Positions 1 to 64,000 of a stretch of 64,000 bases of DNA are shown here, in pieces. Source of the DNA: Tepidamorphus gemmatus (lineage in GTDB: Bacteria > Pseudomonadota > Alphaproteobacteria > Rhizobiales > Tepidamorphaceae); NCBI RefSeq assembly GCF_004346195.1, contig NZ_SMAK01000003.1, positions 62,001 to 126,000 on the forward strand, read 5' to 3'. The notes under the pieces were generated by a model that saw only the letters and a list, made by a program, of their open reading frames with translations, was not told where the DNA came from and made no database searches. The position numbers were made by a program, and so were the translations under genes. Numbering within the stretch: the first letter of the stretch is position 1; each line of letters begins with the position of its first letter.

Positions 1-442
1 CTCGTCCAAGGCGATGGTGGTGGGCAGCGTCACGGCCGGGCTGGATCGAGAGCTGGACGACGGGAATGTCCGCATCCGGGTAGAGCAGCATCAGCGGTAC
101 CCAGGTGCCGTGGTCGTAGCCGCGGCGCGGCAAGGTGGCGACCGGCAGGCCGGCGCCCCGGATCATCCCTGCAATCCGGACCGCGAGCGCAGGATCGCCG
201 GGAGCCGGATAGACCATCCGCCGCAGTTCCGGCTCGAAGCCGCCGAAATCATAGATCATGCCGGGCGCCGGATCGGCGACGACGGCCGGCGTGTCGGTCT
301 CGAAATGTGCCGAGACGCAGACGATCGCGGACGGCCGCGGCAGATCCTGCGCATGGCTGGCGAGGAAGGCGCGGGCCGGCGAGTCGTGGAGAACCAGGTT
401 CGGCGCCCCGTGTGAAACGAACAGGCTCGGCTGGACGGGCAT
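1..442 (-). CDS. DODA/LigB-type extradiol ring-cleavage dioxygenase (partial)
   Basis: The gene reads leftward from an ATG at 442 and leaves the window at position 1. About 147 N-terminal residues are visible of a family usually 250-280 residues long. The start SLFVSHGAPNLVL, then VSAHFETD, IYDFGGFEPEL and GYDHGTWVPL, is the signature of the class III (LigB fold) DODA/YgiD-type dioxygenases. His11, His46 and His111 match the conserved histidines of that family, the first two and possibly the third being iron or zinc ligands or active-site residues. The family cleaves catechol-type rings in the cytoplasm; the substrate here cannot be deduced. The visible part is intact. The C-terminal half, which holds the remaining metal ligand, lies outside the window. 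Confidence 0.85.
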   Translation of the reverse strand, partial: MPVQPSLFVSHGAPNLVLHDSPARAFLASHAQDLPRPSAIVCVSAHFETDTPAVVADPAPGMIYDFGGFEPELRRMVYPAPGDPALAVRIAGMIRGAGLPVATLPRRGYDHGTWVPLMLLYPDADIPVVQLSIQPGRDAAHHHRLGR

Positions 443-545
443 GACGGCGGCTCCTCACGGCGGTGACGCAGGCATAATCCTTCGCGAACGGAGCAGAAAG
501 GCGTCATGTACGCACGAATCGTTCTCCGGACAGCAACGATTGTCG

Positions 546-576
546 CCGCAGTGCGGCCGGACCGGTCGCACTGCGG
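546..576 (-). terminator. Perfect 10-bp inverted repeat between GFA gene and dioxygenase
   Basis: CCGCAGTGCG at 546-555 pairs perfectly with CGCACTGCGG at 567-576 around an 11-base loop. It lies 37 bp beyond the stop of the leftward GFA gene and about 100 bp before the dioxygenase start, where a terminator would be expected. No T-run follows on either strand, so intrinsic termination is not certain. Confidence 0.4.
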
Positions 577-613
577 TGTGGCCGGCAACGGCTGCGACCG
601 CAGCGGGGGGCGC

Positions 614-1018
614 CTATCGGGGCGGCCAGTGCGGGTGCTGTGGCAGTCCGTCGGCGATCTCGTAGTAGTCGCCTTTCTCGGCGACGAAGATGTGGTGGGA
701 CACCGAGAGTCCGGTGGGACGGTCAAGGGAGCCGGCCATGATCGCGACGGTCGATCCGCCGACCCGCTGCCAGAACAGCGGCGAGCCGCAATTGCGGCAG
801 AAGCGGCGCACGGCGTCGGGCGTCGCCTGCCATTCGGCGAGATTGTCCTCGCCCTGGATGGTCAGCGCCGCAAGCGCTGCATTGGTCGCGGCGAGCTGGT
901 GGCCGGCCTGCCGCCGGCAGGTGTCGCAGTGACAGATCGACACCGGCCGCAGCGGCCCGGCCACCTCGTAGGTGACCGCGCCGCACGCGCAACGGCCGCG
1001 ATGAACCTGTTCTGCCAT
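614..1018 (-). CDS. GFA/CENP-V domain zinc-binding protein
   Basis: A 134-residue cytoplasmic protein that is essentially one GFA (glutathione-dependent formaldehyde-activating enzyme-like) domain. Zinc-binding cysteines are all present: C10 and C12 in CACGAVTYEV, C29, C31 and C34 in CHCDTCRRQAG, and C74 and C77 in FCRNCGSPLF. The C-terminal DYYEIADGLP motif is common in these single-domain proteins. The family is named after the Paracoccus Gfa protein, but most small members have no proven activity, so a function in formaldehyde metabolism is not claimed. The ATG at 1018 starts 6 bp after the aroG stop, so the gene is probably co-transcribed with aroG as the distal cistron. Confidence 0.88.
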   Translation of the reverse strand: MAEQVHRGRCACGAVTYEVAGPLRPVSICHCDTCRRQAGHQLAATNAALAALTIQGEDNLAEWQATPDAVRRFCRNCGSPLFWQRVGGSTVAIMAGSLDRPTGLSVSHHIFVAEKGDYYEIADGLPQHPHWPPR

Positions 1019-1023
1019 GGGGC

Positions 1024-2421
1024 CTAGAACCCGACTGCAGCCCCCGTCTCGGGCAGCGGCGGCCGCTCGCGGGAGGCACGCTCCCGCTTCAGACCCTCCG
1101 CCAGGAGGAAGGCCAGCTCCAGCGACTGGTCGGCATTGAGCCGCGGATCGCAATGGGTGTGGTAGCGGTCGGAGAGGTCCGTCTCGGTGATCGCGCGAGC
1201 GCCTCCGGTGCATTCGGTGACGTTCTGGCCGGTCATCTCGATATGGATGCCGCCCGCATGCGTGCCTTCCGCCTGATGGACGGCGAAGAAGTTCTTCACC
1301 TCCTTCAGCACCCGGTCGAACGGCCGGGTCTTGTAGCCGCCCGCCGAAATGGTGTTGCCGTGCATCGGATCGCACGACCAGACCACCGTGCGACCCTCCC
1401 GCTGGACCGCACGGATCAGGCCCGGCAGATGATCGAACACCTTGTCGGCCCCGAACCGGCAGATCAGCGTCAGCCGCCCCGGCTCGTTGTCGGGATTGAG
1501 GAGGTCGATCAGCTCGAGCAGGCCGTCGGGGGTGAGCGAGGGGCCGCATTTGAGCCCGAGCGGATTGCGCACCCCCCGGCAGAATTCCACATGGGCATGG
1601 TCGGGCTGGCGGGTACGGTCGCCGATCCACAGCATGTGGCCCGAGGTGTCGTACCATTCGCCGCTGGTTGAATCGATGCGGGTCATCGCCTGCTCGAAGC
1701 CGAGCAGCAGCGCCTCGTGGCTGGTGAAGAAGTCGGTCGTTCGGAACTGCGGTGTCGCATCGGCGGTGACACCGCAGGCACGCATGAAGTCCATCGCCTC
1801 GGAGATACGGTCGGCAATCTCCTTGTAACGATGCCCCTGCGGACTGTCGGCGACGAAGCCGAGCATCCAGCGGTTGACGTGCTCGAGATTGGCATAGCCG
1901 CCTTGCGCGAAGGCGCGCAGCAGATTGAGCGTCGCCGCCGACTGCCGATACGCCATCAGCTGGCGCGCCGGATCGGGAATGCGCGCTTCCGGCGTGAACT
2001 CCGGCCCGTTGATGATGTCGCCGCGATAGCTCGGCAGCTCGACGTCGCCCTGCCGCTCGGTCGGCGAGGAGCGCGGCTTGGCGAACTGGCCGCCGATGCG
2101 GCCGACCTTCACGACCGGCAGCGCCGCGGCGAAGGTGAGCACCACCGCCATCTGCAGGAACACCCGGAAGAAGTCGCGGATGTTGTCGGCGTGATGCTCG
2201 GCGAAGCTCTCGGCGCAGTCGCCGCCCTGCAGCAGGAATCCCTCGCCGGCCGCAACGCGTCCGAGCTGTTCCTTCAGCTTGCGCGCCTCGCCGGCAAACA
2301 CCAGCGGCGGAAACCGCGACAGCGTGGCCTCGACCTCGGCCAGCGCTGCGGGGTCCGGATAGTCGGGGACCTGCACGATCGGCTTCGACCGCCAGCTATC
2401 GGGAGACCATGCCTTCGCCAT
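1024..2421 (-). CDS. aroG: Class II 3-deoxy-7-phosphoheptulonate (DAHP) synthase
   Basis: A 465-residue enzyme that condenses phosphoenolpyruvate with erythrose 4-phosphate, the first step of the shikimate pathway. It belongs to the class II (plant-like) family: [28 protein letters not shown], then [23 protein letters not shown] and THCDPRLN. Cys69, the His of DPMHGN, the Glu of HIEMTG and the Asp of HCDPRLN are the expected metal ligands. The ATG at 2421 gives the usual N-terminus ([14 protein letters not shown]); the open frame continues upstream, but that part has no homology-like sequence. No extra regulatory domain is visible. The GFA gene follows by 5 bp and the transporter gene at 2558 diverges from it across a 136-bp gap. 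Confidence 0.96.
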
Positions 2422-2557
2422 GACACACCAACCACATTCACGAAGCCGTCTTGGCCGATCCGCGGAACGGCTCGACGCGGCCGGGTTATACACCCGCCTT
2501 CCCTCTGGTACCAGTATCGGAAGCCATCGGTCGACACTGCGATTCGGCGCCATCCCC

Positions 2558-3277
2558 ATGCAGACCGAACATGAGCATTCGCCCGACGCCATCGCCGCGC
2601 GCCTGGCGGACGGACCCCGCATCAACTACCTGCGCGATTTCGTCTATGGCGGCATCGACGGTGCGGTGACAACCTTCGCCATCGTCGCCGGCGCGGTCGG
2701 GGCAAACCTGCCGAGCAGGGTTGTGCTGATTCTCGGCGCCGCCAACCTTCTCGCCGATGGCTTCTCCATGGCCGCAGCCAACTTCTCCGGAACGCGGGCC
2801 GAGGTCGAGGACCATGATCGTCTGCGCGCAATGGAAGAGCGGCATGTCCGCCTGTTCCCGGAGGGCGAGCGCGAGGAGATCCGCCAGATCTTTCGCGCCA
2901 AGGGCTATTCGGGCAGCAGGCTCGAGGCTCTGGTGCGGCTCATCACCTCGCGCCGGGATGCCTGGATCGACACCATGATGACGCAGGAACACGGGCTGGC
3001 GCTGGTCAAGCGCTCGCCGATCAGGGCGGCGAGTGCGACCTTCGGTGCCTTCGTCCTGTGTGGTAGCGTCCCGCTGCTGCCCTATGTATTGGCCATGCCG
3101 GAGAAGGCCGGCACGGCAACGCTGATGACGGCCCTCGTGTTCTTCGCGATCGGGTCGTTCAAGAGCAAGTGGTCGACGTATTCCTGGTGGCGATCGGGTA
3201 GCGAAACCCTCATCATCGGCATGTGTGCGGCAAGCTTGGCATATGCCGTCGGCCGTCTGCTCGAGGCGATCGTCTGA
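2558..3277 (+). CDS. VIT1/CCC1-family metal ion transporter
   Basis: A 239-residue membrane protein. The N-terminal [20 protein letters not shown] followed by [17 protein letters not shown] and a cytoplasmic helical insert rich in Glu and Arg (about residues 75-130) is the VIT1/CCC1 pattern of vacuolar iron and manganese transporters. About five membrane segments can be drawn: two before the insert and three after it. Bacterial homologues are thought to export Fe2+ or Mn2+; the substrate here is not known. The ATG at 2558 gives a normal-length protein; a longer upstream frame overlaps the aroG promoter region and is unlikely. The gene diverges from aroG, and an MFS gene follows after 33 bp. 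Confidence 0.88.
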
Positions 3278-3310
3278 CATTCCCCCGCACAACTGACGGA
3301 GTTGCCCCGA

Positions 3311-4606
3311 ATGAGATCCGCCATGGCGTCCATCGCCGCCCTGCTGATCTCGGTCTTCATCCTGCTGGCGGGATCGGGACTGCAGACGACGCTGGTACCG
3401 CTGGCGGCAACGGACAGCGGCTTCGACGCGCTGGAGGTCGGTTTCCTCGGCTCCTCCTACTTCATCGGCATGATGCTCGGCTGCTTCGCCGCGCCCTGGC
3501 TGATCCGCCGAACCGGCCATATCCGCGCCTTCGGAGCGTGCACGGCGCTGGCGACGGCGGCCTCCGTCCTGTTCTCGCTGACGATCGATCCCTGGATCTG
3601 GAACCTGCTGCGCTGCCTCTCCGGGCTATGCTATGCGGTGCTCTACGCGATCATCGAGAGCTGGCTCAACGACAAGTCCGACAACAGCAACCGCGGCGGC
3701 ATCCTGGCCGTCTACAATGTCGTCAACTTCGCCGGCATGGCGGCCGGCCAGCAGTTCCTGCGGCTCTATCCGCCGTCCGGCTTCCAGCTGTTTTCGCTGT
3801 CGGCGGTGCTGATCTCGATCGCTTCGATCCCGGTGGCGCTGACGCGGTCGACCTCGCCTCTGGTGCCCGAATCGCCACGGCTCAGGCTGCCCTGGCTGAT
3901 CCGGCTGTCGCCGGTCGCCGTCGCCGGCGCCTTCACGGTCGGGTTCGCCAACGGGGCCTTCTGGACGCTGGGTCCGGTCTACGCGACGCTGAAGGGTCTT
4001 GGCGCCAGCGGCGCCGGCGACTTCATCACCGCCTCGATCATCGGGGCCGTACTGGTGCTGTGGCCGGCAGGGCGGCTGTCCGATCGCGTCGACCGGCGAT
4101 TCGTGATCCTCGGCTGCTGTCTGCTGTCGGCAGGGGCGGGCATAGGGCTCGTCCTCGTCCCCGACGGCGCAGCCTGGACGATCTTCGGCCTCGCCTTCCT
4201 GTTCGGGGCGGGCGCCATGCCGATCTATTCGCTGAGCTCGGCACATGCCGCCGACTTCGCCGCGCCGGCGGAAATGGTGGCGGTCGCGACGGGCCTGCTG
4301 CTGGTCTACACGGTCGGGGCCGTGGTCGGACCAACGATCGCGGCCTCGCTGATCGAGGTGACCACGGCCGGGGCGCTGTTCGTCCTCACCGGGTTGATCC
4401 ATCTGGCGATGATGCTGCTGGCGCTCTACCGGCTGACCCGCCGCGAGGCGATACCGCCGGAGCAGCGCGAGCCGTTCGTCGCGGTGCCACGCACCTCGAC
4501 CAATGTCGTCGAGCTCGATCCGCGCATCCCTGCAAGCCACGACGAGGCGCAGGAAGCCATTCCGGACGAACCCTTGCCCGATCAGACCGTGCAGCGCCCG
4601 CTGTGA
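3311..4606 (+). CDS. MFS transporter, YcaD-like
   Basis: A 431-residue inner-membrane carrier with about 12 predicted hydrophobic segments. The first half contains GSSYFIGMMLGCFAAPWLIRR and the loop ESWLNDKSDNSNRG, which is typical of the YcaD-type subgroup. The C-terminal 45 residues are hydrophilic and probably cytoplasmic. The substrate cannot be inferred. The ATG at 3311 is chosen because GACGGAG lies 8-10 bases upstream; a second in-frame ATG is at 3323. It follows the VIT1-like gene by 33 bp, and another MFS gene follows after 142 bp. Confidence 0.85.
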   Translation: MRSAMASIAALLISVFILLAGSGLQTTLVPLAATDSGFDALEVGFLGSSYFIGMMLGCFAAPWLIRRTGHIRAFGACTALATAASVLFSLTIDPWIWNLLRCLSGLCYAVLYAIIESWLNDKSDNSNRGGILAVYNVVNFAGMAAGQQFLRLYPPSGFQLFSLSAVLISIASIPVALTRSTSPLVPESPRLRLPWLIRLSPVAVAGAFTVGFANGAFWTLGPVYATLKGLGASGAGDFITASIIGAVLVLWPAGRLSDRVDRRFVILGCCLLSAGAGIGLVLVPDGAAWTIFGLAFLFGAGAMPIYSLSSAHAADFAAPAEMVAVATGLLLVYTVGAVVGPTIAASLIEVTTAGALFVLTGLIHLAMMLLALYRLTRREAIPPEQREPFVAVPRTSTNVVELDPRIPASHDEAQEAIPDEPLPDQTVQRPL

Positions 4607-4748
4607 TCGTCTGCGGCCGTCCGCCCGTACCGGCCGTACCTCCTCGGCCAGTCATGCCGCCACGGAATGGCGGTCGTTCCGGCTGGGGACGTATCCCGGC
4701 CATCCGATCGCCGGTAGAGTAGCCTCGCCTTTACCGAACCCGAGCCTG

Positions 4749-5990
4749 ATGACGACCGCCGCCGCTTCCCGCCCCGCATTGACCTTGGGCCGCATCGTCG
4801 GTCTGTGCGTCGCGCGGGTATTCCTGTTCGCGAGCTTCATGACGGTCGCCGCGTCGATCCCGCTGCTCAAGGCTGACTGGGGGATCACCGCGACGGCCGC
4901 AGGCGCCATCGTGACCAGCTTCACCGTCGGCTACGCGATCTCGCTGTTCGTCTTCGCCTGGGCAAGCGACTACTATGGCGCCAAGCGCATGGCGATCGTC
5001 TCGGCCGTGGCGGCGGCCGTCACCAGCCTGGTCTTCGGGTTCCTCGCCGACGACTGGTGGAGCGCGATGATCCTCTACGCCCTGGTCGGCCTCGCCCAGG
5101 GCGGCGTCTACACGCCGCTGATCGTGCTGTTCGCCGACGAGGCGGCGCCCGAGGCGCGCGGCAACGCCATGGGCTGGCTGATCGGCTCGACCTCGGCCGG
5201 CTATGCGCTGTCGCTTGCCGCGGTCGGGCTGGGCATTGCGGTTGGCGGCTGGCAGGGTGGCTTCGTCCTTTCGGGCCTACTGCCCACGGTTGGCGCGGCT
5301 CTGCTGCTGATTCATCTGCGACCGATCGAGAACCGCATCCATCCGCGCAGTCACGACATGCGGGCGCGCGACCAGCTTCTGAAGAACCGCGAGGCGCGAC
5401 TGCTGGTCAGCGGCTACACGGCGCATTGCTGGGAATTGCTCGGCATGTGGGCCTGGATCCCCGCCTTCCTCGCGGCGAGCTTCGCGCTGGCAGGGGCGGC
5501 GACGGCGAGTGCGACGGTCTCCGGCGCCTACCTGTCCGGCCTGCTGCACCTGTTCGGCGCGACCGCGGCCTTCTCGATGGGCTGGCTGTCGGACCGGGCA
5601 GGCCGCAAGCCGGTGCTTGTCGCGCTGGCGATCGCCGGCACCGCGCTGTCGATGCTGATCGGCTGGCTGGTCGCGGCGCCGGCTCTGGTGCTGCTTCCGG
5701 TGGCGCTGATCTACGCCTTCGTCTGTCTCGGGGATTCACCGGTGCTGTCGATCGCGCTGGCCGAGGCGGTAAGGCCCGGCTATCTCGGCGCGGTGCTCGC
5801 CTGGCGCTCCCTGCTCGGCTTCGGCGCTGGCGCGGCCGCGCCGATCGCCTTCGGCGCAGTCATCGACCTAACCAACGCCCCCGGCGCGACGCCGGTGCTG
5901 TGGGGGCCGGCCTTCATGCTGCTGGGCGCCGGCGGCGCGCTCGCCAGCCTTTGCGCGCTGGCCCTGCGCGGCGCGGCCGCCGGACGATGA
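4749..5990 (+). CDS. MFS transporter
   Basis: A 413-residue major facilitator carrier with about 12 membrane segments. The loop between segments 2 and 3 (WASDYYGAKRMAIVSA) and the matching loop in the second half (GWLSDRAGRKPVLVALA) are the classical MFS motif A. The pattern of acidic and arginine residues in LFADEAAPEARGNAMGW is also typical. Nothing identifies the substrate. The ATG at 4749 is preferred over upstream in-frame starts because the sequence before it is non-hydrophobic and overlaps the previous gene. The gene is in the same direction as the YcaD-like gene but unrelated to it at the sequence level. Confidence 0.87.
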   Translation: MTTAAASRPALTLGRIVGLCVARVFLFASFMTVAASIPLLKADWGITATAAGAIVTSFTVGYAISLFVFAWASDYYGAKRMAIVSAVAAAVTSLVFGFLADDWWSAMILYALVGLAQGGVYTPLIVLFADEAAPEARGNAMGWLIGSTSAGYALSLAAVGLGIAVGGWQGGFVLSGLLPTVGAALLLIHLRPIENRIHPRSHDMRARDQLLKNREARLLVSGYTAHCWELLGMWAWIPAFLAASFALAGAATASATVSGAYLSGLLHLFGATAAFSMGWLSDRAGRKPVLVALAIAGTALSMLIGWLVAAPALVLLPVALIYAFVCLGDSPVLSIALAEAVRPGYLGAVLAWRSLLGFGAGAAAPIAFGAVIDLTNAPGATPVLWGPAFMLLGAGGALASLCALALRGAAAGR

Positions 5991-6179
5991 TCCCGGTCGC
6001 AATGGCCATCTGCGCCACACTGGCCTCAGGCCAACCAATCCGGTATGAGTTCCCTCATGTGAATGCTGACGGCTGGGTCCGGCGCGCATTGCCTGCCGGA
6101 ACGCGGCAGGTCGACAGCACGCCCGGTCGGCCCCGTGCTGCGCGGGGCGGTGCGGCTCATGCCTGATCGGGAAGTCTTG

Positions 6180-7166
6180 ATGCTCTACATCCATATCGGC
6201 CTGCACAAGACCGGTTCGACATTCCTGCAGTTTTGCCTGGACGCCAACCGTCGTCGTCTCGCACGGCACGGATATGTCTATCCCTATATCGCCGACGACC
6301 GCTATTACCGGTTCCAGCATGTCGTCCTCGCGAGGGCGATCGCAGCCGGCGACATCGAATTCCCGGCGCAGATCGTCCGCGACGGATTCGCCGCCGCCGG
6401 GAATGTCATCCTGAGTGCCGAGCGGCTGGCGCCGATATCGGCCCGGCACGAGAACACGCTGGCGCGCTGGCTCGATCTGTGCCGTCAGGGGGGCCGCGGC
6501 GTGAAGGCCATTGTCTATCTCCGCCGGCAGGATCTCTATGCCCAGTCCTTGTATCGCCACGCCGTCAGAGCCCCGGAGACGCGGCTGACGCTGACCTTTC
6601 AAGACTTTCTCGCGCAACGCCGACCGCGGCTCGACTACTGGACAATGCTGCAACCCTGGTACCGGCTGGTCGGTCCCGGCAATCTGGTGGTCAGACCCTA
6701 CGAGCCCGGCCAGTGGCAGGGCAATGATCTGCTGGCGGATTTCCTGCACGCGATCGGCCTCGCGGATGCGAAGCGCCTGAAGGTGCCGCGGTCGCCCGCC
6801 AACCGCAGCTACAATGCCCGCATGGTCGAGCTCCTGCGCCTGACCAATCCGAGCCGCGACAAGGCGGCGCAACAGCGGTTCCTGAAGCTCGTCGAAACCG
6901 CGCTGCCGGAGGATTGGGTGTTCGAGACACGCGGCGAGCGCTCGTCCTATCTCAGCCCCGAGGAGCAGCGCTCGTTCATGGCCGCCTATGAGAAGACCAA
7001 CGCGCTCATCGCGTCGCACTGGCTGGGCCGCGCGGATGGCATCCTGTTCCGCGAGCCGCTCGACGAGGTCGACCGGCGCCCCGACCTGTCGGCCGGCGCC
7101 ATCCGGGCGCTTCAGGACCGCCTGGCGCGGTCCTCGATCGACGTGCAGCTCGCCCATGCCGGCTGA
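6180..7166 (+). CDS. Sulfotransferase-like P-loop protein
   Basis: A 328-residue protein of the sulfotransferase superfamily. It opens with LYIHIGLHKTGSTFLQ, which matches the 5'-phosphosulfate binding loop of PAPS-dependent sulfotransferases, and has VILSAERL and AIVYLRRQDLYAQSLYR, which resembles the 3'-phosphate binding strand and helix (Arg and Ser). This family transfers sulfate to carbohydrates or other small acceptors. The ATG at 6180 puts the P-loop at the very N-terminus as is usual and has GGGAAG just upstream; an in-frame ATG at 6159 would add seven residues. A glycosyltransferase gene follows after 81 bp, so the acceptor may be a surface glycan. No PAPS-synthesis genes are nearby. 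Confidence 0.72.
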   Translation: MLYIHIGLHKTGSTFLQFCLDANRRRLARHGYVYPYIADDRYYRFQHVVLARAIAAGDIEFPAQIVRDGFAAAGNVILSAERLAPISARHENTLARWLDLCRQGGRGVKAIVYLRRQDLYAQSLYRHAVRAPETRLTLTFQDFLAQRRPRLDYWTMLQPWYRLVGPGNLVVRPYEPGQWQGNDLLADFLHAIGLADAKRLKVPRSPANRSYNARMVELLRLTNPSRDKAAQQRFLKLVETALPEDWVFETRGERSSYLSPEEQRSFMAAYEKTNALIASHWLGRADGILFREPLDEVDRRPDLSAGAIRALQDRLARSSIDVQLAHAG

Positions 7167-7247
7167 GTGGGCAGACGCAGGGTATCCGGAGCCCGGCCGC
7201 GGCGATGCCGCCGGACCTGGCGCCCTGCAACAGGCCCGGAGGACGAT

Positions 7248-8735
7248 GTGCTGAGACACCTTTCCCGCAAAGCCCGGGTCGGCTGGACGATCATCCGCTC
7301 CTCCCGAGGCATTCGCGGCAGGATCGCCGCGGTGTTCCTCGTCATGAAGCTCGCCCTCGCCTATTTCGCGCGCCGGATCCTCGGCCTGGCGCCGCCCGTG
7401 GCGCTGCCGAGCGCAGAAGCGCGCCAGCCCTTGCCGAAACAATCCGGCGCCAGCGACGGCTTCTTCCGCCAGCTCGTCCATCCGGTCGGGATCTATCGCT
7501 ACGAGATGCTCAAGGAGAAGTTCGCGCCAACCCCGACCGACATCGACCCTGACCGCCCCGTCACGGTCAATTTCCTGCTGCCGACGATCGATCGGCGGAT
7601 CCTCTTCGGTGGCTACCATGCGGCCTTCAGGTTCGTCGACGCGCTGATGGCACGCGGCCACCACGTCCGCCTGATCGTGGTCGAGCCCTCCGTCGCTCCG
7701 CGCGAGAAGCTGTTCGACTCCTTCGCCGGCGATGCCTTCATGACCTCCGTGCTGGAACGTTGCGAGATCCTGCTGCGTACCGACCCGGCACGTCCGATCG
7801 CCTTCCATCCCGATGACAGGCTGATCGCCTATTCCTGGGATACGGCCCGCATCGCCCACGGCTTCGGCCAGCGGCTGGGCCGGCCCTTCATCTTCTTCAT
7901 CCAGGAGTACGAGGCGATCTTCCATCCGCACGACAGCATCTTCTTCCTGATCAAGGACACCTACTCGCTGCCGCACTTCGCCATCTTCAATTCGCGCCTC
8001 CTCCAGGACTACTTCCGCCGTCACCGTCTCGGCGTGTTCGGGCCGGGGGAGCAGGCGGGCGACCGCAATTCCGTGGCGTTCGCGCACGCACTGTGCGCGG
8101 TTCGGACCCCGAGCGTGGAGGAGATGGCGGCGCGGCAGACCCGGCGCCTGCTCGCCTATACGCGGCCGGAGGCGCATGCCGGGCGGAACCTGTTCGAGAT
8201 TGTCGTGATGGCGCTCAATCAGGCAATCGAGGAAGGCGTCTTCGACGCCGGCGAGTGGTCGTTCCACGGTATCGGCACGCTGGCGCTCGACGGCAGCTAT
8301 CGGCTTTCGGGCGGCCACGCGCTCGAGATGCTGCCGCGGATGGACATCGAGTCCTATGCCCGGAAGCTCGCCGAATACGATGTCGGCGTTTGCCTGATGC
8401 TGGCGCCGCATCCCAGCGTACCGCCCTTCGAGATGGCAGCCGCCGGCCTGTGCACCGTCACTACCGGCTTCGACAACCGTCCGGCCGAGACGATGCGGGC
8501 GATCAGCCGCAACCTGATCGCCGCCGACCATTCGGTCGCCTCGGTCGTGGCCGCGCTGCGCGAGGCGGTGGCCCGGGCGGAGGATTTCGAGGGGCGGGTC
8601 GAGGGTGCACGCTTCGGTCAGGTGACCGACTGGGCCGACAGCTTCAACGACGCCTTCTTCGCCAGGCTGCCGATCGGCGCGCCCGCCGGGGCGGCTGCAG
8701 GGCGACCGGGCGCCCACCTGCCGCAGGAAGCCTGA
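7248..8735 (+). CDS. WsaF-like glycosyltransferase
   Basis: A 495-residue protein with the two-domain layout of WsaF-type (GT4-like) rhamnosyltransferases. About residues 85-260 hold VNFLLPTIDRRILFGG and the first Rossmann-like domain; about residues 285-470 hold the second, with PHPSVPPFEMAAAGLCTVTT, the segment that normally binds the nucleotide-sugar. Such enzymes add sugars to O-antigen or S-layer glycans on the cytoplasmic side of the membrane. The start is a GTG at 7248 with GGAGGA four bases upstream, a strong signal that decides against the longer open frame. The gene forms a two-gene unit with the sulfotransferase-like gene. No other polysaccharide genes lie nearby. Confidence 0.75.
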   Translation: MLRHLSRKARVGWTIIRSSRGIRGRIAAVFLVMKLALAYFARRILGLAPPVALPSAEARQPLPKQSGASDGFFRQLVHPVGIYRYEMLKEKFAPTPTDIDPDRPVTVNFLLPTIDRRILFGGYHAAFRFVDALMARGHHVRLIVVEPSVAPREKLFDSFAGDAFMTSVLERCEILLRTDPARPIAFHPDDRLIAYSWDTARIAHGFGQRLGRPFIFFIQEYEAIFHPHDSIFFLIKDTYSLPHFAIFNSRLLQDYFRRHRLGVFGPGEQAGDRNSVAFAHALCAVRTPSVEEMAARQTRRLLAYTRPEAHAGRNLFEIVVMALNQAIEEGVFDAGEWSFHGIGTLALDGSYRLSGGHALEMLPRMDIESYARKLAEYDVGVCLMLAPHPSVPPFEMAAAGLCTVTTGFDNRPAETMRAISRNLIAADHSVASVVAALREAVARAEDFEGRVEGARFGQVTDWADSFNDAFFARLPIGAPAGAAAGRPGAHLPQEA

Positions 8736-8879
8736 CGCATCTCCTCTGCCGGTGCCATCCCGGACGCGGTGCAGCCGCGATCCGCGCGCGGGAGGGCGGG
8801 ACGGCAACCTGGAAAGGATCGGCTGCCGGCCGGAGGCGCCGTGCGCCGCTGAGGCAGCAACGGCGCCGCTGCGGACGAC

Positions 8880-10295
8880 CTACACGGCCGAGCGCCATTC
8901 GCGCACGTCGACGAAACGGCCGGCGATCGCTGCGGCCGCGGCCATCTGCGGCGAGACCAGATGGGTGCGGCCGCGGAATCCCTGCCTGCCCTCGAAATTG
9001 CGGTTCGACGTCGAGGCGCAGCGCTCCTCGGGAGCGAGCTTGTCGGCATTCATCGCCAGGCACATCGAGCATCCCGGCTCGCGCCAGTCGAAGCCGGCCG
9101 CCTTGAAAATCGCATCGAGCCCTTCGGATTCGGCCTGCTGCTTGACGAGCCCCGAACCGGGAACGACCCAGGCAACGACATCCGGATGCACCCTGTGGCC
9201 CTCGACGATCTTCGCCGCGGCACGCAGATCCTCGATCCGCGAATTGGTGCAGGAGCCGATGAAGACACGCTGCGGACGGATGTCGGTGATCCGCGTGCCA
9301 GGCGTCAGTCCCATGTATTTCAGCGCGCGGTGCTTGGCCGCCCGTCGGTTCTCATCGGCGATCTGATCGGGATCGGGCACGACCCCGGTGACGGAAACCA
9401 CGTCCTCCGGGCTGGTGCCCCAGGTCACCAGCGGCGGCAGGTTGCCGCCATCGAGACGGATCTCTCTGTCGAAATGCGCCCCATCATCGCTCGGCAGGCT
9501 CTCCCAGTAGGCCCGGGCCATGTCCCATGCCTTGCCCTTCGGCGCGCGCGGCCGACCCTCGATATAGGCGTAGGTCTTTTCGTCGGGGGCGACCAGACCG
9601 GCTCGGGCACCGGCCTCGATCGACATGTTGCAGACCGTCATGCGGCCCTCCATCGACATGTCGCGGAACACCTCGCCCGCATACTCGATGACATGGCCGG
9701 TGCCGCCGGCGGTGCCGATCTCGCCGATGATCGCCAGGATGACGTCCTTCGCGGTGACGCCCTCGGGCAGCCTGCCATCGACGATTACCCGCATGTTCTT
9801 TGCCTTGCGCTGGATCAGCGTCTGCGTGGCAAGCACGTGCTCGACCTCGGACGTGCCGATGCCATGTGCAAGCGCCCCGAACGCGCCGTGCGTCGAGGTG
9901 TGCGAGTCGCCGCAGACGATGGTCGTGCCCGGCAGCGTGAAGCCCTGCTCGGGCCCGATGACATGGACGATGCCCTGACGGACGTCGCGTTCGTTGAAGT
10001 AGTCGATGCCGAACTCGCGCGCGTTGACCGCCAGCGTCTCGACCTGCAGCGCGGATTCGGGATCGTCGATGCCGTGGCTGCGGTCGGTGGTCGGCACGTT
10101 GTGATCGACGACGGCGAGCGTCTTGTGCGGGGCGCGCACCTTGCGGCCGTTGACGCGCAGCCCCTCGAAGGCCTGCGGGCTCGTCACCTCGTGCACCAGA
10201 TGCCGGTCGATGTAGAGGATGCAGGTACCGTCCTCGGCCTCCTCGACCACATGGTCGTCCCAGATCTTGTCGTAGATGGTTCTCGGCTTGCTCAT
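8880..10295 (-). CDS. leuC: 3-isopropylmalate dehydratase large subunit
   Basis: A 471-residue aconitase-superfamily enzyme that isomerises 2-isopropylmalate to 3-isopropylmalate in leucine synthesis, acting with the small subunit LeuD. Iron-sulfur ligands are seen in [14 protein letters not shown] and in [11 protein letters not shown]. Other family motifs are [22 protein letters not shown] and [11 protein letters not shown]. The ATG at 10295 gives the standard N-terminus [12 protein letters not shown]; an upstream in-frame ATG would add ten residues. LeuD is not in this window, so the two subunits are encoded apart. The gene converges with the rightward glycosyltransferase across 144 bp. Confidence 0.97.
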
Positions 10296-10605
10296 GGCGT
10301 CTGTCCGTCGGGGGATGTCGTTCATGGAAACACTGCCGCGCGGCCTCCAGGTCCGCGCGATCGGCCGGACGAGCGGATCGTGGGTCCGCTCAAGCCTGCC
10401 CGAGCATGCTGTCGGAGGCGCGCATCGCCGCGTGGAAGCGCCATGGCAGCAGCGCATGGTCGTGCAGCGGCGCGGCGCCGGGACAGCCCGGAACCAGTCC
10501 GGCGCTGGCGCGCGTGCTGCCGGCAGGCTGCCGGAAGGGGCGACGATCAGTCTGCATGGCCGGCAAGATATGTCCGGCGCGCAGAAAGGGCAATGCGTCG
10601 CGGGT
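10296..10605. other. 310-bp gap upstream of leuC, no gene seen
   Basis: The stretch contains the leuC upstream region and the 3' side of the CynX-like gene. Open frames here on both strands look like GC-rich noise. I looked for a leucine-rich leader peptide with an attenuator hairpin and did not find one. Short complementary runs such as GCCGGCAGGCTGCCGG are present but too small to interpret. Confidence 0.4.
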
Positions 10606-11823
10606 TCATGAGGGCGTGAGGACGAGGCGCCTTCGTCCCGCGCCCCAGCCGGCCGCCATCGCCAGCGCGCAGATCGCGAGGAAGAACAGCGTCGGGGCCG
10701 TCCAGCCGCCGCTCGCCTCGCGCAACAGGCCGGCCCCGAACGGGCCGAATGCGGCAATCACGTAGCCGACGCTCTGGGCCATGCCGGACAGCTCCGTCGC
10801 GACGTGGCTGTCGGGGGCACGCAGCACGATCAGGATCAGCGCCGACCCGAGCGCCGCCCCGAGCCCGAGACCGTTGACGACCGCAAAGGCAGGGGCGAGC
10901 CCGTGCGGCGCATAGAGCAGACCGAGATAGCCCGCCACCGAAAGGCCGACCGAGGCGGCGACCACGCCGCGCTGATCGGCGAGGCGCGCGGCGATCGAGG
11001 GCACGACCAGCGCCGAGACGATCTGGGTGGCGATCGAGGCGGCGGAGATGTAACCGGCCCGGACAGGCGCCATGCCGCCCTCCTCGAGGATCAGCGGCAG
11101 CAGGGCTATGGTGATGTAGGCGAAGCAGGACTGCAGCCCCATGAAGGCCGTCACCTGCCAGGCCAGCGGATCGCGCCACAGCCGCCCGGGCCTTACCGGC
11201 GGCGGGGGCGGCGACTGGTGCGACAGGGCCTGCGGCAACCACGCCAGCGCCGCCACGAATGCCGGCAGCGCCCAGGCACCGAGCGACGATTGCCAGCTCC
11301 CCAGCACCGCCTGCAGGGGAACGGCGAACGCCGCGCCGGCGGCAGCGCCAAGACACAGCATCATCGTGTAGATGCCGGTCATCACGCCGGTCCGGCCCGG
11401 GAAGTCGCGCTTGACGATGGCCGGCAGCAGCACCTGGACGATGCCGATGCCGAGCCCGGCGAGCGTGGTCCCGACGATCAGCGAGACAAAGGGCCCGGCG
11501 CCCCGCACCGCGATCCCGGCGGCGAGCACGATGAGCATCGCGAGGATGACCCGCTCCGGCCCCAAGCGGCGCGCCAGCCATGCGGCGGCGGCGCCGAACA
11601 GGCCGAGGCAGAACAGCGGCACCATGGTCAGCGCCCCAGCGAGCGTCGTCTCGATGCCGTAGGCCGCCATGATCTGCGACAGCAGCGGACCCGGGCTGGT
11701 CAGCGCCGGGCGCAGGTTGAAGGCGATCATCGCGATGGCAAGCGCGAGCAGAACCGATGCCGTGCCAGCCGGGACTGGCTGAGGGTGTTCGGTCGTCGGC
11801 TCGGGCAGATCGGCGGGTGGCAT
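10606..11823 (-). CDS. CynX/NimT-type MFS transporter
   Basis: A 405-residue carrier with about 12 membrane segments. The first helix [19 protein letters not shown], with Arg-Pro-Ala after an Asn-Leu, is diagnostic of the CynX/NimT branch (cyanate and 2-nitroimidazole transporters). The central loop is proline-rich ([15 protein letters not shown], about residues 200-215). The actual substrate is unknown, because most members of this branch are uncharacterised. The ATG at 11823 gives a cytoplasmic N-terminus of about 25 residues. It lies downstream of rplS, with a strong terminator in between, so it probably has its own promoter. Confidence 0.85.
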
Positions 11824-11865
11824 GGTGCCTGCCGGTCGAAGAGGGGATGTCTTGCTGCGGCGGGA

Positions 11866-11897
11866 CCAACAAAACGGGCGGCTCGATGGCCGCCCGT
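11866..11897 (-). terminator. Intrinsic terminator of the rpsP-rplS cluster
   Basis: On the leftward strand a perfect 9-bp stem (ACGGGCGGC at 11874-11882 with GCCGCCCGT at 11889-11897, 6-base loop) is followed directly by TTTTGTT. It begins 29 bp after the rplS stop codon. The structure and T-run make this the clearest Rho-independent terminator in the window. Confidence 0.85.
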
Positions 11898-11926
11898 GAT
11901 GTCTCCCGGAAATCGGAGTAGGATGG

Positions 11927-12598
11927 TCAGTCCTTCTGCTCGGCCGGAATCTCGTCCTGCGTCGACTCCGCGACCAGCGTGCGCGCCTGGCCGATCCAGT
12001 CCTCGCGCTCGATGCGGCCCTTGAAGTCGAGAACCTCGTCGACCCTCGCGATGTCCTCGTCGGAGAAGTTGGCGATCTGCTCGAACTTGTAGATGCCGAG
12101 CTTGTTGAGCTTCTCGGCCAGCACCTCGCCGACACCGTTGATACGGGTCAGGTCGTCGGGCTGGCCCTTCGGCCTGGAAAAGATCGGCTTCAATTCGGTC
12201 TGGGTATCCGTCTTTCCGGCGCCCTTGGCGCTGGCACGATTGTCGACGCGCTCGGCGATGCGGGCCGACTTGCCGCGACGCTCGCGCAGATAATAGAGCT
12301 TCGCCCGGCGAACCTTGCCCTGCCGCTTCACCTCGATCGACTCGATGTTCGGCGAGTAGATCGGGAACACGCGCTCGACGCCCTCGCCATAGGAGATCTT
12401 GCGGACGGTGAAGCTCTCGTTGATGCCATGGCCGCCGCGGGCGATGCAGATGCCCTCATAGGCCTGCACGCGGGTGCGCTCGCCCTCGACGATGCGCACA
12501 TTGACCCTGAGCGTGTCGCCCGGACGGAATTCCGGGACGGCGCGGCTGGCGGCGAGGCGGTCGGCCTGCTCTTTCTCGATCTGCTGGAGAATGTTCAT
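11927..12598 (-). CDS. rplS: 50S ribosomal protein L19 with C-terminal helix-hairpin-helix-like extension
   Basis: Residues 1-117 are a complete L19 ([65 protein letters not shown]), which sits at the 30S-50S interface. L19 normally ends near residue 115-130, but this protein has 223 residues. After a polar linker (118-147), residues 148-209 form a second domain, with [20 protein letters not shown] and [15 protein letters not shown]. This resembles the small helix-hairpin-helix module that, from my knowledge of the families, is appended to L21 and to NuoE in some alphaproteobacteria. The role of the module is unknown. The gene is the last of the leftward rpsP-rimM-trmD-rplS cluster, 75 bp after trmD, and is followed by a strong terminator. 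Confidence 0.96.
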
Positions 12599-12673
12599 GT
12601 CGGTCTGTCCTTCAAAGTCTGCGCGTCGTCGGGCCAGCCTGTCTGAGCCAGCTGCGCTTGAGTTGCCCTGCGT

Positions 12674-13399
12674 CTACTTGAAACCTTGCGAATTGTCGAT
12701 ACGGCCGCCGGCCCGGGCGGCCCACAGATCGGGACGCCGCTCGCGGGTGATGCGCTCGGCCTCGGCGCGCCGCCAGCGGGCAATGCGGCCATGGTCGCCG
12801 GAGACGAGCACCTCGGGAATCGGCCGACCTTCCCAGACCTGCGGCCGGGTGTAGTGCGGATATTCCAGAAGCCCGTTCTCGAAGCTCTCCTCGCTGCCGG
12901 ACGCCTGCGCGCCCATCACGCCGGGAAGGAGACGGACGCAGGCATCCAGCAGCACCATCGCGGCGATCTCGCCACCCGACAGCACGAAGTCGCCGATCGA
13001 GACCTCCTCGAGCGCGCGCGCCTCGACGACGCGCTCGTCGACTCCCTCGAAGCGGCCGCAGACCAGCACCGCGCCCGGTCCCTCGACAAGCTCCCGCACG
13101 CGCGCCTGGGTCAGCGGTCGGCCGCGCGGGGTGAGCAGCAACCTCGGCCGATCGATGCCGCCGGCAGCGGCCGCGTCGATCGCCGCGGCGACGACATCGG
13201 GCTTCATCACCATCCCGGGACCGCCGCCGGCCGGCGTGTCGTCGACACTGCGATGGCGGTCGGTGGCGAAGGCGCGGATGTCGATCACGTCGAGCCGCCA
13301 GCGGCCGGCTTCGAGCGCGCGGCCGGCGAGCGCATGGCCAAGCGGCCCGGGAAACATCCCCGGGTAGATCGTCAGCACGGTGGCCTGCCAGCCGTTCAT
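12674..13399 (-). CDS. trmD: tRNA (guanine-N1)-methyltransferase
   Basis: A 241-residue SPOUT-family enzyme that methylates G37 next to the anticodon of tRNAs reading CNN codons, and so prevents +1 frameshifting. Motifs seen are [43 protein letters not shown] (the knotted SAM-binding region) and [19 protein letters not shown] with the catalytic-domain linker. The ATG at 13399 overlaps the end of rimM by 4 bp (13396-13399), indicating translational coupling in the ribosomal cluster. Length and domain order are normal. Confidence 0.97.
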
Positions 13400-13965
13400 T
13401 TGGTTCCGTCCTGCTGCCTCCCGCCGTTGCCCGGCGGTCCGTCGTCGAGTAGTCCTGCCGGTGGATCGACCACCAGCCGCCCGCCCTTCACGTCCACCAC
13501 CGGAACCACCGCCCGCGTGAACGGCAGGTAGGCGGTGCGCCGCGATCCGGCGAGCCTCAGTTCGAGAAGATCGCCACCGCCGAAATCCTGCACGGCGAGA
13601 ACCGTGCCGAGGAGGAGGCCATCTGCCGTCTCGGCCCTGAGCCCGATCAGGTCGGCGTGGTAGAACTCGTCCTCGGCCGGCTCGGGCAGCCTGTCGCGGG
13701 CGACGTAGAGCCGCCGGTTCCTCAGGGCCTCGGCGGCGTTCCGGTCGGTGATGCCCTCGAACGTCGCGATGACGACGTTCTTGCCCGGCCGCACCGCCTT
13801 CACCTCCAACCGGCGACCGTCCTCGGTCTCCAGCGGCCCGTAGGCGCCGAGATCGAGCGGATCCTGCGTGTGACTCGCGACCCGGACCTCGCCGCGCACT
13901 CCATGCGGGGCGCCGACAACGCCGACGCAGACACGCGCGCCAGCCTCTGCCCCAGCCTCTGCCAT
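13396..13965 (-). CDS. rimM: 16S rRNA processing / 30S maturation factor RimM
   Basis: A 189-residue cytoplasmic protein that helps mature the head of the 30S subunit and binds S19. The N-terminal RimM domain has [15 protein letters not shown] and the C-terminal PRC-barrel-like part has [10 protein letters not shown] and [26 protein letters not shown]. The last 20 residues ([12 protein letters not shown] and beyond) are a low-complexity tail. It lies between rpsP (40 bp away) and trmD (4-bp overlap), as in most bacteria. The ATG at 13965 gives a start with several Ala and Glu residues before the conserved core. Confidence 0.95.
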
Positions 13966-14005
13966 AGCCGTTCAGTCCGCAAATGGCCGATCGTCGCTGC
14001 GGGCG

Positions 14006-14377
14006 TCAGCCGGCTGCGGCCTCCCCGGCGGAGCGGGCCTCTTCCTCGGCCATGCGCTTGGCCTCGATACGTTCCTGCGCCTTCTTGCCCGGAAGACCCT
14101 TGATCGGGTTGTTGCGGGCCGGCCGCTTGGCAATGCCGGCCGCATCCAGGAAGCGCAGCACCCGATCGGTCGGCTGGGCGCCCTTGGCAAGCCATTCCTT
14201 GGCCTTCTCGACGTCGAGCACCACACGCTCGGCATGGTCGCGCGCGAGCAGCGGATTGAAGGTGCCGATCTTCTCGATGAAACGACCGTCGCGCGGAGCC
14301 CGGGCGTCCGCCACGACGATGCGGTAGAAGGGCCGCTTCTTGGCGCCGCCGCGAGCCAGTCTGATCTTCAGTGCCAT
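14006..14377 (-). CDS. rpsP: 30S ribosomal protein S16
   Basis: A 123-residue ribosomal protein starting [20 protein letters not shown], the classic S16 N-terminus, followed by [15 protein letters not shown] and [12 protein letters not shown]. The core ends near residue 85; the remaining residues are a charged, alanine-rich tail ([15 protein letters not shown]) that is common in alphaproteobacteria. It is the first gene of the leftward rpsP-rimM-trmD-rplS cluster. The 247-bp space between it and ffh shows no other gene and probably contains a promoter, although I cannot point to one. Confidence 0.97.
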
Positions 14378-14624
14378 ATGGTCCGTTCCTCTTCTCGTCC
14401 AGTTCCAGTTGCGCTTGTGTCCGGCATCGGCCGGCAGATCATGGCGATCGTCACAGATCCCTGGCCGTGCGTTCCGTTTCCCTTCCCGGCCATACCGGCC
14501 GGGCGAGCCGGGCGCGCAGGAGCCGTAGTCGGGATGCCACTGCCCGGTCGGCTGTGCCCCTCCCATCCCGGATCGCCACTGACGCGATGTCCGCAATGGC
14601 CGGCAGAAACGACGATCCTCGCCA

Positions 14625-16148
14625 TCACTTCTTTGCCGGTCCCTTGGGAAAGCCGGGCAGACCGGGCAACCCGCCGGGGCGCCCGAGGCCGGGGGGCAGG
14701 CCGCCGCCGAGGCCCGGCAGACCCTGCGGCAGCTTCGGCAGCGGCGGCAGCCCCTTCGGCAACTCGCCGCCCGGAGCCAGCGCCGCCAGCTCCTCGGGCG
14801 ACGGCATCGAGCCGCCGCCGATCCCGAACAGCCTGCCGAGGCCGCCCTTGCCCTTGCCCATCGCCTTCATCACGTCGGCCATCTGGCGGTGCATCTTGAG
14901 CAGCCGGTTGACATCCTCGACACGGGTGCCGGAGCCCGCGGCGATGCGCTTCTTGCGGCTTGCCTTGATGATCTCCGGCCTGCGCCGCTCCTCGCGGGTC
15001 ATGGAGGAGATGATCGCCGCCTGGCGCTTGAGAACACGGTCGTCGAGATTGGCGGCGTCGAGCTGCCGCTTCATCTTCCCGATGCCGGGGATCATGCCGA
15101 GCACGCCCTGCATGCCGCCGATCCGCTGCATCTGCCTGAGCTGCTCGGCCAGGTCGTCGAGATCGAAGGCGCCCTTGCGCATCCTCTCGGCGATCGCTCT
15201 GGCCTTCTCGGCGTCGATCGATTCCGCGGCCTTCTCGACCAGGCTGACGATATCGCCCATGCCGAGAATGCGACCGGCGATGCGGCCGGGATGGAACTCC
15301 TCGAGCTGGTCGAGCTTCTCGCCGGTGCCCACGAGCTTGATCGGCTTGCCGGTCACGGCGCGCATCGACAGCGCCGCGCCGCCGCGCCCGTCGCCGTCGA
15401 GACGGGTCAGCACGATGCCGGTCAGCGACAGCCGCTCGTCGAAGGCGCGCGCGAGGTTCACCGCATCCTGGCCGGTCAGCGCATCGGCGACCAGAAGCAC
15501 CTCGTGCGGCCGGGCGGCGGCCTCGATCTCGGCCATCTCCGCCATCAGCGCCTCGTCGACGAACTGGCGGCCGGCGGTATCCAGCATCACCACGTCGTAG
15601 CCGCCGAGCCGGGCCGCCTGCATGGCGCGATGGGCGATCTGCACCGGCGTCTGGCCGGCCACGATCGGCAGCGTGTCGACCGAGATCTGCTCGCCGAGCA
15701 CCCTGAGCTGCTCCTGCGCGGCCGGGCGGCGGGTATCGAGCGAGGCCATCAGCACCTTGCGCTTCGAGCGCTCGGCCAGTCGCTTGGCGATCTTGGCGGT
15801 CGTCGTCGTCTTGCCCGATCCCTGCAGGCCGACCATCATGATCGCAACCGGTGGCGGTGCATTGAGGTCGATGGCCTCGGCATCCGAGCCGAGCGTCTCG
15901 ACCAGCACGTCGTGGACGATCTTGACGACCATCTGGCCGGGGGTGACCGATTTCACCACCTCGGCGCCGACCGCGCGCTCGCGCACCTTGTCGGTGAAGC
16001 CGCGCACCACCTCCAGCGCGACATCGGCCTCCAGCAGCGCACGGCGCACCTCGCGCAGGGCCGCCTGCACGTCGGCGTCCGACAGTGCGCCGCGCCGCGT
16101 CAGGGCGTCGAGAATGCCGGAGAGGCGCTCCTGCAGGCTCTCGAACAT
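14625..16148 (-). CDS. ffh: Signal recognition particle protein Ffh
   Basis: A 507-residue SRP54 GTPase that binds the 4.5S RNA and signal peptides of nascent membrane proteins and docks with FtsY. The N domain (1-90) is followed by the G domain with [33 protein letters not shown] and [14 protein letters not shown]. The M domain follows ([39 protein letters not shown]). The last 60 residues are an unusually Pro-Gly-Leu-rich repeat-like tail (for example [20 protein letters not shown]). The ATG at 16148 gives the standard start [13 protein letters not shown]. FtsY is encoded in the same window at 22113-23141. Confidence 0.97.
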
Positions 16149-16516
16149 CGCGTGGTGTTCCTTCGCTGTATCCACCGGCACCCGGAGGCGGGCGCCGCTC
16201 GAATTCAAGACCTGCGCGAACCGACCGCCCGGGCGATCCGGCCGCGCATGTTCTCCCGACCGTCGGATCGAACCCGTCCGTGCAAACGACGACGACACCC
16301 GCGGGCGAAAACTCGCTGGCGGGTGTCGACCCCTCGCGCCCCGTGTGCGCAGCGGCCGTGCCGGACGTCTGTCTCAGTCAAGAGATGGCGCGGAGATACG
16401 CCGCGCGGGGATAAGAGTCAAGGAATGGGCCGTTCCCTGTCGACCCGAGGCTGTCACGGAAGTCGGCGGGTCGCAAGGTAAGTCATCTGCGCCGCCCCCG
16501 GATCCGGACCCGTTCC
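16149..16516. other. 368-bp gap with a long hairpin, no gene seen
   Basis: This stretch lies between the stop of the leftward hydrolase gene and the start of ffh. It holds one strong inverted repeat: GACACCCGC at 16294-16302 pairs with GCGGGTGTC at 16319-16327, and inside the loop GCGA and TCGC can pair around AAAC. No T-run follows on either strand. It could be the hydrolase terminator or a leader element of ffh. I see no coding sequence. It does not look like the 4.5S RNA, because the conserved SRP-RNA tetraloop and asymmetric loops are not recognisable. Confidence 0.4.
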
Positions 16517-17392
16517 CTACGGCCCCAACAACCCATCCAGCGTCTCCACCGACTCCTCCACCAGCCCGAACAGGAACTCCGTCAGCGCTTCCCAGGCGCC
16601 GTGTTCCATCAGCGTGTCGTGAGTCGCCTCGGGGAAGACGTAGAGGCTGGCGAAGCCGGCATTGACGGTGGCGAGCTGTTCGGCAAAGCGAGCAGGCGTC
16701 ACGGTGTCCTTCGCCCCGGCGAGCAGCAGGATCGGCGCATGGACATCGGCGAGCCGCGAGCCGGTGTCGAACTTCGTGCGCACCATCCACAGCGGCACCG
16801 GCGAGCGGGTCCGGTTGCGAACGACCGCGCCGAACGAGGTGAACGGCGCCTCGAGGACGAGCGCGCGCGGCTGGGTGCGCGCGGCGAGGTAGCTGGCAAT
16901 ACCGGTGCCCATCGAGTAGCCGTAGAGCACGATGCCGTCGGGGGCGAGGCCGTCGGCGCCGAGCCGCAGCAGCAGGTCGGTGGCGTCCTCGTAGAGCCGG
17001 CGCTCGCTCGGTCGGCCGGGATTGCCGCCATAGCCGCGGTAGCCTGCCAGAACGAGCCCGTACCCCTGTTCGGCAAGCTGGAACAGATGGGCGGGCTTGC
17101 GCACCAGGTCGCCCGCACGGCCGGGAAAGTAGACGATGACCGGCTTGCGCGGGGCCGGCGCGTGGTACCAGGAGCGCAGCACCAGCCCGTCGCGGGTTGT
17201 CACGTCGATCGGCTTCAGCGTGACCGCGGATTCGAGCTCCAGGATGTTGAGCACGACCCGTTCGCGGAACAGGATCAGCTCCGGAACGGTCTGGAAGGCG
17301 ACGCCGAGGGCGGCGGCAACCGCCGCCAGGCCGCCGACCAGCCAGTTCAGCGCCCGCCTTGCGCGCCGACGCGCCCGTTGCGGCTGCGACAT
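16517..17392 (-). CDS. Membrane-anchored alpha/beta hydrolase
   Basis: A 291-residue protein. A basic N-terminus (RARRRARRALN) precedes one hydrophobic segment (about 17-40, LVGGLAAVAAALGVAFQ), so it is probably anchored in the inner membrane with the catalytic domain outside the cytoplasm. The alpha/beta-hydrolase fold shows the oxyanion strand VIVYFPGRAGD, the nucleophile elbow YGYSMGTGIAS, the acid in LAGAKDTVTP and the histidine in EATHDTLMEHG. It resembles the bem46/ABHD13-like serine hydrolases, whose substrates are mostly unknown. The ATG at 17392 is preferred to one at 17443 because GGACGG lies upstream and the longer version adds a polar stretch. Confidence 0.82.
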   Translation of the reverse strand: MSQPQRARRRARRALNWLVGGLAAVAAALGVAFQTVPELILFRERVVLNILELESAVTLKPIDVTTRDGLVLRSWYHAPAPRKPVIVYFPGRAGDLVRKPAHLFQLAEQGYGLVLAGYRGYGGNPGRPSERRLYEDATDLLLRLGADGLAPDGIVLYGYSMGTGIASYLAARTQPRALVLEAPFTSFGAVVRNRTRSPVPLWMVRTKFDTGSRLADVHAPILLLAGAKDTVTPARFAEQLATVNAGFASLYVFPEATHDTLMEHGAWEALTEFLFGLVEESVETLDGLLGP

Positions 17393-17543
17393 TCCGCGTC
17401 CGTCCCGTTGCCCTGCATGACTGCGCGATCCGTCCGGTCCCATCCGGTTGAAGGTAGACGGGACCGGCTTGACGGAAACTGTCGCACGGCGACCAGACCG
17501 CGGCCAGTGCTTCCTTCGCAGGGGGGCGGCGATCGTCGGGACT

Positions 17544-17825
17544 TCAGCGGCGGCGGAAATTGCCGGCGCCGGCGCGGCGCTGGCCCGGCGCCGGGGTCGG
17601 CCCGCCGGTGCGGTGACGGAAGTTGATGCGTCCGCGTTCCAGATCGTAGGGGCTCATCTCGACGGTAACCCGGTCGCCGGCGATGGTGCGGATGCGGTGC
17701 TTGCGCATCTTGCCTGCCGCGTAGGCGAGGATCTCGTGGTCGTTGTCGAGCTTCACCCGGAAATTGCCGTCTGGGAGCACCTCGGTGACGGTCCCCTCGA
17801 ATTCCAGCATTTCTTCCTTGGCCAT
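17544..17825 (-). CDS. infA: Translation initiation factor IF-1, C-terminally extended
   Basis: A 93-residue OB-fold protein that binds the 30S A site during initiation. The core [36 protein letters not shown] and [19 protein letters not shown] is complete, but the protein continues about 20 residues beyond the usual 72 with an Arg-Gly-Pro-rich tail ([17 protein letters not shown]). From general knowledge, some rhizobia have a second, longer IF-1 copy, and this may be it. It sits 24 bp behind the DEAD-box helicase gene in the same direction, so the two are probably co-transcribed. Confidence 0.93.
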
Positions 17826-17849
17826 GCCTGTTGCCTTTCCGTCGTTTCG

Positions 17850-19250
17850 TCAGTCCGTGTCGCGATGGGCGGCCGCACTCCCGGAGTCGCGGCGGCGCCA
17901 GTTGAGGAACGGCAGACCGGCGATGTCCTGCCCGCTGCCGGTGTACGCTGCCGCCCGCTCGACGCCGGCGTGCTCGGCAGGGCGATCGGCGCGCTGCTGC
18001 GCACCACCTCCCCGGCCACTCGATGCGGCTTTGCCCGCGCCGCGTGCGCCATCGCGGTTGCGGGGCGGCGACGCTGCACCGGACGCCACCGGCCCGGCCG
18101 CAGGCGCAGCCGGCCGTCCAGCCACCGGGCTCGCGCCCTCGACGCGGATCTGCATGCGGATCAGCTTCTCGATGGCGCGAAGGTAGGGGCGTTCCTCGGC
18201 ATCGCAGAACGAGATGGCGATGCCGTCCGCCCCGGCGCGGGCGGTCCGCCCGATCCGGTGGACGTAGGATTCGGGCACGTTGGGCAGGTCGTAGTTGATG
18301 ACATGGCTGACGCCGGGAATGTCGAGACCGCGCGCGGCGATGTCGGTGGCGATCAGCGCGCGCACCTTGCCGGCACGGAACGCGGCGAGCGCCCGCTCGC
18401 GCTGCCCCTGCGACTTGTTGCCGTGGATCGCCTCGGCGGCGATGCCGGATTTGGCGAGCCCCTTCACCAGCTTGTCGGCACCGTGCTTGGTGCGGGCGAA
18501 TACCAGCACCCGGTCGATCGCCGGATCGCCGAGCATCTTCGCCAGCATTGCGGGTTTGGCCTGTTTCTCGATGTGGACCACCGACTGCTCGACGCGGTCG
18601 GCGGTCCTGGCGACCGGGGTCACCGAGACCTCGACGGGATCGCGCAGGAAGTCGCGCGACAGGGCGGCGATCGCGTCGGGCATGGTGGCGGAGAACAGAA
18701 GCGTCTGGCGCCGCATCGGCAGCCGCGCAACGAGCGCCCGGATGTCGTGGATGAAGCCCATGTCGAGCATCTGGTCGGCCTCGTCGAGGACGAGCATCTC
18801 GACGCCGTCGAGACGGACCGCCTTCTGGGCGACCAGGTCGAGAAGGCGGCCGGGGGTGGCGACGAGGACATCGACGCCGGCCGTCAGGGCCCTTATCTGC
18901 CTGGTCATCGACACGCCGCCGATCACCAGTTCGACCCTCAGGCCGAGATGCCGGCCGTAGGTGCGGAACGACTGGACGATCTGACCGGACAGTTCGCGTG
19001 TCGGAGACAGGACGAGGATGCGGCAGCCGCGCCTTGGCGCCTCGCCGCCGGCGCGCGCCAGGCGATCGATCAGCGGCAGCGCGAAGGCGGCCGTCTTGCC
19101 CGTGCCGGTCTGGGCGATGCCGATCAGGTCGCGGCCGGTGATGACATGCGGGATCGCCTGGGCCTGGATCGGCGTCGGCATGACGTGGCCCGCTTCGTCG
19201 AGGGCCTTGAGGATCGAGGGATTGAGTCCGAAACTTTCGAAATTCGTCAA
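17850..19250 (-). CDS. DEAD-box RNA helicase, RhlE-like
   Basis: A 466-residue ATP-dependent RNA helicase. The Q motif (FESFGLNPSILKALDEAG, PTPIQAQAIP) is followed by motif I AQTGTGKTAAFALP, motif Ia PTRELSGQI, motif II VLDEADQMLDMGF, motif III FSATMPD, and in the second RecA domain motif V TDIAARGLDIPGVSHV and motif VI HRIGRTARAG. The C-terminal 100 residues are Gly-Ala-Arg-rich and probably disordered. RhlE-type helicases act in ribosome assembly and RNA decay, often in the cold. The start at 19250 gives MTNFESFGL, typical of the family. The upstream DNA holds a structured region, and infA follows after 24 bp. Confidence 0.94.
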   Translation of the reverse strand: MTNFESFGLNPSILKALDEAGHVMPTPIQAQAIPHVITGRDLIGIAQTGTGKTAAFALPLIDRLARAGGEAPRRGCRILVLSPTRELSGQIVQSFRTYGRHLGLRVELVIGGVSMTRQIRALTAGVDVLVATPGRLLDLVAQKAVRLDGVEMLVLDEADQMLDMGFIHDIRALVARLPMRRQTLLFSATMPDAIAALSRDFLRDPVEVSVTPVARTADRVEQSVVHIEKQAKPAMLAKMLGDPAIDRVLVFARTKHGADKLVKGLAKSGIAAEAIHGNKSQGQRERALAAFRAGKVRALIATDIAARGLDIPGVSHVINYDLPNVPESYVHRIGRTARAGADGIAISFCDAEERPYLRAIEKLIRMQIRVEGASPVAGRPAAPAAGPVASGAASPPRNRDGARGAGKAASSGRGGGAQQRADRPAEHAGVERAAAYTGSGQDIAGLPFLNWRRRDSGSAAAHRDTD

Positions 19251-19962
19251 GGAATGAGCTTTCTCTGCCGCGCTGGCGGCGTGGCCCCTGCAACATCGAG
19301 GGACCCGCGCCTGCGCGGCGCTTGGGTGAAGACACCCCGCGCGGCCTGGGTTGTCGTTGGATCAGAAGGTCGTTCGCGGCGGACCGAAAGCCCGTAAACG
19401 GGCGATCGTGCTACGCGGTCCGCATGACTCGCTGTGACACGAGATGGCAGACCTATACACCATTTTCAAGAAGGAGCACTGTCTTTTTGCAGTTGCGAAG
19501 ATCCGCTGGGCTTCATCACCGCGCCAGCCCGGCCTATCCGCCGGGTCGCTCTCGCTTCGCCAACCGGGAATTCTTCATCGTCACCGATCTGACGCTCGGC
19601 CTCGGCGAGGTGGCGCACGACGACCTGGCGTGACATCGGCGAGCGAGCTGCATGGCCGTATCGCGCCACCCGAATCCGCTGTTCGCGGCTCAGAACGTGA
19701 CGTCATCCCGCCAACGGCATCGCCGTCCTCCCGGATCGGGAGGTCATGGCCTCGGGCTTCGGCGCGTCCCGATCCCGGCTCAGCGCTGCGCTCTGGCCGG
19801 GAGGACGGGGTTCGGCGCCGCACGTCCCGCGGTTCGCCCCCCAATCGATCATCGCCAGCCCGGCGCGCACTGGCATCGGGGGGCCGTCTCGCCATATAAC
19901 GGCGGGGCGGAACCGGCCGCAGCCGGTGCCGCATGGATGGCTTGCCGCGTGGCTGCACCCGG
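19251..19962. other. 712-bp divergent gap between helicase and dapF
   Basis: This is the largest non-coding stretch in the window. It must hold the promoters for the leftward helicase-infA unit and the rightward dapF operon. A perfect 8-bp inverted repeat (GCGGACCG at 19379-19386, CGGTCCGC at 19416-19423) encloses a second small hairpin (GCCCGTAAACGGGC), suggesting a structured 5' leader for the helicase mRNA. Around 19440-19500 the base composition is less GC-rich. A 56-codon leftward open frame (19466-19636) begins like a coding sequence (MSRQVVVRHLAEAERQI) but soon looks random; I do not call it a gene. Confidence 0.5.
19871..19900 (+). promoter_or_regulatory. Possible promoter of the dapF operon
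   Basis: TGGCAT at 19871-19876 and TATAAC at 19895-19900 are separated by 18 bases and fit a sigma-70 type promoter, with a good -10 and a weak -35. Transcription would begin near 19907, about 55 bases before the dapF start codon. The match is suggestive only. Confidence 0.35.
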
Positions 19963-20850
19963 ATGACAGGATCGACGATACGCTACGCGAAGATGAACGG
20001 GCTCGGTAACGAGATCCTGGTCGTCGACGCGCGTGCCGACGTCGTCGTTGCGGCGGCGCTGACGCCGGACGCGGTCCGCGCGATCGCTGCCAGTCCGCGC
20101 ACCGCATTCGACCAGCTGATGCTGATGCTGCCGCCGCGCACGCCGGGCACCGACGCCTTTGTCCGCATCTTCAATGCCGACGGGTCGATGTCGGGGGCCT
20201 GCGGCAACGGTACGCGCTGCATCGCAGCCCTGGTGATGGCCGAGACCGGCACCGGCCATGCCACCTTCGAGACCGCTGGCGGTCTGCTGCCGGCCTGGGA
20301 CGCCGGCGGCGGCCTGATCGGCGTGGACATGGGCGCTCCGCGGCTCGCCTGGAACGAGATCCCGCTCGCCGAGCCGTTTCACGACACCAGCGCCATCGAA
20401 TTGCAGGTCGGTCCGATCGACGCGCCGATCCTGCATTCGCCAGCCGTCGTCAACATGGGCAATCCGCACGCGGTGTTCTTCGTCGATGACGCCGAGGCCA
20501 TCGACCTCGCCCGCATCGGACCGATGCTCGAGAACCATCCGATCTTTCCCGAGCGCGCCAACATCTCGCTCGCACAGGTGACAGCCCCGGATGCCATCAC
20601 GCTCAGGGTCTGGGAGCGCGGCGCCGGGCTCACCCGGGCCTGCGGGTCGGCGGCCTGCGCCACGGTGGTGGCGGCCGTCCGCCGCCGGCTGACCGGCCGC
20701 AGCGTCACCGTGACGCTGCCGGGCGGGCCGCTCCTGATCGAGTGGCGCGAGCGCGACGGCCATGTGCTGATGACCGGCAGCTTCGAACACGAGCATGACG
20801 GCGAGATCGCGCTGGATGCGACCCTGACCGCCGCGCAGCCGGCCGCCTGA
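19963..20850 (+). CDS. dapF: Diaminopimelate epimerase
   Basis: A 295-residue cytoplasmic enzyme that converts LL-diaminopimelate to the meso form for lysine and peptidoglycan synthesis. The two active-site cysteines of this cofactor-independent racemase are present: Cys80 in [10 protein letters not shown] and the second in [10 protein letters not shown] near residue 228. Other motifs are [24 protein letters not shown] and [14 protein letters not shown]. The ATG at 19963 is chosen because [13 protein letters not shown] is the normal N-terminus. It heads the rightward dapF-mtaB-ftsY-yciB operon; mtaB begins 12 bp after its stop. Confidence 0.96.
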
Positions 20851-20862
20851 GGACACCCGGCG

Positions 20863-22116
20863 ATGTCGCGTCCCGAAATCGTCACCTTCGGCTGCCGCCT
20901 CAACACCGTGGAATCCGAATCGATGCGCCGCCTGGCCGAGGAGGCGGGCGTCACCGATGCGGTGATCATCAACACCTGCGCGGTCACCGCCGAGGCGGTC
21001 CGCCAGGCGCGCCAGGCGATCCGCCGCGCCCGTCGTGACAATCCGTCGGCACGCATCATCGTCACCGGCTGCGCCGCCCAGACGGAGCCGGGCACCTTCG
21101 CGGCCATGCCCGAGGTCGATCTGGTGATCGGCAACGGCGAGAAGCTGAGGCGCGAGACCTATGCCGGGCTCGGCCTTGAGACGCAGGAGAAGGTCCGCGT
21201 CAACGACATCATGGAGCTGTCCGAGACCGGGGCGCATCTCATCGAGGGCTTCGAGGGTCGGGCGCGCGCCTTCGTGCAGGTCCAGAACGGCTGCGACCAC
21301 CGCTGCACCTTCTGCATCATCCCCTTCGGTCGCGGCCCGTCGCGCTCGGTGCCGATGGGCGCCGTTGTCGACCAGGTGCGCCGGCTGGTTGCGAATGGTT
21401 ACCGGGAGGTGGTGCTGACCGGGGTGGACCTCACCTCATACGGTTCCGATCTGCCCGGTGCGCCGCGTCTGGGCACATTGGTGCGGGCGATCCTGCGCCA
21501 TGTTCCGGAACTCGGACGCCTGAGGCTCTCCTCGATCGATTCGATCGAGGCGGACGACGATCTGATGCGTGCGCTTGCCGAGGAGGAGCGGCTGATGCCG
21601 CATCTGCACCTGTCGCTGCAGGCCGGCGACGACATGATCCTGAAGCGGATGAAGCGCCGGCACAGTCGCGCCCAGTCGGTGGCGTTCTGCGAGACCGTGC
21701 GCCGGCTGAGGCCCGACACCGTGTTCGGCGCCGACCTGATTGCCGGATTTCCGACCGAGACGGATGCGATGTTCGAGAACACCCGGGCGATCATCACCGA
21801 TTGCGGGCTCACCCACCTGCATGTCTTCCCGTTCTCGCCACGCGCCGGCACGCCCGCCGCGCGGATGCCTCAGCTCGACCGGGCCCTGGTCAGGGAGCGG
21901 GCGGCGCGACTGCGCGCCGAGGGCGAGGCGGCGCTCATCCGCCATCTCGACGGCGAAGTCGGGTGCGAGCGCCATGTGCTGGTGGAAACCGGTGAGACCG
22001 GCCGCACCGAACACTTCACGCCGGTCCGGTTCGATGGCCCGGCCGAGCCGGGCGCCATCGTCCGGGCCCGGGTCACCGGCCACGACGGCCGCCGGTTGAC
22101 GGCGGTGGCAGCATGA
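20863..22116 (+). CDS. mtaB: tRNA (t6A37) methylthiotransferase MtaB
   Basis: A 417-residue radical-SAM enzyme that adds a methylthio group to t6A37 in tRNAs reading ANN codons. The N-terminal domain carries cluster-binding cysteines at C11 (TFGCRLN), C39 (INTCAV) and C70 (VTGCAAQ). The radical-SAM motif CxxxCxxC is NGCDHRCTFCIIPFGRG. The C-terminal TRAM-like part ends GAIVRARVTGHDGRRL. Modification needs t6A, which is made with TsaD, also encoded here at 31586. Its stop codon overlaps the ftsY start (ATGA at 22113-22116), suggesting translational coupling. Confidence 0.95.
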   Translation: MSRPEIVTFGCRLNTVESESMRRLAEEAGVTDAVIINTCAVTAEAVRQARQAIRRARRDNPSARIIVTGCAAQTEPGTFAAMPEVDLVIGNGEKLRRETYAGLGLETQEKVRVNDIMELSETGAHLIEGFEGRARAFVQVQNGCDHRCTFCIIPFGRGPSRSVPMGAVVDQVRRLVANGYREVVLTGVDLTSYGSDLPGAPRLGTLVRAILRHVPELGRLRLSSIDSIEADDDLMRALAEEERLMPHLHLSLQAGDDMILKRMKRRHSRAQSVAFCETVRRLRPDTVFGADLIAGFPTETDAMFENTRAIITDCGLTHLHVFPFSPRAGTPAARMPQLDRALVRERAARLRAEGEAALIRHLDGEVGCERHVLVETGETGRTEHFTPVRFDGPAEPGAIVRARVTGHDGRRLTAVAA

Positions 22117-23141
22117 GTGGCGAGACGCCCCGGCCGGGGCTGATGGGCCGGCTGTTCGGACGCGGGGAGACTGCCGCGTCGCGCCAATCATCCGGCGAAC
22201 AGGCCGCGGACACCCCGAAGTCCTGGTTCCAGCGCCTCAGGGCCGGGCTCGCCCGCTCCTCCTCGGCGCTCGGCCAGAGTCTCACCGGCCTGCTGCGCAA
22301 GCGCAGGCTCGACGAGGAGACGCTTGAGGAGCTCGAGGAGCTCCTGATCCAGGCCGATCTCGGCGTCGAGACCGCGACCCGGATCACCGGGCGGCTGGCA
22401 CGGGAGCGCTACGACAAGGAGATCTCGGCCGAGGAGGTGCGCGCCGTGCTGGCCGCGGAGGTTGCCGCAGTGCTCGGCCCGGTGGCGCGACCGCTGGTGA
22501 TCGACCCGGCGCATCGTCCGCACGTCATCCTTGTGGTCGGGGTCAACGGTTCCGGCAAGACCACCACGATCGGCAAGCTCGCGGCCCGCTTCCGCCGTGA
22601 AGGCCGGCGCGTCGTGCTGGGGGCGGGGGACACCTTTCGTGCCGCCGCGATCGAACAGCTGAAGATCTGGGGCGAGCGGACCGGGGCGAGCGTCATCGCG
22701 CGCGCGCAGGGCTCGGACGCCGCCGGGCTTGCCTTCGACGCGATGAAGGCCGCGCGCGAGGAGAGCGCCGACGTGCTTCTGCTCGATACCGCCGGCCGGC
22801 TGCACAACAAGGCCGACCTGATGGCGGAGCTCGAGAAGATCGTGCGCGTCATCCGCAAGCAGGACGAGACCGCACCCCACGACGTGGTGCTGGTGCTCGA
22901 CGCGACCACCGGCCAGAACGCGCTGAACCAGGTGGAGATCTTCCGGAAGGTCTGCGGCGTAACAGGACTTGTGATGACCAAGCTCGACGGCACCGCGCGC
23001 GGCGGCATCCTGGTGGCGATCGCTGCCCGGCACGGCCTGCCGGTGCACGCGATCGGCGTCGGCGAGGGCATCGACGACCTGCAGTCCTTCGACGCCGGCG
23101 AGTTCGCACGCGCGATCGCCGGAGACACCGAGGCAGCCTGA
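22113..23141 (+). CDS. ftsY: Signal recognition particle receptor FtsY
   Basis: A 342-residue SRP receptor GTPase that docks Ffh-ribosome complexes at the membrane. The NG domain is complete: N-domain helices with LDEETLEELEELLIQADLG, then GVNGSGKTTTIGKLAARF, GAGDTFRAAAIEQL, LLDTAGRLHN and TKLDGTARGGILV. The acidic A domain found in E. coli is nearly absent; instead there is a basic 60-residue N-terminus (LMGRLFGRGE, SWFQRLRAGL) with amphipathic segments that may touch the membrane. It overlaps mtaB by 4 bp, and yciB begins 1 bp after its stop. Confidence 0.96.
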   Translation: MSGETPRPGLMGRLFGRGETAASRQSSGEQAADTPKSWFQRLRAGLARSSSALGQSLTGLLRKRRLDEETLEELEELLIQADLGVETATRITGRLARERYDKEISAEEVRAVLAAEVAAVLGPVARPLVIDPAHRPHVILVVGVNGSGKTTTIGKLAARFRREGRRVVLGAGDTFRAAAIEQLKIWGERTGASVIARAQGSDAAGLAFDAMKAAREESADVLLLDTAGRLHNKADLMAELEKIVRVIRKQDETAPHDVVLVLDATTGQNALNQVEIFRKVCGVTGLVMTKLDGTARGGILVAIAARHGLPVHAIGVGEGIDDLQSFDAGEFARAIAGDTEAA

Positions 23142-23142
23142 C

Positions 23143-23751
23143 ATGACCAGACCGGACCTTGTCGAACGGCATCCGGGACCGCCCGACTGGGTGCGCCCGG
23201 CACTCGAACTCGGACCGCTTGCGGTATTCTTCCTCGGCAACTGGAAGGCCGGCATCTTTTGGGCGACCGGCCTGTTCGTGGCCGCCACCCTGATCTCGCT
23301 GGCGATCTCGTGGGCGCTGCTGCGCAAGGTGCCGGTGATGCCGCTGTTCACCGCCGTGTTCGTCACCGTGTTCGGCGGGCTCACGCTGTGGCTGCAGGAC
23401 GAGACCTTCATCAAGATGAAGCCGACGATCACCAACATCGCCTTCGCGGCGATGCTGCTGATCGCCCTCTATTTCCGCAAGGCGCTGCTCAAATACGCGT
23501 TCGGGACCGTGTTCCGGATGACCGACGAGGGCTGGCGCATCTGCACGCTGCGCTGGGCCGGCTTCTTCGTGTTCCTCGCCGCGCTCAACGAAGTCGTCTG
23601 GCGCAACTTCTCGACCGACTTCTGGGTCAGCTTCAAGGTCTTCGGTATCTTCCCGCTGACGCTGGCCTTCGCGACCTTCCAGCTCACGCTCGTGAAGCGT
23701 TACGGTCTCGACGCGGAGAACGAGGCGGGCGCGGGCGCCGGCAAGGCCTGA
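23143..23751 (+). CDS. yciB: Septation protein A / inner membrane protein YciB
   Basis: A 202-residue polytopic inner-membrane protein with about five to six hydrophobic segments. LELGPLAVFFLGNWKAG, VFGGLTLWLQDETFIKMKPT and NEVVWRNFSTDFWVSFKVFG are hallmarks of the IspZ/YciB family. In E. coli YciB affects cell-envelope synthesis and division; its exact role is not known. It is the last gene of the dapF operon and begins right after ftsY. The gene converges with folD, with only four bases between the two stop codons. Confidence 0.93.
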   Translation: MTRPDLVERHPGPPDWVRPALELGPLAVFFLGNWKAGIFWATGLFVAATLISLAISWALLRKVPVMPLFTAVFVTVFGGLTLWLQDETFIKMKPTITNIAFAAMLLIALYFRKALLKYAFGTVFRMTDEGWRICTLRWAGFFVFLAALNEVVWRNFSTDFWVSFKVFGIFPLTLAFATFQLTLVKRYGLDAENEAGAGAGKA

Positions 23752-23755
23752 CCGT

Positions 23756-24637
23756 TCAGCCGGGCGCCTCGAGTCCGTGCTGCCGGCGGGTGGCCTCGAG
23801 CGTGTTGCGCAGCAGGCAGGCGATCGTCATCGGACCGACACCGCCGGGGACGGGCGTGATCGCGCCGGCGACCTGGCGCGCCTCGTCGAACGCAACGTCG
23901 CCGACCAGCCGCGCCGTGCCGTCGCCCGCCGCGACCCGGTTGATGCCGACGTCGATGACGGTCGCGCCGGGCTTCACCCAGCCGCCACGGATCATCTCGG
24001 GCCGCCCCACCGCGGCGACGAGCAGGTCGGCGCGCCGGCAGACATCCGCGACGGCGCGGGTGCGCGAATGCGCGATCGTCACCGTGCAGTTCTCGGCAAG
24101 CAGCAGCTGCGCCACCGGCTTGCCGACGATGTTCGAGCGGCCCACCACCACCGCCTCGAGGCCTGTCAGGTCGGGATGGACCTGCTTCGCCAGGATCACG
24201 CAGCCGACGGGCGTGCACGGCACAAGCGCAGGCAGACCCGTCGCCAGACGACCGGCGTTGACGACATGGAAGCCATCGACGTCCTTGGCTGGATCGATGG
24301 TGTCGATCACCGCCGCCGGGTCGATATGCCCGGGCAGGGGAAGCTGGACGAGGATGCCGTTCACCGCCGGGTCATCATTGAGCCTGCGTACCAGATCAAG
24401 CAGCGCCGCCTGGCTGGTTGACGCATCGAGCCGGTGCTCGAACGAGGCCATGCCGGCCTCGACGGTCTGCCGACCCTTGTTGCGGACATAGACGGCGCTG
24501 GCCGGATCCTCGCCGACCAGCACGACGGCGAGCCCGGGCGTGATGCCGTGGCTCTCCTTCAGCCGGGCGACGCCGGCGGCGACCTCCGCCCTGAGACCGG
24601 CCGCGATCGCCTTGCCGTCGATGATCCGCGCGCTCAT
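23756..24637 (-). CDS. folD: Bifunctional methylenetetrahydrofolate dehydrogenase / cyclohydrolase
   Basis: A 293-residue cytoplasmic enzyme that interconverts 5,10-methylene-, methenyl- and 10-formyl-tetrahydrofolate, using NADP. The catalytic region is [17 protein letters not shown] (Tyr and Lys) and LPLPGHID; the nucleotide-binding part has [18 protein letters not shown] and DVGINRV; the signature [11 protein letters not shown] is near the C-terminus. Start at 24637 overlaps the upstream DUF167 gene by 4 bp, so folD, the DUF167 gene and yggT form one leftward operon. Confidence 0.97.
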
Positions 24638-24984
24638 CTGCCGTTCTCCCGCCCGCTGTTTCCGCCGATCCGCGCTGCCCGCTCGGCGAGCAGCGCCGGA
24701 TCGCCCGCAACATGCACCCTCTTGAGCCGCGCCTTGTGGCCGCAAGCGACGGCCACGGTCGCCCGCGCGACACCGAGCGCCCGCGCCAGCAGGACCTCGA
24801 GCGCCGCGTTGGCCTGCCCGCCTTCTGGAACGGCGCGCACCCGCGCGGCCAGCACCCAGCTCCCGTCCGAGACCGGCCGTGGTCCTTCGATCGCGTCGCG
24901 ACCACCTTTCGGCGTCAGCCGCACGCGGATGTCGAGACCGCACGCGCTCGCGCGAAACCAACCCGTCTGTCGATCAGAAGACAC
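24634..24984 (-). CDS. DUF167 / YggU-family protein
   Basis: A 116-residue protein of the small YggU (DUF167) family. Conserved parts are [38 protein letters not shown] and [13 protein letters not shown]. The family has a solved alpha/beta fold but no established biochemical role. It commonly follows yggT in bacteria, as here: its start overlaps the end of yggT by 11 bp and its stop overlaps folD by 4 bp. Confidence 0.92.
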
Positions 24985-25264
24985 TCGGATAGATGTAGAG
25001 GATGATGATGCGCTGGATCAGGAAGATCAGCAGCAGCAGGATGATCGGCGAGATGTCGAGGCCGCCGAGATTGGGCACGAAGCGGCGGATCGGCCGAAGC
25101 GCCGGCTCGGTCAGCCGCCACAGCGCCTCGCCGATCATGCCGACGAACTGGTTGCGGGTGTTGACCACGTTGAACGCCACCAGCCAGCTGAATATCGCCG
25201 AGGCGATGACGATCCAGACATAGAGCTGCAGGACGAGGAGTATGACGTCGAGGATGGCGCGCAT
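24974..25264 (-). CDS. yggT: YggT-family membrane protein
   Basis: A 96-residue inner-membrane protein with two hydrophobic segments (about 3-27 and 70-92). [40 protein letters not shown] and [15 protein letters not shown] match the YggT family, implicated in osmotic tolerance or membrane organisation but not well defined. The ATG at 25264 gives the usual MRAILDVI start; the open frame extends upstream through non-homologous sequence. It is the first gene of the yggT-DUF167-folD operon. Confidence 0.93.
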
Positions 25265-25357
25265 GATTCCCGGGCTCGCGAGGACGTGGCGTCGTATCGA
25301 TCTACCGATACGTCCGCCGCGCCGCAACCCTCGGCCGGGAGCGAACCGGCGTTTCGC

Positions 25358-25386
25358 TTGACAGGTGGCATCCCGCGCCCCTAAAT
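25358..25386 (+). promoter_or_regulatory. Promoter of tRNA-Ala
   Basis: A perfect -35 hexamer TTGACA at 25358-25363 is followed after 17 bases by CTAAAT (25381-25386) as a weak -10. The tRNA begins 20 bases downstream at 25406, a normal distance for a tRNA transcript with a short leader. Confidence 0.65.
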
Positions 25387-25405
25387 CCGCGCACCCGATG
25401 GGTCC

Positions 25406-25471
<66 letters not shown>

Positions 25472-25481
<10 letters not shown>

Positions 25482-25503
25482 AGACCCGGCTCCACCAAGA
25501 CCG
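25472..25503 (+). repeat. Tandem duplication of the tRNA-Ala 3' end
   Basis: GGCTCCACCAAGACCC (25472-25487) includes the tRNA acceptor 3' strand and CCA end and is repeated directly at 25488-25503, differing only at the last base. A 16-bp repeat of a tRNA 3' end resembles a tiny attachment-site remnant or a slippage product. No integrase gene is nearby; xerC at 61335 is a chromosome-dimer type recombinase. Confidence 0.8.
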
Positions 25504-25761
25504 GGGAGTCGTCAGTCCGCCTCGCAACCTGTCCAGCCCGTCCCGTCGAGACGGTCGGCTGCGGTTCCGGGCGGCCCTGCGACCGTGCCCGACCGCGGCG
25601 CGGGTAATCGAGACAGATCACCGATCAGATGACGACAGCGCCACGCTCCGGCTCGGAGCGCTGCGCGATATCCCGCGCGAGCCGAGGGAACGAGCCCCGA
25701 CCGGCACCTGCACAACCCCGGCACGATGAAGGACGCTCGACCGTGCTGTACCGCAGGGAAA

Positions 25762-25837
25762 TGGTGCCGGTGGACGGACTCGAACCGCCGACCCACGCAT
25801 TACGAATGCGTTGCTCTACCAGCTGAGCTACACCGGC
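25762..25837 (-). tRNA. tRNA-Thr (anticodon CGT)
   Basis: Read leftward, 76 bases form a cloverleaf: acceptor GCCGGTG with CACCGGC, D arm GCTC/GAGC, anticodon stem ACGCA/TGCGT around TTCGTAA, T arm GGTTCGAGT, and an encoded CCA end. The anticodon CGT decodes ACG. It faces tRNA-Ala across a 280-bp spacer in which I see no gene. Confidence 0.97.
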
Positions 25838-25846
25838 CGCGCTGCT

Positions 25847-25875
25847 TGCTTAGTCCCGGCGCCGGGGATTTTCAA
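25847..25875 (-). promoter_or_regulatory. Possible promoter of tRNA-Thr
   Basis: On the leftward strand TTGAAA (25875-25870) and TAAGCA (25852-25847) are separated by 17 bases, ending 9 bases before the tRNA 5' end. The -35 overlaps the hemY stop codon. The spacer contains the palindrome CCCCGGCGCCGGGG, nearly perfect, which may also serve as part of a hemY terminator. Confidence 0.5.
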
Positions 25876-27833
25876 GCACGATGCGATCCGAACAGGCCGA
25901 AGCGGCGCTTCGGTGCCGGCTCGGGCGCGCCGTCCTCCACGTCCGCGAGCGGCCCGGGATCGTCGGGCAGACGGGCCGGAAAGCCGCCTGCGTCGAGGAC
26001 GCCGCCCGGCGCGGGCGTGTCCGGATCGGCGACGGCCTCCGCGGCCGGCGGCGCCGGGGGCTGTACGGGCAAGACGGCAGCGGGCGCTGCGGCCGCAGCG
26101 ACGGTCGTGGCCGACGGCCGGTCCGGCGCGGCGGCCACCTGCGGGTTGGCGGCGATGTCCGTCGCAGTCACGTGCGAAGCAGCCGCGGCGGCCGCAACCG
26201 GCGGCGTCTCGTTCACGCCGGTCGCGTCCACCGGCTCGGCAGGCACCGGTCCGGCGCCGGTCTCGGCCGGGCCGCGGCGCGGTGAGTCCGGCACAACGTC
26301 GGCAGCCGACGCGGCGGACGCGACGGGCGACCTGTCGGCCGGTTCGACCGCCTCCGCGCCTTCGGAGACGATCTCGCCGGCTGCCGTGGCCGATGCCGGC
26401 GCGATCGTGGTGTCCACAGCGGCCGCCGCGCCCGGCTCGACGTCATCCGGCGTTGCGGTCCTTGCCGCGAGCAGCGGACCGGCCACGCCGGCGGGCAATT
26501 GCCGCGAGTCGGCGTCGCGGTCTCCGTCGCGGTCGGCGTCGACGCCGAGCACCTCCATCGGCACCTTCCATTCGAAGGCATCGAGCCGCCCGGTCACCGG
26601 CGAGACCGGCGCCCAGCGCTCGGAGACATAGCCGTCGGCCACCCAGGCGGGGTCGCGCGGTGCCCTGACCGCGCGCGCCAGCCATTCGCGCACGAGCCCT
26701 GCGTCGCCGGTCTCGCCCTCGGCGATCTCGGCCATCAGCAGACAGACGCGCTGGCTCGGGCGCGACCGCGCGATCGGTTCCAGGGCCTCGCGCGCCTGCG
26801 ACCAGTCGCGCGCCTCGATCGCCGCCACCGCGACACCGATCCGCCCCTCGACGTTGTTCGGCATCTTCGACAACAGCGTCTTCGCGCGCTTCAGCCGGTC
26901 GCGAGCGGAATCTCCGGCGCGGGCATGCGCATAGACCTCGGCGAGATCGGGGTGCGGCGACAGCCGCCAGGTCTTCTCGATGATCTTGGTTGCCTGCCTG
27001 GGATTGCCCATGGCCGCCGACTGCCGCGCCGCGACCACCGCCGCCGGCACCAGCTCCGGCGCGAGCTTGTGCGCCTCGAGCGCCAGCGTCAGCGCGGTCT
27101 CCGGCGCGTCGCGCGCCTCGTGTTCGAGCGCCTGCGCGGTCAGCAGCACCGCACGTGCCCGTTTCGCCTGCTTCTTGTCGATCAGACCATGGCCGACGTT
27201 GCGCTCCAGTGTCGCCAGCGCGCCGGCCCAGTCGCCGTCGCGGGTCTGCATGTCGAACAGCGCCGACGCCGCCCAGGCGATGCCCGGACCGCGCTCCGCC
27301 GCACGCACGACGCACAGCCGCGCCGTCTCGAGATCGCCGTCCCGCTGCGCCTCGATGTAGAGTCCCCGCAGGCCGAGCATTTCCGTCTCCGGCCGCCCGA
27401 TCATCGTCTCGAAGACCCTGCGCGCGGCGGCGCGGTCGCCGTTGAGCTGGGCTGCCTGTGCCTCGAGCAGGAGTGCCAGCGGTTCGTTGCGCATCAGCCT
27501 GCGCGATTCGTTGGCGTAATGGCGCGCGAGGCGCGCGTCGCCGGCGCCGACCGCGATCATGCCCTTCGAGATGGCCTGGTAGCCTCTCGTCCTGCGTCGC
27601 GACCGGAAGTAGCCGGAGACCGCACCCGGCCCGCCGATGATCAGCCGCACCAGCCACCACAAGAGCATCAGCGCGACGACGAGGACGATCAGCGCGATCA
27701 GCGCGACCATCACCGTCGTCTCGACCTGCCAGCCCTGCCAGGTGAGCACGACCTCGCCGGGGCGGTCGGCGAGCCAGGCTGTGCCAGCGGCAATGGCGCC
27801 GACGACGAGGATGTAGAGCGCGACCCGGATCAT
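25872..27833 (-). CDS. hemY: HemY-like tetratricopeptide membrane protein
   Basis: A 653-residue inner-membrane protein. Two hydrophobic segments (about 3-22 and 42-66) precede the conserved HemY N-domain (ISKGMIAVGAGDARLARHYA, ESRRLM) and a series of TPR-like helices to about residue 430. The last 220 residues are Ala-Pro-rich and low in complexity, ending PKRRFGLFGSHRA. HemY of enterobacteria is a membrane protein encoded behind hemCD and is linked to heme synthesis, but has no known catalytic activity; it is not protoporphyrinogen oxidase. The ATG at 27833 starts right at the first membrane segment, 25 bp after the mitofilin-like gene. Confidence 0.9.
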   Translation of the reverse strand: MIRVALYILVVGAIAAGTAWLADRPGEVVLTWQGWQVETTVMVALIALIVLVVALMLLWWLVRLIIGGPGAVSGYFRSRRRTRGYQAISKGMIAVGAGDARLARHYANESRRLMRNEPLALLLEAQAAQLNGDRAAARRVFETMIGRPETEMLGLRGLYIEAQRDGDLETARLCVVRAAERGPGIAWAASALFDMQTRDGDWAGALATLERNVGHGLIDKKQAKRARAVLLTAQALEHEARDAPETALTLALEAHKLAPELVPAAVVAARQSAAMGNPRQATKIIEKTWRLSPHPDLAEVYAHARAGDSARDRLKRAKTLLSKMPNNVEGRIGVAVAAIEARDWSQAREALEPIARSRPSQRVCLLMAEIAEGETGDAGLVREWLARAVRAPRDPAWVADGYVSERWAPVSPVTGRLDAFEWKVPMEVLGVDADRDGDRDADSRQLPAGVAGPLLAARTATPDDVEPGAAAAVDTTIAPASATAAGEIVSEGAEAVEPADRSPVASAASAADVVPDSPRRGPAETGAGPVPAEPVDATGVNETPPVAAAAAASHVTATDIAANPQVAAAPDRPSATTVAAAAAPAAVLPVQPPAPPAAEAVADPDTPAPGGVLDAGGFPARLPDDPGPLADVEDGAPEPAPKRRFGLFGSHRA

Positions 27834-27858
27834 GCGTGCTGGTGTCCCGATAACCCGT

Positions 27859-29739
27859 TCAGTTGCCTGCGACGGCAGCTCCGAGCCGCGCCGACAGGTG
27901 CTCCAGTTCCTGCTCCGCCCCGACCCGGGCGACCAGATCCGCCGCCCAGGCAGCGGATGCCGACTTGGCGGCTTCGTCGAGCATGTTCCACTGCCGCTCC
28001 GCCTCCGCCAGATCGTCGTCCGCGAGCGCCATCTCGATGCGTGCGAGGATCGCCCCGCGGCTGTCGCCCTCGGCCCTGCCGGTCGGCCGGATGCGGACCA
28101 GGGACTGTGCGCCCGACAGCAGCCGGCTAACCAGCCGGCCATCGTCGGCGCCGGAGCCTGCCTGCAGAATATTCCCGGCGAGCGTTGAGAAAGCGTTCCG
28201 CAGCGCGGCGGGAGTCGGCACGCCAGTCGCCGCCCGCGCCTCCAGCACCGGAATGTCGATGTCCTTGGGGGCGACGCGCCTGAGCACCTGAAGCTCGTCC
28301 TGGTAGGCCCTGCCGCTGTCGACGGCCCGCTGCAACGCGGCGAGCGCGAGCGCCGCGGCAGCGGCCCGCGATTCGGCTGCCGTGCGCTGGTCGATCGTTC
28401 GCTCGACGGCGGCGATCTTCGTCTCGATCTGGCGGTCGGCCGATGCCAGCGCGCCGCGCAGGGTCTCGACGTCGCCCTTCAGTGCGGTGATCTCGGACTC
28501 GAGCTCCGCCACCCGCGCGGCGGCGGTCTCACCTGCCTCGGAACGCACCGTGTCGAGCGCTCCGGCCACTTCCGCCAGACGTTGCTCGAGGGCGGCCATG
28601 CGCGCGGCGAGCCTGTCGACCACATCGGCATGGACGTTCGCTGCCGCAGGCGTCGGGTCGGCGGTGGCGGCAGGCGTCTCGGCGGCAGACGTCTCGGCGC
28701 TGTCCATGTCCGGGTTGGTACGATCGACCGCCGACGTCACGGCCGCGCTGCCCGGCGCACCGCTCGCCTGAAGGGCAGCCACCCGTTGCTCGACAGCGGC
28801 GAGCCGCTCGGCCAGCGCATTCGGCCCCGGCGAGGTCTCCTGCGGGTGCTCGGTGTCGAGCAGCGCGACCCAGTCCTCGACCGTCTGCAGGCGCGTGCCG
28901 ACATCGGCCGGTACGGCCTCCACCTTCGCCGCCAGGGCCGCCAGCGACTCCTCGAGCGTCCGTACGCGCCGCACCAGCGTGTTCCTGGGATCGGCGCCCA
29001 TCTCCTTGAACGCGGTCTCGAGCGCCTGCAGCTGCGTTGCGAGTTCGCGCGTCACGTCGCGGCGCGGTGTCCGGGCCGCGGCGGCCTCCAGCGAGGCGAC
29101 CCGACGGTCGAGATCGTGAGTCCGCACGGCCAGCCCGTCGATCGCCGTCGACAGGTCGCGCGGCAGGATACCGCCGTAATAGAGTCCCAGATAGATCGCC
29201 AGCGATACCAGCGCGCCGATCAGACCCGCGGCGATCACGCTCGCCCGTCGGGCGGTCGGCAAGGGCGCCGGCAGACGGTCGCCGCCGCCGGACCCGCCGC
29301 CAGATCCATCCGTCGGGGGTTCGCCCCCCGCCGGCAGACCATCGCCCGGCGGACCATCGCCCGGCGGACCATCCCCCGGCGGACCATCCCCCAACGGACC
29401 ATCCCCGGGGCGATCGTCGGGCTGATCCTGCCGCACCGGTCCGCTGTCGGGGCCCGCCGCGATCGCTTGCTCAGGCGCTTCGTCGGCAGGTCGCTGCGCG
29501 GCCGGATCGCGATCGGGATCGGGAGTCGAAGTCGCTTCCGCCAATGCCGGCTGCGAATCCGCAGCCGGACTCGCCTCGTCGGCGGCTGCGGTCTCGGCCG
29601 CTGCCGGGGGTTGCGGCGCGGCAGCGATCTCGCGCGCCTCGAGATCGAGCACCGGGGGTTTCGTCACGCCGCGGCGCCGTCCGCGGGTAGTGGTCGGGAC
29701 GGATGTGGATCTGGGCTTGGCATCGTCACCGGTCGACAT
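27859..29739 (-). CDS. Mitofilin (Mic60)-like inner membrane protein
   Basis: A 626-residue protein with a disordered Pro-Ala-Gly-Asp-rich N-terminus (1-160), one membrane segment near 165-187 (SVIAAGLIGALVSLAIYLG), coiled coil from about 200 to 430 with many heptad-like Leu, Ala and Glu residues, and a C-terminal domain (about 470-626) with DELQVLRRVAP, VPTPAALRNAFSTLA and ARIEMALADDDLAEAERQWN. This C-terminal pattern matches bacterial mitofilin/Mic60 homologues, which in alphaproteobacteria shape intracytoplasmic membranes and are typically encoded in the heme operon, as here. It contains a short in-frame repeat at 29341-29400. Confidence 0.82.
   Translation of the reverse strand: MSTGDDAKPRSTSVPTTTRGRRRGVTKPPVLDLEAREIAAAPQPPAAAETAAADEASPAADSQPALAEATSTPDPDRDPAAQRPADEAPEQAIAAGPDSGPVRQDQPDDRPGDGPLGDGPPGDGPPGDGPPGDGLPAGGEPPTDGSGGGSGGGDRLPAPLPTARRASVIAAGLIGALVSLAIYLGLYYGGILPRDLSTAIDGLAVRTHDLDRRVASLEAAAARTPRRDVTRELATQLQALETAFKEMGADPRNTLVRRVRTLEESLAALAAKVEAVPADVGTRLQTVEDWVALLDTEHPQETSPGPNALAERLAAVEQRVAALQASGAPGSAAVTSAVDRTNPDMDSAETSAAETPAATADPTPAAANVHADVVDRLAARMAALEQRLAEVAGALDTVRSEAGETAAARVAELESEITALKGDVETLRGALASADRQIETKIAAVERTIDQRTAAESRAAAAALALAALQRAVDSGRAYQDELQVLRRVAPKDIDIPVLEARAATGVPTPAALRNAFSTLAGNILQAGSGADDGRLVSRLLSGAQSLVRIRPTGRAEGDSRGAILARIEMALADDDLAEAERQWNMLDEAAKSASAAWAADLVARVGAEQELEHLSARLGAAVAGN
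29341..29400 (-). repeat. 15-bp in-frame tandem repeat in the mitofilin-like gene
   Basis: Four consecutive 15-bp units on the plus strand (29341-29355, 29356-29370, 29371-29385, 29386-29400) are identical or differ at one to three positions; the basic unit is ATCGCCCGGCGGACC. Partial copies flank both sides. The unit encodes the pentapeptide GDGPP in the disordered N-terminus just before the membrane segment. It is a likely variable-number repeat. Confidence 0.85.
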
Positions 29740-29854
29740 GTGCTCGGGTTCCGCTCTTCCTGTCGCTGTGCTTGTCCGGATCCTGCCGGCTCGACCGCCT
29801 CGGCTCCTTATACACCCTTTCCTTTCGCTGTCGCGATACGGCGGCAGCGACCGT

Positions 29855-30568
29855 TCAGCGGCCGGCGAGACAGGCCTCCAGCGCTGCGATGAGAGCATCC
29901 TCGTCGGGCGAGTCTGCGGCGCGGACATGGCCGAAACCCGCCGCCTTCGCCATGTCCGCGACGCCCGGCGACAGGCAGACGCCCGGGACATGGGCGAGCC
30001 GGTCGCGCAGGCCGGCGCGCGCGGCCAGCTCGCCGAACAGCCTCGCGGCGCGGGCCGAATAGAGCAGCACGGCGGTGACGCGGCCGCTGCCGACGGCCTC
30101 GACCGCTGCTGCCGGAAGGGCGTCCGCCGCGGCGGCCTCGTAGACCACCACCCTGCGCACGTCGAAGCCGGCACGGCGCAGCCTGCCCTCGAGATCGCCG
30201 GCCGTGTCGCGGCCGCTCGCATAAAGGATCGTCCCGTCGGACGGGCGTTGCCGGGCGAGGATCATTGCGGCGAGATCGCCGACCCCGCCGCCGGCGGAGA
30301 CGGCGCCGGCGAACCCGGCCGCGCGCGCGGCAGCGGCGGTGCGGTCGCCGACGGCATAGAGCGGCAGGGTCCTGAGGCGTGGCTCAGCCGCGATCGCCGG
30401 AACCGCATTGGCGCTGGTGATCGCCGTCGCGGCACAGCTTTCCGGCACGGTGGCGGCCACCGGCACGATGCGGCTCGCCGGCGCGGCGATCGCCGTGATG
30501 CCGCGCGCCGCCAGCCGCGCGATCGTGCGGTCCGCATCCGCCTGCGGCCGCACCACCAGCACCGTCAC
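29855..30568 (-). CDS. hemD: Uroporphyrinogen-III synthase
   Basis: A 237-residue cytoplasmic enzyme that cyclises hydroxymethylbilane with inversion of ring D. HemD sequences diverge strongly; here the pattern VLVVRPQADADRTIARL, TAITSANAV, LYAVGDRTAAAARAAG, YASGRDTAGDL and VLLYSARAARLFGEL is typical. The start is a GTG at 30568 that overlaps the hemC stop (GTGA at 30565-30568), which shows translational coupling and rules out the longer ATG version. Order hemC-hemD-mitofilin-hemY is a known alphaproteobacterial heme/membrane operon. Confidence 0.9.
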   Translation of the reverse strand: MTVLVVRPQADADRTIARLAARGITAIAAPASRIVPVAATVPESCAATAITSANAVPAIAAEPRLRTLPLYAVGDRTAAAARAAGFAGAVSAGGGVGDLAAMILARQRPSDGTILYASGRDTAGDLEGRLRRAGFDVRRVVVYEAAAADALPAAAVEAVGSGRVTAVLLYSARAARLFGELAARAGLRDRLAHVPGVCLSPGVADMAKAAGFGHVRAADSPDEDALIAALEACLAGR

Positions 30569-31494
30569 GTCGCAGCCCTCAGCGCCTCGAGAAACTCCTC
30601 CCCGGCCCGACCGATGATGTCCTCCCCCGCCCGGCGGCCGATCGCCTCGGCCTCCGACGGGGCACCGCACGCCTCGGCCTCGAACGCGGTCTGCCCGTCG
30701 GGACTGAGGACCAATCCGCGGAATGCCAGGACTCCATCGCGGATGCGGGCGTGACCGGCGATCGGCGTACGGCAGGAGCCGTCCAGGACCGCGAGGAAGG
30801 CCCGCTCGCAGGCGAGCGCGGCCGCCGTCGGCGGGTGGTCGATGGCGGCGACGAGACGATTGGTTGCCGCGTCGTCGGCGCGGGTCTCGATCGCGATCGC
30901 GCCCTGGCCGAGTGCGGGCGGGAACGCTTCGGGGTCGAACAGCGCCGTGGCCGCGTGGGCCGCGCCAAGCCGCTTCAGGCCGGCAAGCGCGAGCAGCGTC
31001 GCCTGGACCTCACCCGCCTCGAGCTTGCTGAGCCGGGTCTGCACATTGCCGCGCAGGCTCACTACCTTCAGATCCGGGCGCAGCCGCCTGACCAGCGCCT
31101 GCCGGCGCAGCGAGGCCGTACCGACCATCGCTCCTGCCGGAAGCTCCTCGAGGCAGCCGGCGATGCGGCTGACAAAGGCGTCGCGTACGTCCTCGCGCTC
31201 CAGAACCGCCGACAGCACAAGGCCGTCCGGCAGCCAGGTCGGCACGTCCTTGGCCGAGTGGACGGCGATGTCGGCGCGTCCGTCGATCAGCGCCTCCTCG
31301 ATCTCCTTGGTGAAGAGGCCCTTGCCGCCGGCCTCCGACAGCGGTCGGTCGAGGATGCGGTCGCCGGTCGTCTTCAGCACGAGGATCTCGCTCGCGCCGT
31401 CGCGAGGACCATGCGCGGCGGCGAGCCGGGCAGCGACCTCGCGGGCTTGGGCGAGGGCGAGAGGGCTGCCTCGGGTGGCTATACGGAGGGTCAC
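30565..31494 (-). CDS. hemC: Hydroxymethylbilane synthase (porphobilinogen deaminase)
   Basis: A 309-residue cytoplasmic enzyme that joins four porphobilinogen units to hydroxymethylbilane. Motifs are [46 protein letters not shown] and [20 protein letters not shown]. The dipyrromethane cofactor attaches to the Cys of [13 protein letters not shown]. It is the first gene of the leftward heme operon and diverges from tsaD across 91 bp. Confidence 0.97.
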
Positions 31495-31532
31495 GTCGAT
31501 GCTCGTCGGGATGGCGGTCCGGTTCTGGGGCG

Positions 31533-31561
31533 ACTATACGGTCGGGCGCGGCGGATGGGAA
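31533..31561 (-). promoter_or_regulatory. Possible promoter of the hemC operon
   Basis: On the leftward strand TTCCCA (31561-31556) and TATAGT (31538-31533) are separated by 17 bases. Transcription would begin near 31526, about 30 bases before the hemC start. The -10 differs from the consensus by one base; the -35 matches at four of six. Confidence 0.45.
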
Positions 31562-31585
31562 ACGCAGGGTGGAGTACGGCACGGA

Positions 31586-32626
31586 ATGCGGGTGCTCGGC
31601 ATCGAGACGAGTTGCGACGAGACGGCCGCCGCCGTCGTGGAGCGGCAGCCGGACGGAAGCGGTCGCATTCTCGCCAATGTGGTGCTCAGTCAGCTCGAGG
31701 AGCATGCCGCCTTCGGCGGCGTGGTGCCGGAGATCGCCGCGCGTGCCCATGTCGAGGCGCTCGACCGCCTGATCGCGCAGGCGATGGCCGAGGCCGGCTG
31801 CGGCTTCGCCGGTCTCGACGGCATCGCGGCCACGGCCGGACCCGGCCTGATCGGCGGGCTGCTGGTCGGCCTGATGACCGGCAAGGCCATTGCGGCTGCC
31901 GCCGGAAAGCCGCTCGTCGCCGTCAATCACCTCGAGGCGCATGCGCTGACCGCACGGCTCACCGACGCCGTCGCCTTCCCTTATCTCGTGCTGCTGGTCA
32001 CCGGGGGGCACACCCAGATCGTCGCCGTGGAGGCGCTCGGCCGCTACCGGTGCTGGGGCACGACCATCGACGACGCGGTCGGCGAGGCCTTCGACAAGGT
32101 CGCCAAGATGCTCGGTCTCGGCTGGCCGGGCGGGCCGGCGGTCGAGCGCCAGGCGGCCGAGGGCGACCCCGACCGGTTCGCCTTCCCCCGCCCGTTGGCC
32201 GGACGCCCGGGGTGCGACTTCTCCTTCTCCGGGCTCAAGACCGCGGTCCGGATCGAGGCGCAACGGCTGCAGCCGCTCGACGACCGTGACGTTGCCGACA
32301 TCTGCGCGGGCTTCCAGGCAGCCGTGGTCGAAACGCTCGCCGACCGGACCGCTGCCGCGCTCCACCGCTTCCGGGCCGGGTACGGGCCGCACCCGACGCT
32401 GGTGGTCGCCGGCGGCGTCGCCGCCAACCAGGCGGTGCGCGCGCGGCTGGTCGAACTTGCCGGCCGTCACGACGCCCGTCTCTTCGCGCCGCCGCTCGCA
32501 CTGTGCGGCGACAATGCCGCCATGGTCGCTTGGGCCGGCGCCGAACGGCTTGCCGCCGGTCTTGCCGACGGGATGGATACGCCGGCACGCGCCCGTTGGC
32601 CGCTCGAGGAGATCGGCTCGCCATGA
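31586..32626 (+). CDS. tsaD: tRNA N6-threonylcarbamoyladenosine transferase TsaD
   Basis: A 346-residue ASKHA-fold protein that transfers the threonylcarbamoyl group to A37 of tRNAs reading ANN codons, with TsaB and TsaE. Motifs are [34 protein letters not shown], metal ligands in [30 protein letters not shown] and [13 protein letters not shown]. The ATG at 31586 gives the classical start; the open frame upstream is not conserved-looking. Its stop overlaps the gpsA start (ATGA at 32623-32626). The product is needed for the later MtaB step encoded at 20863. Confidence 0.97.
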
Positions 32627-33621
32627 TCGCGATCGGGACTGTCGGCATCATCGGTGCCGGAGCCTGGGGCACGGCGCTGGCCCAGACGGCGGCGCTTGCC
32701 GGGCGCAGCGTGGTGCTGTGGGCACGTGATGAGCGCACCGCCTGGGCGATCAACGCCCGCCATGAGAACCCGCGCCGGCTGCCCGGCGTCGTGCTGCAGC
32801 CGGGGATTCGGGCAACCGCCGACATCGCCGAGGCCTGCCACGCCGATGCCCTCGTGCTGGCGGTGCCCGCGCAGGCGCTGCGCAATGTCGCGGCCGGATT
32901 GACCGCACATCTTGGTGCGGCCATGCCGGTGGTAATCGCCGCCAAGGGGATCGAGCGGACGAGCGGCGCCTTCCTAGTCGATGTGCTGGCCGAGGTTCTG
33001 CCGGCAGCGGTTCCGGCGGTGCTTTCCGGGCCGAGCTTCGCGGCCGACGTGGCGCGCGGCCTGCCGACCGCCGTCACGCTCGCCGCGGCCGACGCGGGGC
33101 TTGCGGCGGCTCTCGTCAGCGCGCTCGGTCATGCCGCCTTCCGGCCCTATTCCTCCACCGATCTCACCGGCGTGCAGATCGGCGGAGCGGTCAAGAACGT
33201 GCTGGCGATCGCGTGCGGCATCGTGGTCGGGCGGGCGCTGGGGGCGAGCGCCCAGGCGGCGCTGATCGCGCGCGGTTTCGCCGAGATGAGCCGCTTCGGC
33301 CATGCCCTCGGCGCCCGCCCCGAGACGCTGGCCGGCCTCTCCGGACTCGGCGATCTGGTGCTGACGGCGACGAATGCCCAGTCGCGCAACTTCTCCTTCG
33401 GCCTCGCGCTCGGGCGCGGCGACGATACCGAGGCCCTGCTGACCGACGGCGCGGCGGTGACCGAGGGGGTCTGGACCGCGCCGGCCGTGGTGGCCCGCGC
33501 TGCCGGCCTTGGCGTCGAGATGCCGATCTGTGCGGCGGTGGCTGCCGTCGTCACCGGACGGATCGGCCTCGATGATGCGATCGAGGGACTGATGTCCCGC
33601 CCGTTGCGCCCGGAGGGCTGA
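32623..33621 (+). CDS. gpsA: Glycerol-3-phosphate dehydrogenase [NAD(P)+]
   Basis: A 332-residue cytoplasmic enzyme that reduces dihydroxyacetone phosphate to sn-glycerol 3-phosphate for phospholipid synthesis. The Rossmann motif is [14 protein letters not shown]; further motifs are [19 protein letters not shown], the catalytic-lysine segment [14 protein letters not shown] and [20 protein letters not shown]. Start at 32623 overlaps tsaD by 4 bp, indicating coupling; this pairing is common in rhizobia. Confidence 0.97.
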
Positions 33622-33835
33622 TGGATGCGCATGCCGCCGCCATCCCGGCCGAAGCGCCGGGATCGGGACGCCTCGCCGGCAGCGTCAGGCCCGTCCGATC
33701 CCGGACCGGCCGCGGGACCGTCCGGGATGCGAGGCTCCCGGAAGCCGACTCGGGCGGGCCCGACAGGTCGACAGGCGCGACGGGGCGCGGAAGAATCCTG
33801 GTCTGCGACCGCACAGCGAGGGGAGACAGCACAAC

Positions 33836-34252
33836 ATGGCCTACTGGCTGTTCAAGTCGGAGCCCGGCACCTGGTCCTGGGACGATCAAGTCAGGGCCGG
33901 AGCGAAGGGCACGCCCTGGGACGGGGTGCGCAACTATCAGGCGCGCAACAACATGCGGGCGATGGCGGTCGGTGATCTCGGCTTCTTCTACCACTCGGTG
34001 GACGAGAAGAGGATCGTCGGGATCGTCAAGGTGATCGCGCCGATCCATCCCGACCCCACCGACACCACCGGCACGTGGGAGTGCGTCGACATCGCCGCCG
34101 TCGAGCCGCTGCCGCGGCCAGTCTCTCTCGACGACATCAAGGCGGCGCCGGATCTGGCCGGGATGGTGCTCGTGAAGAACTCGCGGCTGTCGGTCCAGCC
34201 GGTCAGCGCGGCGGAATGGACGGCGATCTGCCGGATGGGCGGGCTGGCATGA
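33836..34252 (+). CDS. EVE-domain protein
   Basis: A 138-residue protein consisting of one EVE domain (PUA-like fold): MAYWLFKSEPGTWSWDD, WDGVRNYQARNNMRAMAVGD, FFYHSVDEKRIVGIVKV. EVE and related YTH domains bind modified bases in nucleic acids; small single-domain bacterial members have no assigned target. The start at 33836 follows a 214-bp space after gpsA, where I looked for a YciI gene, often found at this place, and saw none. The stop overlaps the next gene by 4 bp (ATGA at 34249-34252). Confidence 0.92.
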   Translation: MAYWLFKSEPGTWSWDDQVRAGAKGTPWDGVRNYQARNNMRAMAVGDLGFFYHSVDEKRIVGIVKVIAPIHPDPTDTTGTWECVDIAAVEPLPRPVSLDDIKAAPDLAGMVLVKNSRLSVQPVSAAEWTAICRMGGLA

Positions 34253-34932
34253 CAGCCCGGCCGGTTGCGCCGGATGGCATGGCGCGGCGCAGCTTCGTCC
34301 TCGACAATACCGCGTTGCTGCCGGTGCCGCTCTGTCCCGAGATCCTGCTTCATGTCGCCGACGAGGCGCTGGCGCTTTGGCAAAGGACGGAACAGGAGCT
34401 CGACGAGATCGGGCTTCCGGCGCCGTTCTGGGCATTCGCCTGGGCCGGCGGACAGGCACTCGCCCGGCATGTCCTGGATCATCGCGACACGGTCGCCGGC
34501 CGACATGTGCTCGATCTCGGCGCGGGATCCGGGCTGGTCGGGATCGCGGCAATGCGGGCCGGTGCCGCCAGCGTCACCGCGATCGATCCGGATCCCTGGG
34601 CGATTGCCGCCATCGGCCTCAACGCGGCGGCCAACGGCGTGAACGTGACGGCCGTCGAGGGTGACGGCCTTGACGGCGAAGCGTCCGGATTCGATGTCGT
34701 GCTGATCGGCGACCTGTTCTACGAGCAGCCGCTGGCGGAACGTCTGCTGGCCTTCGTCGAGCGCGCGCATCGCGGTGGCGCGGCGATCCTGATCGGCGAT
34801 CCGGGCCGCAGCTATCTGCCCCGGCATCGTCTCGTCCGCCTCGCCGAGTACTCGGTGCCGACGACGCGGGCGCTCGAGGATTCCGAGATCAAGCGAACGG
34901 CGGTCTGGTCGCCGGGCTGGCCTGCTCGGTAA
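34249..34932 (+). CDS. METTL20-like SAM-dependent methyltransferase
   Basis: A 227-residue class I methyltransferase. The SAM-binding motif is HVLDLGAGSGLVGIAAMRAG, followed by AIDPDPWAIAAIGLNAAANG and the acidic-loop motif LIGDLFYEQPLAERL. The combination with PAPFWAFAWAGGQALAR near residue 60 matches the METTL20/ETFBKMT group. Human and Agrobacterium members methylate lysines of the electron transfer flavoprotein beta subunit, so ETF-beta is the likely but unproven substrate. The older annotation as nicotinamide N-methyltransferase is less likely. Start at 34249 is coupled to the EVE gene. Confidence 0.83.
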   Translation: MTARPVAPDGMARRSFVLDNTALLPVPLCPEILLHVADEALALWQRTEQELDEIGLPAPFWAFAWAGGQALARHVLDHRDTVAGRHVLDLGAGSGLVGIAAMRAGAASVTAIDPDPWAIAAIGLNAAANGVNVTAVEGDGLDGEASGFDVVLIGDLFYEQPLAERLLAFVERAHRGGAAILIGDPGRSYLPRHRLVRLAEYSVPTTRALEDSEIKRTAVWSPGWPAR

Positions 34933-35001
34933 CAACCCTGACTACGCGCCGCCCGGCGATTGCGGTACATCTGTGCGCAACGATCGGGTGGGAGGGACAG
35001 C

Positions 35002-35403
35002 ATGACGTTCACCGGGATCAACTATCTCGCCGTCGTGGTGGCTGCCGCGGTCGGCTTCGGTGCCGGCGCGGTGTGGTATCGGGTGTTCGGCACGGCGTGG
35101 CTGGCGGCGCTCGGACGGAACGCTCAGGACGTCAGGCCGAAGCCTGGTCCGTTCGTGATCGCCGGCATCGCCCAGCTGCTGATGGCCTACATGCTGGCCG
35201 GCGTGCTGGGCCACATGGGCAGCGTCACGATGCAGAACGGCATCGTCGGTGCGGCCTTCATCTGGCTGGGCTTCGTCGCGACCACCATCGTCGTCAGCGA
35301 TTCCTTCCAGGGCGCCAAACCGACGTTGAGCGTCATCGATGCCGGGCACTGGCTCGTCGTGCTGGTGCTGATGGGCGCCGTGATCGGCCTGTTCGGGGTA
35401 TGA
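35002..35403 (+). CDS. DUF1761 membrane protein
   Basis: A 133-residue inner-membrane protein with four hydrophobic segments. NYLAVVVAAAVGFGAGAVWY, YRVFGTAWLAALG, MAYMLAGVLGH and the final AGHWLVVLVLMGAVIGLFGV follow the DUF1761 pattern. No function is known for this family. GGGAGGGA lies seven bases before the ATG at 35002, a strong ribosome binding site. The gene stands alone between the methyltransferase (69 bp) and acs (122 bp). Confidence 0.88.
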   Translation: MTFTGINYLAVVVAAAVGFGAGAVWYRVFGTAWLAALGRNAQDVRPKPGPFVIAGIAQLLMAYMLAGVLGHMGSVTMQNGIVGAAFIWLGFVATTIVVSDSFQGAKPTLSVIDAGHWLVVLVLMGAVIGLFGV

Positions 35404-35480
35404 TCCGTCGACCAAAGTTCGATATCGCGGACGTTGCCGGGGCATGACCGCACCCGCATAATGCACCGCAGCGAGAGCCT

Positions 35481-35497
35481 GCCGGAGGGGCTCCGGC
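35481..35497 (+). terminator. Short hairpin between DUF1761 gene and acs
   Basis: GCCGGAG and CTCCGGC form a perfect 7-bp stem around GGG, 17 bases before the acs Shine-Dalgarno sequence. No T-run follows. It may end the DUF1761 transcript or be a leader hairpin of acs. Confidence 0.3.
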
Positions 35498-35525
35498 AAC
35501 AAGAACACGCCGAGGGAGGTTGCTC

Positions 35526-37472
<1,947 letters not shown>

Positions 37473-37561
37473 TCGCCATCGCGGTCGATCTCGCCAGGGG
37501 AACCCGCAGCTCCCGGCACACGTTCTAGGGTCGAACGATCGCTCGAACGTGGAGATCAATC

Positions 37562-37633
37562 ATGCGCGGCCTCCTGCTTTGGCTGATCGGTGTTCCGATC
37601 CCGGTCATCCTGCTGATCTATCTGCTGTTCTAG
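37562..37633 (+). CDS. 23-residue hydrophobic microprotein downstream of acs
   Basis: ATG at 37562 opens 23 codons ending in TAG at 37631-37633. After Met-Arg-Gly, nearly every residue is hydrophobic (LLLWLIGVPIPVILLIYLLF), enough for one membrane helix with a Pro-Ile-Pro kink. GTGGAG lies 7 bases before the ATG, a usable ribosome binding site, and two hairpins follow directly after the stop. Very short membrane proteins of this look occur behind other genes in proteobacteria, but I cannot name a family. The function is unknown. Confidence 0.62.
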   Translation: MRGLLLWLIGVPIPVILLIYLLF

Positions 37634-37635
37634 AC

Positions 37636-37703
37636 CCCAGACCGAGACCGTCGCAGGTCTGGGACCATTGCTGCGACAGCGGGCCCGGGCGAGCGCCCGG
37701 GCC
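37636..37703 (+). terminator. Two hairpins behind the acs-microprotein unit
   Basis: CCCAGACC (37636-37643) pairs with GGTCTGGG (37656-37663), and GGCCCGGGC (37682-37690) pairs with GCCCGGGCC (37695-37703) around a 4-base loop. Both stems are perfect and start 2 and 48 bases after the microprotein stop codon. T-runs are short, so termination may be only partly intrinsic. From 37704 to 37893 I see nothing else. Confidence 0.55.
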
Positions 37704-37893
37704 TCGCCGTGTCTTGACGGGCGCGCCGTCGCGCGTCGGGCACCGGTGCCGCGGCAGGGCCGATCGGCGCTGCGTCGTCGATGAAGGCAGGTCGATGAAC
37801 GCACGCTGAAGCGCCGGTTCAGCCACGGCTCAGGCCCGGATGGGCATCGTGCCGTCCGTCTCCCGCAGAGGCCGGGAGACGGAGGCAACAGAC

Positions 37894-38055
37894 ATGACAC
37901 CGATCATCCGAATCCTGATGTCGTTCCTCGCCGGCGCGCTGATGCTCGTCACGCTTGCCGACCCGGGCGCTTCCAGCCGCCGGATCGAGATACGGGCCGA
38001 GATCGCCGCGGCATCCGATCGCGCGGCCGACATGCGGCGCCCGGCAAGTGCCTGA
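37894..38055 (+). CDS. Small exported or membrane-anchored protein, 53 residues
   Basis: ATG at 37894 opens a 53-codon frame with GGAGG 8 bases upstream. The N-terminus MTPIIRILMSFLAGALMLVTL is a single hydrophobic stretch that could be a signal anchor; the remainder is charged (RRIEIRAEIAAASDRAAD). No known family is recognised. The clear ribosome binding site and the membrane-like start support it, but the short length leaves doubt. It converges with the nuclease gene. Confidence 0.4.
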   Translation: MTPIIRILMSFLAGALMLVTLADPGASSRRIEIRAEIAAASDRAADMRRPASA

Positions 38056-38101
38056 AGAAGCGCGTCGGAGACGGACCCCCGGCATCGAGCAATGCGGTCG
38101 G

Positions 38102-38539
38102 TCAGCCCGGCGCGCACCATGAGGTCCGCACGCCGCCGTGATAGGGCCGAACCGCGCGCATGGCGAGCAGCAGCGAGGCCAGATCGCCGCCGTCGCCCAG
38201 CCTGACATCCGCGATCACCCGCCCGCCATACTTGTCGGGCTCGACCCGCAGCAGCGTGACGCCGCCATCGGCCAACGCCGTGGCCATCGCGGCCGCGGCA
38301 CGCGCGGCGAGCCCACGCTCCCCCTCGCAGCGCCCGCGCCGCTCCGGCGCGTCGATGCCCCTGACCCGCACCAGCACACGCACCTCCTGCCCCGGCCAGA
38401 TCCGCGCCCTGACTGCGATCGTGTCGCCGTCGACGATGCGGTCGACGACGGCCGGGACAGGGCCTGGAAGCGGTTCGGCCAATGCTGCCGGACAGGGTTG
38501 CAACAGGACGGCGGCGAAGAGGAACAGGAGTCTATCCAT
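38102..38539 (-). CDS. Exported staphylococcal nuclease-like (TNase) protein
   Basis: A 145-residue protein with a signal peptide (about 1-22, LLFLFAAVLLQPCPAALA) and one SNase-like domain. DRIVDGDTIAVRA holds the conserved calcium-binding Asp, VLVRVRGIDAPERRG holds the Arg and Asp-Ala-Pro-Glu active-site segment, and DKYGGRVIADVRLG holds the second catalytic Arg, so the catalytic residues appear intact. Such secreted nucleases cleave DNA and RNA in the periplasm or outside. The ATG at 38539 is preferred over one at 38569, which would place nine polar and aromatic residues before the signal peptide. Confidence 0.82.
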   Translation of the reverse strand: MDRLLFLFAAVLLQPCPAALAEPLPGPVPAVVDRIVDGDTIAVRARIWPGQEVRVLVRVRGIDAPERRGRCEGERGLAARAAAAMATALADGGVTLLRVEPDKYGGRVIADVRLGDGGDLASLLLAMRAVRPYHGGVRTSWCAPG

Positions 38540-38930
38540 GCGTCGAGAATAGGAATAAAAGCGGAACACCGCAAGCTTTCATTCCTAGCTTCTGCTCTCT
38601 TCGCGCGTCTAAAACATTATACTATCGTTAGGATTGTGTCCGCCCTGACTGATAGACTGCCATCCCGATGCGGCGTCGAGGCATGTCCACATGGCAGGTT
38701 CAGACAAGGAGGGGTTCAATCATGTCGAAAATGCAGGAGGAAGCGCGGGAAGGACACATGGCATTGGTGCACCAACTGCTCCAATTGGCCTGCCTCCGGC
38801 TAAGATGAGCGCGACGGAAAACCCGCCTCTGGTGAGCTATGCAACGAATGCAAGTCCAAGGACAACAGCGGCAACTGCAACAGGAAGACCTAGGTCCCGA
38901 CCTTGCATCAGGGATTTCTGACGAAATCTC
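38540..38930. other. 391-bp stretch of lower GC content
   Basis: Compared with its surroundings this DNA is visibly richer in A and T (for example CTAAAACATTATACTATCG at about 38610). It lies between the nuclease start and the end of the DUF1674 gene. It contains a possible broken small gene (38722-38893) and a hairpin (38913-38939), described separately. TATACT near 38618 could be a -10 element, but I cannot find a matching -35. Confidence 0.4.
38722..38893 (+). pseudogene. Possible frameshifted small cysteine-rich protein gene
   Basis: An ATG at 38722 with GGAGGGG upstream opens 28 codons (MSKMQEEAREGHMALVHQLL and on) that stop at TGA 38806-38808. In the next frame, from 38810 to the TAG at 38891, the sequence reads DGKPASGELCNECKSKDNSG followed by NCNRKT, with three closely spaced cysteines and good codon usage but no start codon. 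Joining the two parts by a single frame change would give one protein of about 57 residues. This is either a broken gene, a sequencing error or coincidence. No family is recognised. Confidence 0.25.
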
Positions 38931-38939
38931 TCAGAAATC
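38913..38939. terminator. Inverted repeat at the end of the DUF1674 gene
   Basis: GATTTCTGA (38913-38921) pairs perfectly with TCAGAAATC (38931-38939) across a 9-base loop. The right arm includes the stop codon of the leftward DUF1674 gene and the left arm is 20 bases past the end of the possible small gene. It could terminate transcription from both sides. No long T-run is present. Confidence 0.4.
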
Positions 38940-39134
38940 GCTCGCGATGCCCTTCCTCTCCCAGTCGCCGTAGCGGGTCGGTTCGGGGCCGGCCGGCCCG
39001 TTGACCTCGGGGGGGCGCGTGGCGGCGTCGGCGGCCGCAGCGGCCCGGCGCGCCTCCGCCTCGGCGAGCGCGCGGGCGGCCGCGGCCTTGCGGCGGGCCT
39101 CCGGCGTGTCGGATGGCGTGTCGTCTGATGTCAT
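38931..39134 (-). CDS. DUF1674 protein, SDHAF4-like
   Basis: A 67-residue protein ending in [15 protein letters not shown], the invariant C-terminus of the DUF1674 family. Its eukaryotic relative SDHAF4 (yeast Sdh8) helps assemble succinate dehydrogenase by binding the flavinylated subunit, so a similar role is likely. The N-terminal part is an Ala-Arg-Glu-rich helix. The ATG at 39134 gives [16 protein letters not shown]; a longer start at 39224 would overlap the promoter region of htpX. It diverges from htpX over 146 bp. Confidence 0.87.
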
Positions 39135-39280
39135 CGTCCGGCCTGTACGATGCGGCGGTTCGTCCGGCCGGCGCATCGATGGCAGTGCGCGAACGCTTGC
39201 CGTTGCGCCGGTCAGCGACAACATATAGGCCTGCCTGGCGCCCTGTCAGGCGCGTTTCGGCCGATGGAGGACTTCGCGAG

Positions 39281-40228
39281 ATGGCGGGTTACACCAGGAC
39301 AGCCATCCTGCTTGCCGGGATGACCGCCCTGTTCATGGGAGTCGGCTATCTGATCGGTGGCGGCGGCGGCATGATGATCGCCCTGCTCGTCGCTCTCGCC
39401 ATGAACGCATTCAGCTACTGGAACTCCGACAAGCTGGTGCTGCACATGTACGGCGCCCGCGAGGTCGACGCGCGCTCGGCGCCGGAGCTGTACGGCCTGG
39501 TGCGGGAACTGGCCGAGAATGCCGGCCTGCCGATGCCGAAGGTCTACATAATCGACAATCCGCAGCCCAACGCCTTCGCCACCGGCCGCAATCCGCAGCA
39601 CGCCGCGGTTGCCGCCACCACCGGCATCCTCAGGACGCTGAGCCGCGAGGAACTGGCCGGCGTGATGGCGCACGAACTCGCCCACATCAAGCATCATGAC
39701 ACGCTGATCATGACGGTGACCGCGACGATCGCGGGCGCGATCTCGATGCTGGCCAATTTCGCGCTGTTCTTCGGCGGCGGCAACAACCGCAACAACCCGC
39801 TCGGCCTGATCGGCATGATCCTGCTCATGTTCCTGGCCCCTCTGGCGGCGATGATCGTGCAGATGGCGATCTCGCGGTCGCGCGAATACGAGGCCGACCG
39901 GGTGGGTGCCGAGATCTGCGGCCAGCCGATGTGGCTCGCCTCCGCGCTTGCCAAGATCGCCGGTGCGGTGCAGCGGATCCCCAACGAGCAGGCCGAGCAC
40001 AATCCCGCCACCGCCCACATGTTCATCGTGAACCCGCTGCACGGCGAGCGGATGGACAATCTGTTCTCGACCCATCCGGCCACCGAGAACCGCATCGCCA
40101 GGCTGCGCGCAATGGCCGCGGGCGGCATGGGCGGCGGACCGGTGCGGGAGGGACCGCGTACGGCAAGGGTCGCGCCGGGCCGCGGTGGATCGGTGCCGCC
40201 GATCGGGCCGCGCGGCCCCTGGAGCTGA
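39281..40228 (+). CDS. htpX: Zinc metalloprotease HtpX
   Basis: A 315-residue inner-membrane protease of family M48 that takes part in quality control of membrane proteins. Two N-terminal membrane segments (about 5-24 and 30-48), the zinc motif in [15 protein letters not shown] with the third ligand in [13 protein letters not shown], and two further hydrophobic segments (about 145-165 and 178-200) give the standard layout. The last 30 residues are Gly-Pro-Arg-rich. The ATG at 39281 has GGAGG 12 bases upstream. rsmB begins 9 bp after its stop. Confidence 0.96.
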
Positions 40229-40237
40229 CCGATCCGC

Positions 40238-41611
40238 GTGGCGCAACGCGTCTCCAACAAGGTTTCCCGACGCGTCCGGGCGTCCCGCCCGGTCCGGGAA
40301 CCGGCCGGCCTGGCCGCGCGGCGCATTGCGGTCGACATCGTTGCCGACACGCTCGCCGGGCGGCAGGCGCTCGACGCGGCGATAGACGCCGAGCACGGGC
40401 ACGCCGGCCTCGCCGGGCTGGAGACGCGCGACCGCGGCTTCGTCAAGGCGCTGGTGACCGGCACGTTCCGCCGGCGCGGGCAGATTCTCGACGCGCTGGC
40501 GCGGTACCTCGATCGGCCGCTGCCGAGATCGGCCGGACGCACCGGCGCGATCCTCGAAGTCGCCGCCTTTCAGATCCTGTTCCTTGACACGGCCGCCCAT
40601 GCCGCCGTCGACACCGCCGTGACGCTTGCCGCGGAGGATCGTTCGGCCCGGCATTTCAAGGGCCTTGTCAATGCCGTCCTGCGCCGGCTGGCCACTGCCC
40701 GCGCTGATGTCCTGGCGCTCCAGGATCCAGTCGCCCTGAACACCCCAGCCTGGCTCGCCAGCCGCTGGCAGACGGCCTACGGCGAGGCGACGGCCCGGGC
40801 CATCGCCGCCATCCATCTCGAGGAGCCGCCGCTCGACCTCACGGTCCGCGGCGACGCCGCGGACTGGGCCGCGCGGCTCGGCGGCTCGCTGCTGCCGACC
40901 GGCACGGTCCGGCTTTCCCGGGCCGGCGAGGTCGGCGCGCTGGCGGGCTACGCCGAGGGGGCCTGGTGGATCCAAGATGCTGCGGCCGCCCTGCCCGCCA
41001 GACTGCTCGGCGATGTCTCCGGGATGCGGGTCGCCGACCTGTGCGCGGCACCGGGCGGCAAGACCGCGCAGCTTGCCGCGGCCGGCGCGCGCGTCGTCGC
41101 GCTCGACCGCTCGGTCGGCCGTCTGGAACGGCTGAAGGCCAATCTGCGTCGGCTCGGACTCGCCGCGGAGACGGTGGTGGCAGACGCGACGGCCTGGCAG
41201 ACCACCGAGCCGTTCGACGCGGTGCTGCTTGACGCACCCTGTTCGGCGACCGGGACGCTGCGCCGCCATCCCGATATCGCCTGGACGCGCCGCGATGGCG
41301 AGATCGCCCGCCTCGCCGGACTGCAGGCACGGCTGCTCGATCGGGCAGCCGCGCTGCTGAGGCCGGGCGGCGTGCTGGTCTACGCGACCTGCTCGCTCGA
41401 ACCGGAAGAAGGCGAGGCCCAGGTCGCCGCGCTGCTGACGCGGGACGCGTCGCTGATCCGCCGGCCCGTGCAGCCGGGCGAAATTCCGGGGCTGGAGGGC
41501 CTGCTGACGCCGGCCGGCGACCTGCGCACGCTTCCGTGCGGGCCAGCAGACGGCCGCTTTCCCGGCGGACTCGACGGCTTCTACGCCGCGCGGCTCGTGC
41601 GCCCTGGCTGA
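40238..41611 (+). CDS. rsmB: 16S rRNA m5C967 methyltransferase RsmB
   Basis: A 457-residue protein. The N-terminal NusB-like RNA-binding domain (about 25-150, ETRDRGFVKALVTGTFRRRG) is followed by a RsmB/NOP family methyltransferase domain with DLCAAPGGKTAQLAA, the motif IV Cys in LLDAPCSATGTLRRHPD and the catalytic Cys in VYATCSLEPEEGEAQV. It methylates C967 of 16S rRNA. The start is the GTG at 40238; GGAG lies about 14 bases upstream. The first 20 residues are basic. It is followed by the heparinase-like gene, an order seen in many rhizobia. Confidence 0.94.
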   Translation: MAQRVSNKVSRRVRASRPVREPAGLAARRIAVDIVADTLAGRQALDAAIDAEHGHAGLAGLETRDRGFVKALVTGTFRRRGQILDALARYLDRPLPRSAGRTGAILEVAAFQILFLDTAAHAAVDTAVTLAAEDRSARHFKGLVNAVLRRLATARADVLALQDPVALNTPAWLASRWQTAYGEATARAIAAIHLEEPPLDLTVRGDAADWAARLGGSLLPTGTVRLSRAGEVGALAGYAEGAWWIQDAAAALPARLLGDVSGMRVADLCAAPGGKTAQLAAAGARVVALDRSVGRLERLKANLRRLGLAAETVVADATAWQTTEPFDAVLLDAPCSATGTLRRHPDIAWTRRDGEIARLAGLQARLLDRAAALLRPGGVLVYATCSLEPEEGEAQVAALLTRDASLIRRPVQPGEIPGLEGLLTPAGDLRTLPCGPADGRFPGGLDGFYAARLVRPG

Positions 41612-41729
41612 CCGCCGCCGCAGAACGGTTAGAAGTAGTAAGCATTTGAGGCTATTTTGCCCCACTGCCGCTCCTGCCCCCGGCGAGGCGACAGGGCGGC
41701 CGCAGCGAGGAGGAGGATGCGCCACGCCA

Positions 41730-43541
41730 ATGGCCGGCATTGCACTGGGTGACCGCCTGCGGATCAGTGCCATTCTCACCGCGCATCAGTTGCGCGCGCT
41801 TGCCGCCGCTGCCTATTCCAGTCCGCTCTATCGCTGGCGTCTGTCGGGCGGCGCCTCGGACCGGCTGCTGATTGCCCCGCAGGATTTGCGGACCGCCGAC
41901 CCGACGATGGCGATCGACATCTATCACGGCCGCTTCTCGCTGGCCGGATCGGTGGCCGAGACCGCGGGCGAATCACCCTTCGCGCTGAAGCCGCCGAACG
42001 TCGAATGGCATCGGGCCCTGCACGGTTTCGGCTGGCTGCGCGATCTGCGCGCCGCCGATACCGAACTGGCGCGGATCCAGGCCCGCGCACTGATCAGCGA
42101 CTGGATGTCGCTGTATGGAAGCTGGGATGCCGGGGTGTGGGATCCCGTGGTCACAGCGCGGCGGCTCATCTCCTGGTTCAGCCATTCCCCGCTGGTGCTG
42201 AAGGGTGCCGATCACGCGTTCTACCGCCGGTTCATGCGCTCGATCTCGCGGCAGACACGCCATCTTGCGCGCGCCGGCAGCGAGGCGCCGGACGGGGCGC
42301 CGAAGCTGCTGGCCGCGATCGCGCTCTGCTATGCCGGACTGTGCATGCACAACCGTCAGCGGCTGCTCCGCCAGGCCTCGCGCTGGCTTGCGGACGAGCT
42401 CGCCCGCCAGATCCTTCCCGATGGCGGACATATCAGCCGCAACCCGGAGGTGCTGATCGACCTACTGCTCGACCTGTTGCCGCTGCGCCAGACCTTCGCT
42501 GCCCGCGACGTTGCGCCGCCGCCAGCGCTGACATCGGCGATCGACCGGATGATGCCGATGCTGCGTTTCTTCCGGCACGGCGACGGCACGCTTGCCCACT
42601 TCAACGGCATGGGGCCGACCTATCCGGATGTCATGGCGACCCTACTGGCCTACGACGATGCGCGCGGCAGGCCGGTCTCCGGCGCGCCGCATTCCGGCTA
42701 CCAGCGGATCGAGGCCGGCGACGTGGTCGTGCTGATCGACACCGGCCCGCCGCCGCCGCCCAGGCTGAGCCGCGAGGCGCATGCCGGCTGCCTGTCCTTC
42801 GAGATGTCGGCGGGCCTCGAACGAATCATCGTCAACTGCGGCGTCCCGCCGTTCGGCAGCCGGCGATGGCGAACCGTGTCGCGGTCCACCGCCGCCCATT
42901 CGACGGCGACGCTCGACGACACCTCGTCCTGCCGGTTCGCCTCCGCCGCGATCGTCGTCGACCGGCTCGGACCGATCATCCTGTCGGGGCCGCGCCACGT
43001 GCCGGTCGAGCGGCGCGACGAGGAGATCGTCAGCGTTGTGGCGAGCCACGACGGCTATCGTGGCGATTTCGGCATCCAGCACGAACGGCGCCTGACGGTC
43101 AGTGCCGACGGCGACCGCATCGAGGGCGAGGACATCTTCTCGGCGATCGGAGGCCGCGCCACGGCCGATCCGACCTACGCGGTCCGCTTCCACCTGCACC
43201 CGCAGGTGCGGGCCAGCCGAACCCGGGACGGCACGCATGTCGTGCTCGCGCTGCCCAGTGGCTCGGCCTGGGAATTCTTCGCCGGTGGCGCCGAGATCAG
43301 CATCGAGGAGAGCGTCTATCTCGGCGGGGTCGAGGGTCCGCGCCGCAGCGAACAGATCGTCGTGCACGGCCGCTGCCGGCATGTGCCTCGGGTGAGCTGG
43401 CGACTGCGGCGCATCGAGCGCCAGACGCGACGGCGCCGCGACAGCGCGCCCGGCGAGGACGAACTGCCGTTCGGCGCGCCGGAGACCGACGCGCAGGACG
43501 TCGCACCGTCCGAGAGCGGCACGGGCGAGCTTGCCGGGTGA
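41730..43541 (+). CDS. Heparinase II/III family protein
   Basis: A 603-residue protein with an N-terminal alpha-helical toroid (about 60-330; [59 protein letters not shown]) and a C-terminal beta-sandwich (about 340-570) typical of polysaccharide lyase families 12 and 21. No signal peptide is seen, so export is uncertain. The natural substrate is unknown in rhizobia, where this gene sits between rsmB and purH. ATG at 41730 is chosen because the conserved part starts at once and AGGAGGAGG lies 14 bases upstream; a TTG at 41646 would add 28 residues. Confidence 0.87.
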
Positions 43542-43600
43542 CCGGACCGTGCCGCCGTGCTAAGCGGCGCGCACAGTCTCCATTGCTCCGGATGCCGCCG

Positions 43601-45184
43601 ATGACCGATCCCGTCCCTGTCCGCCGTGCTCTCGTCTCGGTTTCCGACAAGACCGGCATCGTCGATTTCGCCCGCGCGCTGGCTGGCCAGGGAATCGAGA
43701 TCCTGTCGACCGGCGGGACGGCCCTCGTGCTGAAGGAGGCCGGGCTCGCCGTGACTGACGTCGCCACCGTGACCGGCTTTCCCGAGATGCTCGACGGTCG
43801 TGTGAAGACGCTGCATCCGCGTGTGCATGGCGGCCTGCTGGCCGACCGTGCCAAGCCCGGCCACATGGCCGCGCTCGCGGCGCACGGCATTGCGCCGATC
43901 GACCTTCTCGCGATCAACCTCTATCCCTTCGAGGCAACGCTCGCCCGCGGCGCCGCGTTCGACGAGTGCATCGAGAACATCGACATCGGCGGACCGGCGA
44001 TGATCCGTGCTGCCGCCAAGAACCACGCCTCGGTCGCCGTGCTGGTCGACCCGGCCGACTATGCCGGGGTGATCGCCGAGATCGCCGCGGGCGGCACGCG
44101 GGCCGAAACGCGCCGCCGCCTCGCCGCGAAGGCCTTTGCCCGCACCGCTGCCTATGACGCGGCGATCTCGCGGTGGTTCGCCGCCGAGGTCGGCGAGGCC
44201 ACGCCGACCTGGATCAGCTTCGCCGGCACGCTCATCGAGGAGCTGCGCTACGGCGAGAACCCGCACCAGCGGGCAGCATTCTACCGCTGCGCCGACGCCC
44301 GGACCGGCGTCGCCACCGCCCGGCAACTGCAGGGCAAGGCGCTGTCCTACAACAACATCAACGATACCGATGCCGCGCTTGAGCTGGTCGCCGAGTTCGA
44401 TCCGGCGGTCAGCGCCGCCGTGGCGATCATCAAGCACGCCAATCCGTGCGGCGTCGCGGTCGGCCCGTCGCTCAAGGACGCCTATACCAAGGCGCTGCGC
44501 TGCGACCCTGTCTCCGCCTTCGGCGGCGTCGTCGCGTTGAACCGCGCGCTGGATGCGGAGGCGGCACGGGCGATCGTCGAGATCTTCACCGAGGTGATCG
44601 TCGCCCCCGAGGCGACACCGGAGGCGATCGAGATCGTCGCCGCGCGGAAGAATCTGCGGCTGCTGGTCACCGGCGGGCTGCCGGACCCGGCCGCGCCCGG
44701 CCTTGCCGTCCGCTCGGTCGCCGGCGGGTTGCTGGTGCAGTCGCGCGATGCCGGGCGGCTGGAACTCGGCGCGTTGAAGGTCGTCACCAGGCGCGCGCCC
44801 AGCGAGCGCGAACTGTCCGATCTGCTGTTCGCCTGGCGGGTGGCCAAGCACGTCAAGTCGAACGCCATCGTCTATGCGAAGGACGGCGCCACCGCCGGCA
44901 TCGGCGCCGGCCAGATGAGCCGCGTCGATTCGGCCCGGATCGCCGCTCTGAAATCGGCGGAGGCGGCCGAGGCGGCCGGGCTTGCCCGACCGCTCGCGGA
45001 AGGCTCCGTGGTCGCCTCCGACGCCTTCTTCCCGTTTGCGGATGGCCTGATCGCCGCCGCTGCCGCCGGCGCCACCGCGGTGATCCAGCCCGGCGGTTCG
45101 ATGCGCGACGAGGAGGTGATCGCGGCAGCCGACGAGAAGGGCCTTGCCATGGTGTTCACCGGCATGCGCCACTTCCGCCACTGA
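43601..45184 (+). CDS. purH: Bifunctional AICAR transformylase / IMP cyclohydrolase
   Basis: A 527-residue enzyme for the last two steps of purine synthesis. The N-terminal MGS-like cyclohydrolase domain has [36 protein letters not shown] and NLYPFEATL; the AICAR transformylase part has [39 protein letters not shown] and [10 protein letters not shown]. Start at 43601 ([14 protein letters not shown]) is chosen; an in-frame ATG at 43592 would add three residues. It lies 59 bp after the heparinase-like gene, and a hydrolase gene follows by 20 bp. Confidence 0.97.
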
Positions 45185-45204
45185 CAGCAGGGAGCGGATT
45201 GGCC

Positions 45205-46095
45205 ATGCGCTGGCGGCGGGCAGCGGGATGGACTGCAGGTGTGCTGGCGGTGATCCTCGCGGCCGGCGGCATCTTCGTGTGGCTGAGCCTGAACGGCAGC
45301 CTTACCCGGAAATACACACCCGAGGCGCTGATCGCGCTGCTCGCCCCGCACATCGTCGTGGTCAAGCCCGAGGGCGACGGGCCGTTCCCCGCGGTGCTGA
45401 TGTACAGTGGCTGCGAGGGGCTATGGGACGGCGCGCAGCGCCGCCCGCTGATGGGCATCTATGCCGACATTGCCGTCAGCGAGGGGGTCGTTGCGATCAT
45501 CGTCGACAGCCTCAAGCCGCGCGGCATCGATTCGTCGCAAGCCTACCGTCTGGTCTGTCCGGGGCTGGCGGTACGCGGCGCGGCGCGGGCCGGCGACGTC
45601 GCGGTGACGATTGCGTGGGCGCGGGCGCTTCCCTTCGTCAACCCCGAGAAGATCGCGCTCGCCGGCTGGAGTCATGGCGGCTGGGCGATCATGGACATGC
45701 TGGCGATGCGACCCGACAGCGAGACGCCGCAGAGCCTCACCGCCTGGCCGGACGACACCTTCGCCGGCCTGCGCGGCATGTTCCTCGTCTATCCCTATTG
45801 CGGCTTTCCGGCGCTGGCGCCCTGGCGCGGCTTCGCCGAGCCGCTGCCCGCCTGGGCAATCCACGGCACCGACGACGCGACCGCCGATCCCGCGCCCTGC
45901 GACCGGGCCTACGGCCATCTCGTCGCAGCCGGCGTGCCCGTCGCGGTCGAGGTCGTCGAGGGGGCGACACATGCCTTCGATCGCCCCGATGTGCTGCCAG
46001 GCTCGTCCTCCAAATACGACCCGGCCTTCGCCGCGATCGCCCACGACCAGTTCCGCCGCTTCCTGCGCGAGGTGCTGCTCGCGCCGTGGCAATAG
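45205..46095 (+). CDS. Dienelactone hydrolase-like exported hydrolase
   Basis: A 296-residue protein with an uncleaved signal anchor or signal peptide (about 8-28, [21 protein letters not shown]). The catalytic part is an alpha/beta hydrolase of the dienelactone type: [15 protein letters not shown], nucleophile elbow [11 protein letters not shown], acid in [10 protein letters not shown] and histidine in [11 protein letters not shown]. It likely acts in the periplasm; the substrate is unknown. GGAG lies 12 bases before the ATG at 45205, and the gene is close behind purH, so the two may be co-transcribed. Confidence 0.82.
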
Positions 46096-46190
46096 AGCGT
46101 GATCGGGTGACGTGGGTTCCGCTTCACCGGTTCGCTCCCGTGGCGAAACGGGGAGCCAGGCTCGGATCGCTTCAATCTGACGCGATCCGA
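46096..46190. repeat. Intergenic palindromic sequence with bidirectional terminator
   Basis: Between the convergent hydrolase and glutamate dehydrogenase genes the DNA begins with AGAGCGTGATCGGGTGACG and ends in a perfect 9-bp stem, TCGGATCGC (46162-46170) with GCGATCCGA (46182-46190), loop TTCAATCTGAC. The two ends look like the dispersed intergenic palindromes I remember from rhizobial genomes. The stem would serve as terminator for both genes. Whether it is repeated elsewhere cannot be seen here. Confidence 0.5.
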
Positions 46191-46207
46191 CCGCGGTCGC
46201 GCCGCGC

Positions 46208-49200
46208 TCACTCCCCGGCCAGATCGTTGAACAGGCTGGCGGCGACCGCCAGCCGCGACAGCGTCATCTCGCCGCGGCGGATGTCGTCGAGCATCGGCTC
46301 GATCCGCGACAGCATCTCGCGCCGGCTGTGCCGCCAGGCCTCGAGCGCTGCCCGGCCGCTCTTGCCCGTCGCGAGGATCTCCCCGACCAGCCGGCGCTGC
46401 GCCTGCGAGATCAGGCCGAGCGTACGGTTGAGCGCCATCCGGTCGTAGTAGTCGGCAAGGTCGAGGTGGCGGCTGGCCTCCATCAGCTGCTGCACGCCGA
46501 GCTCGGAGGCGAACGCGAAGAATGTCTCCGCAACGGCGGTGAGCTTGCTGCCCGTGCGGTCGGCGACCAGGATGATGTCCGGCGCCCGGGTCATCCAGGG
46601 TGCTCCGGCGATACGCCGCGCCAGATCCCCCGGCAGGCCGGCCGCCATCAATTCCGCTGCCCGCGCCTCGATCGCCTCGGCGTCCTCCCGCACCACGAGG
46701 CGCCCCAGTTCCCGCGCGAGCGCCTGCGTGCCGCTGCGGTAATGCTCGATGACGTCGGCAAGCCCGTGCGTCAGATCCACATTGCGCAGGAACCATGAGG
46801 TGGCGCGCAGCAGGATGTCCTGCAGCGCGGCGTAGAGGTCGAGCTGCAGTGCGCCCGGAATGCGGTTGTCGAGGGCATCTATCTCGCTGTTCAGTTCGGT
46901 CAGCGAGAAGGCGTTGCGTGCCGCGGCGAATGCTGCGGCGATCGCCGGCACGCCGGCGCCCGTCTCGTCGGCGAGGCGCACCAACATGGTCGGTCCGCAG
47001 CGGTTGATCATCGAATTGGCGAGCATCGTCGAGATGATCTCGCGCCTGAGCCGGTGGCCGGCGATCGCATCGGGAAAGCGCTCGCACAGCTGCTCGGGGA
47101 AGTAGCGCATCAGTTCGCGGCCGAGATAGGGATCGTCCGGAACGTCGCTGGCCAGGAGGCGCGAATAGAGGTCGATCTTGGCGTAGGCGAGCAGCACCGC
47201 CAGTTCCGGCCGGGTCAGCGGCTGCTTGCGCTCGGCGCGGGCGCGCAGCTCGGCATCGTCCGGCAGCGTCTCGACCACGCGGTCGAGGGCGCGGTCGCGT
47301 TCCAGTTCGCGCATCAGCCGCTGCTGGAAGTCGATCTCCGCAAGCCCGCGGCGTTCGGCCAGCGACAGGGCGAGCGTCTGCAGGTAGTTGTTGCGCAGCA
47401 CCAGCGCCGCCACCGAATCGGTCATCTCGGCGAGCAGCCGGTTGCGGCCGGCGAGATCCAGTGCGCCGGATCTGACCACCGTACCCAGCGCGATCTTGAT
47501 GTTGACCTCGACGTCGGAGGTATTGACGCCCGCGGAATTGTCGATCGCATCGGTATTGATCCTGCCGCCCGCCAGCGCGAACTCGATGCGGCCGCGCTGC
47601 GTGACGCCGAGATTGGCCCCTTCCCCGACGACCTTCGCCCGCAGCTCGCGGGCCGCGACCCGGACCGCATCGTTGGCGCGGTCGCCGACCTGATCGTCGC
47701 TCTCGTCGGAGGCGCGCACATAGGTTCCGATGCCGCCGAACCACAGCAGGTCGACCTCGGCCCTGAGGATCGCCGAGATGATGTCGTTCGGCGTCGCGGA
47801 CCTGCGCGACAGCTTCAAGAGCTCCTGCATCTCCGGCGTGAGGGCGATGGCCTTGTCCTGGCGCGAGAACACCCCGCCGCCGGGCGAGATCAGCTCGCGC
47901 GAATAGTCCTGCCAGCTCGAGCGCGGCAGCTCGAACAGCCGCTTGCGCTCGGCGAAGGAGACCGCCGGATCGGGATTGGGATCAATGAAGATGTCGCGGT
48001 GGTCGAAGGCGGCCACCAGGCGGATCTGCTGCGACAGCAACATGCCGTTGCCGAACACGTCGCCCGACATGTCGCCGACGCCCGCGACGGTGAACGGCGT
48101 CGTCTGGATGTCGATGTCCATCTCACGGAAGTGGCGCTTCACCGCCTCCCAGGCGCCGCGCGCCGTGATGCCCATCTTCTTGTGGTCGTAGCCGGCCGAT
48201 CCGCCCGAGGCAAAGGCATCGCCCAGCCAGAAGTCGCGCGATTCCGAGATCGCGTTGGCAATGTCGGAGAAGGTGGCCGTGCCCTTGTCCGCCGCGACCA
48301 CCAGATAGGGATCGTCATCGTCGTGGCGCACGGTCGCCGGCGGCGGCAGCACCTGCGCCTCCGACAGGTTGTCGGTCACGTCGAGCAGGCTGCCGACGAA
48401 GATCCGGTAGCAGGCGATCCCTTCCTCCAGAACCGCCTCGCGGCCGCTCGCCGGGAGGCTGGCCGGGACGAAGCCGCCCTTGGCGCCAACCGGCACGATC
48501 ACCGCGTTCTTGACCTGCTGCGCCTTGACCAGGCCCAGCACCTCGGTACGGAAATCCTGCGGCCGGTCCGACCACCTGAGGCCGCCGCGGGCGATCTTGC
48601 CGAAGCGCAGATGCACCCCCTGGACGCGCGGCGAATAGACGAAGATCTCCGCAAAAGGCCGCGGTTCCGGCAGATCGTCGATCTGCCGGCTGGCGAGTTT
48701 CAGGGCGAGCGCCGGCTTCGGCTCGCCATGCACATCGGTCTGGTAGAAGTTGGTCCGCAGCGTCGCGCGGATCAGGGTCATGAAGGCGCGGATGATGCGG
48801 TCCTCGTCGAGACTGGGAACGGCCTCCAGCGCCGCCTCGATCCGGGCTGCGATCGCCGCCTCGGCCTCGCTGCGGGCCGCCGGCTCGCGGCCATCCGGCT
48901 GGAACCGGCAGGCGAACAGCTCGAACAGCATGGCCGCGATGTCGGGATGGCGCTGCAGGGTGCGCCACATGTAGTCCTGGCTGTAGGGGACCCGGGCCTG
49001 CTGCAGATAGCGCGAATAGGCCCGCAGCACCGAGATCGGCCGCCACTCGAGCCCGCAGCGCAGGACCAGCGCGTTGTAGCCGTCGCTCTCGGCGCGCCCC
49101 TGGATGACCGCCAGGAACGCGTTCTCGAGCGGACCGTGCAGGCTCTCGCGGTCGAAGGCCGCTCCGTCGGACCGGGCAAGCGCCATGTCGTGCAGCCAGA

Positions 49201-51055
49201 TCCGGGCCGGCTCCTCCGGACCGGGCCGATCGATGCGGAATGTCCGCTCGTTGATGACCCGGAAGCCCATGTTCTCGAGGATGGGCACCCGTTCCGACAG
49301 CGGCAGCGGGCGCCCGAGGCTGAACAGCTTCAGCCCCAGCCGCTCTGGCCGGTCGATGTCGGCCCGGTAGAAGTCGATGGCCAGGTTGTCCTGTCCGACC
49401 AGGCGTTCGACGATGTCGATGTCGTGAACCGCCACCTCGGCCGGATACTGGTTCTGGTAGCCGCCCGAGAAGGCGTCGCGATAGCGCTGGAACAGTTCGG
49501 TTGCGCGGAACTCGTCGTGCTGATGGACGAGCGCCGCCTTGAGGTTGTCGGTCCAGGTGCGGACGATGCGCGCCACCTCCGCCTCGAGGCGGCTCGTATC
49601 GGGCTGCGGGGTGGTGCCCTCGTAGCGACCGATGATGAAGTGGACGCGGGCGAGGGGGCCTTCCGGATAGTAGGGATAGAAGGCCGAGACACGACCCTCG
49701 AAGGCCTGTGCAAGCAGGTTGCCGATGGCGATCCGCGCGTCGGTATTGAAGCGGTCGCGCGGCACGTAGACCAGCACCGAGACGAAGCGGTCGAACTTGT
49801 CGGCCCGCCACAGCACCCGGATTCGCGGTCGCTCGCCGAGCTGCAGGATCGACACCACCCAGCTCTGCAGCGTCTCCTGGTCGATCTGGAACAGTTCGTC
49901 GCGCGGAAAGGTTTCCAGCACGTTGAGCAGTGCCTTGCCGCTGTGACTGTCCGGATCGAAGCCGAGCCGCTCCATCACCAGGTCGACCCGGCGCCGCAGA
50001 TAGGGGATCGAACGCACCCCACGCGTGTAGGCCGAGGCGGTGAACAGGCCGACGACCCTGAGCTCGCCGGTCAGGATGCCATTTCCGTCGAAGGTCTTGA
50101 CGCCGATATAGTCGAGGTGGACGCGCCGGTGCACCGGCGACTTGACATTCGCCTTGGTGACGATCAGCGGAACCGGCTGCATCAGGAACTCGCGCAGTTC
50201 CGGCGTGTAGGCGACAAATTCGCGGCCGCGCCTGAGCACCATCACGTCGGGATCGCGCAGCAGGCCGAGACCGGCGCCCTCGGAACTGGCGATGCGCTCC
50301 AGCTTGCCGTCGGCAAGCCCGCCGACGAAGGCATATTCGCGCATGCCGAGAAAGGTGAAGTTGTCGTCGCAGATCCACTCGAGGAAGCTGATCGCCTCGG
50401 CGATTTCCTCGGTTGGGATTGGCGGGGGATTGTTGCGATAGCCCTCGATCTCGGCCCGCAGGCGGGCGAGCATCGGCTGCCAGTCGCTGACGGCCATCCG
50501 CACCGCATCGTCGACACGGCCGAGCGCCGCCGCGGTCTGCCGGCGTTCGAGATCGCTGTCGATCCGCCCCACATGGATGTGGATCAGGCTTTCGCGGATG
50601 ATCCCCTCGCCCTTGGCCGAGCGTCCGAGGAACGCGGTCCGCCGCCCCTTCGCATCCCGCCTCACCGAGACGATCGGATGCAGCACCAGCCGCACCTCGT
50701 AGCCGCGCTCCTGCAGCTCGGCCATCGCCGAATCGAGCAGGAAAGGCATGTTGTCGTTCACCAGCTCGACGATGGTGACGGTTGCCAGGGCGCTGTCGCC
50801 GCCCGCCTCCGTCAGCTCGGGGTTGATGACGCGGATCTTCTGCTGACCCGGCGTTCGCGTGGCGCTGAACCGCCAGGCGCTGTCGGCCAGGCGGGCCAGA
50901 TCGGCCGGCGTGTAGACCACCAGATCCTCGAACGCCCCGTCCGCGAACAGGCAGCGCACGAAGTCGCCCAGCTCGCCCTTGCGGCTCCTGGCCGGCAGCG
51001 CCTTGATCGCCGCATCGATCAACGCGTCGCGGCGATCTTGATCTCGTTGCGGCAT
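46208..51055 (-). CDS. gdhB: Large NAD-specific glutamate dehydrogenase (L-180 class)
   Basis: A 1,615-residue enzyme that oxidises glutamate to 2-oxoglutarate and ammonia with NAD. The long N-terminal region (1-700) holds ACT-like and helical regulatory segments (for example ELVNDNMPFLLDSAM, VLHPIVSVRRDAKG). The catalytic region (about 760-1250) has the FGKIARGGLRWSDRPQDFRT motif, NAVIVPVGAKGGFVP, the glycine loop GGSAGYDHKKMGITARGAW and GVGDMSGDVFGNGMLLS. A long helical C-terminal region follows. The ATG at 51055 has GGGAGGGGG 4-12 bases upstream and is clearly better than farther upstream in-frame starts. It is typical of alphaproteobacteria. Confidence 0.95.
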   Translation of the reverse strand: MPQRDQDRRDALIDAAIKALPARSRKGELGDFVRCLFADGAFEDLVVYTPADLARLADSAWRFSATRTPGQQKIRVINPELTEAGGDSALATVTIVELVNDNMPFLLDSAMAELQERGYEVRLVLHPIVSVRRDAKGRRTAFLGRSAKGEGIIRESLIHIHVGRIDSDLERRQTAAALGRVDDAVRMAVSDWQPMLARLRAEIEGYRNNPPPIPTEEIAEAISFLEWICDDNFTFLGMREYAFVGGLADGKLERIASSEGAGLGLLRDPDVMVLRRGREFVAYTPELREFLMQPVPLIVTKANVKSPVHRRVHLDYIGVKTFDGNGILTGELRVVGLFTASAYTRGVRSIPYLRRRVDLVMERLGFDPDSHSGKALLNVLETFPRDELFQIDQETLQSWVVSILQLGERPRIRVLWRADKFDRFVSVLVYVPRDRFNTDARIAIGNLLAQAFEGRVSAFYPYYPEGPLARVHFIIGRYEGTTPQPDTSRLEAEVARIVRTWTDNLKAALVHQHDEFRATELFQRYRDAFSGGYQNQYPAEVAVHDIDIVERLVGQDNLAIDFYRADIDRPERLGLKLFSLGRPLPLSERVPILENMGFRVINERTFRIDRPGPEEPARIWLHDMALARSDGAAFDRESLHGPLENAFLAVIQGRAESDGYNALVLRCGLEWRPISVLRAYSRYLQQARVPYSQDYMWRTLQRHPDIAAMLFELFACRFQPDGREPAARSEAEAAIAARIEAALEAVPSLDEDRIIRAFMTLIRATLRTNFYQTDVHGEPKPALALKLASRQIDDLPEPRPFAEIFVYSPRVQGVHLRFGKIARGGLRWSDRPQDFRTEVLGLVKAQQVKNAVIVPVGAKGGFVPASLPASGREAVLEEGIACYRIFVGSLLDVTDNLSEAQVLPPPATVRHDDDDPYLVVAADKGTATFSDIANAISESRDFWLGDAFASGGSAGYDHKKMGITARGAWEAVKRHFREMDIDIQTTPFTVAGVGDMSGDVFGNGMLLSQQIRLVAAFDHRDIFIDPNPDPAVSFAERKRLFELPRSSWQDYSRELISPGGGVFSRQDKAIALTPEMQELLKLSRRSATPNDIISAILRAEVDLLWFGGIGTYVRASDESDDQVGDRANDAVRVAARELRAKVVGEGANLGVTQRGRIEFALAGGRINTDAIDNSAGVNTSDVEVNIKIALGTVVRSGALDLAGRNRLLAEMTDSVAALVLRNNYLQTLALSLAERRGLAEIDFQQRLMRELERDRALDRVVETLPDDAELRARAERKQPLTRPELAVLLAYAKIDLYSRLLASDVPDDPYLGRELMRYFPEQLCERFPDAIAGHRLRREIISTMLANSMINRCGPTMLVRLADETGAGVPAIAAAFAAARNAFSLTELNSEIDALDNRIPGALQLDLYAALQDILLRATSWFLRNVDLTHGLADVIEHYRSGTQALARELGRLVVREDAEAIEARAAELMAAGLPGDLARRIAGAPWMTRAPDIILVADRTGSKLTAVAETFFAFASELGVQQLMEASRHLDLADYYDRMALNRTLGLISQAQRRLVGEILATGKSGRAALEAWRHSRREMLSRIEPMLDDIRRGEMTLSRLAVAASLFNDLAGE

Positions 51056-51141
51056 CAGCCCCCTCCCGTCAATCGTTCGGACCGTCCTTATGATTCCCGG
51101 GAGTTTCGGACACTTTGTGAACGGTGTCGACGTTGCGGCGG

Positions 51142-51747
51142 CTATTGGCGGTTGCTGCGTCGGCAGACATCGACGAAGGCCCGCGCCGTCGCCCTGATTG
51201 CCGGCAGCGGACAGCCGCCGTCGGACGGACAGGCACGCATGTAGGCCCAGTGCGTCACCTGCACGGTGTCGCCGGTGGTCATCTGCAGTTCCATCGCCCA
51301 GGCACCGCCGCGCCTGCGCATCGTGCCGACGCCGGTGACGCGCTCGCGGTCGGTGTCGTCCATGGCGGCGAAGGACAGGTTCAGCGTGCCTTCGGGTGTC
51401 ACAGAGCCCACCAGCCGGTTGCAGGTCGGATCGTCGTCGTCGGGCGCAACCCGCCGCGGCGCGCCGGGCGCGGCGAACTGGACACGCGAGACGCCCCAAA
51501 AATAACCGTCGCGGTAGCCGTCGATGACGTAGACGGTCTGATCCCTGAGCGGAATCACGGCGGGATTGTCCGCAGACGTCATGATTGCGAGCAGGTTGGC
51601 GGTCGGCACGTACCAGACGGTCCCCTCGAGCCATGACCAGCGCCTTGGCGTCGGCGCCGACTCCGGTTCGTCGGCGACCGCCCCGCCGGTATGGGCCGCG
51701 ACAAGCCCGGCCAGTATCGTCGCGGCCAGTCGACGGAATTTCGGCAT
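51142..51747 (-). CDS. Exported protein of unknown function
   Basis: A 201-residue protein with a clear signal peptide (about 1-25, FRRLAATILAGLVAAHTGGA, VADEPESA after the cleavage site). The mature part reads WLEGTVWYVPTANLLAIMTS, VYVIDGYRDGYFWGVS, LNLSFAAMDDTDRERVTGVG and ends with a cysteine-containing segment (RACPSDGGCP, DVCRRS). It looks like a compact beta-rich periplasmic protein. I do not recognise the family. AAGGGGG lies six bases before the ATG at 51747, which supports the start. It is transcribed leftward toward the glutamate dehydrogenase gene, 86 bp ahead of it. Confidence 0.78.
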   Translation of the reverse strand: MPKFRRLAATILAGLVAAHTGGAVADEPESAPTPRRWSWLEGTVWYVPTANLLAIMTSADNPAVIPLRDQTVYVIDGYRDGYFWGVSRVQFAAPGAPRRVAPDDDDPTCNRLVGSVTPEGTLNLSFAAMDDTDRERVTGVGTMRRRGGAWAMELQMTTGDTVQVTHWAYMRACPSDGGCPLPAIRATARAFVDVCRRSNRQ

Positions 51748-51868
51748 TGCATTTCCCCCTTGATTCGGTTGCCCTCGTCGCTCGTGATAGCAGCCGCGGA
51801 CCGCGTTCGGCACGTCCGGTTGCCGGCGTCCCGGATGCGATCAAGAATAATCATCTGGTGGAGACGAC

Positions 51869-52453
51869 ATGGCGGATGGACAGGTGGCCACGGATCGGCC
51901 GATCGCATTGAACCTGCCGGGCGAGGGTGAGCTGACCGAGCGGCAGCGCGCCTATTTCGACAAGTGCATCGAGAAGCTCGGCATGGTGCCGAACGTCTTG
52001 CGCGCCTATGCCTTCAATCCCGACAAGCTCGACGCCTTCATCCGGATGTACAACGACGTGATGCTCGCGGAGTCAGGGCTGTCCAAGCTCGAGCGCGAGA
52101 TGATCGCGGTGGTCGTTTCGAGCGTCAATCGCTGCTACTATTGCCTGACTGCTCATGGCGCTGCGGTCCGGCAGTATTCGGGCAATCCGGAACTGGGCGA
52201 GCAACTGGTGATGAACTACCGCGCCGCCGATCTCGCGCCGCGCCAGCGCGCCATGCTCGACTTCGCCTGGAACCTCACCGAGCGGCCCTGGGAGATCGAT
52301 GAGCCTGACCGCGCGGCGCTGCGGCAGGCCGGCTTCAGCGACCGCGACATCTGGGACATCGCCGCCGTGGTCGGCTTCTTCAACATGTCGAACCGGATCG
52401 CCACCGCGACCGACATGCGGCCGAACCGCGAATATCACGGCCAGCATCGCTGA
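51869..52453 (+). CDS. AhpD-like peroxidase-related protein (carboxymuconolactone decarboxylase fold)
   Basis: A 194-residue cytoplasmic protein. The active-site segment LSKLEREMIAVVVSSVNRCY then YCLTAHGAAV contains the CxxC and distal His of AhpD-type alkylhydroperoxidases, and the spacing fits the uncharacterised peroxidase-related subgroup of about 190 residues. It may reduce organic peroxides with a thiol partner. The ATG at 51869 follows CTGGTGGAGACGAC, with GGTGGAG as ribosome binding site. It diverges from the exported-protein gene and stands alone. Confidence 0.86.
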   Translation: MADGQVATDRPIALNLPGEGELTERQRAYFDKCIEKLGMVPNVLRAYAFNPDKLDAFIRMYNDVMLAESGLSKLEREMIAVVVSSVNRCYYCLTAHGAAVRQYSGNPELGEQLVMNYRAADLAPRQRAMLDFAWNLTERPWEIDEPDRAALRQAGFSDRDIWDIAAVVGFFNMSNRIATATDMRPNREYHGQHR

Positions 52454-52509
52454 GCGGCCGCGGCACGGGGTGGCACCCGCCGCCCCATCCGATCGCGTCT
52501 GCGCGCCCG

Positions 52510-52567
52510 ATCATGAAACACGCCCAATCATGAAACTATTGCATCCCGTCATTACCAATCGTGAAAC
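52510..52567 (+). repeat. Three direct copies of a 10-bp motif
   Basis: ATCATGAAAC occurs at 52510-52519 and 52527-52536, and ATCGTGAAAC at 52558-52567. Copies two and three also share CCA before the motif (with one extra match). The centre-to-centre distances are 17 and 31 bp. They lie in a less GC-rich, gene-free part about 106-163 bp before the hypothetical gene at 52673 and could be operator half-sites. Chance is not excluded. Confidence 0.45.
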
Positions 52568-52672
52568 ATGCGGGACATCAAATGCTCGTAGGAACCATTG
52601 CGTAGGCGACGATGTTAACCACATCCCTGGTAGGGGTTGACGACCGAAACGCAACGTTCGACATTTGTTCAC

Positions 52673-53086
52673 ATGAGCGCGCCGTTCCGCATCCTCGATT
52701 CGGACCCATTCGTACCCTCCGTCCTGGACGGGATGCCGTTCGCCGCGGAGTTCCGCTACTGGACCGGCGGCAGCGGCGAGCGCTACCTGACGCGCGCCTT
52801 TCCGCTGGAGCTGGCGGCGGAATTCCCCGGTGCGCCGGTAGTGCTGGCGGCCGTGGACGAGGAGGGCCGGCGCGAGGCGCTGTGGATCGGCATCGCCGCC
52901 GGTCGACAGTTCGACGCCGCGCTGGCGGCAGCGCGATCGGCGGGGGCCACCGAAGCCCATGTCCACCTGCTGGCACGCGGCGCGGTTGCCCGGGTTGAGG
53001 TGTTGCGCGATCTGCGCGCTGCCGCCCATCCGCGCGCATCAGCCCGGCGTCCCGATGGCGCGCGCGTTGTCGCGCGCGCCGCGTAG
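52673..53086 (+). CDS. Hypothetical protein, 137 residues
   Basis: A 137-residue protein starting MSAPFRILDSDPFVPSVLDG, with VLAAVDEEGRREALWIGIAA and a C-terminal basic tail (AHPRASARRPDGARVVAR). No domain is recognised. Codon use and the regular alternation of hydrophobic residues look like a real gene. There is no ribosome binding site before the ATG at 52673; TTGACG at 52637 with a weak -10 would start transcription right at the start codon, so the mRNA might be leaderless. The last 48 bases overlap the 3' end of the convergent ChaC gene. Confidence 0.6.
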   Translation: MSAPFRILDSDPFVPSVLDGMPFAAEFRYWTGGSGERYLTRAFPLELAAEFPGAPVVLAAVDEEGRREALWIGIAAGRQFDAALAAARSAGATEAHVHLLARGAVARVEVLRDLRAAAHPRASARRPDGARVVARAA

Positions 53087-53599
53087 TGCCCGGGCGACGA
53101 CCGCGAGCCTGCGGTCCACGACCCCGATCTCCTCGATATGCGCCAACGTGTTGAGCACGTACTCGACATTCGGACCGGATTGTCCGCATCCCTGCAGAAC
53201 GAATTCGACCTGCCGCTCCACCGGCAGCAGGCCGGCGTACTGGGGGTGGTTGCGGTCGACGATGTAGCAGACCGCCTGCACCACGCGGCGCGTGCCGTCG
53301 CACAGCTCGACCGGCCGGACCACCTCGCGGTAGACCATGGTCACCTGTTCGCGGGCGCGCAGATAGGCGAGCGTCTCGGCACGCCTTTCCTCGGCGACGC
53401 GGAAGCACACTCCCCGGCACGAGCCGCCCCGGTCGAGACCGAGCACGAGTCCCGGCCGGTCCGGCGTGCCGCGATGGACATGGCTGTAGACGCACAGGGC
53501 CCGGTGCAGCCCGTGCAGGCGGCCCGGAACCCGCTCGACATGCTCGAAGCCGGGCCGCCACATCAGCGAGCCGTAGCCGAAGACCCAGAGATCGCTCAT
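53039..53599 (-). CDS. ChaC-like gamma-glutamylcyclotransferase
   Basis: A 186-residue cytoplasmic protein with the ChaC signature DLWVFGYGSLMWRPGF at the N-terminus and a catalytic-Glu region in LRAREQVTMVYREVVRPVEL. ChaC enzymes release 5-oxoproline from glutathione, giving Cys-Gly. Other conserved stretches are RGTPDRPGLVLGLDRGGSC and NHPQYAGLLPVERQVEF. The ATG at 53599 gives the normal start. The 3' end overlaps the hypothetical gene on the other strand by 48 bp; it diverges from the DUF2125 gene. Confidence 0.9.
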   Translation of the reverse strand: MSDLWVFGYGSLMWRPGFEHVERVPGRLHGLHRALCVYSHVHRGTPDRPGLVLGLDRGGSCRGVCFRVAEERRAETLAYLRAREQVTMVYREVVRPVELCDGTRRVVQAVCYIVDRNHPQYAGLLPVERQVEFVLQGCGQSGPNVEYVLNTLAHIEEIGVVDRRLAVVARALRGARDNARAIGTPG

Positions 53600-53740
53600 A
53601 ATCCGGCGTGTCGTCCTGCCGCCGTGCGCGTCGGCGGCCCATCCTTCGTCCAGGCAGCCTGCCCTACCAGCGCCGTCATCGCTTGGCAATGATCGCCCCA
53701 GCCACGATCGGCCGTCCGCTTCCGGAGCCCCACCCCGTCC

Positions 53741-54832
53741 ATGACCGAAGACCCGACCCCGACAGCGCCGGACGGCGCGCCCCGCAGCCGCGAACGCCTC
53801 GGCCGCCCGCCGCGCTTTCTCGTGATCATCGCCGGTCTCGTCCTGCTCGCCGTCGCCGGCTGGAGCGCGGTCTGGTATGTCGGAACGCGCAAGGCCGATG
53901 ACCTCCTCGCGGCCTGGCTCGATTCGGAAGCCGCCAAGGGGCGCACCTACCGCTGTGGCGAACGCTCGGTCGGCGGCTATCCGTTCCGGGTCACGGCGAC
54001 CTGCGCCTCGCCGCAGCTCGACATTGCCGATTCCGGTCCGCGCCTGCGTCTGGCTGCCGAGGGCTTCCGCGCGGTGGCGCAGGTCTGGAACCTCACCCAT
54101 GTCATCTTCGAGATCGACGGCCCCGTGCGGATCGGCGTCGGCGGCGACGATACCGGCCCGGACGCGCTGCTCGATGCCGACTGGCAGGTGCTGCAGGGCT
54201 CGGTGCGGGCGCCGGGGGGCCAGATCCGCCGCATCGACGTGGTTGCCCGCGACATCGCCGCGACGCCCGAGGCGCCGGCCTATCCCGGCGGACCGGCGAT
54301 GCGGCTGAGCGCGCGCGAGCTGCAGCTGCACGGGCGGCGTGCCGACGCGGCGGACGGCAGCAACGACATCGAGGCGGCGCTGACCCTCGACGGCCTGGTG
54401 GCTGCGAGAGCAGGCGCAGCCCCCTCCCAGCCCGTCGACATCGCCTTCGTCGGCCGGCTCGATGCGCTGCCCTATCCCGCGCCGCGCGAGCCCGCCGCCT
54501 TCCTCGCCGCCTGGCGCGACAATGGCGGCTCGATCGACGTCGCGCGGCTGAGCGCCCAGCAGGGTGGCGCCGAACTGCGGGCGGCCGGCCGGATCGCGCC
54601 GGATGCGGCGGGGCGGCCCGAGGGACGCGTGACGGTCAGTCTCGCCGGTGCCGGCTCCGTCGACAGCGGCACCTTCGGCGGTCTCGGCCCGATCGTCGGC
54701 ATGGCGCTGCAGTTCGTCGGCAAGCCGACCGAGATCGACGGGCGGCCGGCGATCACCGGCGAGATCGACTTCCGCGACGGGCGCATGCTGATCGGCGGCG
54801 TGGCGATCGCCGAACTGCCGCCGCTGTTCTGA
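53741..54832 (+). CDS. DUF2125 protein with N-terminal membrane anchor
   Basis: A 363-residue protein with a single membrane segment (about 25-47, FLVIIAGLVLLAVAGWSAVW) and a large periplasmic beta-rich domain. CGERSVGGYPFRVTATCASP, with two nearby cysteines, and the closing DFRDGRMLIGGVAIAELPPL are typical of DUF2125, a family common in alphaproteobacteria and without assigned function. The start at 53741 gives a short, acidic-basic cytoplasmic end. It converges with the tyrC operon. Confidence 0.87.
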   Translation: MTEDPTPTAPDGAPRSRERLGRPPRFLVIIAGLVLLAVAGWSAVWYVGTRKADDLLAAWLDSEAAKGRTYRCGERSVGGYPFRVTATCASPQLDIADSGPRLRLAAEGFRAVAQVWNLTHVIFEIDGPVRIGVGGDDTGPDALLDADWQVLQGSVRAPGGQIRRIDVVARDIAATPEAPAYPGGPAMRLSARELQLHGRRADAADGSNDIEAALTLDGLVAARAGAAPSQPVDIAFVGRLDALPYPAPREPAAFLAAWRDNGGSIDVARLSAQQGGAELRAAGRIAPDAAGRPEGRVTVSLAGAGSVDSGTFGGLGPIVGMALQFVGKPTEIDGRPAITGEIDFRDGRMLIGGVAIAELPPLF

Positions 54833-54911
54833 ATGCCTGTTGCGGCAGCCGGTTCGAGACCCCTCCGGTACCGATCCGTCGGCCGGCCTCCTTAGACCTG
54901 CGGCGGGCGTC

Positions 54912-55856
54912 CTATCTGGCGGCGGGGTCCGGTTTGCCGGCACCCGGTGTCCGGCCGAAATCCGGCGCTTCCGTTTCCTGGCCCGCCTCGATGATGCCGC
55001 GACGGATGGCGCGGGTGCGGGTGAACAGGTCGAACAGCATGTCGCCGTCGCCCCAGCGGATCGCCCGCTGCAGCGCGGTGAGATCCTCCGAGAATCGCGC
55101 CAGCATTTCCAGCACCGCGTCGCGGTTGTGCAGGAACACGTCGCGCCACATGGTCGGATCGGAGGCTGCGATACGGGTGAAGTCGCGGAAGCCACCGGCC
55201 GAGAACTTCATCACCTCGGACTGCGTCACCTGTTCGAGATGCGCCGCCGTGCCGACGATGTTGTAGGCAATCAGGTGCGGCACGTGGCTGGTGATCGCCA
55301 GAACCATGTCGTGATGTTCCGGGCTCATCGTCTCGACATTGGCGCCGCAGCCGACCCAGAACCGCGTCACCGTTTCCACCGCCGCCTGATCGGTCTCCGG
55401 CAGCGGGGTGAGAAGCGTCCAGCGGTTGCGGAACAGCTCGGCAAAACCGGCATCGGGACCCGAATGCTCCGTCCCCGCCACCGGATGCGCCGGCACGAAA
55501 TGCACGCCGTCAGGTATATGCGGCGCCATCTGGCGCACGACCGAGGTCTTCACCGAGCCGACATCGGAAACGATTGCGCCGGGCTTGAGGGCCGGCGCGA
55601 TGGCCTCGGCCACCGTGCCGCTCGCCCCGACGGGAACCGAGACGATGACGAGGTCTGCTCCGCGCGCGGCGTCGGCCGGATCGCTCGCATAGCTGTCGCC
55701 GAGGCCGAGCTCGCGGGCGCGTGCCACGGTCTCCGGCCGCCGGCTCTGCACGGCGATATGCCGCGCCAGTCCCTGCTGGCGCACCACCCGCGCCAGCGAC
55801 GACCCGATCAGCCCGATGCCGATCAGCGCCAGCCTGTCGACGATCGGATCAGCCAT
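54912..55856 (-). CDS. tyrC: Prephenate / arogenate (cyclohexadienyl) dehydrogenase
   Basis: A 314-residue NAD-dependent enzyme of tyrosine synthesis. The Rossmann motif is [48 protein letters not shown] and the active-site histidine in [14 protein letters not shown] follow, then a helical dimerisation domain with [20 protein letters not shown]. Whether it prefers prephenate or arogenate is not visible. The ATG at 55856 overlaps hisC by 8 bp. It is the last gene of the leftward chorismate mutase-hisC-tyrC operon. Confidence 0.95.
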
Positions 55857-56970
55857 CGGTTCGACCGAGGAACTCGGCGAGAGTGTCGACCACGAGCCGG
55901 TTGGCCTCCTCGGTGCCGACCGTGATACGCAGGCAGGAGGCGAGACCATAGGCCTCCATGCGGCGGACATAGATGCCGCGCGAGATGAGGAAGGCGTCCG
56001 CGTCGGCCGCGCGTCTGCCGTCGGCGTCCGGGAACCCGACCAGGATGAAGTTGCCGACGCTCGGCGTCACCGTAAGGCCGAGGCCGGCGAGCCTGTCGCT
56101 CAGCCAGGGCAGCCACCGCTCGTTGTGCGCGACGGCCGCCTCGGTGAAGGCGGCATCCTGCAGCGCAGCGATGCCCGCGACCATCGCCGGATGGCTGACG
56201 TTGAAGGGCCCGCGCACCCGATTGAGCACGTCCGCCACCGCTTCCGGACAATACGCCCAGCCGAGCCGCAGCGCCGCCAGCCCGTGGATCTTCGAGAAGG
56301 TGCGCAGCATCACCACGTTGCGGGCATTTGCGACGAGGTCGATGCCGGCGCTGTAATCGTTGCGGCGGACATACTCCGCATAGGCGGCGTCGATGACGAG
56401 CAGGACCCGGCCGGGCAGCCCCGCATGCAGACGCTGCACCTCCTCATAGGGCAGGTAGGTGCCGGTCGGATTGTTGGGATTGGCGAGAAACACGATCCTG
56501 GTGCGCTCGCTCACCATCGCCAGGATCGCATCGACATCGGCCGTCAGTCCGCGCTCGGGGGCGACGACCGGCCGGCCGCCGGAGGCGAGCGTCGCGATCT
56601 TGTACATCAGGAAGCCGTGCTGGCTGTAGAGCGTTTCGTCGCCCGGCGACAGATAGGCATGGCAGAGCAGCCCGATCAGTTCGTCGGAACCCGCCCCACA
56701 GACGATCCGGGCCGGATTGAGCCCGTATTTCGCGCCGATCGCCTCGCGCAGCGCCGTGGCGGCTCCGTCCGGATAGTGCTGCAGATGATCGGCGGCGGCG
56801 CGGAACGCCTCGATCGCCTTCGGGCTGGCGCCGAGCGGCGTCTCGTTGGAGGAGAGCTTGAACAGCCGGCCGGCAACGGCCTTGCCGGATGATCCCGGCA
56901 CATAGGCGCTGATGTCGAGGACGCCCGGCTTGGGCTCCGGCGTGGCGGCGGAATCCACCTGAAGGCTCAT
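55849..56970 (-). CDS. hisC: Histidinol-phosphate / aromatic aminotransferase
   Basis: A 373-residue PLP enzyme of fold type I. Family motifs are [54 protein letters not shown] and the PLP lysine in [17 protein letters not shown]. The annotation as HisC rests on similarity; its place between chorismate mutase and tyrC suggests that it also (or mainly) transaminates prephenate or aromatic keto acids, as known for similar clusters. It starts at 56970, 5 bp after the end of the chorismate mutase gene. Confidence 0.93.
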
Positions 56971-56975
56971 GCGAA

Positions 56976-57809
56976 CTATCCGAAGGTCCAGTTGTAGGGG
57001 GCTGCGACGTTGCCGATCCAGGTGACGGTCCCGAACACGGCCGCGGCGGGGGCGAGCACAGAGTTGATCTCGGCCGGCGTCCTGTCGGAGGCGAGCAACG
57101 CCCCGGCCGGGCCGTAGCCGAGCAGAACGCCGAAGCTGTCCAGCACCGAGGCCGAGGTCTGCGCCGTCAGCGACACGGCGTAGACGCAGGCTTCGGTCGG
57201 GGCGTCGACGTCGGCCGGGCCGAGGATCAGGGCAGCGGGGAGGTCAAGACCGTCCATTGGCGGCAGGAAGGGCAGCGCGGCGATCACTTTCGCGCCGTGG
57301 CGGCCGGCCTCGGGCGCCGGCTCGCCGGTCAGGTCGATCTCCGCCCACCATCGCTCCTCGAGCGGCCCGTCGAGCACGACGACAGCCAGGTCAGTACCGG
57401 TGCGCGCCACCGTCGCCACGGCCTCGGCATCGGAGTCCGTGGCGACCAGCGGTGCGGAAAACCCGAAGGCATAGCGCAGCAGGTCGCGCACCCGCGGTTC
57501 CTCCGCTCGCGACGACAGCACGCGATACGGGGCCTGCAGCTGGGTGAAGGTGCCGATGATCTCGCGCCACAGATGCTCGACGATCGACAGCGGCAGCGGT
57601 CCGGCATGGCGATCCTGCAGCGCGCGCATCATCGCGGCCTCGCGTCCCGGCCGGAATGCCGCGCCGCGCTCGCCGAGCTTCTTGGCGGCGATGAGCTGTT
57701 CGATGACCTCGGCGCGGCGCATCAGCAGGCCGTGGATCTCGCTGTCGACGGCGTCGATCTGGCGACGCAGCGCGTCGAGGTCGGGAGTGGCGGGGGAAGA
57801 GGTGTTCAT
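56976..57809 (-). CDS. Chorismate mutase with a C-terminal PDT-like domain
   Basis: A 277-residue protein. Residues 8-95 are an AroQ-type chorismate mutase ([40 protein letters not shown]), which converts chorismate to prephenate. Residues 95-277 form a second alpha/beta part ([37 protein letters not shown]) that recalls the prephenate-dehydratase fold but lacks its TRF and ESRP catalytic and regulatory motifs, so activity is doubtful. The ATG at 57809 follows a GGGGGAAGAGG-like stretch on the coding side in reverse (CTTCC), with moderate support. It heads the leftward aromatic operon. Confidence 0.9.
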
Positions 57810-57941
57810 GCAGGTCCGCTGGCGAACAAGGACACGACGGAGCGGAATCCCACCCCGCGCCGCGGCCGGAGTCTTACGGGAGCGACTTGCCGAACGCAAA
57901 GAGAATCATCGACATGGCGCAGCGTTACGGCGTCCCCGCGC

Positions 57942-58175
57942 TCAGAATCGGACCGTCGCCGTGACGAACGACGTCGTGCCCTCGAATCGGTGGCGGGCAT
58001 CCTGCTCCCAGTACATGCGCGCATTCGGCACGACCGCGCGGCCGGCCACCTCGGTCGCGAAGGCGAGTGCCGGACCGAGCGTCGCGCCGGGGCCGCTGTC
58101 GCCGGTGAGCTGGCGATAGGCATAGCCCGCAAGCCCGATCGACCAGCCATTGGCGAAGTGGTGGTCGGCAAGCCG
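57942..58175 (-). pseudogene. C-terminal remnant of an outer-membrane SphA/MetA-type channel protein
   Basis: On the leftward strand 77 codons from just after a stop at 58176-58178 to TGA at 57942-57944 read LADHHFANGWSIGLAGYAYR, QLTGDSGPGATLGPALAF and end in TSFVTATVRF, a C-terminus ending in Phe as in outer-membrane beta barrels. This matches the last strands of the SphA / phenol-MetA degradation (pfam13557-like) channel family. No start codon exists and the first three quarters of the gene are missing. It abuts the related rightward remnant exactly at about 58172. Confidence 0.75.
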
Positions 58176-58893
58176 TCAATTCGCTCGGCAACATCGCCGC
58201 CTTCGCCGGTCCGACGCTACCCGACGGCACCCGGATCGCCCGCGGCACGTCGTATCGCGTCGCGGGCGAGGAGTTCTCCTGCGGCGATCCGATGGTGCAG
58301 GCGATGATCGGCTGGATCCACGGTGCCTGGCACTGGAACCTGATCGCCCAGCTCTACCTGCCGTTCGGCGCCTATATCAACGGCAACCTGGTCGATATCG
58401 GCATCGATCACTGGTCGAGCGATCTCAGCGTTGCGGCGACCTACCTTGATCAGCACAACAGGCTTGAGATCTCGTTCTCGCCCGGCCTCACCTTCAACTG
58501 GGAGTCACCTTCAACTGGGAGAACGAGAGCACGCGGTACAGGACCGGGACCGAGTTCCACGGCGAGTTCGCCGTGCTCAAGCACTTCAATGAGACATGGG
58601 CGCTCGGGATCGCCGGCTACTACTATCACCAGATCACCGGTGACAGTGGCCCCGGCGCCAGGATCGGATTGTTCGAGGGCCGCGCCGTCGGGCTCGGACC
58701 GATCCTCACCCGCAACGTCACGGTTGACGGCAAGCAGGTGACGACCTCGACGCGCTGGCTGCACGGGTATTACGCGGTGAACCGAACCAGGGGCGACAGC
58801 GTGCTCCTCAGTATCGGGATCCCGATCCACGTCGGCGCCCCGCAGTTCCCGCGGACATGCGGGCACGCCGCGGGCGGCTCAGGAAGCCATTGA
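58172..58893 (+). pseudogene. Frameshifted SphA/MetA-type outer-membrane channel gene
   Basis: Rightward coding sequence without a start begins near 58172 (VNSLGNIAAFAGPTLPDGTR, MVQAMIGWIHGAWHW, YLPFGAYINGNLVDIGIDHW) and is interrupted at 58505 by a 17-bp tandem duplication that shifts the frame. It resumes in another frame (AVLKHFNETWALGIAGYYYH, QITGDSGPGARIGLFEGRAV, GLGP) up to TGA at 58891-58893. It belongs to the same outer-membrane family as the leftward remnant. Both the missing N-terminus with signal peptide and the frameshift make it non-functional. Confidence 0.8.
58488..58521 (+). repeat. Perfect 17-bp tandem duplication
   Basis: TCACCTTCAACTGGGAG is present at 58488-58504 and again at 58505-58521 without any mismatch. 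Removing one copy restores a continuous reading frame through the outer-membrane protein remnant (FNWENESTRYRTGTEFHGEF). The lack of divergence suggests that the duplication is recent. Confidence 0.93.
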
Positions 58894-58959
58894 CAGGACC
58901 AAAGCCGGACACCTACTAGGGGCGATCGGACCGGGAAGGATGAGCCCGGCGGGGCGAGA

Positions 58960-58981
58960 CGTCCCCTGCCGGCCGGGGACG
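58960..58981 (+). promoter_or_regulatory. Hairpin in the metX leader
   Basis: CGTCCCC (58960-58966) and GGGGACG (58975-58981) pair perfectly around TGCCGGCC, 32 bases before the metX start codon. The sequence does not match the SAM-II or other SAM riboswitch cores known from alphaproteobacterial met genes. It may be a simple terminator of the pseudogene or a leader structure. Confidence 0.35.
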
Positions 58982-59013
58982 CCGGCGACCGGTGATCCAG
59001 CAGGGAGAGGCGC

Positions 59014-60192
59014 GTGACCAGCCGCACCGCGGCCTATCGGCAGGTCGATAAGCCGGACAGCGAGGTTGTGCGCTTCGGCGTGGACGATCCCTTGCGGCTC
59101 GACTGCGGGGTCGACCTGGCGCCCCTCACGGTCGCCTATCAGACCTATGGGACGCTCAATGCTGAGCGCAGCAACGCGATCCTCGCCTGCCACGCGTTGA
59201 CCGGCGACCAGCATGTCGCCAACCGGCATCCGGTCACCGGCAAGCCCGGATGGTGGGATCTGATGGTCGGACCTGGCAAGCCGATCGACACCAACCGCTT
59301 TTTCGTCATCTGCGCCAACGTGCTCGGCTCCTGCATGGGCACCACCGGCCCGAGCAGCATCGACCCCGCCACCGGTCAGGCCTATGGCCTGAACTTTCCG
59401 GTGGTGACCATCCGTGACATGGTGCGCGCCCAGGCCAAGCTGATCGACCATCTCGGCATCGAAACGCTGTTCTGCGTCGCCGGCGGTTCGATGGGCGGCA
59501 TGCAGGTGCTGCAGTGGGCGGCGAGCTATCCGGACCGGGTGTTCTCGGCGATCCCGATCGCCACCGCGGCGCGCCATTCCTCGCAGAACATCGCCTTTCA
59601 CGAGGTAGGCCGCCAAGCGGTGATGGCCGATCCGGACTGGCGTGGCGGCCGCTATCTCATCGAGGGCACCAGACCGAGCAAGGGGCTTGCCGTCGCGCGC
59701 ATGGCCGCCCACATCACCTATCTGTCCGAGGAGGCGCTGCACCGCAAGTTCGGGCGCAATCTGCAGGATCGCGAGACGGTCACCTTCGGCTTCGATGCCG
59801 ATTTCCAGATCGAAAGCTACCTGCGCCACCAGGGCATGACCTTCGTCGATCGGTTCGACGCCAACTCCTACCTCTATCTGACGCGCGCCATGGACTACTT
59901 CGATCTGGCAGCCGATTACGGCGGTACGCTCGCCAATGCGTTCCGCGACAGCCGGACCCGGTTCTGCGTCGTCTCGTTCACCTCCGACTGGCTGTTTCCG
60001 ACCGAGGGCAATCGTCAGGTCGTGCATGCGCTGAACGCGGCGGGCGCCCGCGTCTCCTTCGTCGAGATCGAGACCGACCGCGGCCATGACGCCTTCCTGC
60101 TCGACGAACCGGAGATGTTCGCCGCGATCCGCGGGTTCCTGGAGTCCGCGGCCCGCGCGCGCGGTCTGGCCGCGCCGGTCGCCGTGCCATGA
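59014..60192 (+). CDS. metX: Homoserine O-acetyltransferase
   Basis: A 392-residue alpha/beta-hydrolase-fold acyltransferase that acetylates homoserine at the start of methionine synthesis. [30 protein letters not shown], the nucleophile elbow [15 protein letters not shown], the acid in [19 protein letters not shown] and the histidine in [10 protein letters not shown] are all present. The start is the GTG at 59014, with GGGAGAGG 4-11 bases upstream. Acetyl versus succinyl specificity is inferred from family only. The stop overlaps metW by 4 bp. Confidence 0.95.
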
Positions 60193-60836
60193 CCGAGCAT
60201 ACCGATCCGGGCCAGCAGCAGACCAAGCGTGTCGACCTGCTGCTCGTCGCCGAGATGATCGCGCCGGGATCGCGTGTCCTCGACGTCGGCTGCGGCGACG
60301 GCACGCTATTGCGCATCCTCGAGAACCGCTACGGAATCGACGGCCGCGGCATCGAGCTCAGCCAGCGCGGCGTCAACGAATGTGTCGCCAAGGGCCTTGC
60401 GGTCGTCCAGGGCGATGCCGATCACGACCTCGATGACTATCCCGACAACGGGTTCGACTACGTCATCCTGAGCCAGACCGTGCAGGCGACCCGCAACCCC
60501 CGTGTGGTGCTCGGGCATCTTCTGCGCATCGGGCGGCGGGCAATCGTCTCGTTCCCGAACTTCGGTCACTGGCGGATGCGCTGGCAGCTCCTGTTCGAGG
60601 GGCGGATGCCCGTCACCGAGCACCTGCCGATGTCGTGGTACGACACACCCAACATCCACTTCTGCACGATCCGTGATTTCGTCAGTCTCGTGCACGATCT
60701 CGAAGCACGGATCGAGCGCACGATCGCCCTCGACTCGCGCGGGCGACGGCTGCCCGACAACGCGTCGCTGTCGCGCCTGAATATCTTCGGCGAACAGGCG
60801 ATCTTCCTGCTGCGGCGCGGCGGCGAAGCGGACTGA
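60189..60836 (+). CDS. metW: Methionine biosynthesis protein MetW
   Basis: A 215-residue class I SAM-binding protein. [20 protein letters not shown] then [13 protein letters not shown] holds the SAM motif, and [20 protein letters not shown] and [20 protein letters not shown] are signature parts of MetW. MetW works together with MetX in organisms with this gene pair; it has been proposed to activate or complete the MetX acyltransferase. The ATG at 60189 overlaps metX by 4 bp, consistent with a fixed two-gene operon. Confidence 0.95.
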
Positions 60837-60838
60837 GC

Positions 60839-60856
60839 CATCGGCGGCGGCCGATG
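60839..60856 (+). terminator. Terminator-like hairpin behind metW
   Basis: CATCGGC (60839-60845) pairs with GCCGATG (60850-60856) around GGCG, two bases after the metW stop. A second small palindrome, CTGCCGGCAG, follows. There is no T-run. The rest of the 237-bp gap up to the next gene shows nothing recognisable. Confidence 0.4.
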
Positions 60857-61073
60857 CGCTCTGCCGGCAGCAACCGCGAGAGAACGTCCCCGGGAAGTGG
60901 ACACGGGTGCTGAGTCAGGAACTGCGACGCCAACAAGCCGTCAGGGCGGAGTAGCTATGCCGTGAAGCGATCAACCGCTCGAGCACTCGGTGACGCCGAC
61001 CGACCTGGTCCCCAGACACGGAATCGCCCGGGCCGGGACCCGGACGATTCCGCTGCAAGCAGGTCAGAGCCGA

Positions 61074-61244
61074 CTATTCCTGCGCGGGTTGGGACGACTG
61101 GCTGCCCGCCGGCGTGCTGATCTGCGCCGTCTGGACAGGCGTCGAGACGGACACCGTGTGCCCGCTCGAACAGTTCGCGAACGCAGCGGCAGACGACATG
61201 GCCAGCGCGAAGGCGCCGACTCCTGCGAGGAGTTTGCGAGTCAT
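61074..61244 (-). CDS. Small exported protein, 56 residues
   Basis: A 56-residue protein. TRKLLAGVGAFALAMSSAAA followed by FANCSSG forms a signal peptide whose cleavage (after AFA) leaves a mature part of about 32 residues rich in Ser, Thr, Gln and Pro (HTVSVSTPVQTAQISTPAGS) with one cysteine. AAGGGGAG lies five bases before the ATG at 61244, which makes it a convincing gene. Similar tiny exported proteins are seen in rhizobia, but no function is known. Confidence 0.7.
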   Translation of the reverse strand: MTRKLLAGVGAFALAMSSAAAFANCSSGHTVSVSTPVQTAQISTPAGSQSSQPAQE

Positions 61245-61334
61245 GGAGCTCCCCTTTCGGTGGACGACGTCAGGATGAAACGCCGTTGGAGGAAAGGCTA
61301 GCATCCCGGGACCTCCGGTCAATGCGGACGGGTC

Positions 61335-62336
61335 TCACGAAGTCGTGACGGCGGCTCGCGGATGGGCCGCGCGATAGGCCTCGAGCAGCCGCGACTCATC
61401 CACGGCGGTGTAGACCTGCGTGGTCGACAGGCTGGCGTGGCCGAGCAGCTCCTGGATGGTTCTCAGATCGCTGCCAGCGTTGAGCAGATGCGTCGCGAAC
61501 GAATGGCGCAGCGCGTGCGGCGTGGCACCGTCCGGCAGGCCGAGCGCGCTCCTGAGCTGCGCCATCCTGCGCTGCACGATGCGCGGATTGAGGGGCCCCC
61601 CGCGCGCGCCGACGAACAGCGGTCCGTCCGGCGCCAGCACGAACGGGCAGGCGGCGAGGTAGACGGCGACGGCATCCGCCACTTCCGGCAGCACCGGGAC
61701 GAGCCGTGTCTTGCCGCCCTTGCCGGTGATGCGCAGCGTGCGTGCTCCTCCGGCCGCCGGCGCCTCGCCGCGGGTCAGCCCGAGCGCCTCGGAGATGCGC
61801 AGGCCGCAACCGTAGAGCAGCGCGAAAACCGCCGCATCGCGCGCCGCGATCCACGGCTGGTCCGCCACCCGATCGAGTTCGTCGCGCTCCACGACCCGGC
61901 GGGCCGCTTCCGCGGACAGCGCCCGCGGCAGCCGGTGGCGTCGCTTCGGACCGCGCACCACGGTCAGGGCGGAGGTGGTGGATCCGGTGTGCTTCTCCAC
62001 GTGCCGGGAGAACGAGCGGATGGCCGCAAGCGCCCGCGACAGCGACGGCCCGGACAGACCGTCGCGGCGCCGGGCGGCAAGATAGGCGCGGATGTCGGTG
62101 GGCGACAGCGCCCTGAAGTCACCCAGCGAGGGCGGCCCGCCGAGATGATCGCGCAGGAACATGGTGAACTGTCTGAGATCGCGGCCATAGGCCTCGAGGG
62201 TACGGCGGGCAAGCCGGCGCCGGTCGGCGAGGCCATCGAGCCAGACCCGCACCGCGCCCCGGTAGTCGGGCTGTGCCATCAGCGGGCCGATCGGCTCGGT
62301 CTCGGGAGTGTCGGATCGGCTCGGACGATGCGGCAT
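61335..62336 (-). CDS. xerC: Tyrosine recombinase XerC
   Basis: A 333-residue site-specific recombinase that, with XerD, resolves chromosome dimers at dif. The N-terminal SAM-like domain (about 20-125) is followed by the catalytic domain with Arg in YGCGLRISEALGLTRG, Lys in TGKGGKTRLVPVLPE, His-x-x-Arg in TPHALRHSFATHLL, His in ELLGHASLSTTQVYT and the tyrosine nucleophile in TQVYT. ATG at 62336 gives a 20-residue lead before the conserved part; ATG at 62278 would also give a full domain. There are no integrase-like phage genes beside it, so it is the chromosomal type. Confidence 0.9.
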   Translation of the reverse strand: MPHRPSRSDTPETEPIGPLMAQPDYRGAVRVWLDGLADRRRLARRTLEAYGRDLRQFTMFLRDHLGGPPSLGDFRALSPTDIRAYLAARRRDGLSGPSLSRALAAIRSFSRHVEKHTGSTTSALTVVRGPKRRHRLPRALSAEAARRVVERDELDRVADQPWIAARDAAVFALLYGCGLRISEALGLTRGEAPAAGGARTLRITGKGGKTRLVPVLPEVADAVAVYLAACPFVLAPDGPLFVGARGGPLNPRIVQRRMAQLRSALGLPDGATPHALRHSFATHLLNAGSDLRTIQELLGHASLSTTQVYTAVDESRLLEAYRAAHPRAAVTTS

Positions 62337-62433
62337 CGTGCACTCGCGGCATGGCAACCGCAGCCAGTCTGCGGAATGGACGCCAGTCTGGCAAAGTCGC
62401 GTTAACCGGCCCTTGCGCGCCGCCTTGGACGGA

Positions 62434-63165
62434 TCACAGACGGACTGCGGCCAGAATGGCGCCCGGCTCCTCGGGACTGCCTTCCTGCAGGATGACGGCG
62501 CATCGGCTGCCCTTGCCGCGCGGCATCGGGACGGAGACCGCAACGGTCTCGCCGCTCCAGCGCGCAACCGCTTCGATATGGCGGACGACGTTGTGGTAGG
62601 TGTTGGTGCGGCCGCGGTTCTCGCCGCGCTTGATCTCGACGGTGCGCTGCTCCTCGTAGGTCACGAACCAGATCGTCGCCGCGCCTGTCCGCGGCGGCTT
62701 GCCGGCGCCGGCGCGGATCACGATGTCGTCGCCCGACCGGTCGGCCTCCAGCACGACCCGCTGCGCATCGAGTTGGCGGCCGGTCGCGCGGATCATGTCC
62801 TCGATGGTCTTGCGGTCCGATCCGGCGGCATGCGCGAGGCCGTTGACGACGGCCTGCGGCGTGTAGACCGCACGATCGCCGCGGGCATGCGCATAGGCCT
62901 TCTGCCGGGCGGTGAAGTCGGGCTGCGCGAGGGTGTCCTTCCAGCCGAGATAATCCCAGTAGTCGATGCTGAAGCTCAGGGCGAGCACGGACGGCTGGCG
63001 TGCCAGTTCGCCGAGAATGCGGTCCGCCTCCGGACAGGACGAGCACCCCTGGCTGGTGAACAGCTCGACCACGTCGATGCGGGTGGGCTGCGCAGATGCC
63101 GAGCCGGGCAACGCGGCCAGCATCGCCGCCGCCAACGCCAGTCCCGTCAGCACCCCGAAACGCAT
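62434..63165 (-). CDS. DUF1223 exported thioredoxin-fold protein
   Basis: A 243-residue protein with a signal peptide (about 1-25, LTGLALAAAMLAALPGSASA). The mature part begins RIDVVELFTSQGCSSCPEAD, with a CxxC pair in a thioredoxin-like position, and continues with LSFSIDYWDYLGWKDTLAQP and YTPQAVVNGLAHAAGSD, all characteristic of DUF1223. The family is often found next to acn in alphaproteobacteria, as here. Its function is not established; a periplasmic redox role is possible. Confidence 0.92.
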   Translation of the reverse strand: MRFGVLTGLALAAAMLAALPGSASAQPTRIDVVELFTSQGCSSCPEADRILGELARQPSVLALSFSIDYWDYLGWKDTLAQPDFTARQKAYAHARGDRAVYTPQAVVNGLAHAAGSDRKTIEDMIRATGRQLDAQRVVLEADRSGDDIVIRAGAGKPPRTGAATIWFVTYEEQRTVEIKRGENRGRTNTYHNVVRHIEAVARWSGETVAVSVPMPRGKGSRCAVILQEGSPEEPGAILAAVRL

Positions 63166-63286
63166 GCCGATTGCCTTGCCGCCCTCGTTCCGACAGGGGT
63201 GGGCATAAGGCGGCGGACGATCAAAGGCCAGTCACATTGGGGTGACGGCAGATCCTGCCCCTCCCGACCCTGTCGGTCCCGTGCCG

Positions 63287-64000
<714 letters not shown>

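Follow-up and report, generated by a model that had tools for sequence, protein, structure and literature searches.

Remnants of two PF13557 outer-membrane protein genes, head to head between chorismate mutase and metX in Tepidamorphus gemmatus

Within the stretch of 64,000 nucleotides of Tepidamorphus gemmatus DNA analysed here (the window), the pair of gene pieces that meet head to head between the genes for chorismate mutase and metX is confirmed as real remnants of outer-membrane protein genes, located as listed in Table 1 and matching their family far above chance. As a pseudogene pair it is ordinary. It resembles known bacterial pseudogenes derived from acquired genes in the truncation and frameshift of genes that are unfound in close relatives; its head-to-head layout within a putative divergent promoter region differs from them as a detail of place. 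The origin of the pair is best explained, with a probability of about 0.78, by the gain of two diverged PF13557 channel genes in the promoter region, a single deletion that removed the 5' ends of both, and subsequent decay.

Family assignment and lesions of the remnants

According to a Pfam scan, the left remnant (57945-58175 on the minus strand) corresponds to the final third of a protein of the PF13557 family (Phenol_MetA_deg), with an E-value of 3.5e-8, 34.2 bits and a match to profile positions 164-237 of 242, and the right remnant (58172-58890 on the plus strand) to the last three quarters of another such protein, its two parts together spanning profile positions 64-240 of 242 and part 2 (58507-58890) scoring 72.3 bits (E 8.3e-20). 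With the curated Pfam cut-off at 22 bits, all three pieces belong to PF13557 by profile score, which agrees with the sequence-only reading of this DNA, where they had been taken for two fragments of one outer-membrane family. That reading also had both 5' ends lost, and the matches indeed begin at profile position 164 on the left and 64 on the right; by profile coverage, neither remnant is a full-length PF13557 open frame with an N-terminal region. The fragments had further been described as lying head to head without a spacer and as sharing one family motif, and both points hold, as the two open frames share the 4 bases 58172-58175 and the motifs QLTGDSGPGA and QITGDSGPGA are present, one in each remnant. 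The best identity of the pieces to an intact relative is up to 52% over 110 columns. An NCBIfam scan returned no family for the three pieces, nor for two intact relatives, a PADLOC scan of the three pieces returned none, and no solved structure was found by sequence for an intact relative at E <= 1.

Table 1. Coordinates of the features in the window (positions counted from its first letter)
Feature	Position	Strand	Remarks
Presumed chorismate mutase promoter, left of the putative insertion	57871-57900	-	-10 TAAGAC, 18 nt, -35 TTTGCG
CATCGACA, taken as what is left of the ancestral metX -35 box	57907-57914	+	possible left target-site copy
Stretch bounded by 11-of-12 inverted repeat	57928-58870		arms 57928-57939 and 58859-58870
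Left remnant, PF13557 outer-membrane protein gene	57942-58175	-	77 codons and stop; C-terminal part; lacks N-terminal part and about 10 internal residues
Head-to-head junction	58172-58180		frames overlap; family alignment of both remnants starts near here
Right remnant, part 1	58172-58504	+	PF13557 E 2.4e-16, 61 bits; profile 64-146
Exact 17-bp tandem duplication, TCACCTTCAACTGGGAG twice	58488-58521	+	shifts frame of right remnant
Right remnant, part 2, shifted frame, with stop	58507-58893	+	PF13557 8.3e-20; profile 142-240; family alignment
Presumed present metX promoter	58888-58918	+	CATTGACA, 17 nt, CTACTA; from position and resemblance to relatives

The rightward piece had been read as a single fragment, whereas it is made up of two frames (58172-58504 and 58507-58890), the homology switching from one to the other at the 17-bp tandem duplication. 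Alignment to intact family members, which had been proposed as a check, bore out the truncations and brought to light a gap overlooked before, i.e., the absence from the left remnant of about 10 residues (LGxFEGRVxx) after the GDSGPGA motif. In the alignment the right frame extends about 19 residues beyond the end point of many family members; this tail need not be a lesion, because some intact members also have tails. The stop codon of the right frame (58891-58893) falls inside a TTGACA at 58890-58895.

Judged by sequence, neither remnant is read as a working channel gene. In contrast to intact PF13557 proteins, the pieces lack the N-terminal region and the frame is broken, and in annotation the frames at 58573-58893 (106 aa) and 57942-58175 (77 codons) would count as pseudogene pieces, not as genes. 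The third-position G + C content of the three pieces (0.857, 0.874 and 0.883) lies in the range of the neighbouring genes (0.832-0.888), which suggests that the decay is young or that it is hidden by mutation bias.

The family label used in the sequence-only reading was that of the COG4313 channels (SphA, Pput2725), which we take to be the same proteins as PF13557 and from which the pieces differ in lacking the N-terminus. In the available part of the paper describing them, SphA and Pput2725 are assigned to COG4313, Pput2725 is a 12-stranded barrel for which the uptake of hydrophobic molecules is suggested, and the term PF13557 does not occur (PMC4493636).

The locus between chorismate mutase and metX

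The gap between chorismate mutase and metX amounts to 1204 bp here, in contrast to 215-371 bp in six of the seven loci of the family, where it was taken between alignment ends; the seventh locus (L038) covers 238 bp upstream of metX. A wider set of 87 metX loci comprised the seven family loci and the best 80 of genome_contigs, Lutibaculum being present in both sets. A chorismate mutase match was seen at 43 of them (36 less than 500 bp from metX; median 273 bp), in keeping with the earlier remark that the genes on either side of the site are often neighbours, and 44 of the 87 show no chorismate mutase, some having little upstream sequence (6 bases in L146). The flanking order chorismate mutase-metX-metW is the same as in relatives. 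A look at the syntenic locus in relatives had also been suggested, and it yielded the short gaps given above and no PF13557 piece, a tblastn search with the three pieces at E <= 1e-3 having matched none of the 87 loci.

When both flanks were joined in trial and compared with five relatives, the best score (118.6) was reached with about 980 bp omitted, which leaves 224 bp between the genes; joining at the two CATYGACA copies instead would give 231 bp. With the left flank shuffled, the best join scored 50.0 on average and 73.1 at most, the corresponding values for the right flank (n = 20) being 108.0 and 117.2, and continuing the left flank into the insert gave 106.2. By the shuffle controls, homology gives good support to the left edge and weak support to the right one; the candidate bounds of the insert run from about 57915-57931 to 58887-58911. 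Since the gap of 1204 bp compares with 215-371 bp in relatives, and falls to 224 bp without the approximately 980 bp, the remnants appear to lie in an insertion within a conserved, presumably divergent promoter region of chorismate mutase and metX.

Wide gaps, of 573-2498 bp, are also found in seven loci of other genera (L095, L074, L079, L091, L104, L117 and L126), which suggests that the gap has widened on more than one occasion; none of the three pieces has a match in these seven.

The inverted repeat that bounds the stretch possibly represents the worn ends of a mobile element; it was equalled in one of 200 base shuffles and, having been picked after it was seen, is only a lead. The direct repeat formed by CATCGACA and CATTGACA (7 in 8) is one of six such flank matches, some of them overlapping, and at least six flank matches of 7 in 8 arose in 32 of 100 shuffles, so that as a direct repeat the pair is not above chance. 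No transposase was detected in a Pfam scan of the three pieces and nine further or longer frames (66-214 aa), which gave PF13557 and two weak matches below the cut-off (VMAP-M7, E 0.03; Pept_S41_N_bact, E 0.046).

Origin of the pair

At E <= 0.001, PF13557 was found in 19 of the 61 genomes searched, the own genome included, and in none of the seven others that belong to the family. Right part 2 had matches at E <= 1e-10 in 53 of 397 genomes of the order, again with the own genome, the best four others standing at 49-53% identity, and the left piece at E <= 1e-5 in 4 of 385 genomes of the class, counted in the same way. A search of genome_contigs for a close relative of right part 2 gave 146 stretches that fit a pattern, none of which was confirmed. 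Among plasmids, a DNA search gave five records with pieces spanning 3-10% of the query, and a protein search 76 records for right part 2 and eight for the left piece, all below 60% identity; PF13557 proteins are labelled 'transporter' in many plasmid records. In twelve enlarged regions from relatives, between 4.2 and 12 kb in length (three under 10 kb), neither a head-to-head PF13557 pair nor a second PF13557 gene was seen, and the original layout is therefore reconstructed from the remnants alone. One literature search on pseudogenes of the PF13557 family listed no paper that appeared to concern this locus.

With respect to the kinship of the two remnants, left and right paired in 0 of 200 bootstrap trees of 38 C-terminal sequences, a result that is weakened by the left piece being short and on a long branch, which makes its exact place uncertain. 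Over the 71 nt of motif DNA, the identity between left and right is 79%, and that of either to other members 76% at best (39 loci of other members, some duplicates). From these comparisons the remnants do not look like recent paralogues. The alignment behind the tree left out L012-L055, most of L045-L055 entering it as the enlarged L154-L165, and 11 of its rows were dropped from the tree by name, namely six own-genome rows from L166 and L170, right part 1, one half of a split gene in L058, and three copies already present (L061, L070 and L163).

The PF13557-like gene of L058 (L058:895-1842) is divided by a single stop codon into two open frames that share one reading frame, and is possibly another broken copy.

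In the preferred scenario, a segment of about 980 bp would have been gained in this lineage within the promoter region shared by chorismate mutase (leftward) and metX (rightward), bringing in two diverged PF13557 channel genes that pointed apart. One deletion would then have taken the centre, so that both genes lost promoter, start and signal peptide and the left one the greater part of its length as well; later the 17-bp duplication, probably by slippage, would have put the right remnant out of frame, and about 30 bp would have been deleted from the left one; the neighbouring genes seem to retain a promoter each, one per side. We infer the original head-to-head layout, a gain rather than repeated loss, the order of the events and the promoters; gain rather than loss in relatives fits because most syntenic loci have a short gap.

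The sequence-only reading had instead let two tandem or inverted paralogues recombine at an inversion-like junction. Homologous recombination of such paralogues is in line with the family motif in both fragments and with the 71-nt arms at 58075-58145 and 58597-58667, which are 79% complementary; however, the junction (about 58175) lies outside these arms, their motifs are hardly more alike than either is to other members, and the fragments do not group in the trees (a result weakened by the short, long-branched left one), so that we regard this origin as improbable. A simple inversion that cut a gene at one of its breakpoints would set two fragments back to back and thus yield the head-to-head orientation, but no counterpart half of such a gene turned up in the genome search, though a much diverged half could escape, and the order chorismate mutase-metX-metW has remained that of the relatives, which makes an inversion very unlikely. 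The genome search concerned comprised the assembly of 3.775 Mb in 32 contigs, rated 99.96% complete; at E <= 0.001 PF13557 occurs there in the three stretches only, and when 210 residues of the N-terminal region of an intact relative served as query, the right remnant was the sole hit at E <= 10, with no N-terminal half at another place. The missing 5' parts therefore seem to be gone and not moved, unless they have diverged beyond these searches.

That the junction or the 17-bp repeat might be an assembly error is suggested by the draft state of the genome, but hardly to be expected, as the site is far inside a contig of 440,649 bp, the repeat listing has no long exact repeat common to both fragments, and several separate lesions occur within one short stretch. 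Nor does the genome hold a second DNA copy of the locus: with 40 of 134 first-look candidates scored, the 31 matches include the locus itself and two in which the arms align with one another (79% over 71 nt), and among the remaining 28 the lowest E-value is 0.02. A collapsed repeat is unlikely, given arms of only 79% identity, the absence of a second copy in this search and the position deep inside the contig. A non-homologous deletion fits better than paralogue recombination or a simple inversion.

The promoter region and the control of metX

The chorismate mutase promoter presumed on the left is based on homology of the flank to a conserved block in relatives; the window retains the left part of the block at 57871-57914, in worn form. 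On the right, the flank homology behind the presumed metX promoter is not clearly above shuffles. A consensus scan of 57700-59200 gave no promoters and no terminators, which counts against a strong consensus promoter in this interval. The conserved block would, by its sequence, comprise back-to-back promoters with adjacent -35 boxes.

The box TCAAAGAAAACRTTGAC, or a close form of it, stands ahead of metX in 14 of 43 gaps, with Lutibaculum counted twice (L033-L036, L039/L102 from the same genome, L105, L106, L110, L118, L125, L130, L136 and L152). It is conserved in most rows, including its A-rich middle, and ten of these 14 gaps also have a hexamer, TCATA or TTGATA, about 18 nt left of the box; in the window, no such box was found with up to 3 mismatches. 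The box may be a regulator site overlapping the -35 boxes.

As to its owner, the available part of PMC4239095 describes SahR sites as 20-bp palindromes and gives for SamR a site of the form ATC-10 nt-GAT, in common with gamma-proteobacterial SahR. On comparison with these two, the box, which has ATC-12 nt-GAC, was assigned to no known methionine regulator, SahR staying a candidate through its alpha-proteobacterial motif. A riboswitch ahead of metX was rejected, Rfam giving none at E <= 1 in 57000-60500 of the window, and in the metX loci of seven relatives none was seen at the Rfam gathering score. A tRNA scan of the window gave three tRNAs, none near the locus.

It is conceivable, if on balance unlikely, that the insertion split the shared promoter region with its back-to-back -35 boxes in two, removed TCAAAGAAAACRTTGAC from metX and thereby rewired how methionine synthesis is controlled in this lineage, the inserted genes meanwhile decaying to spacer. 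If this reading of the promoters were true, the site would show how an insertion in a divergent promoter region uncouples two biosynthetic genes.
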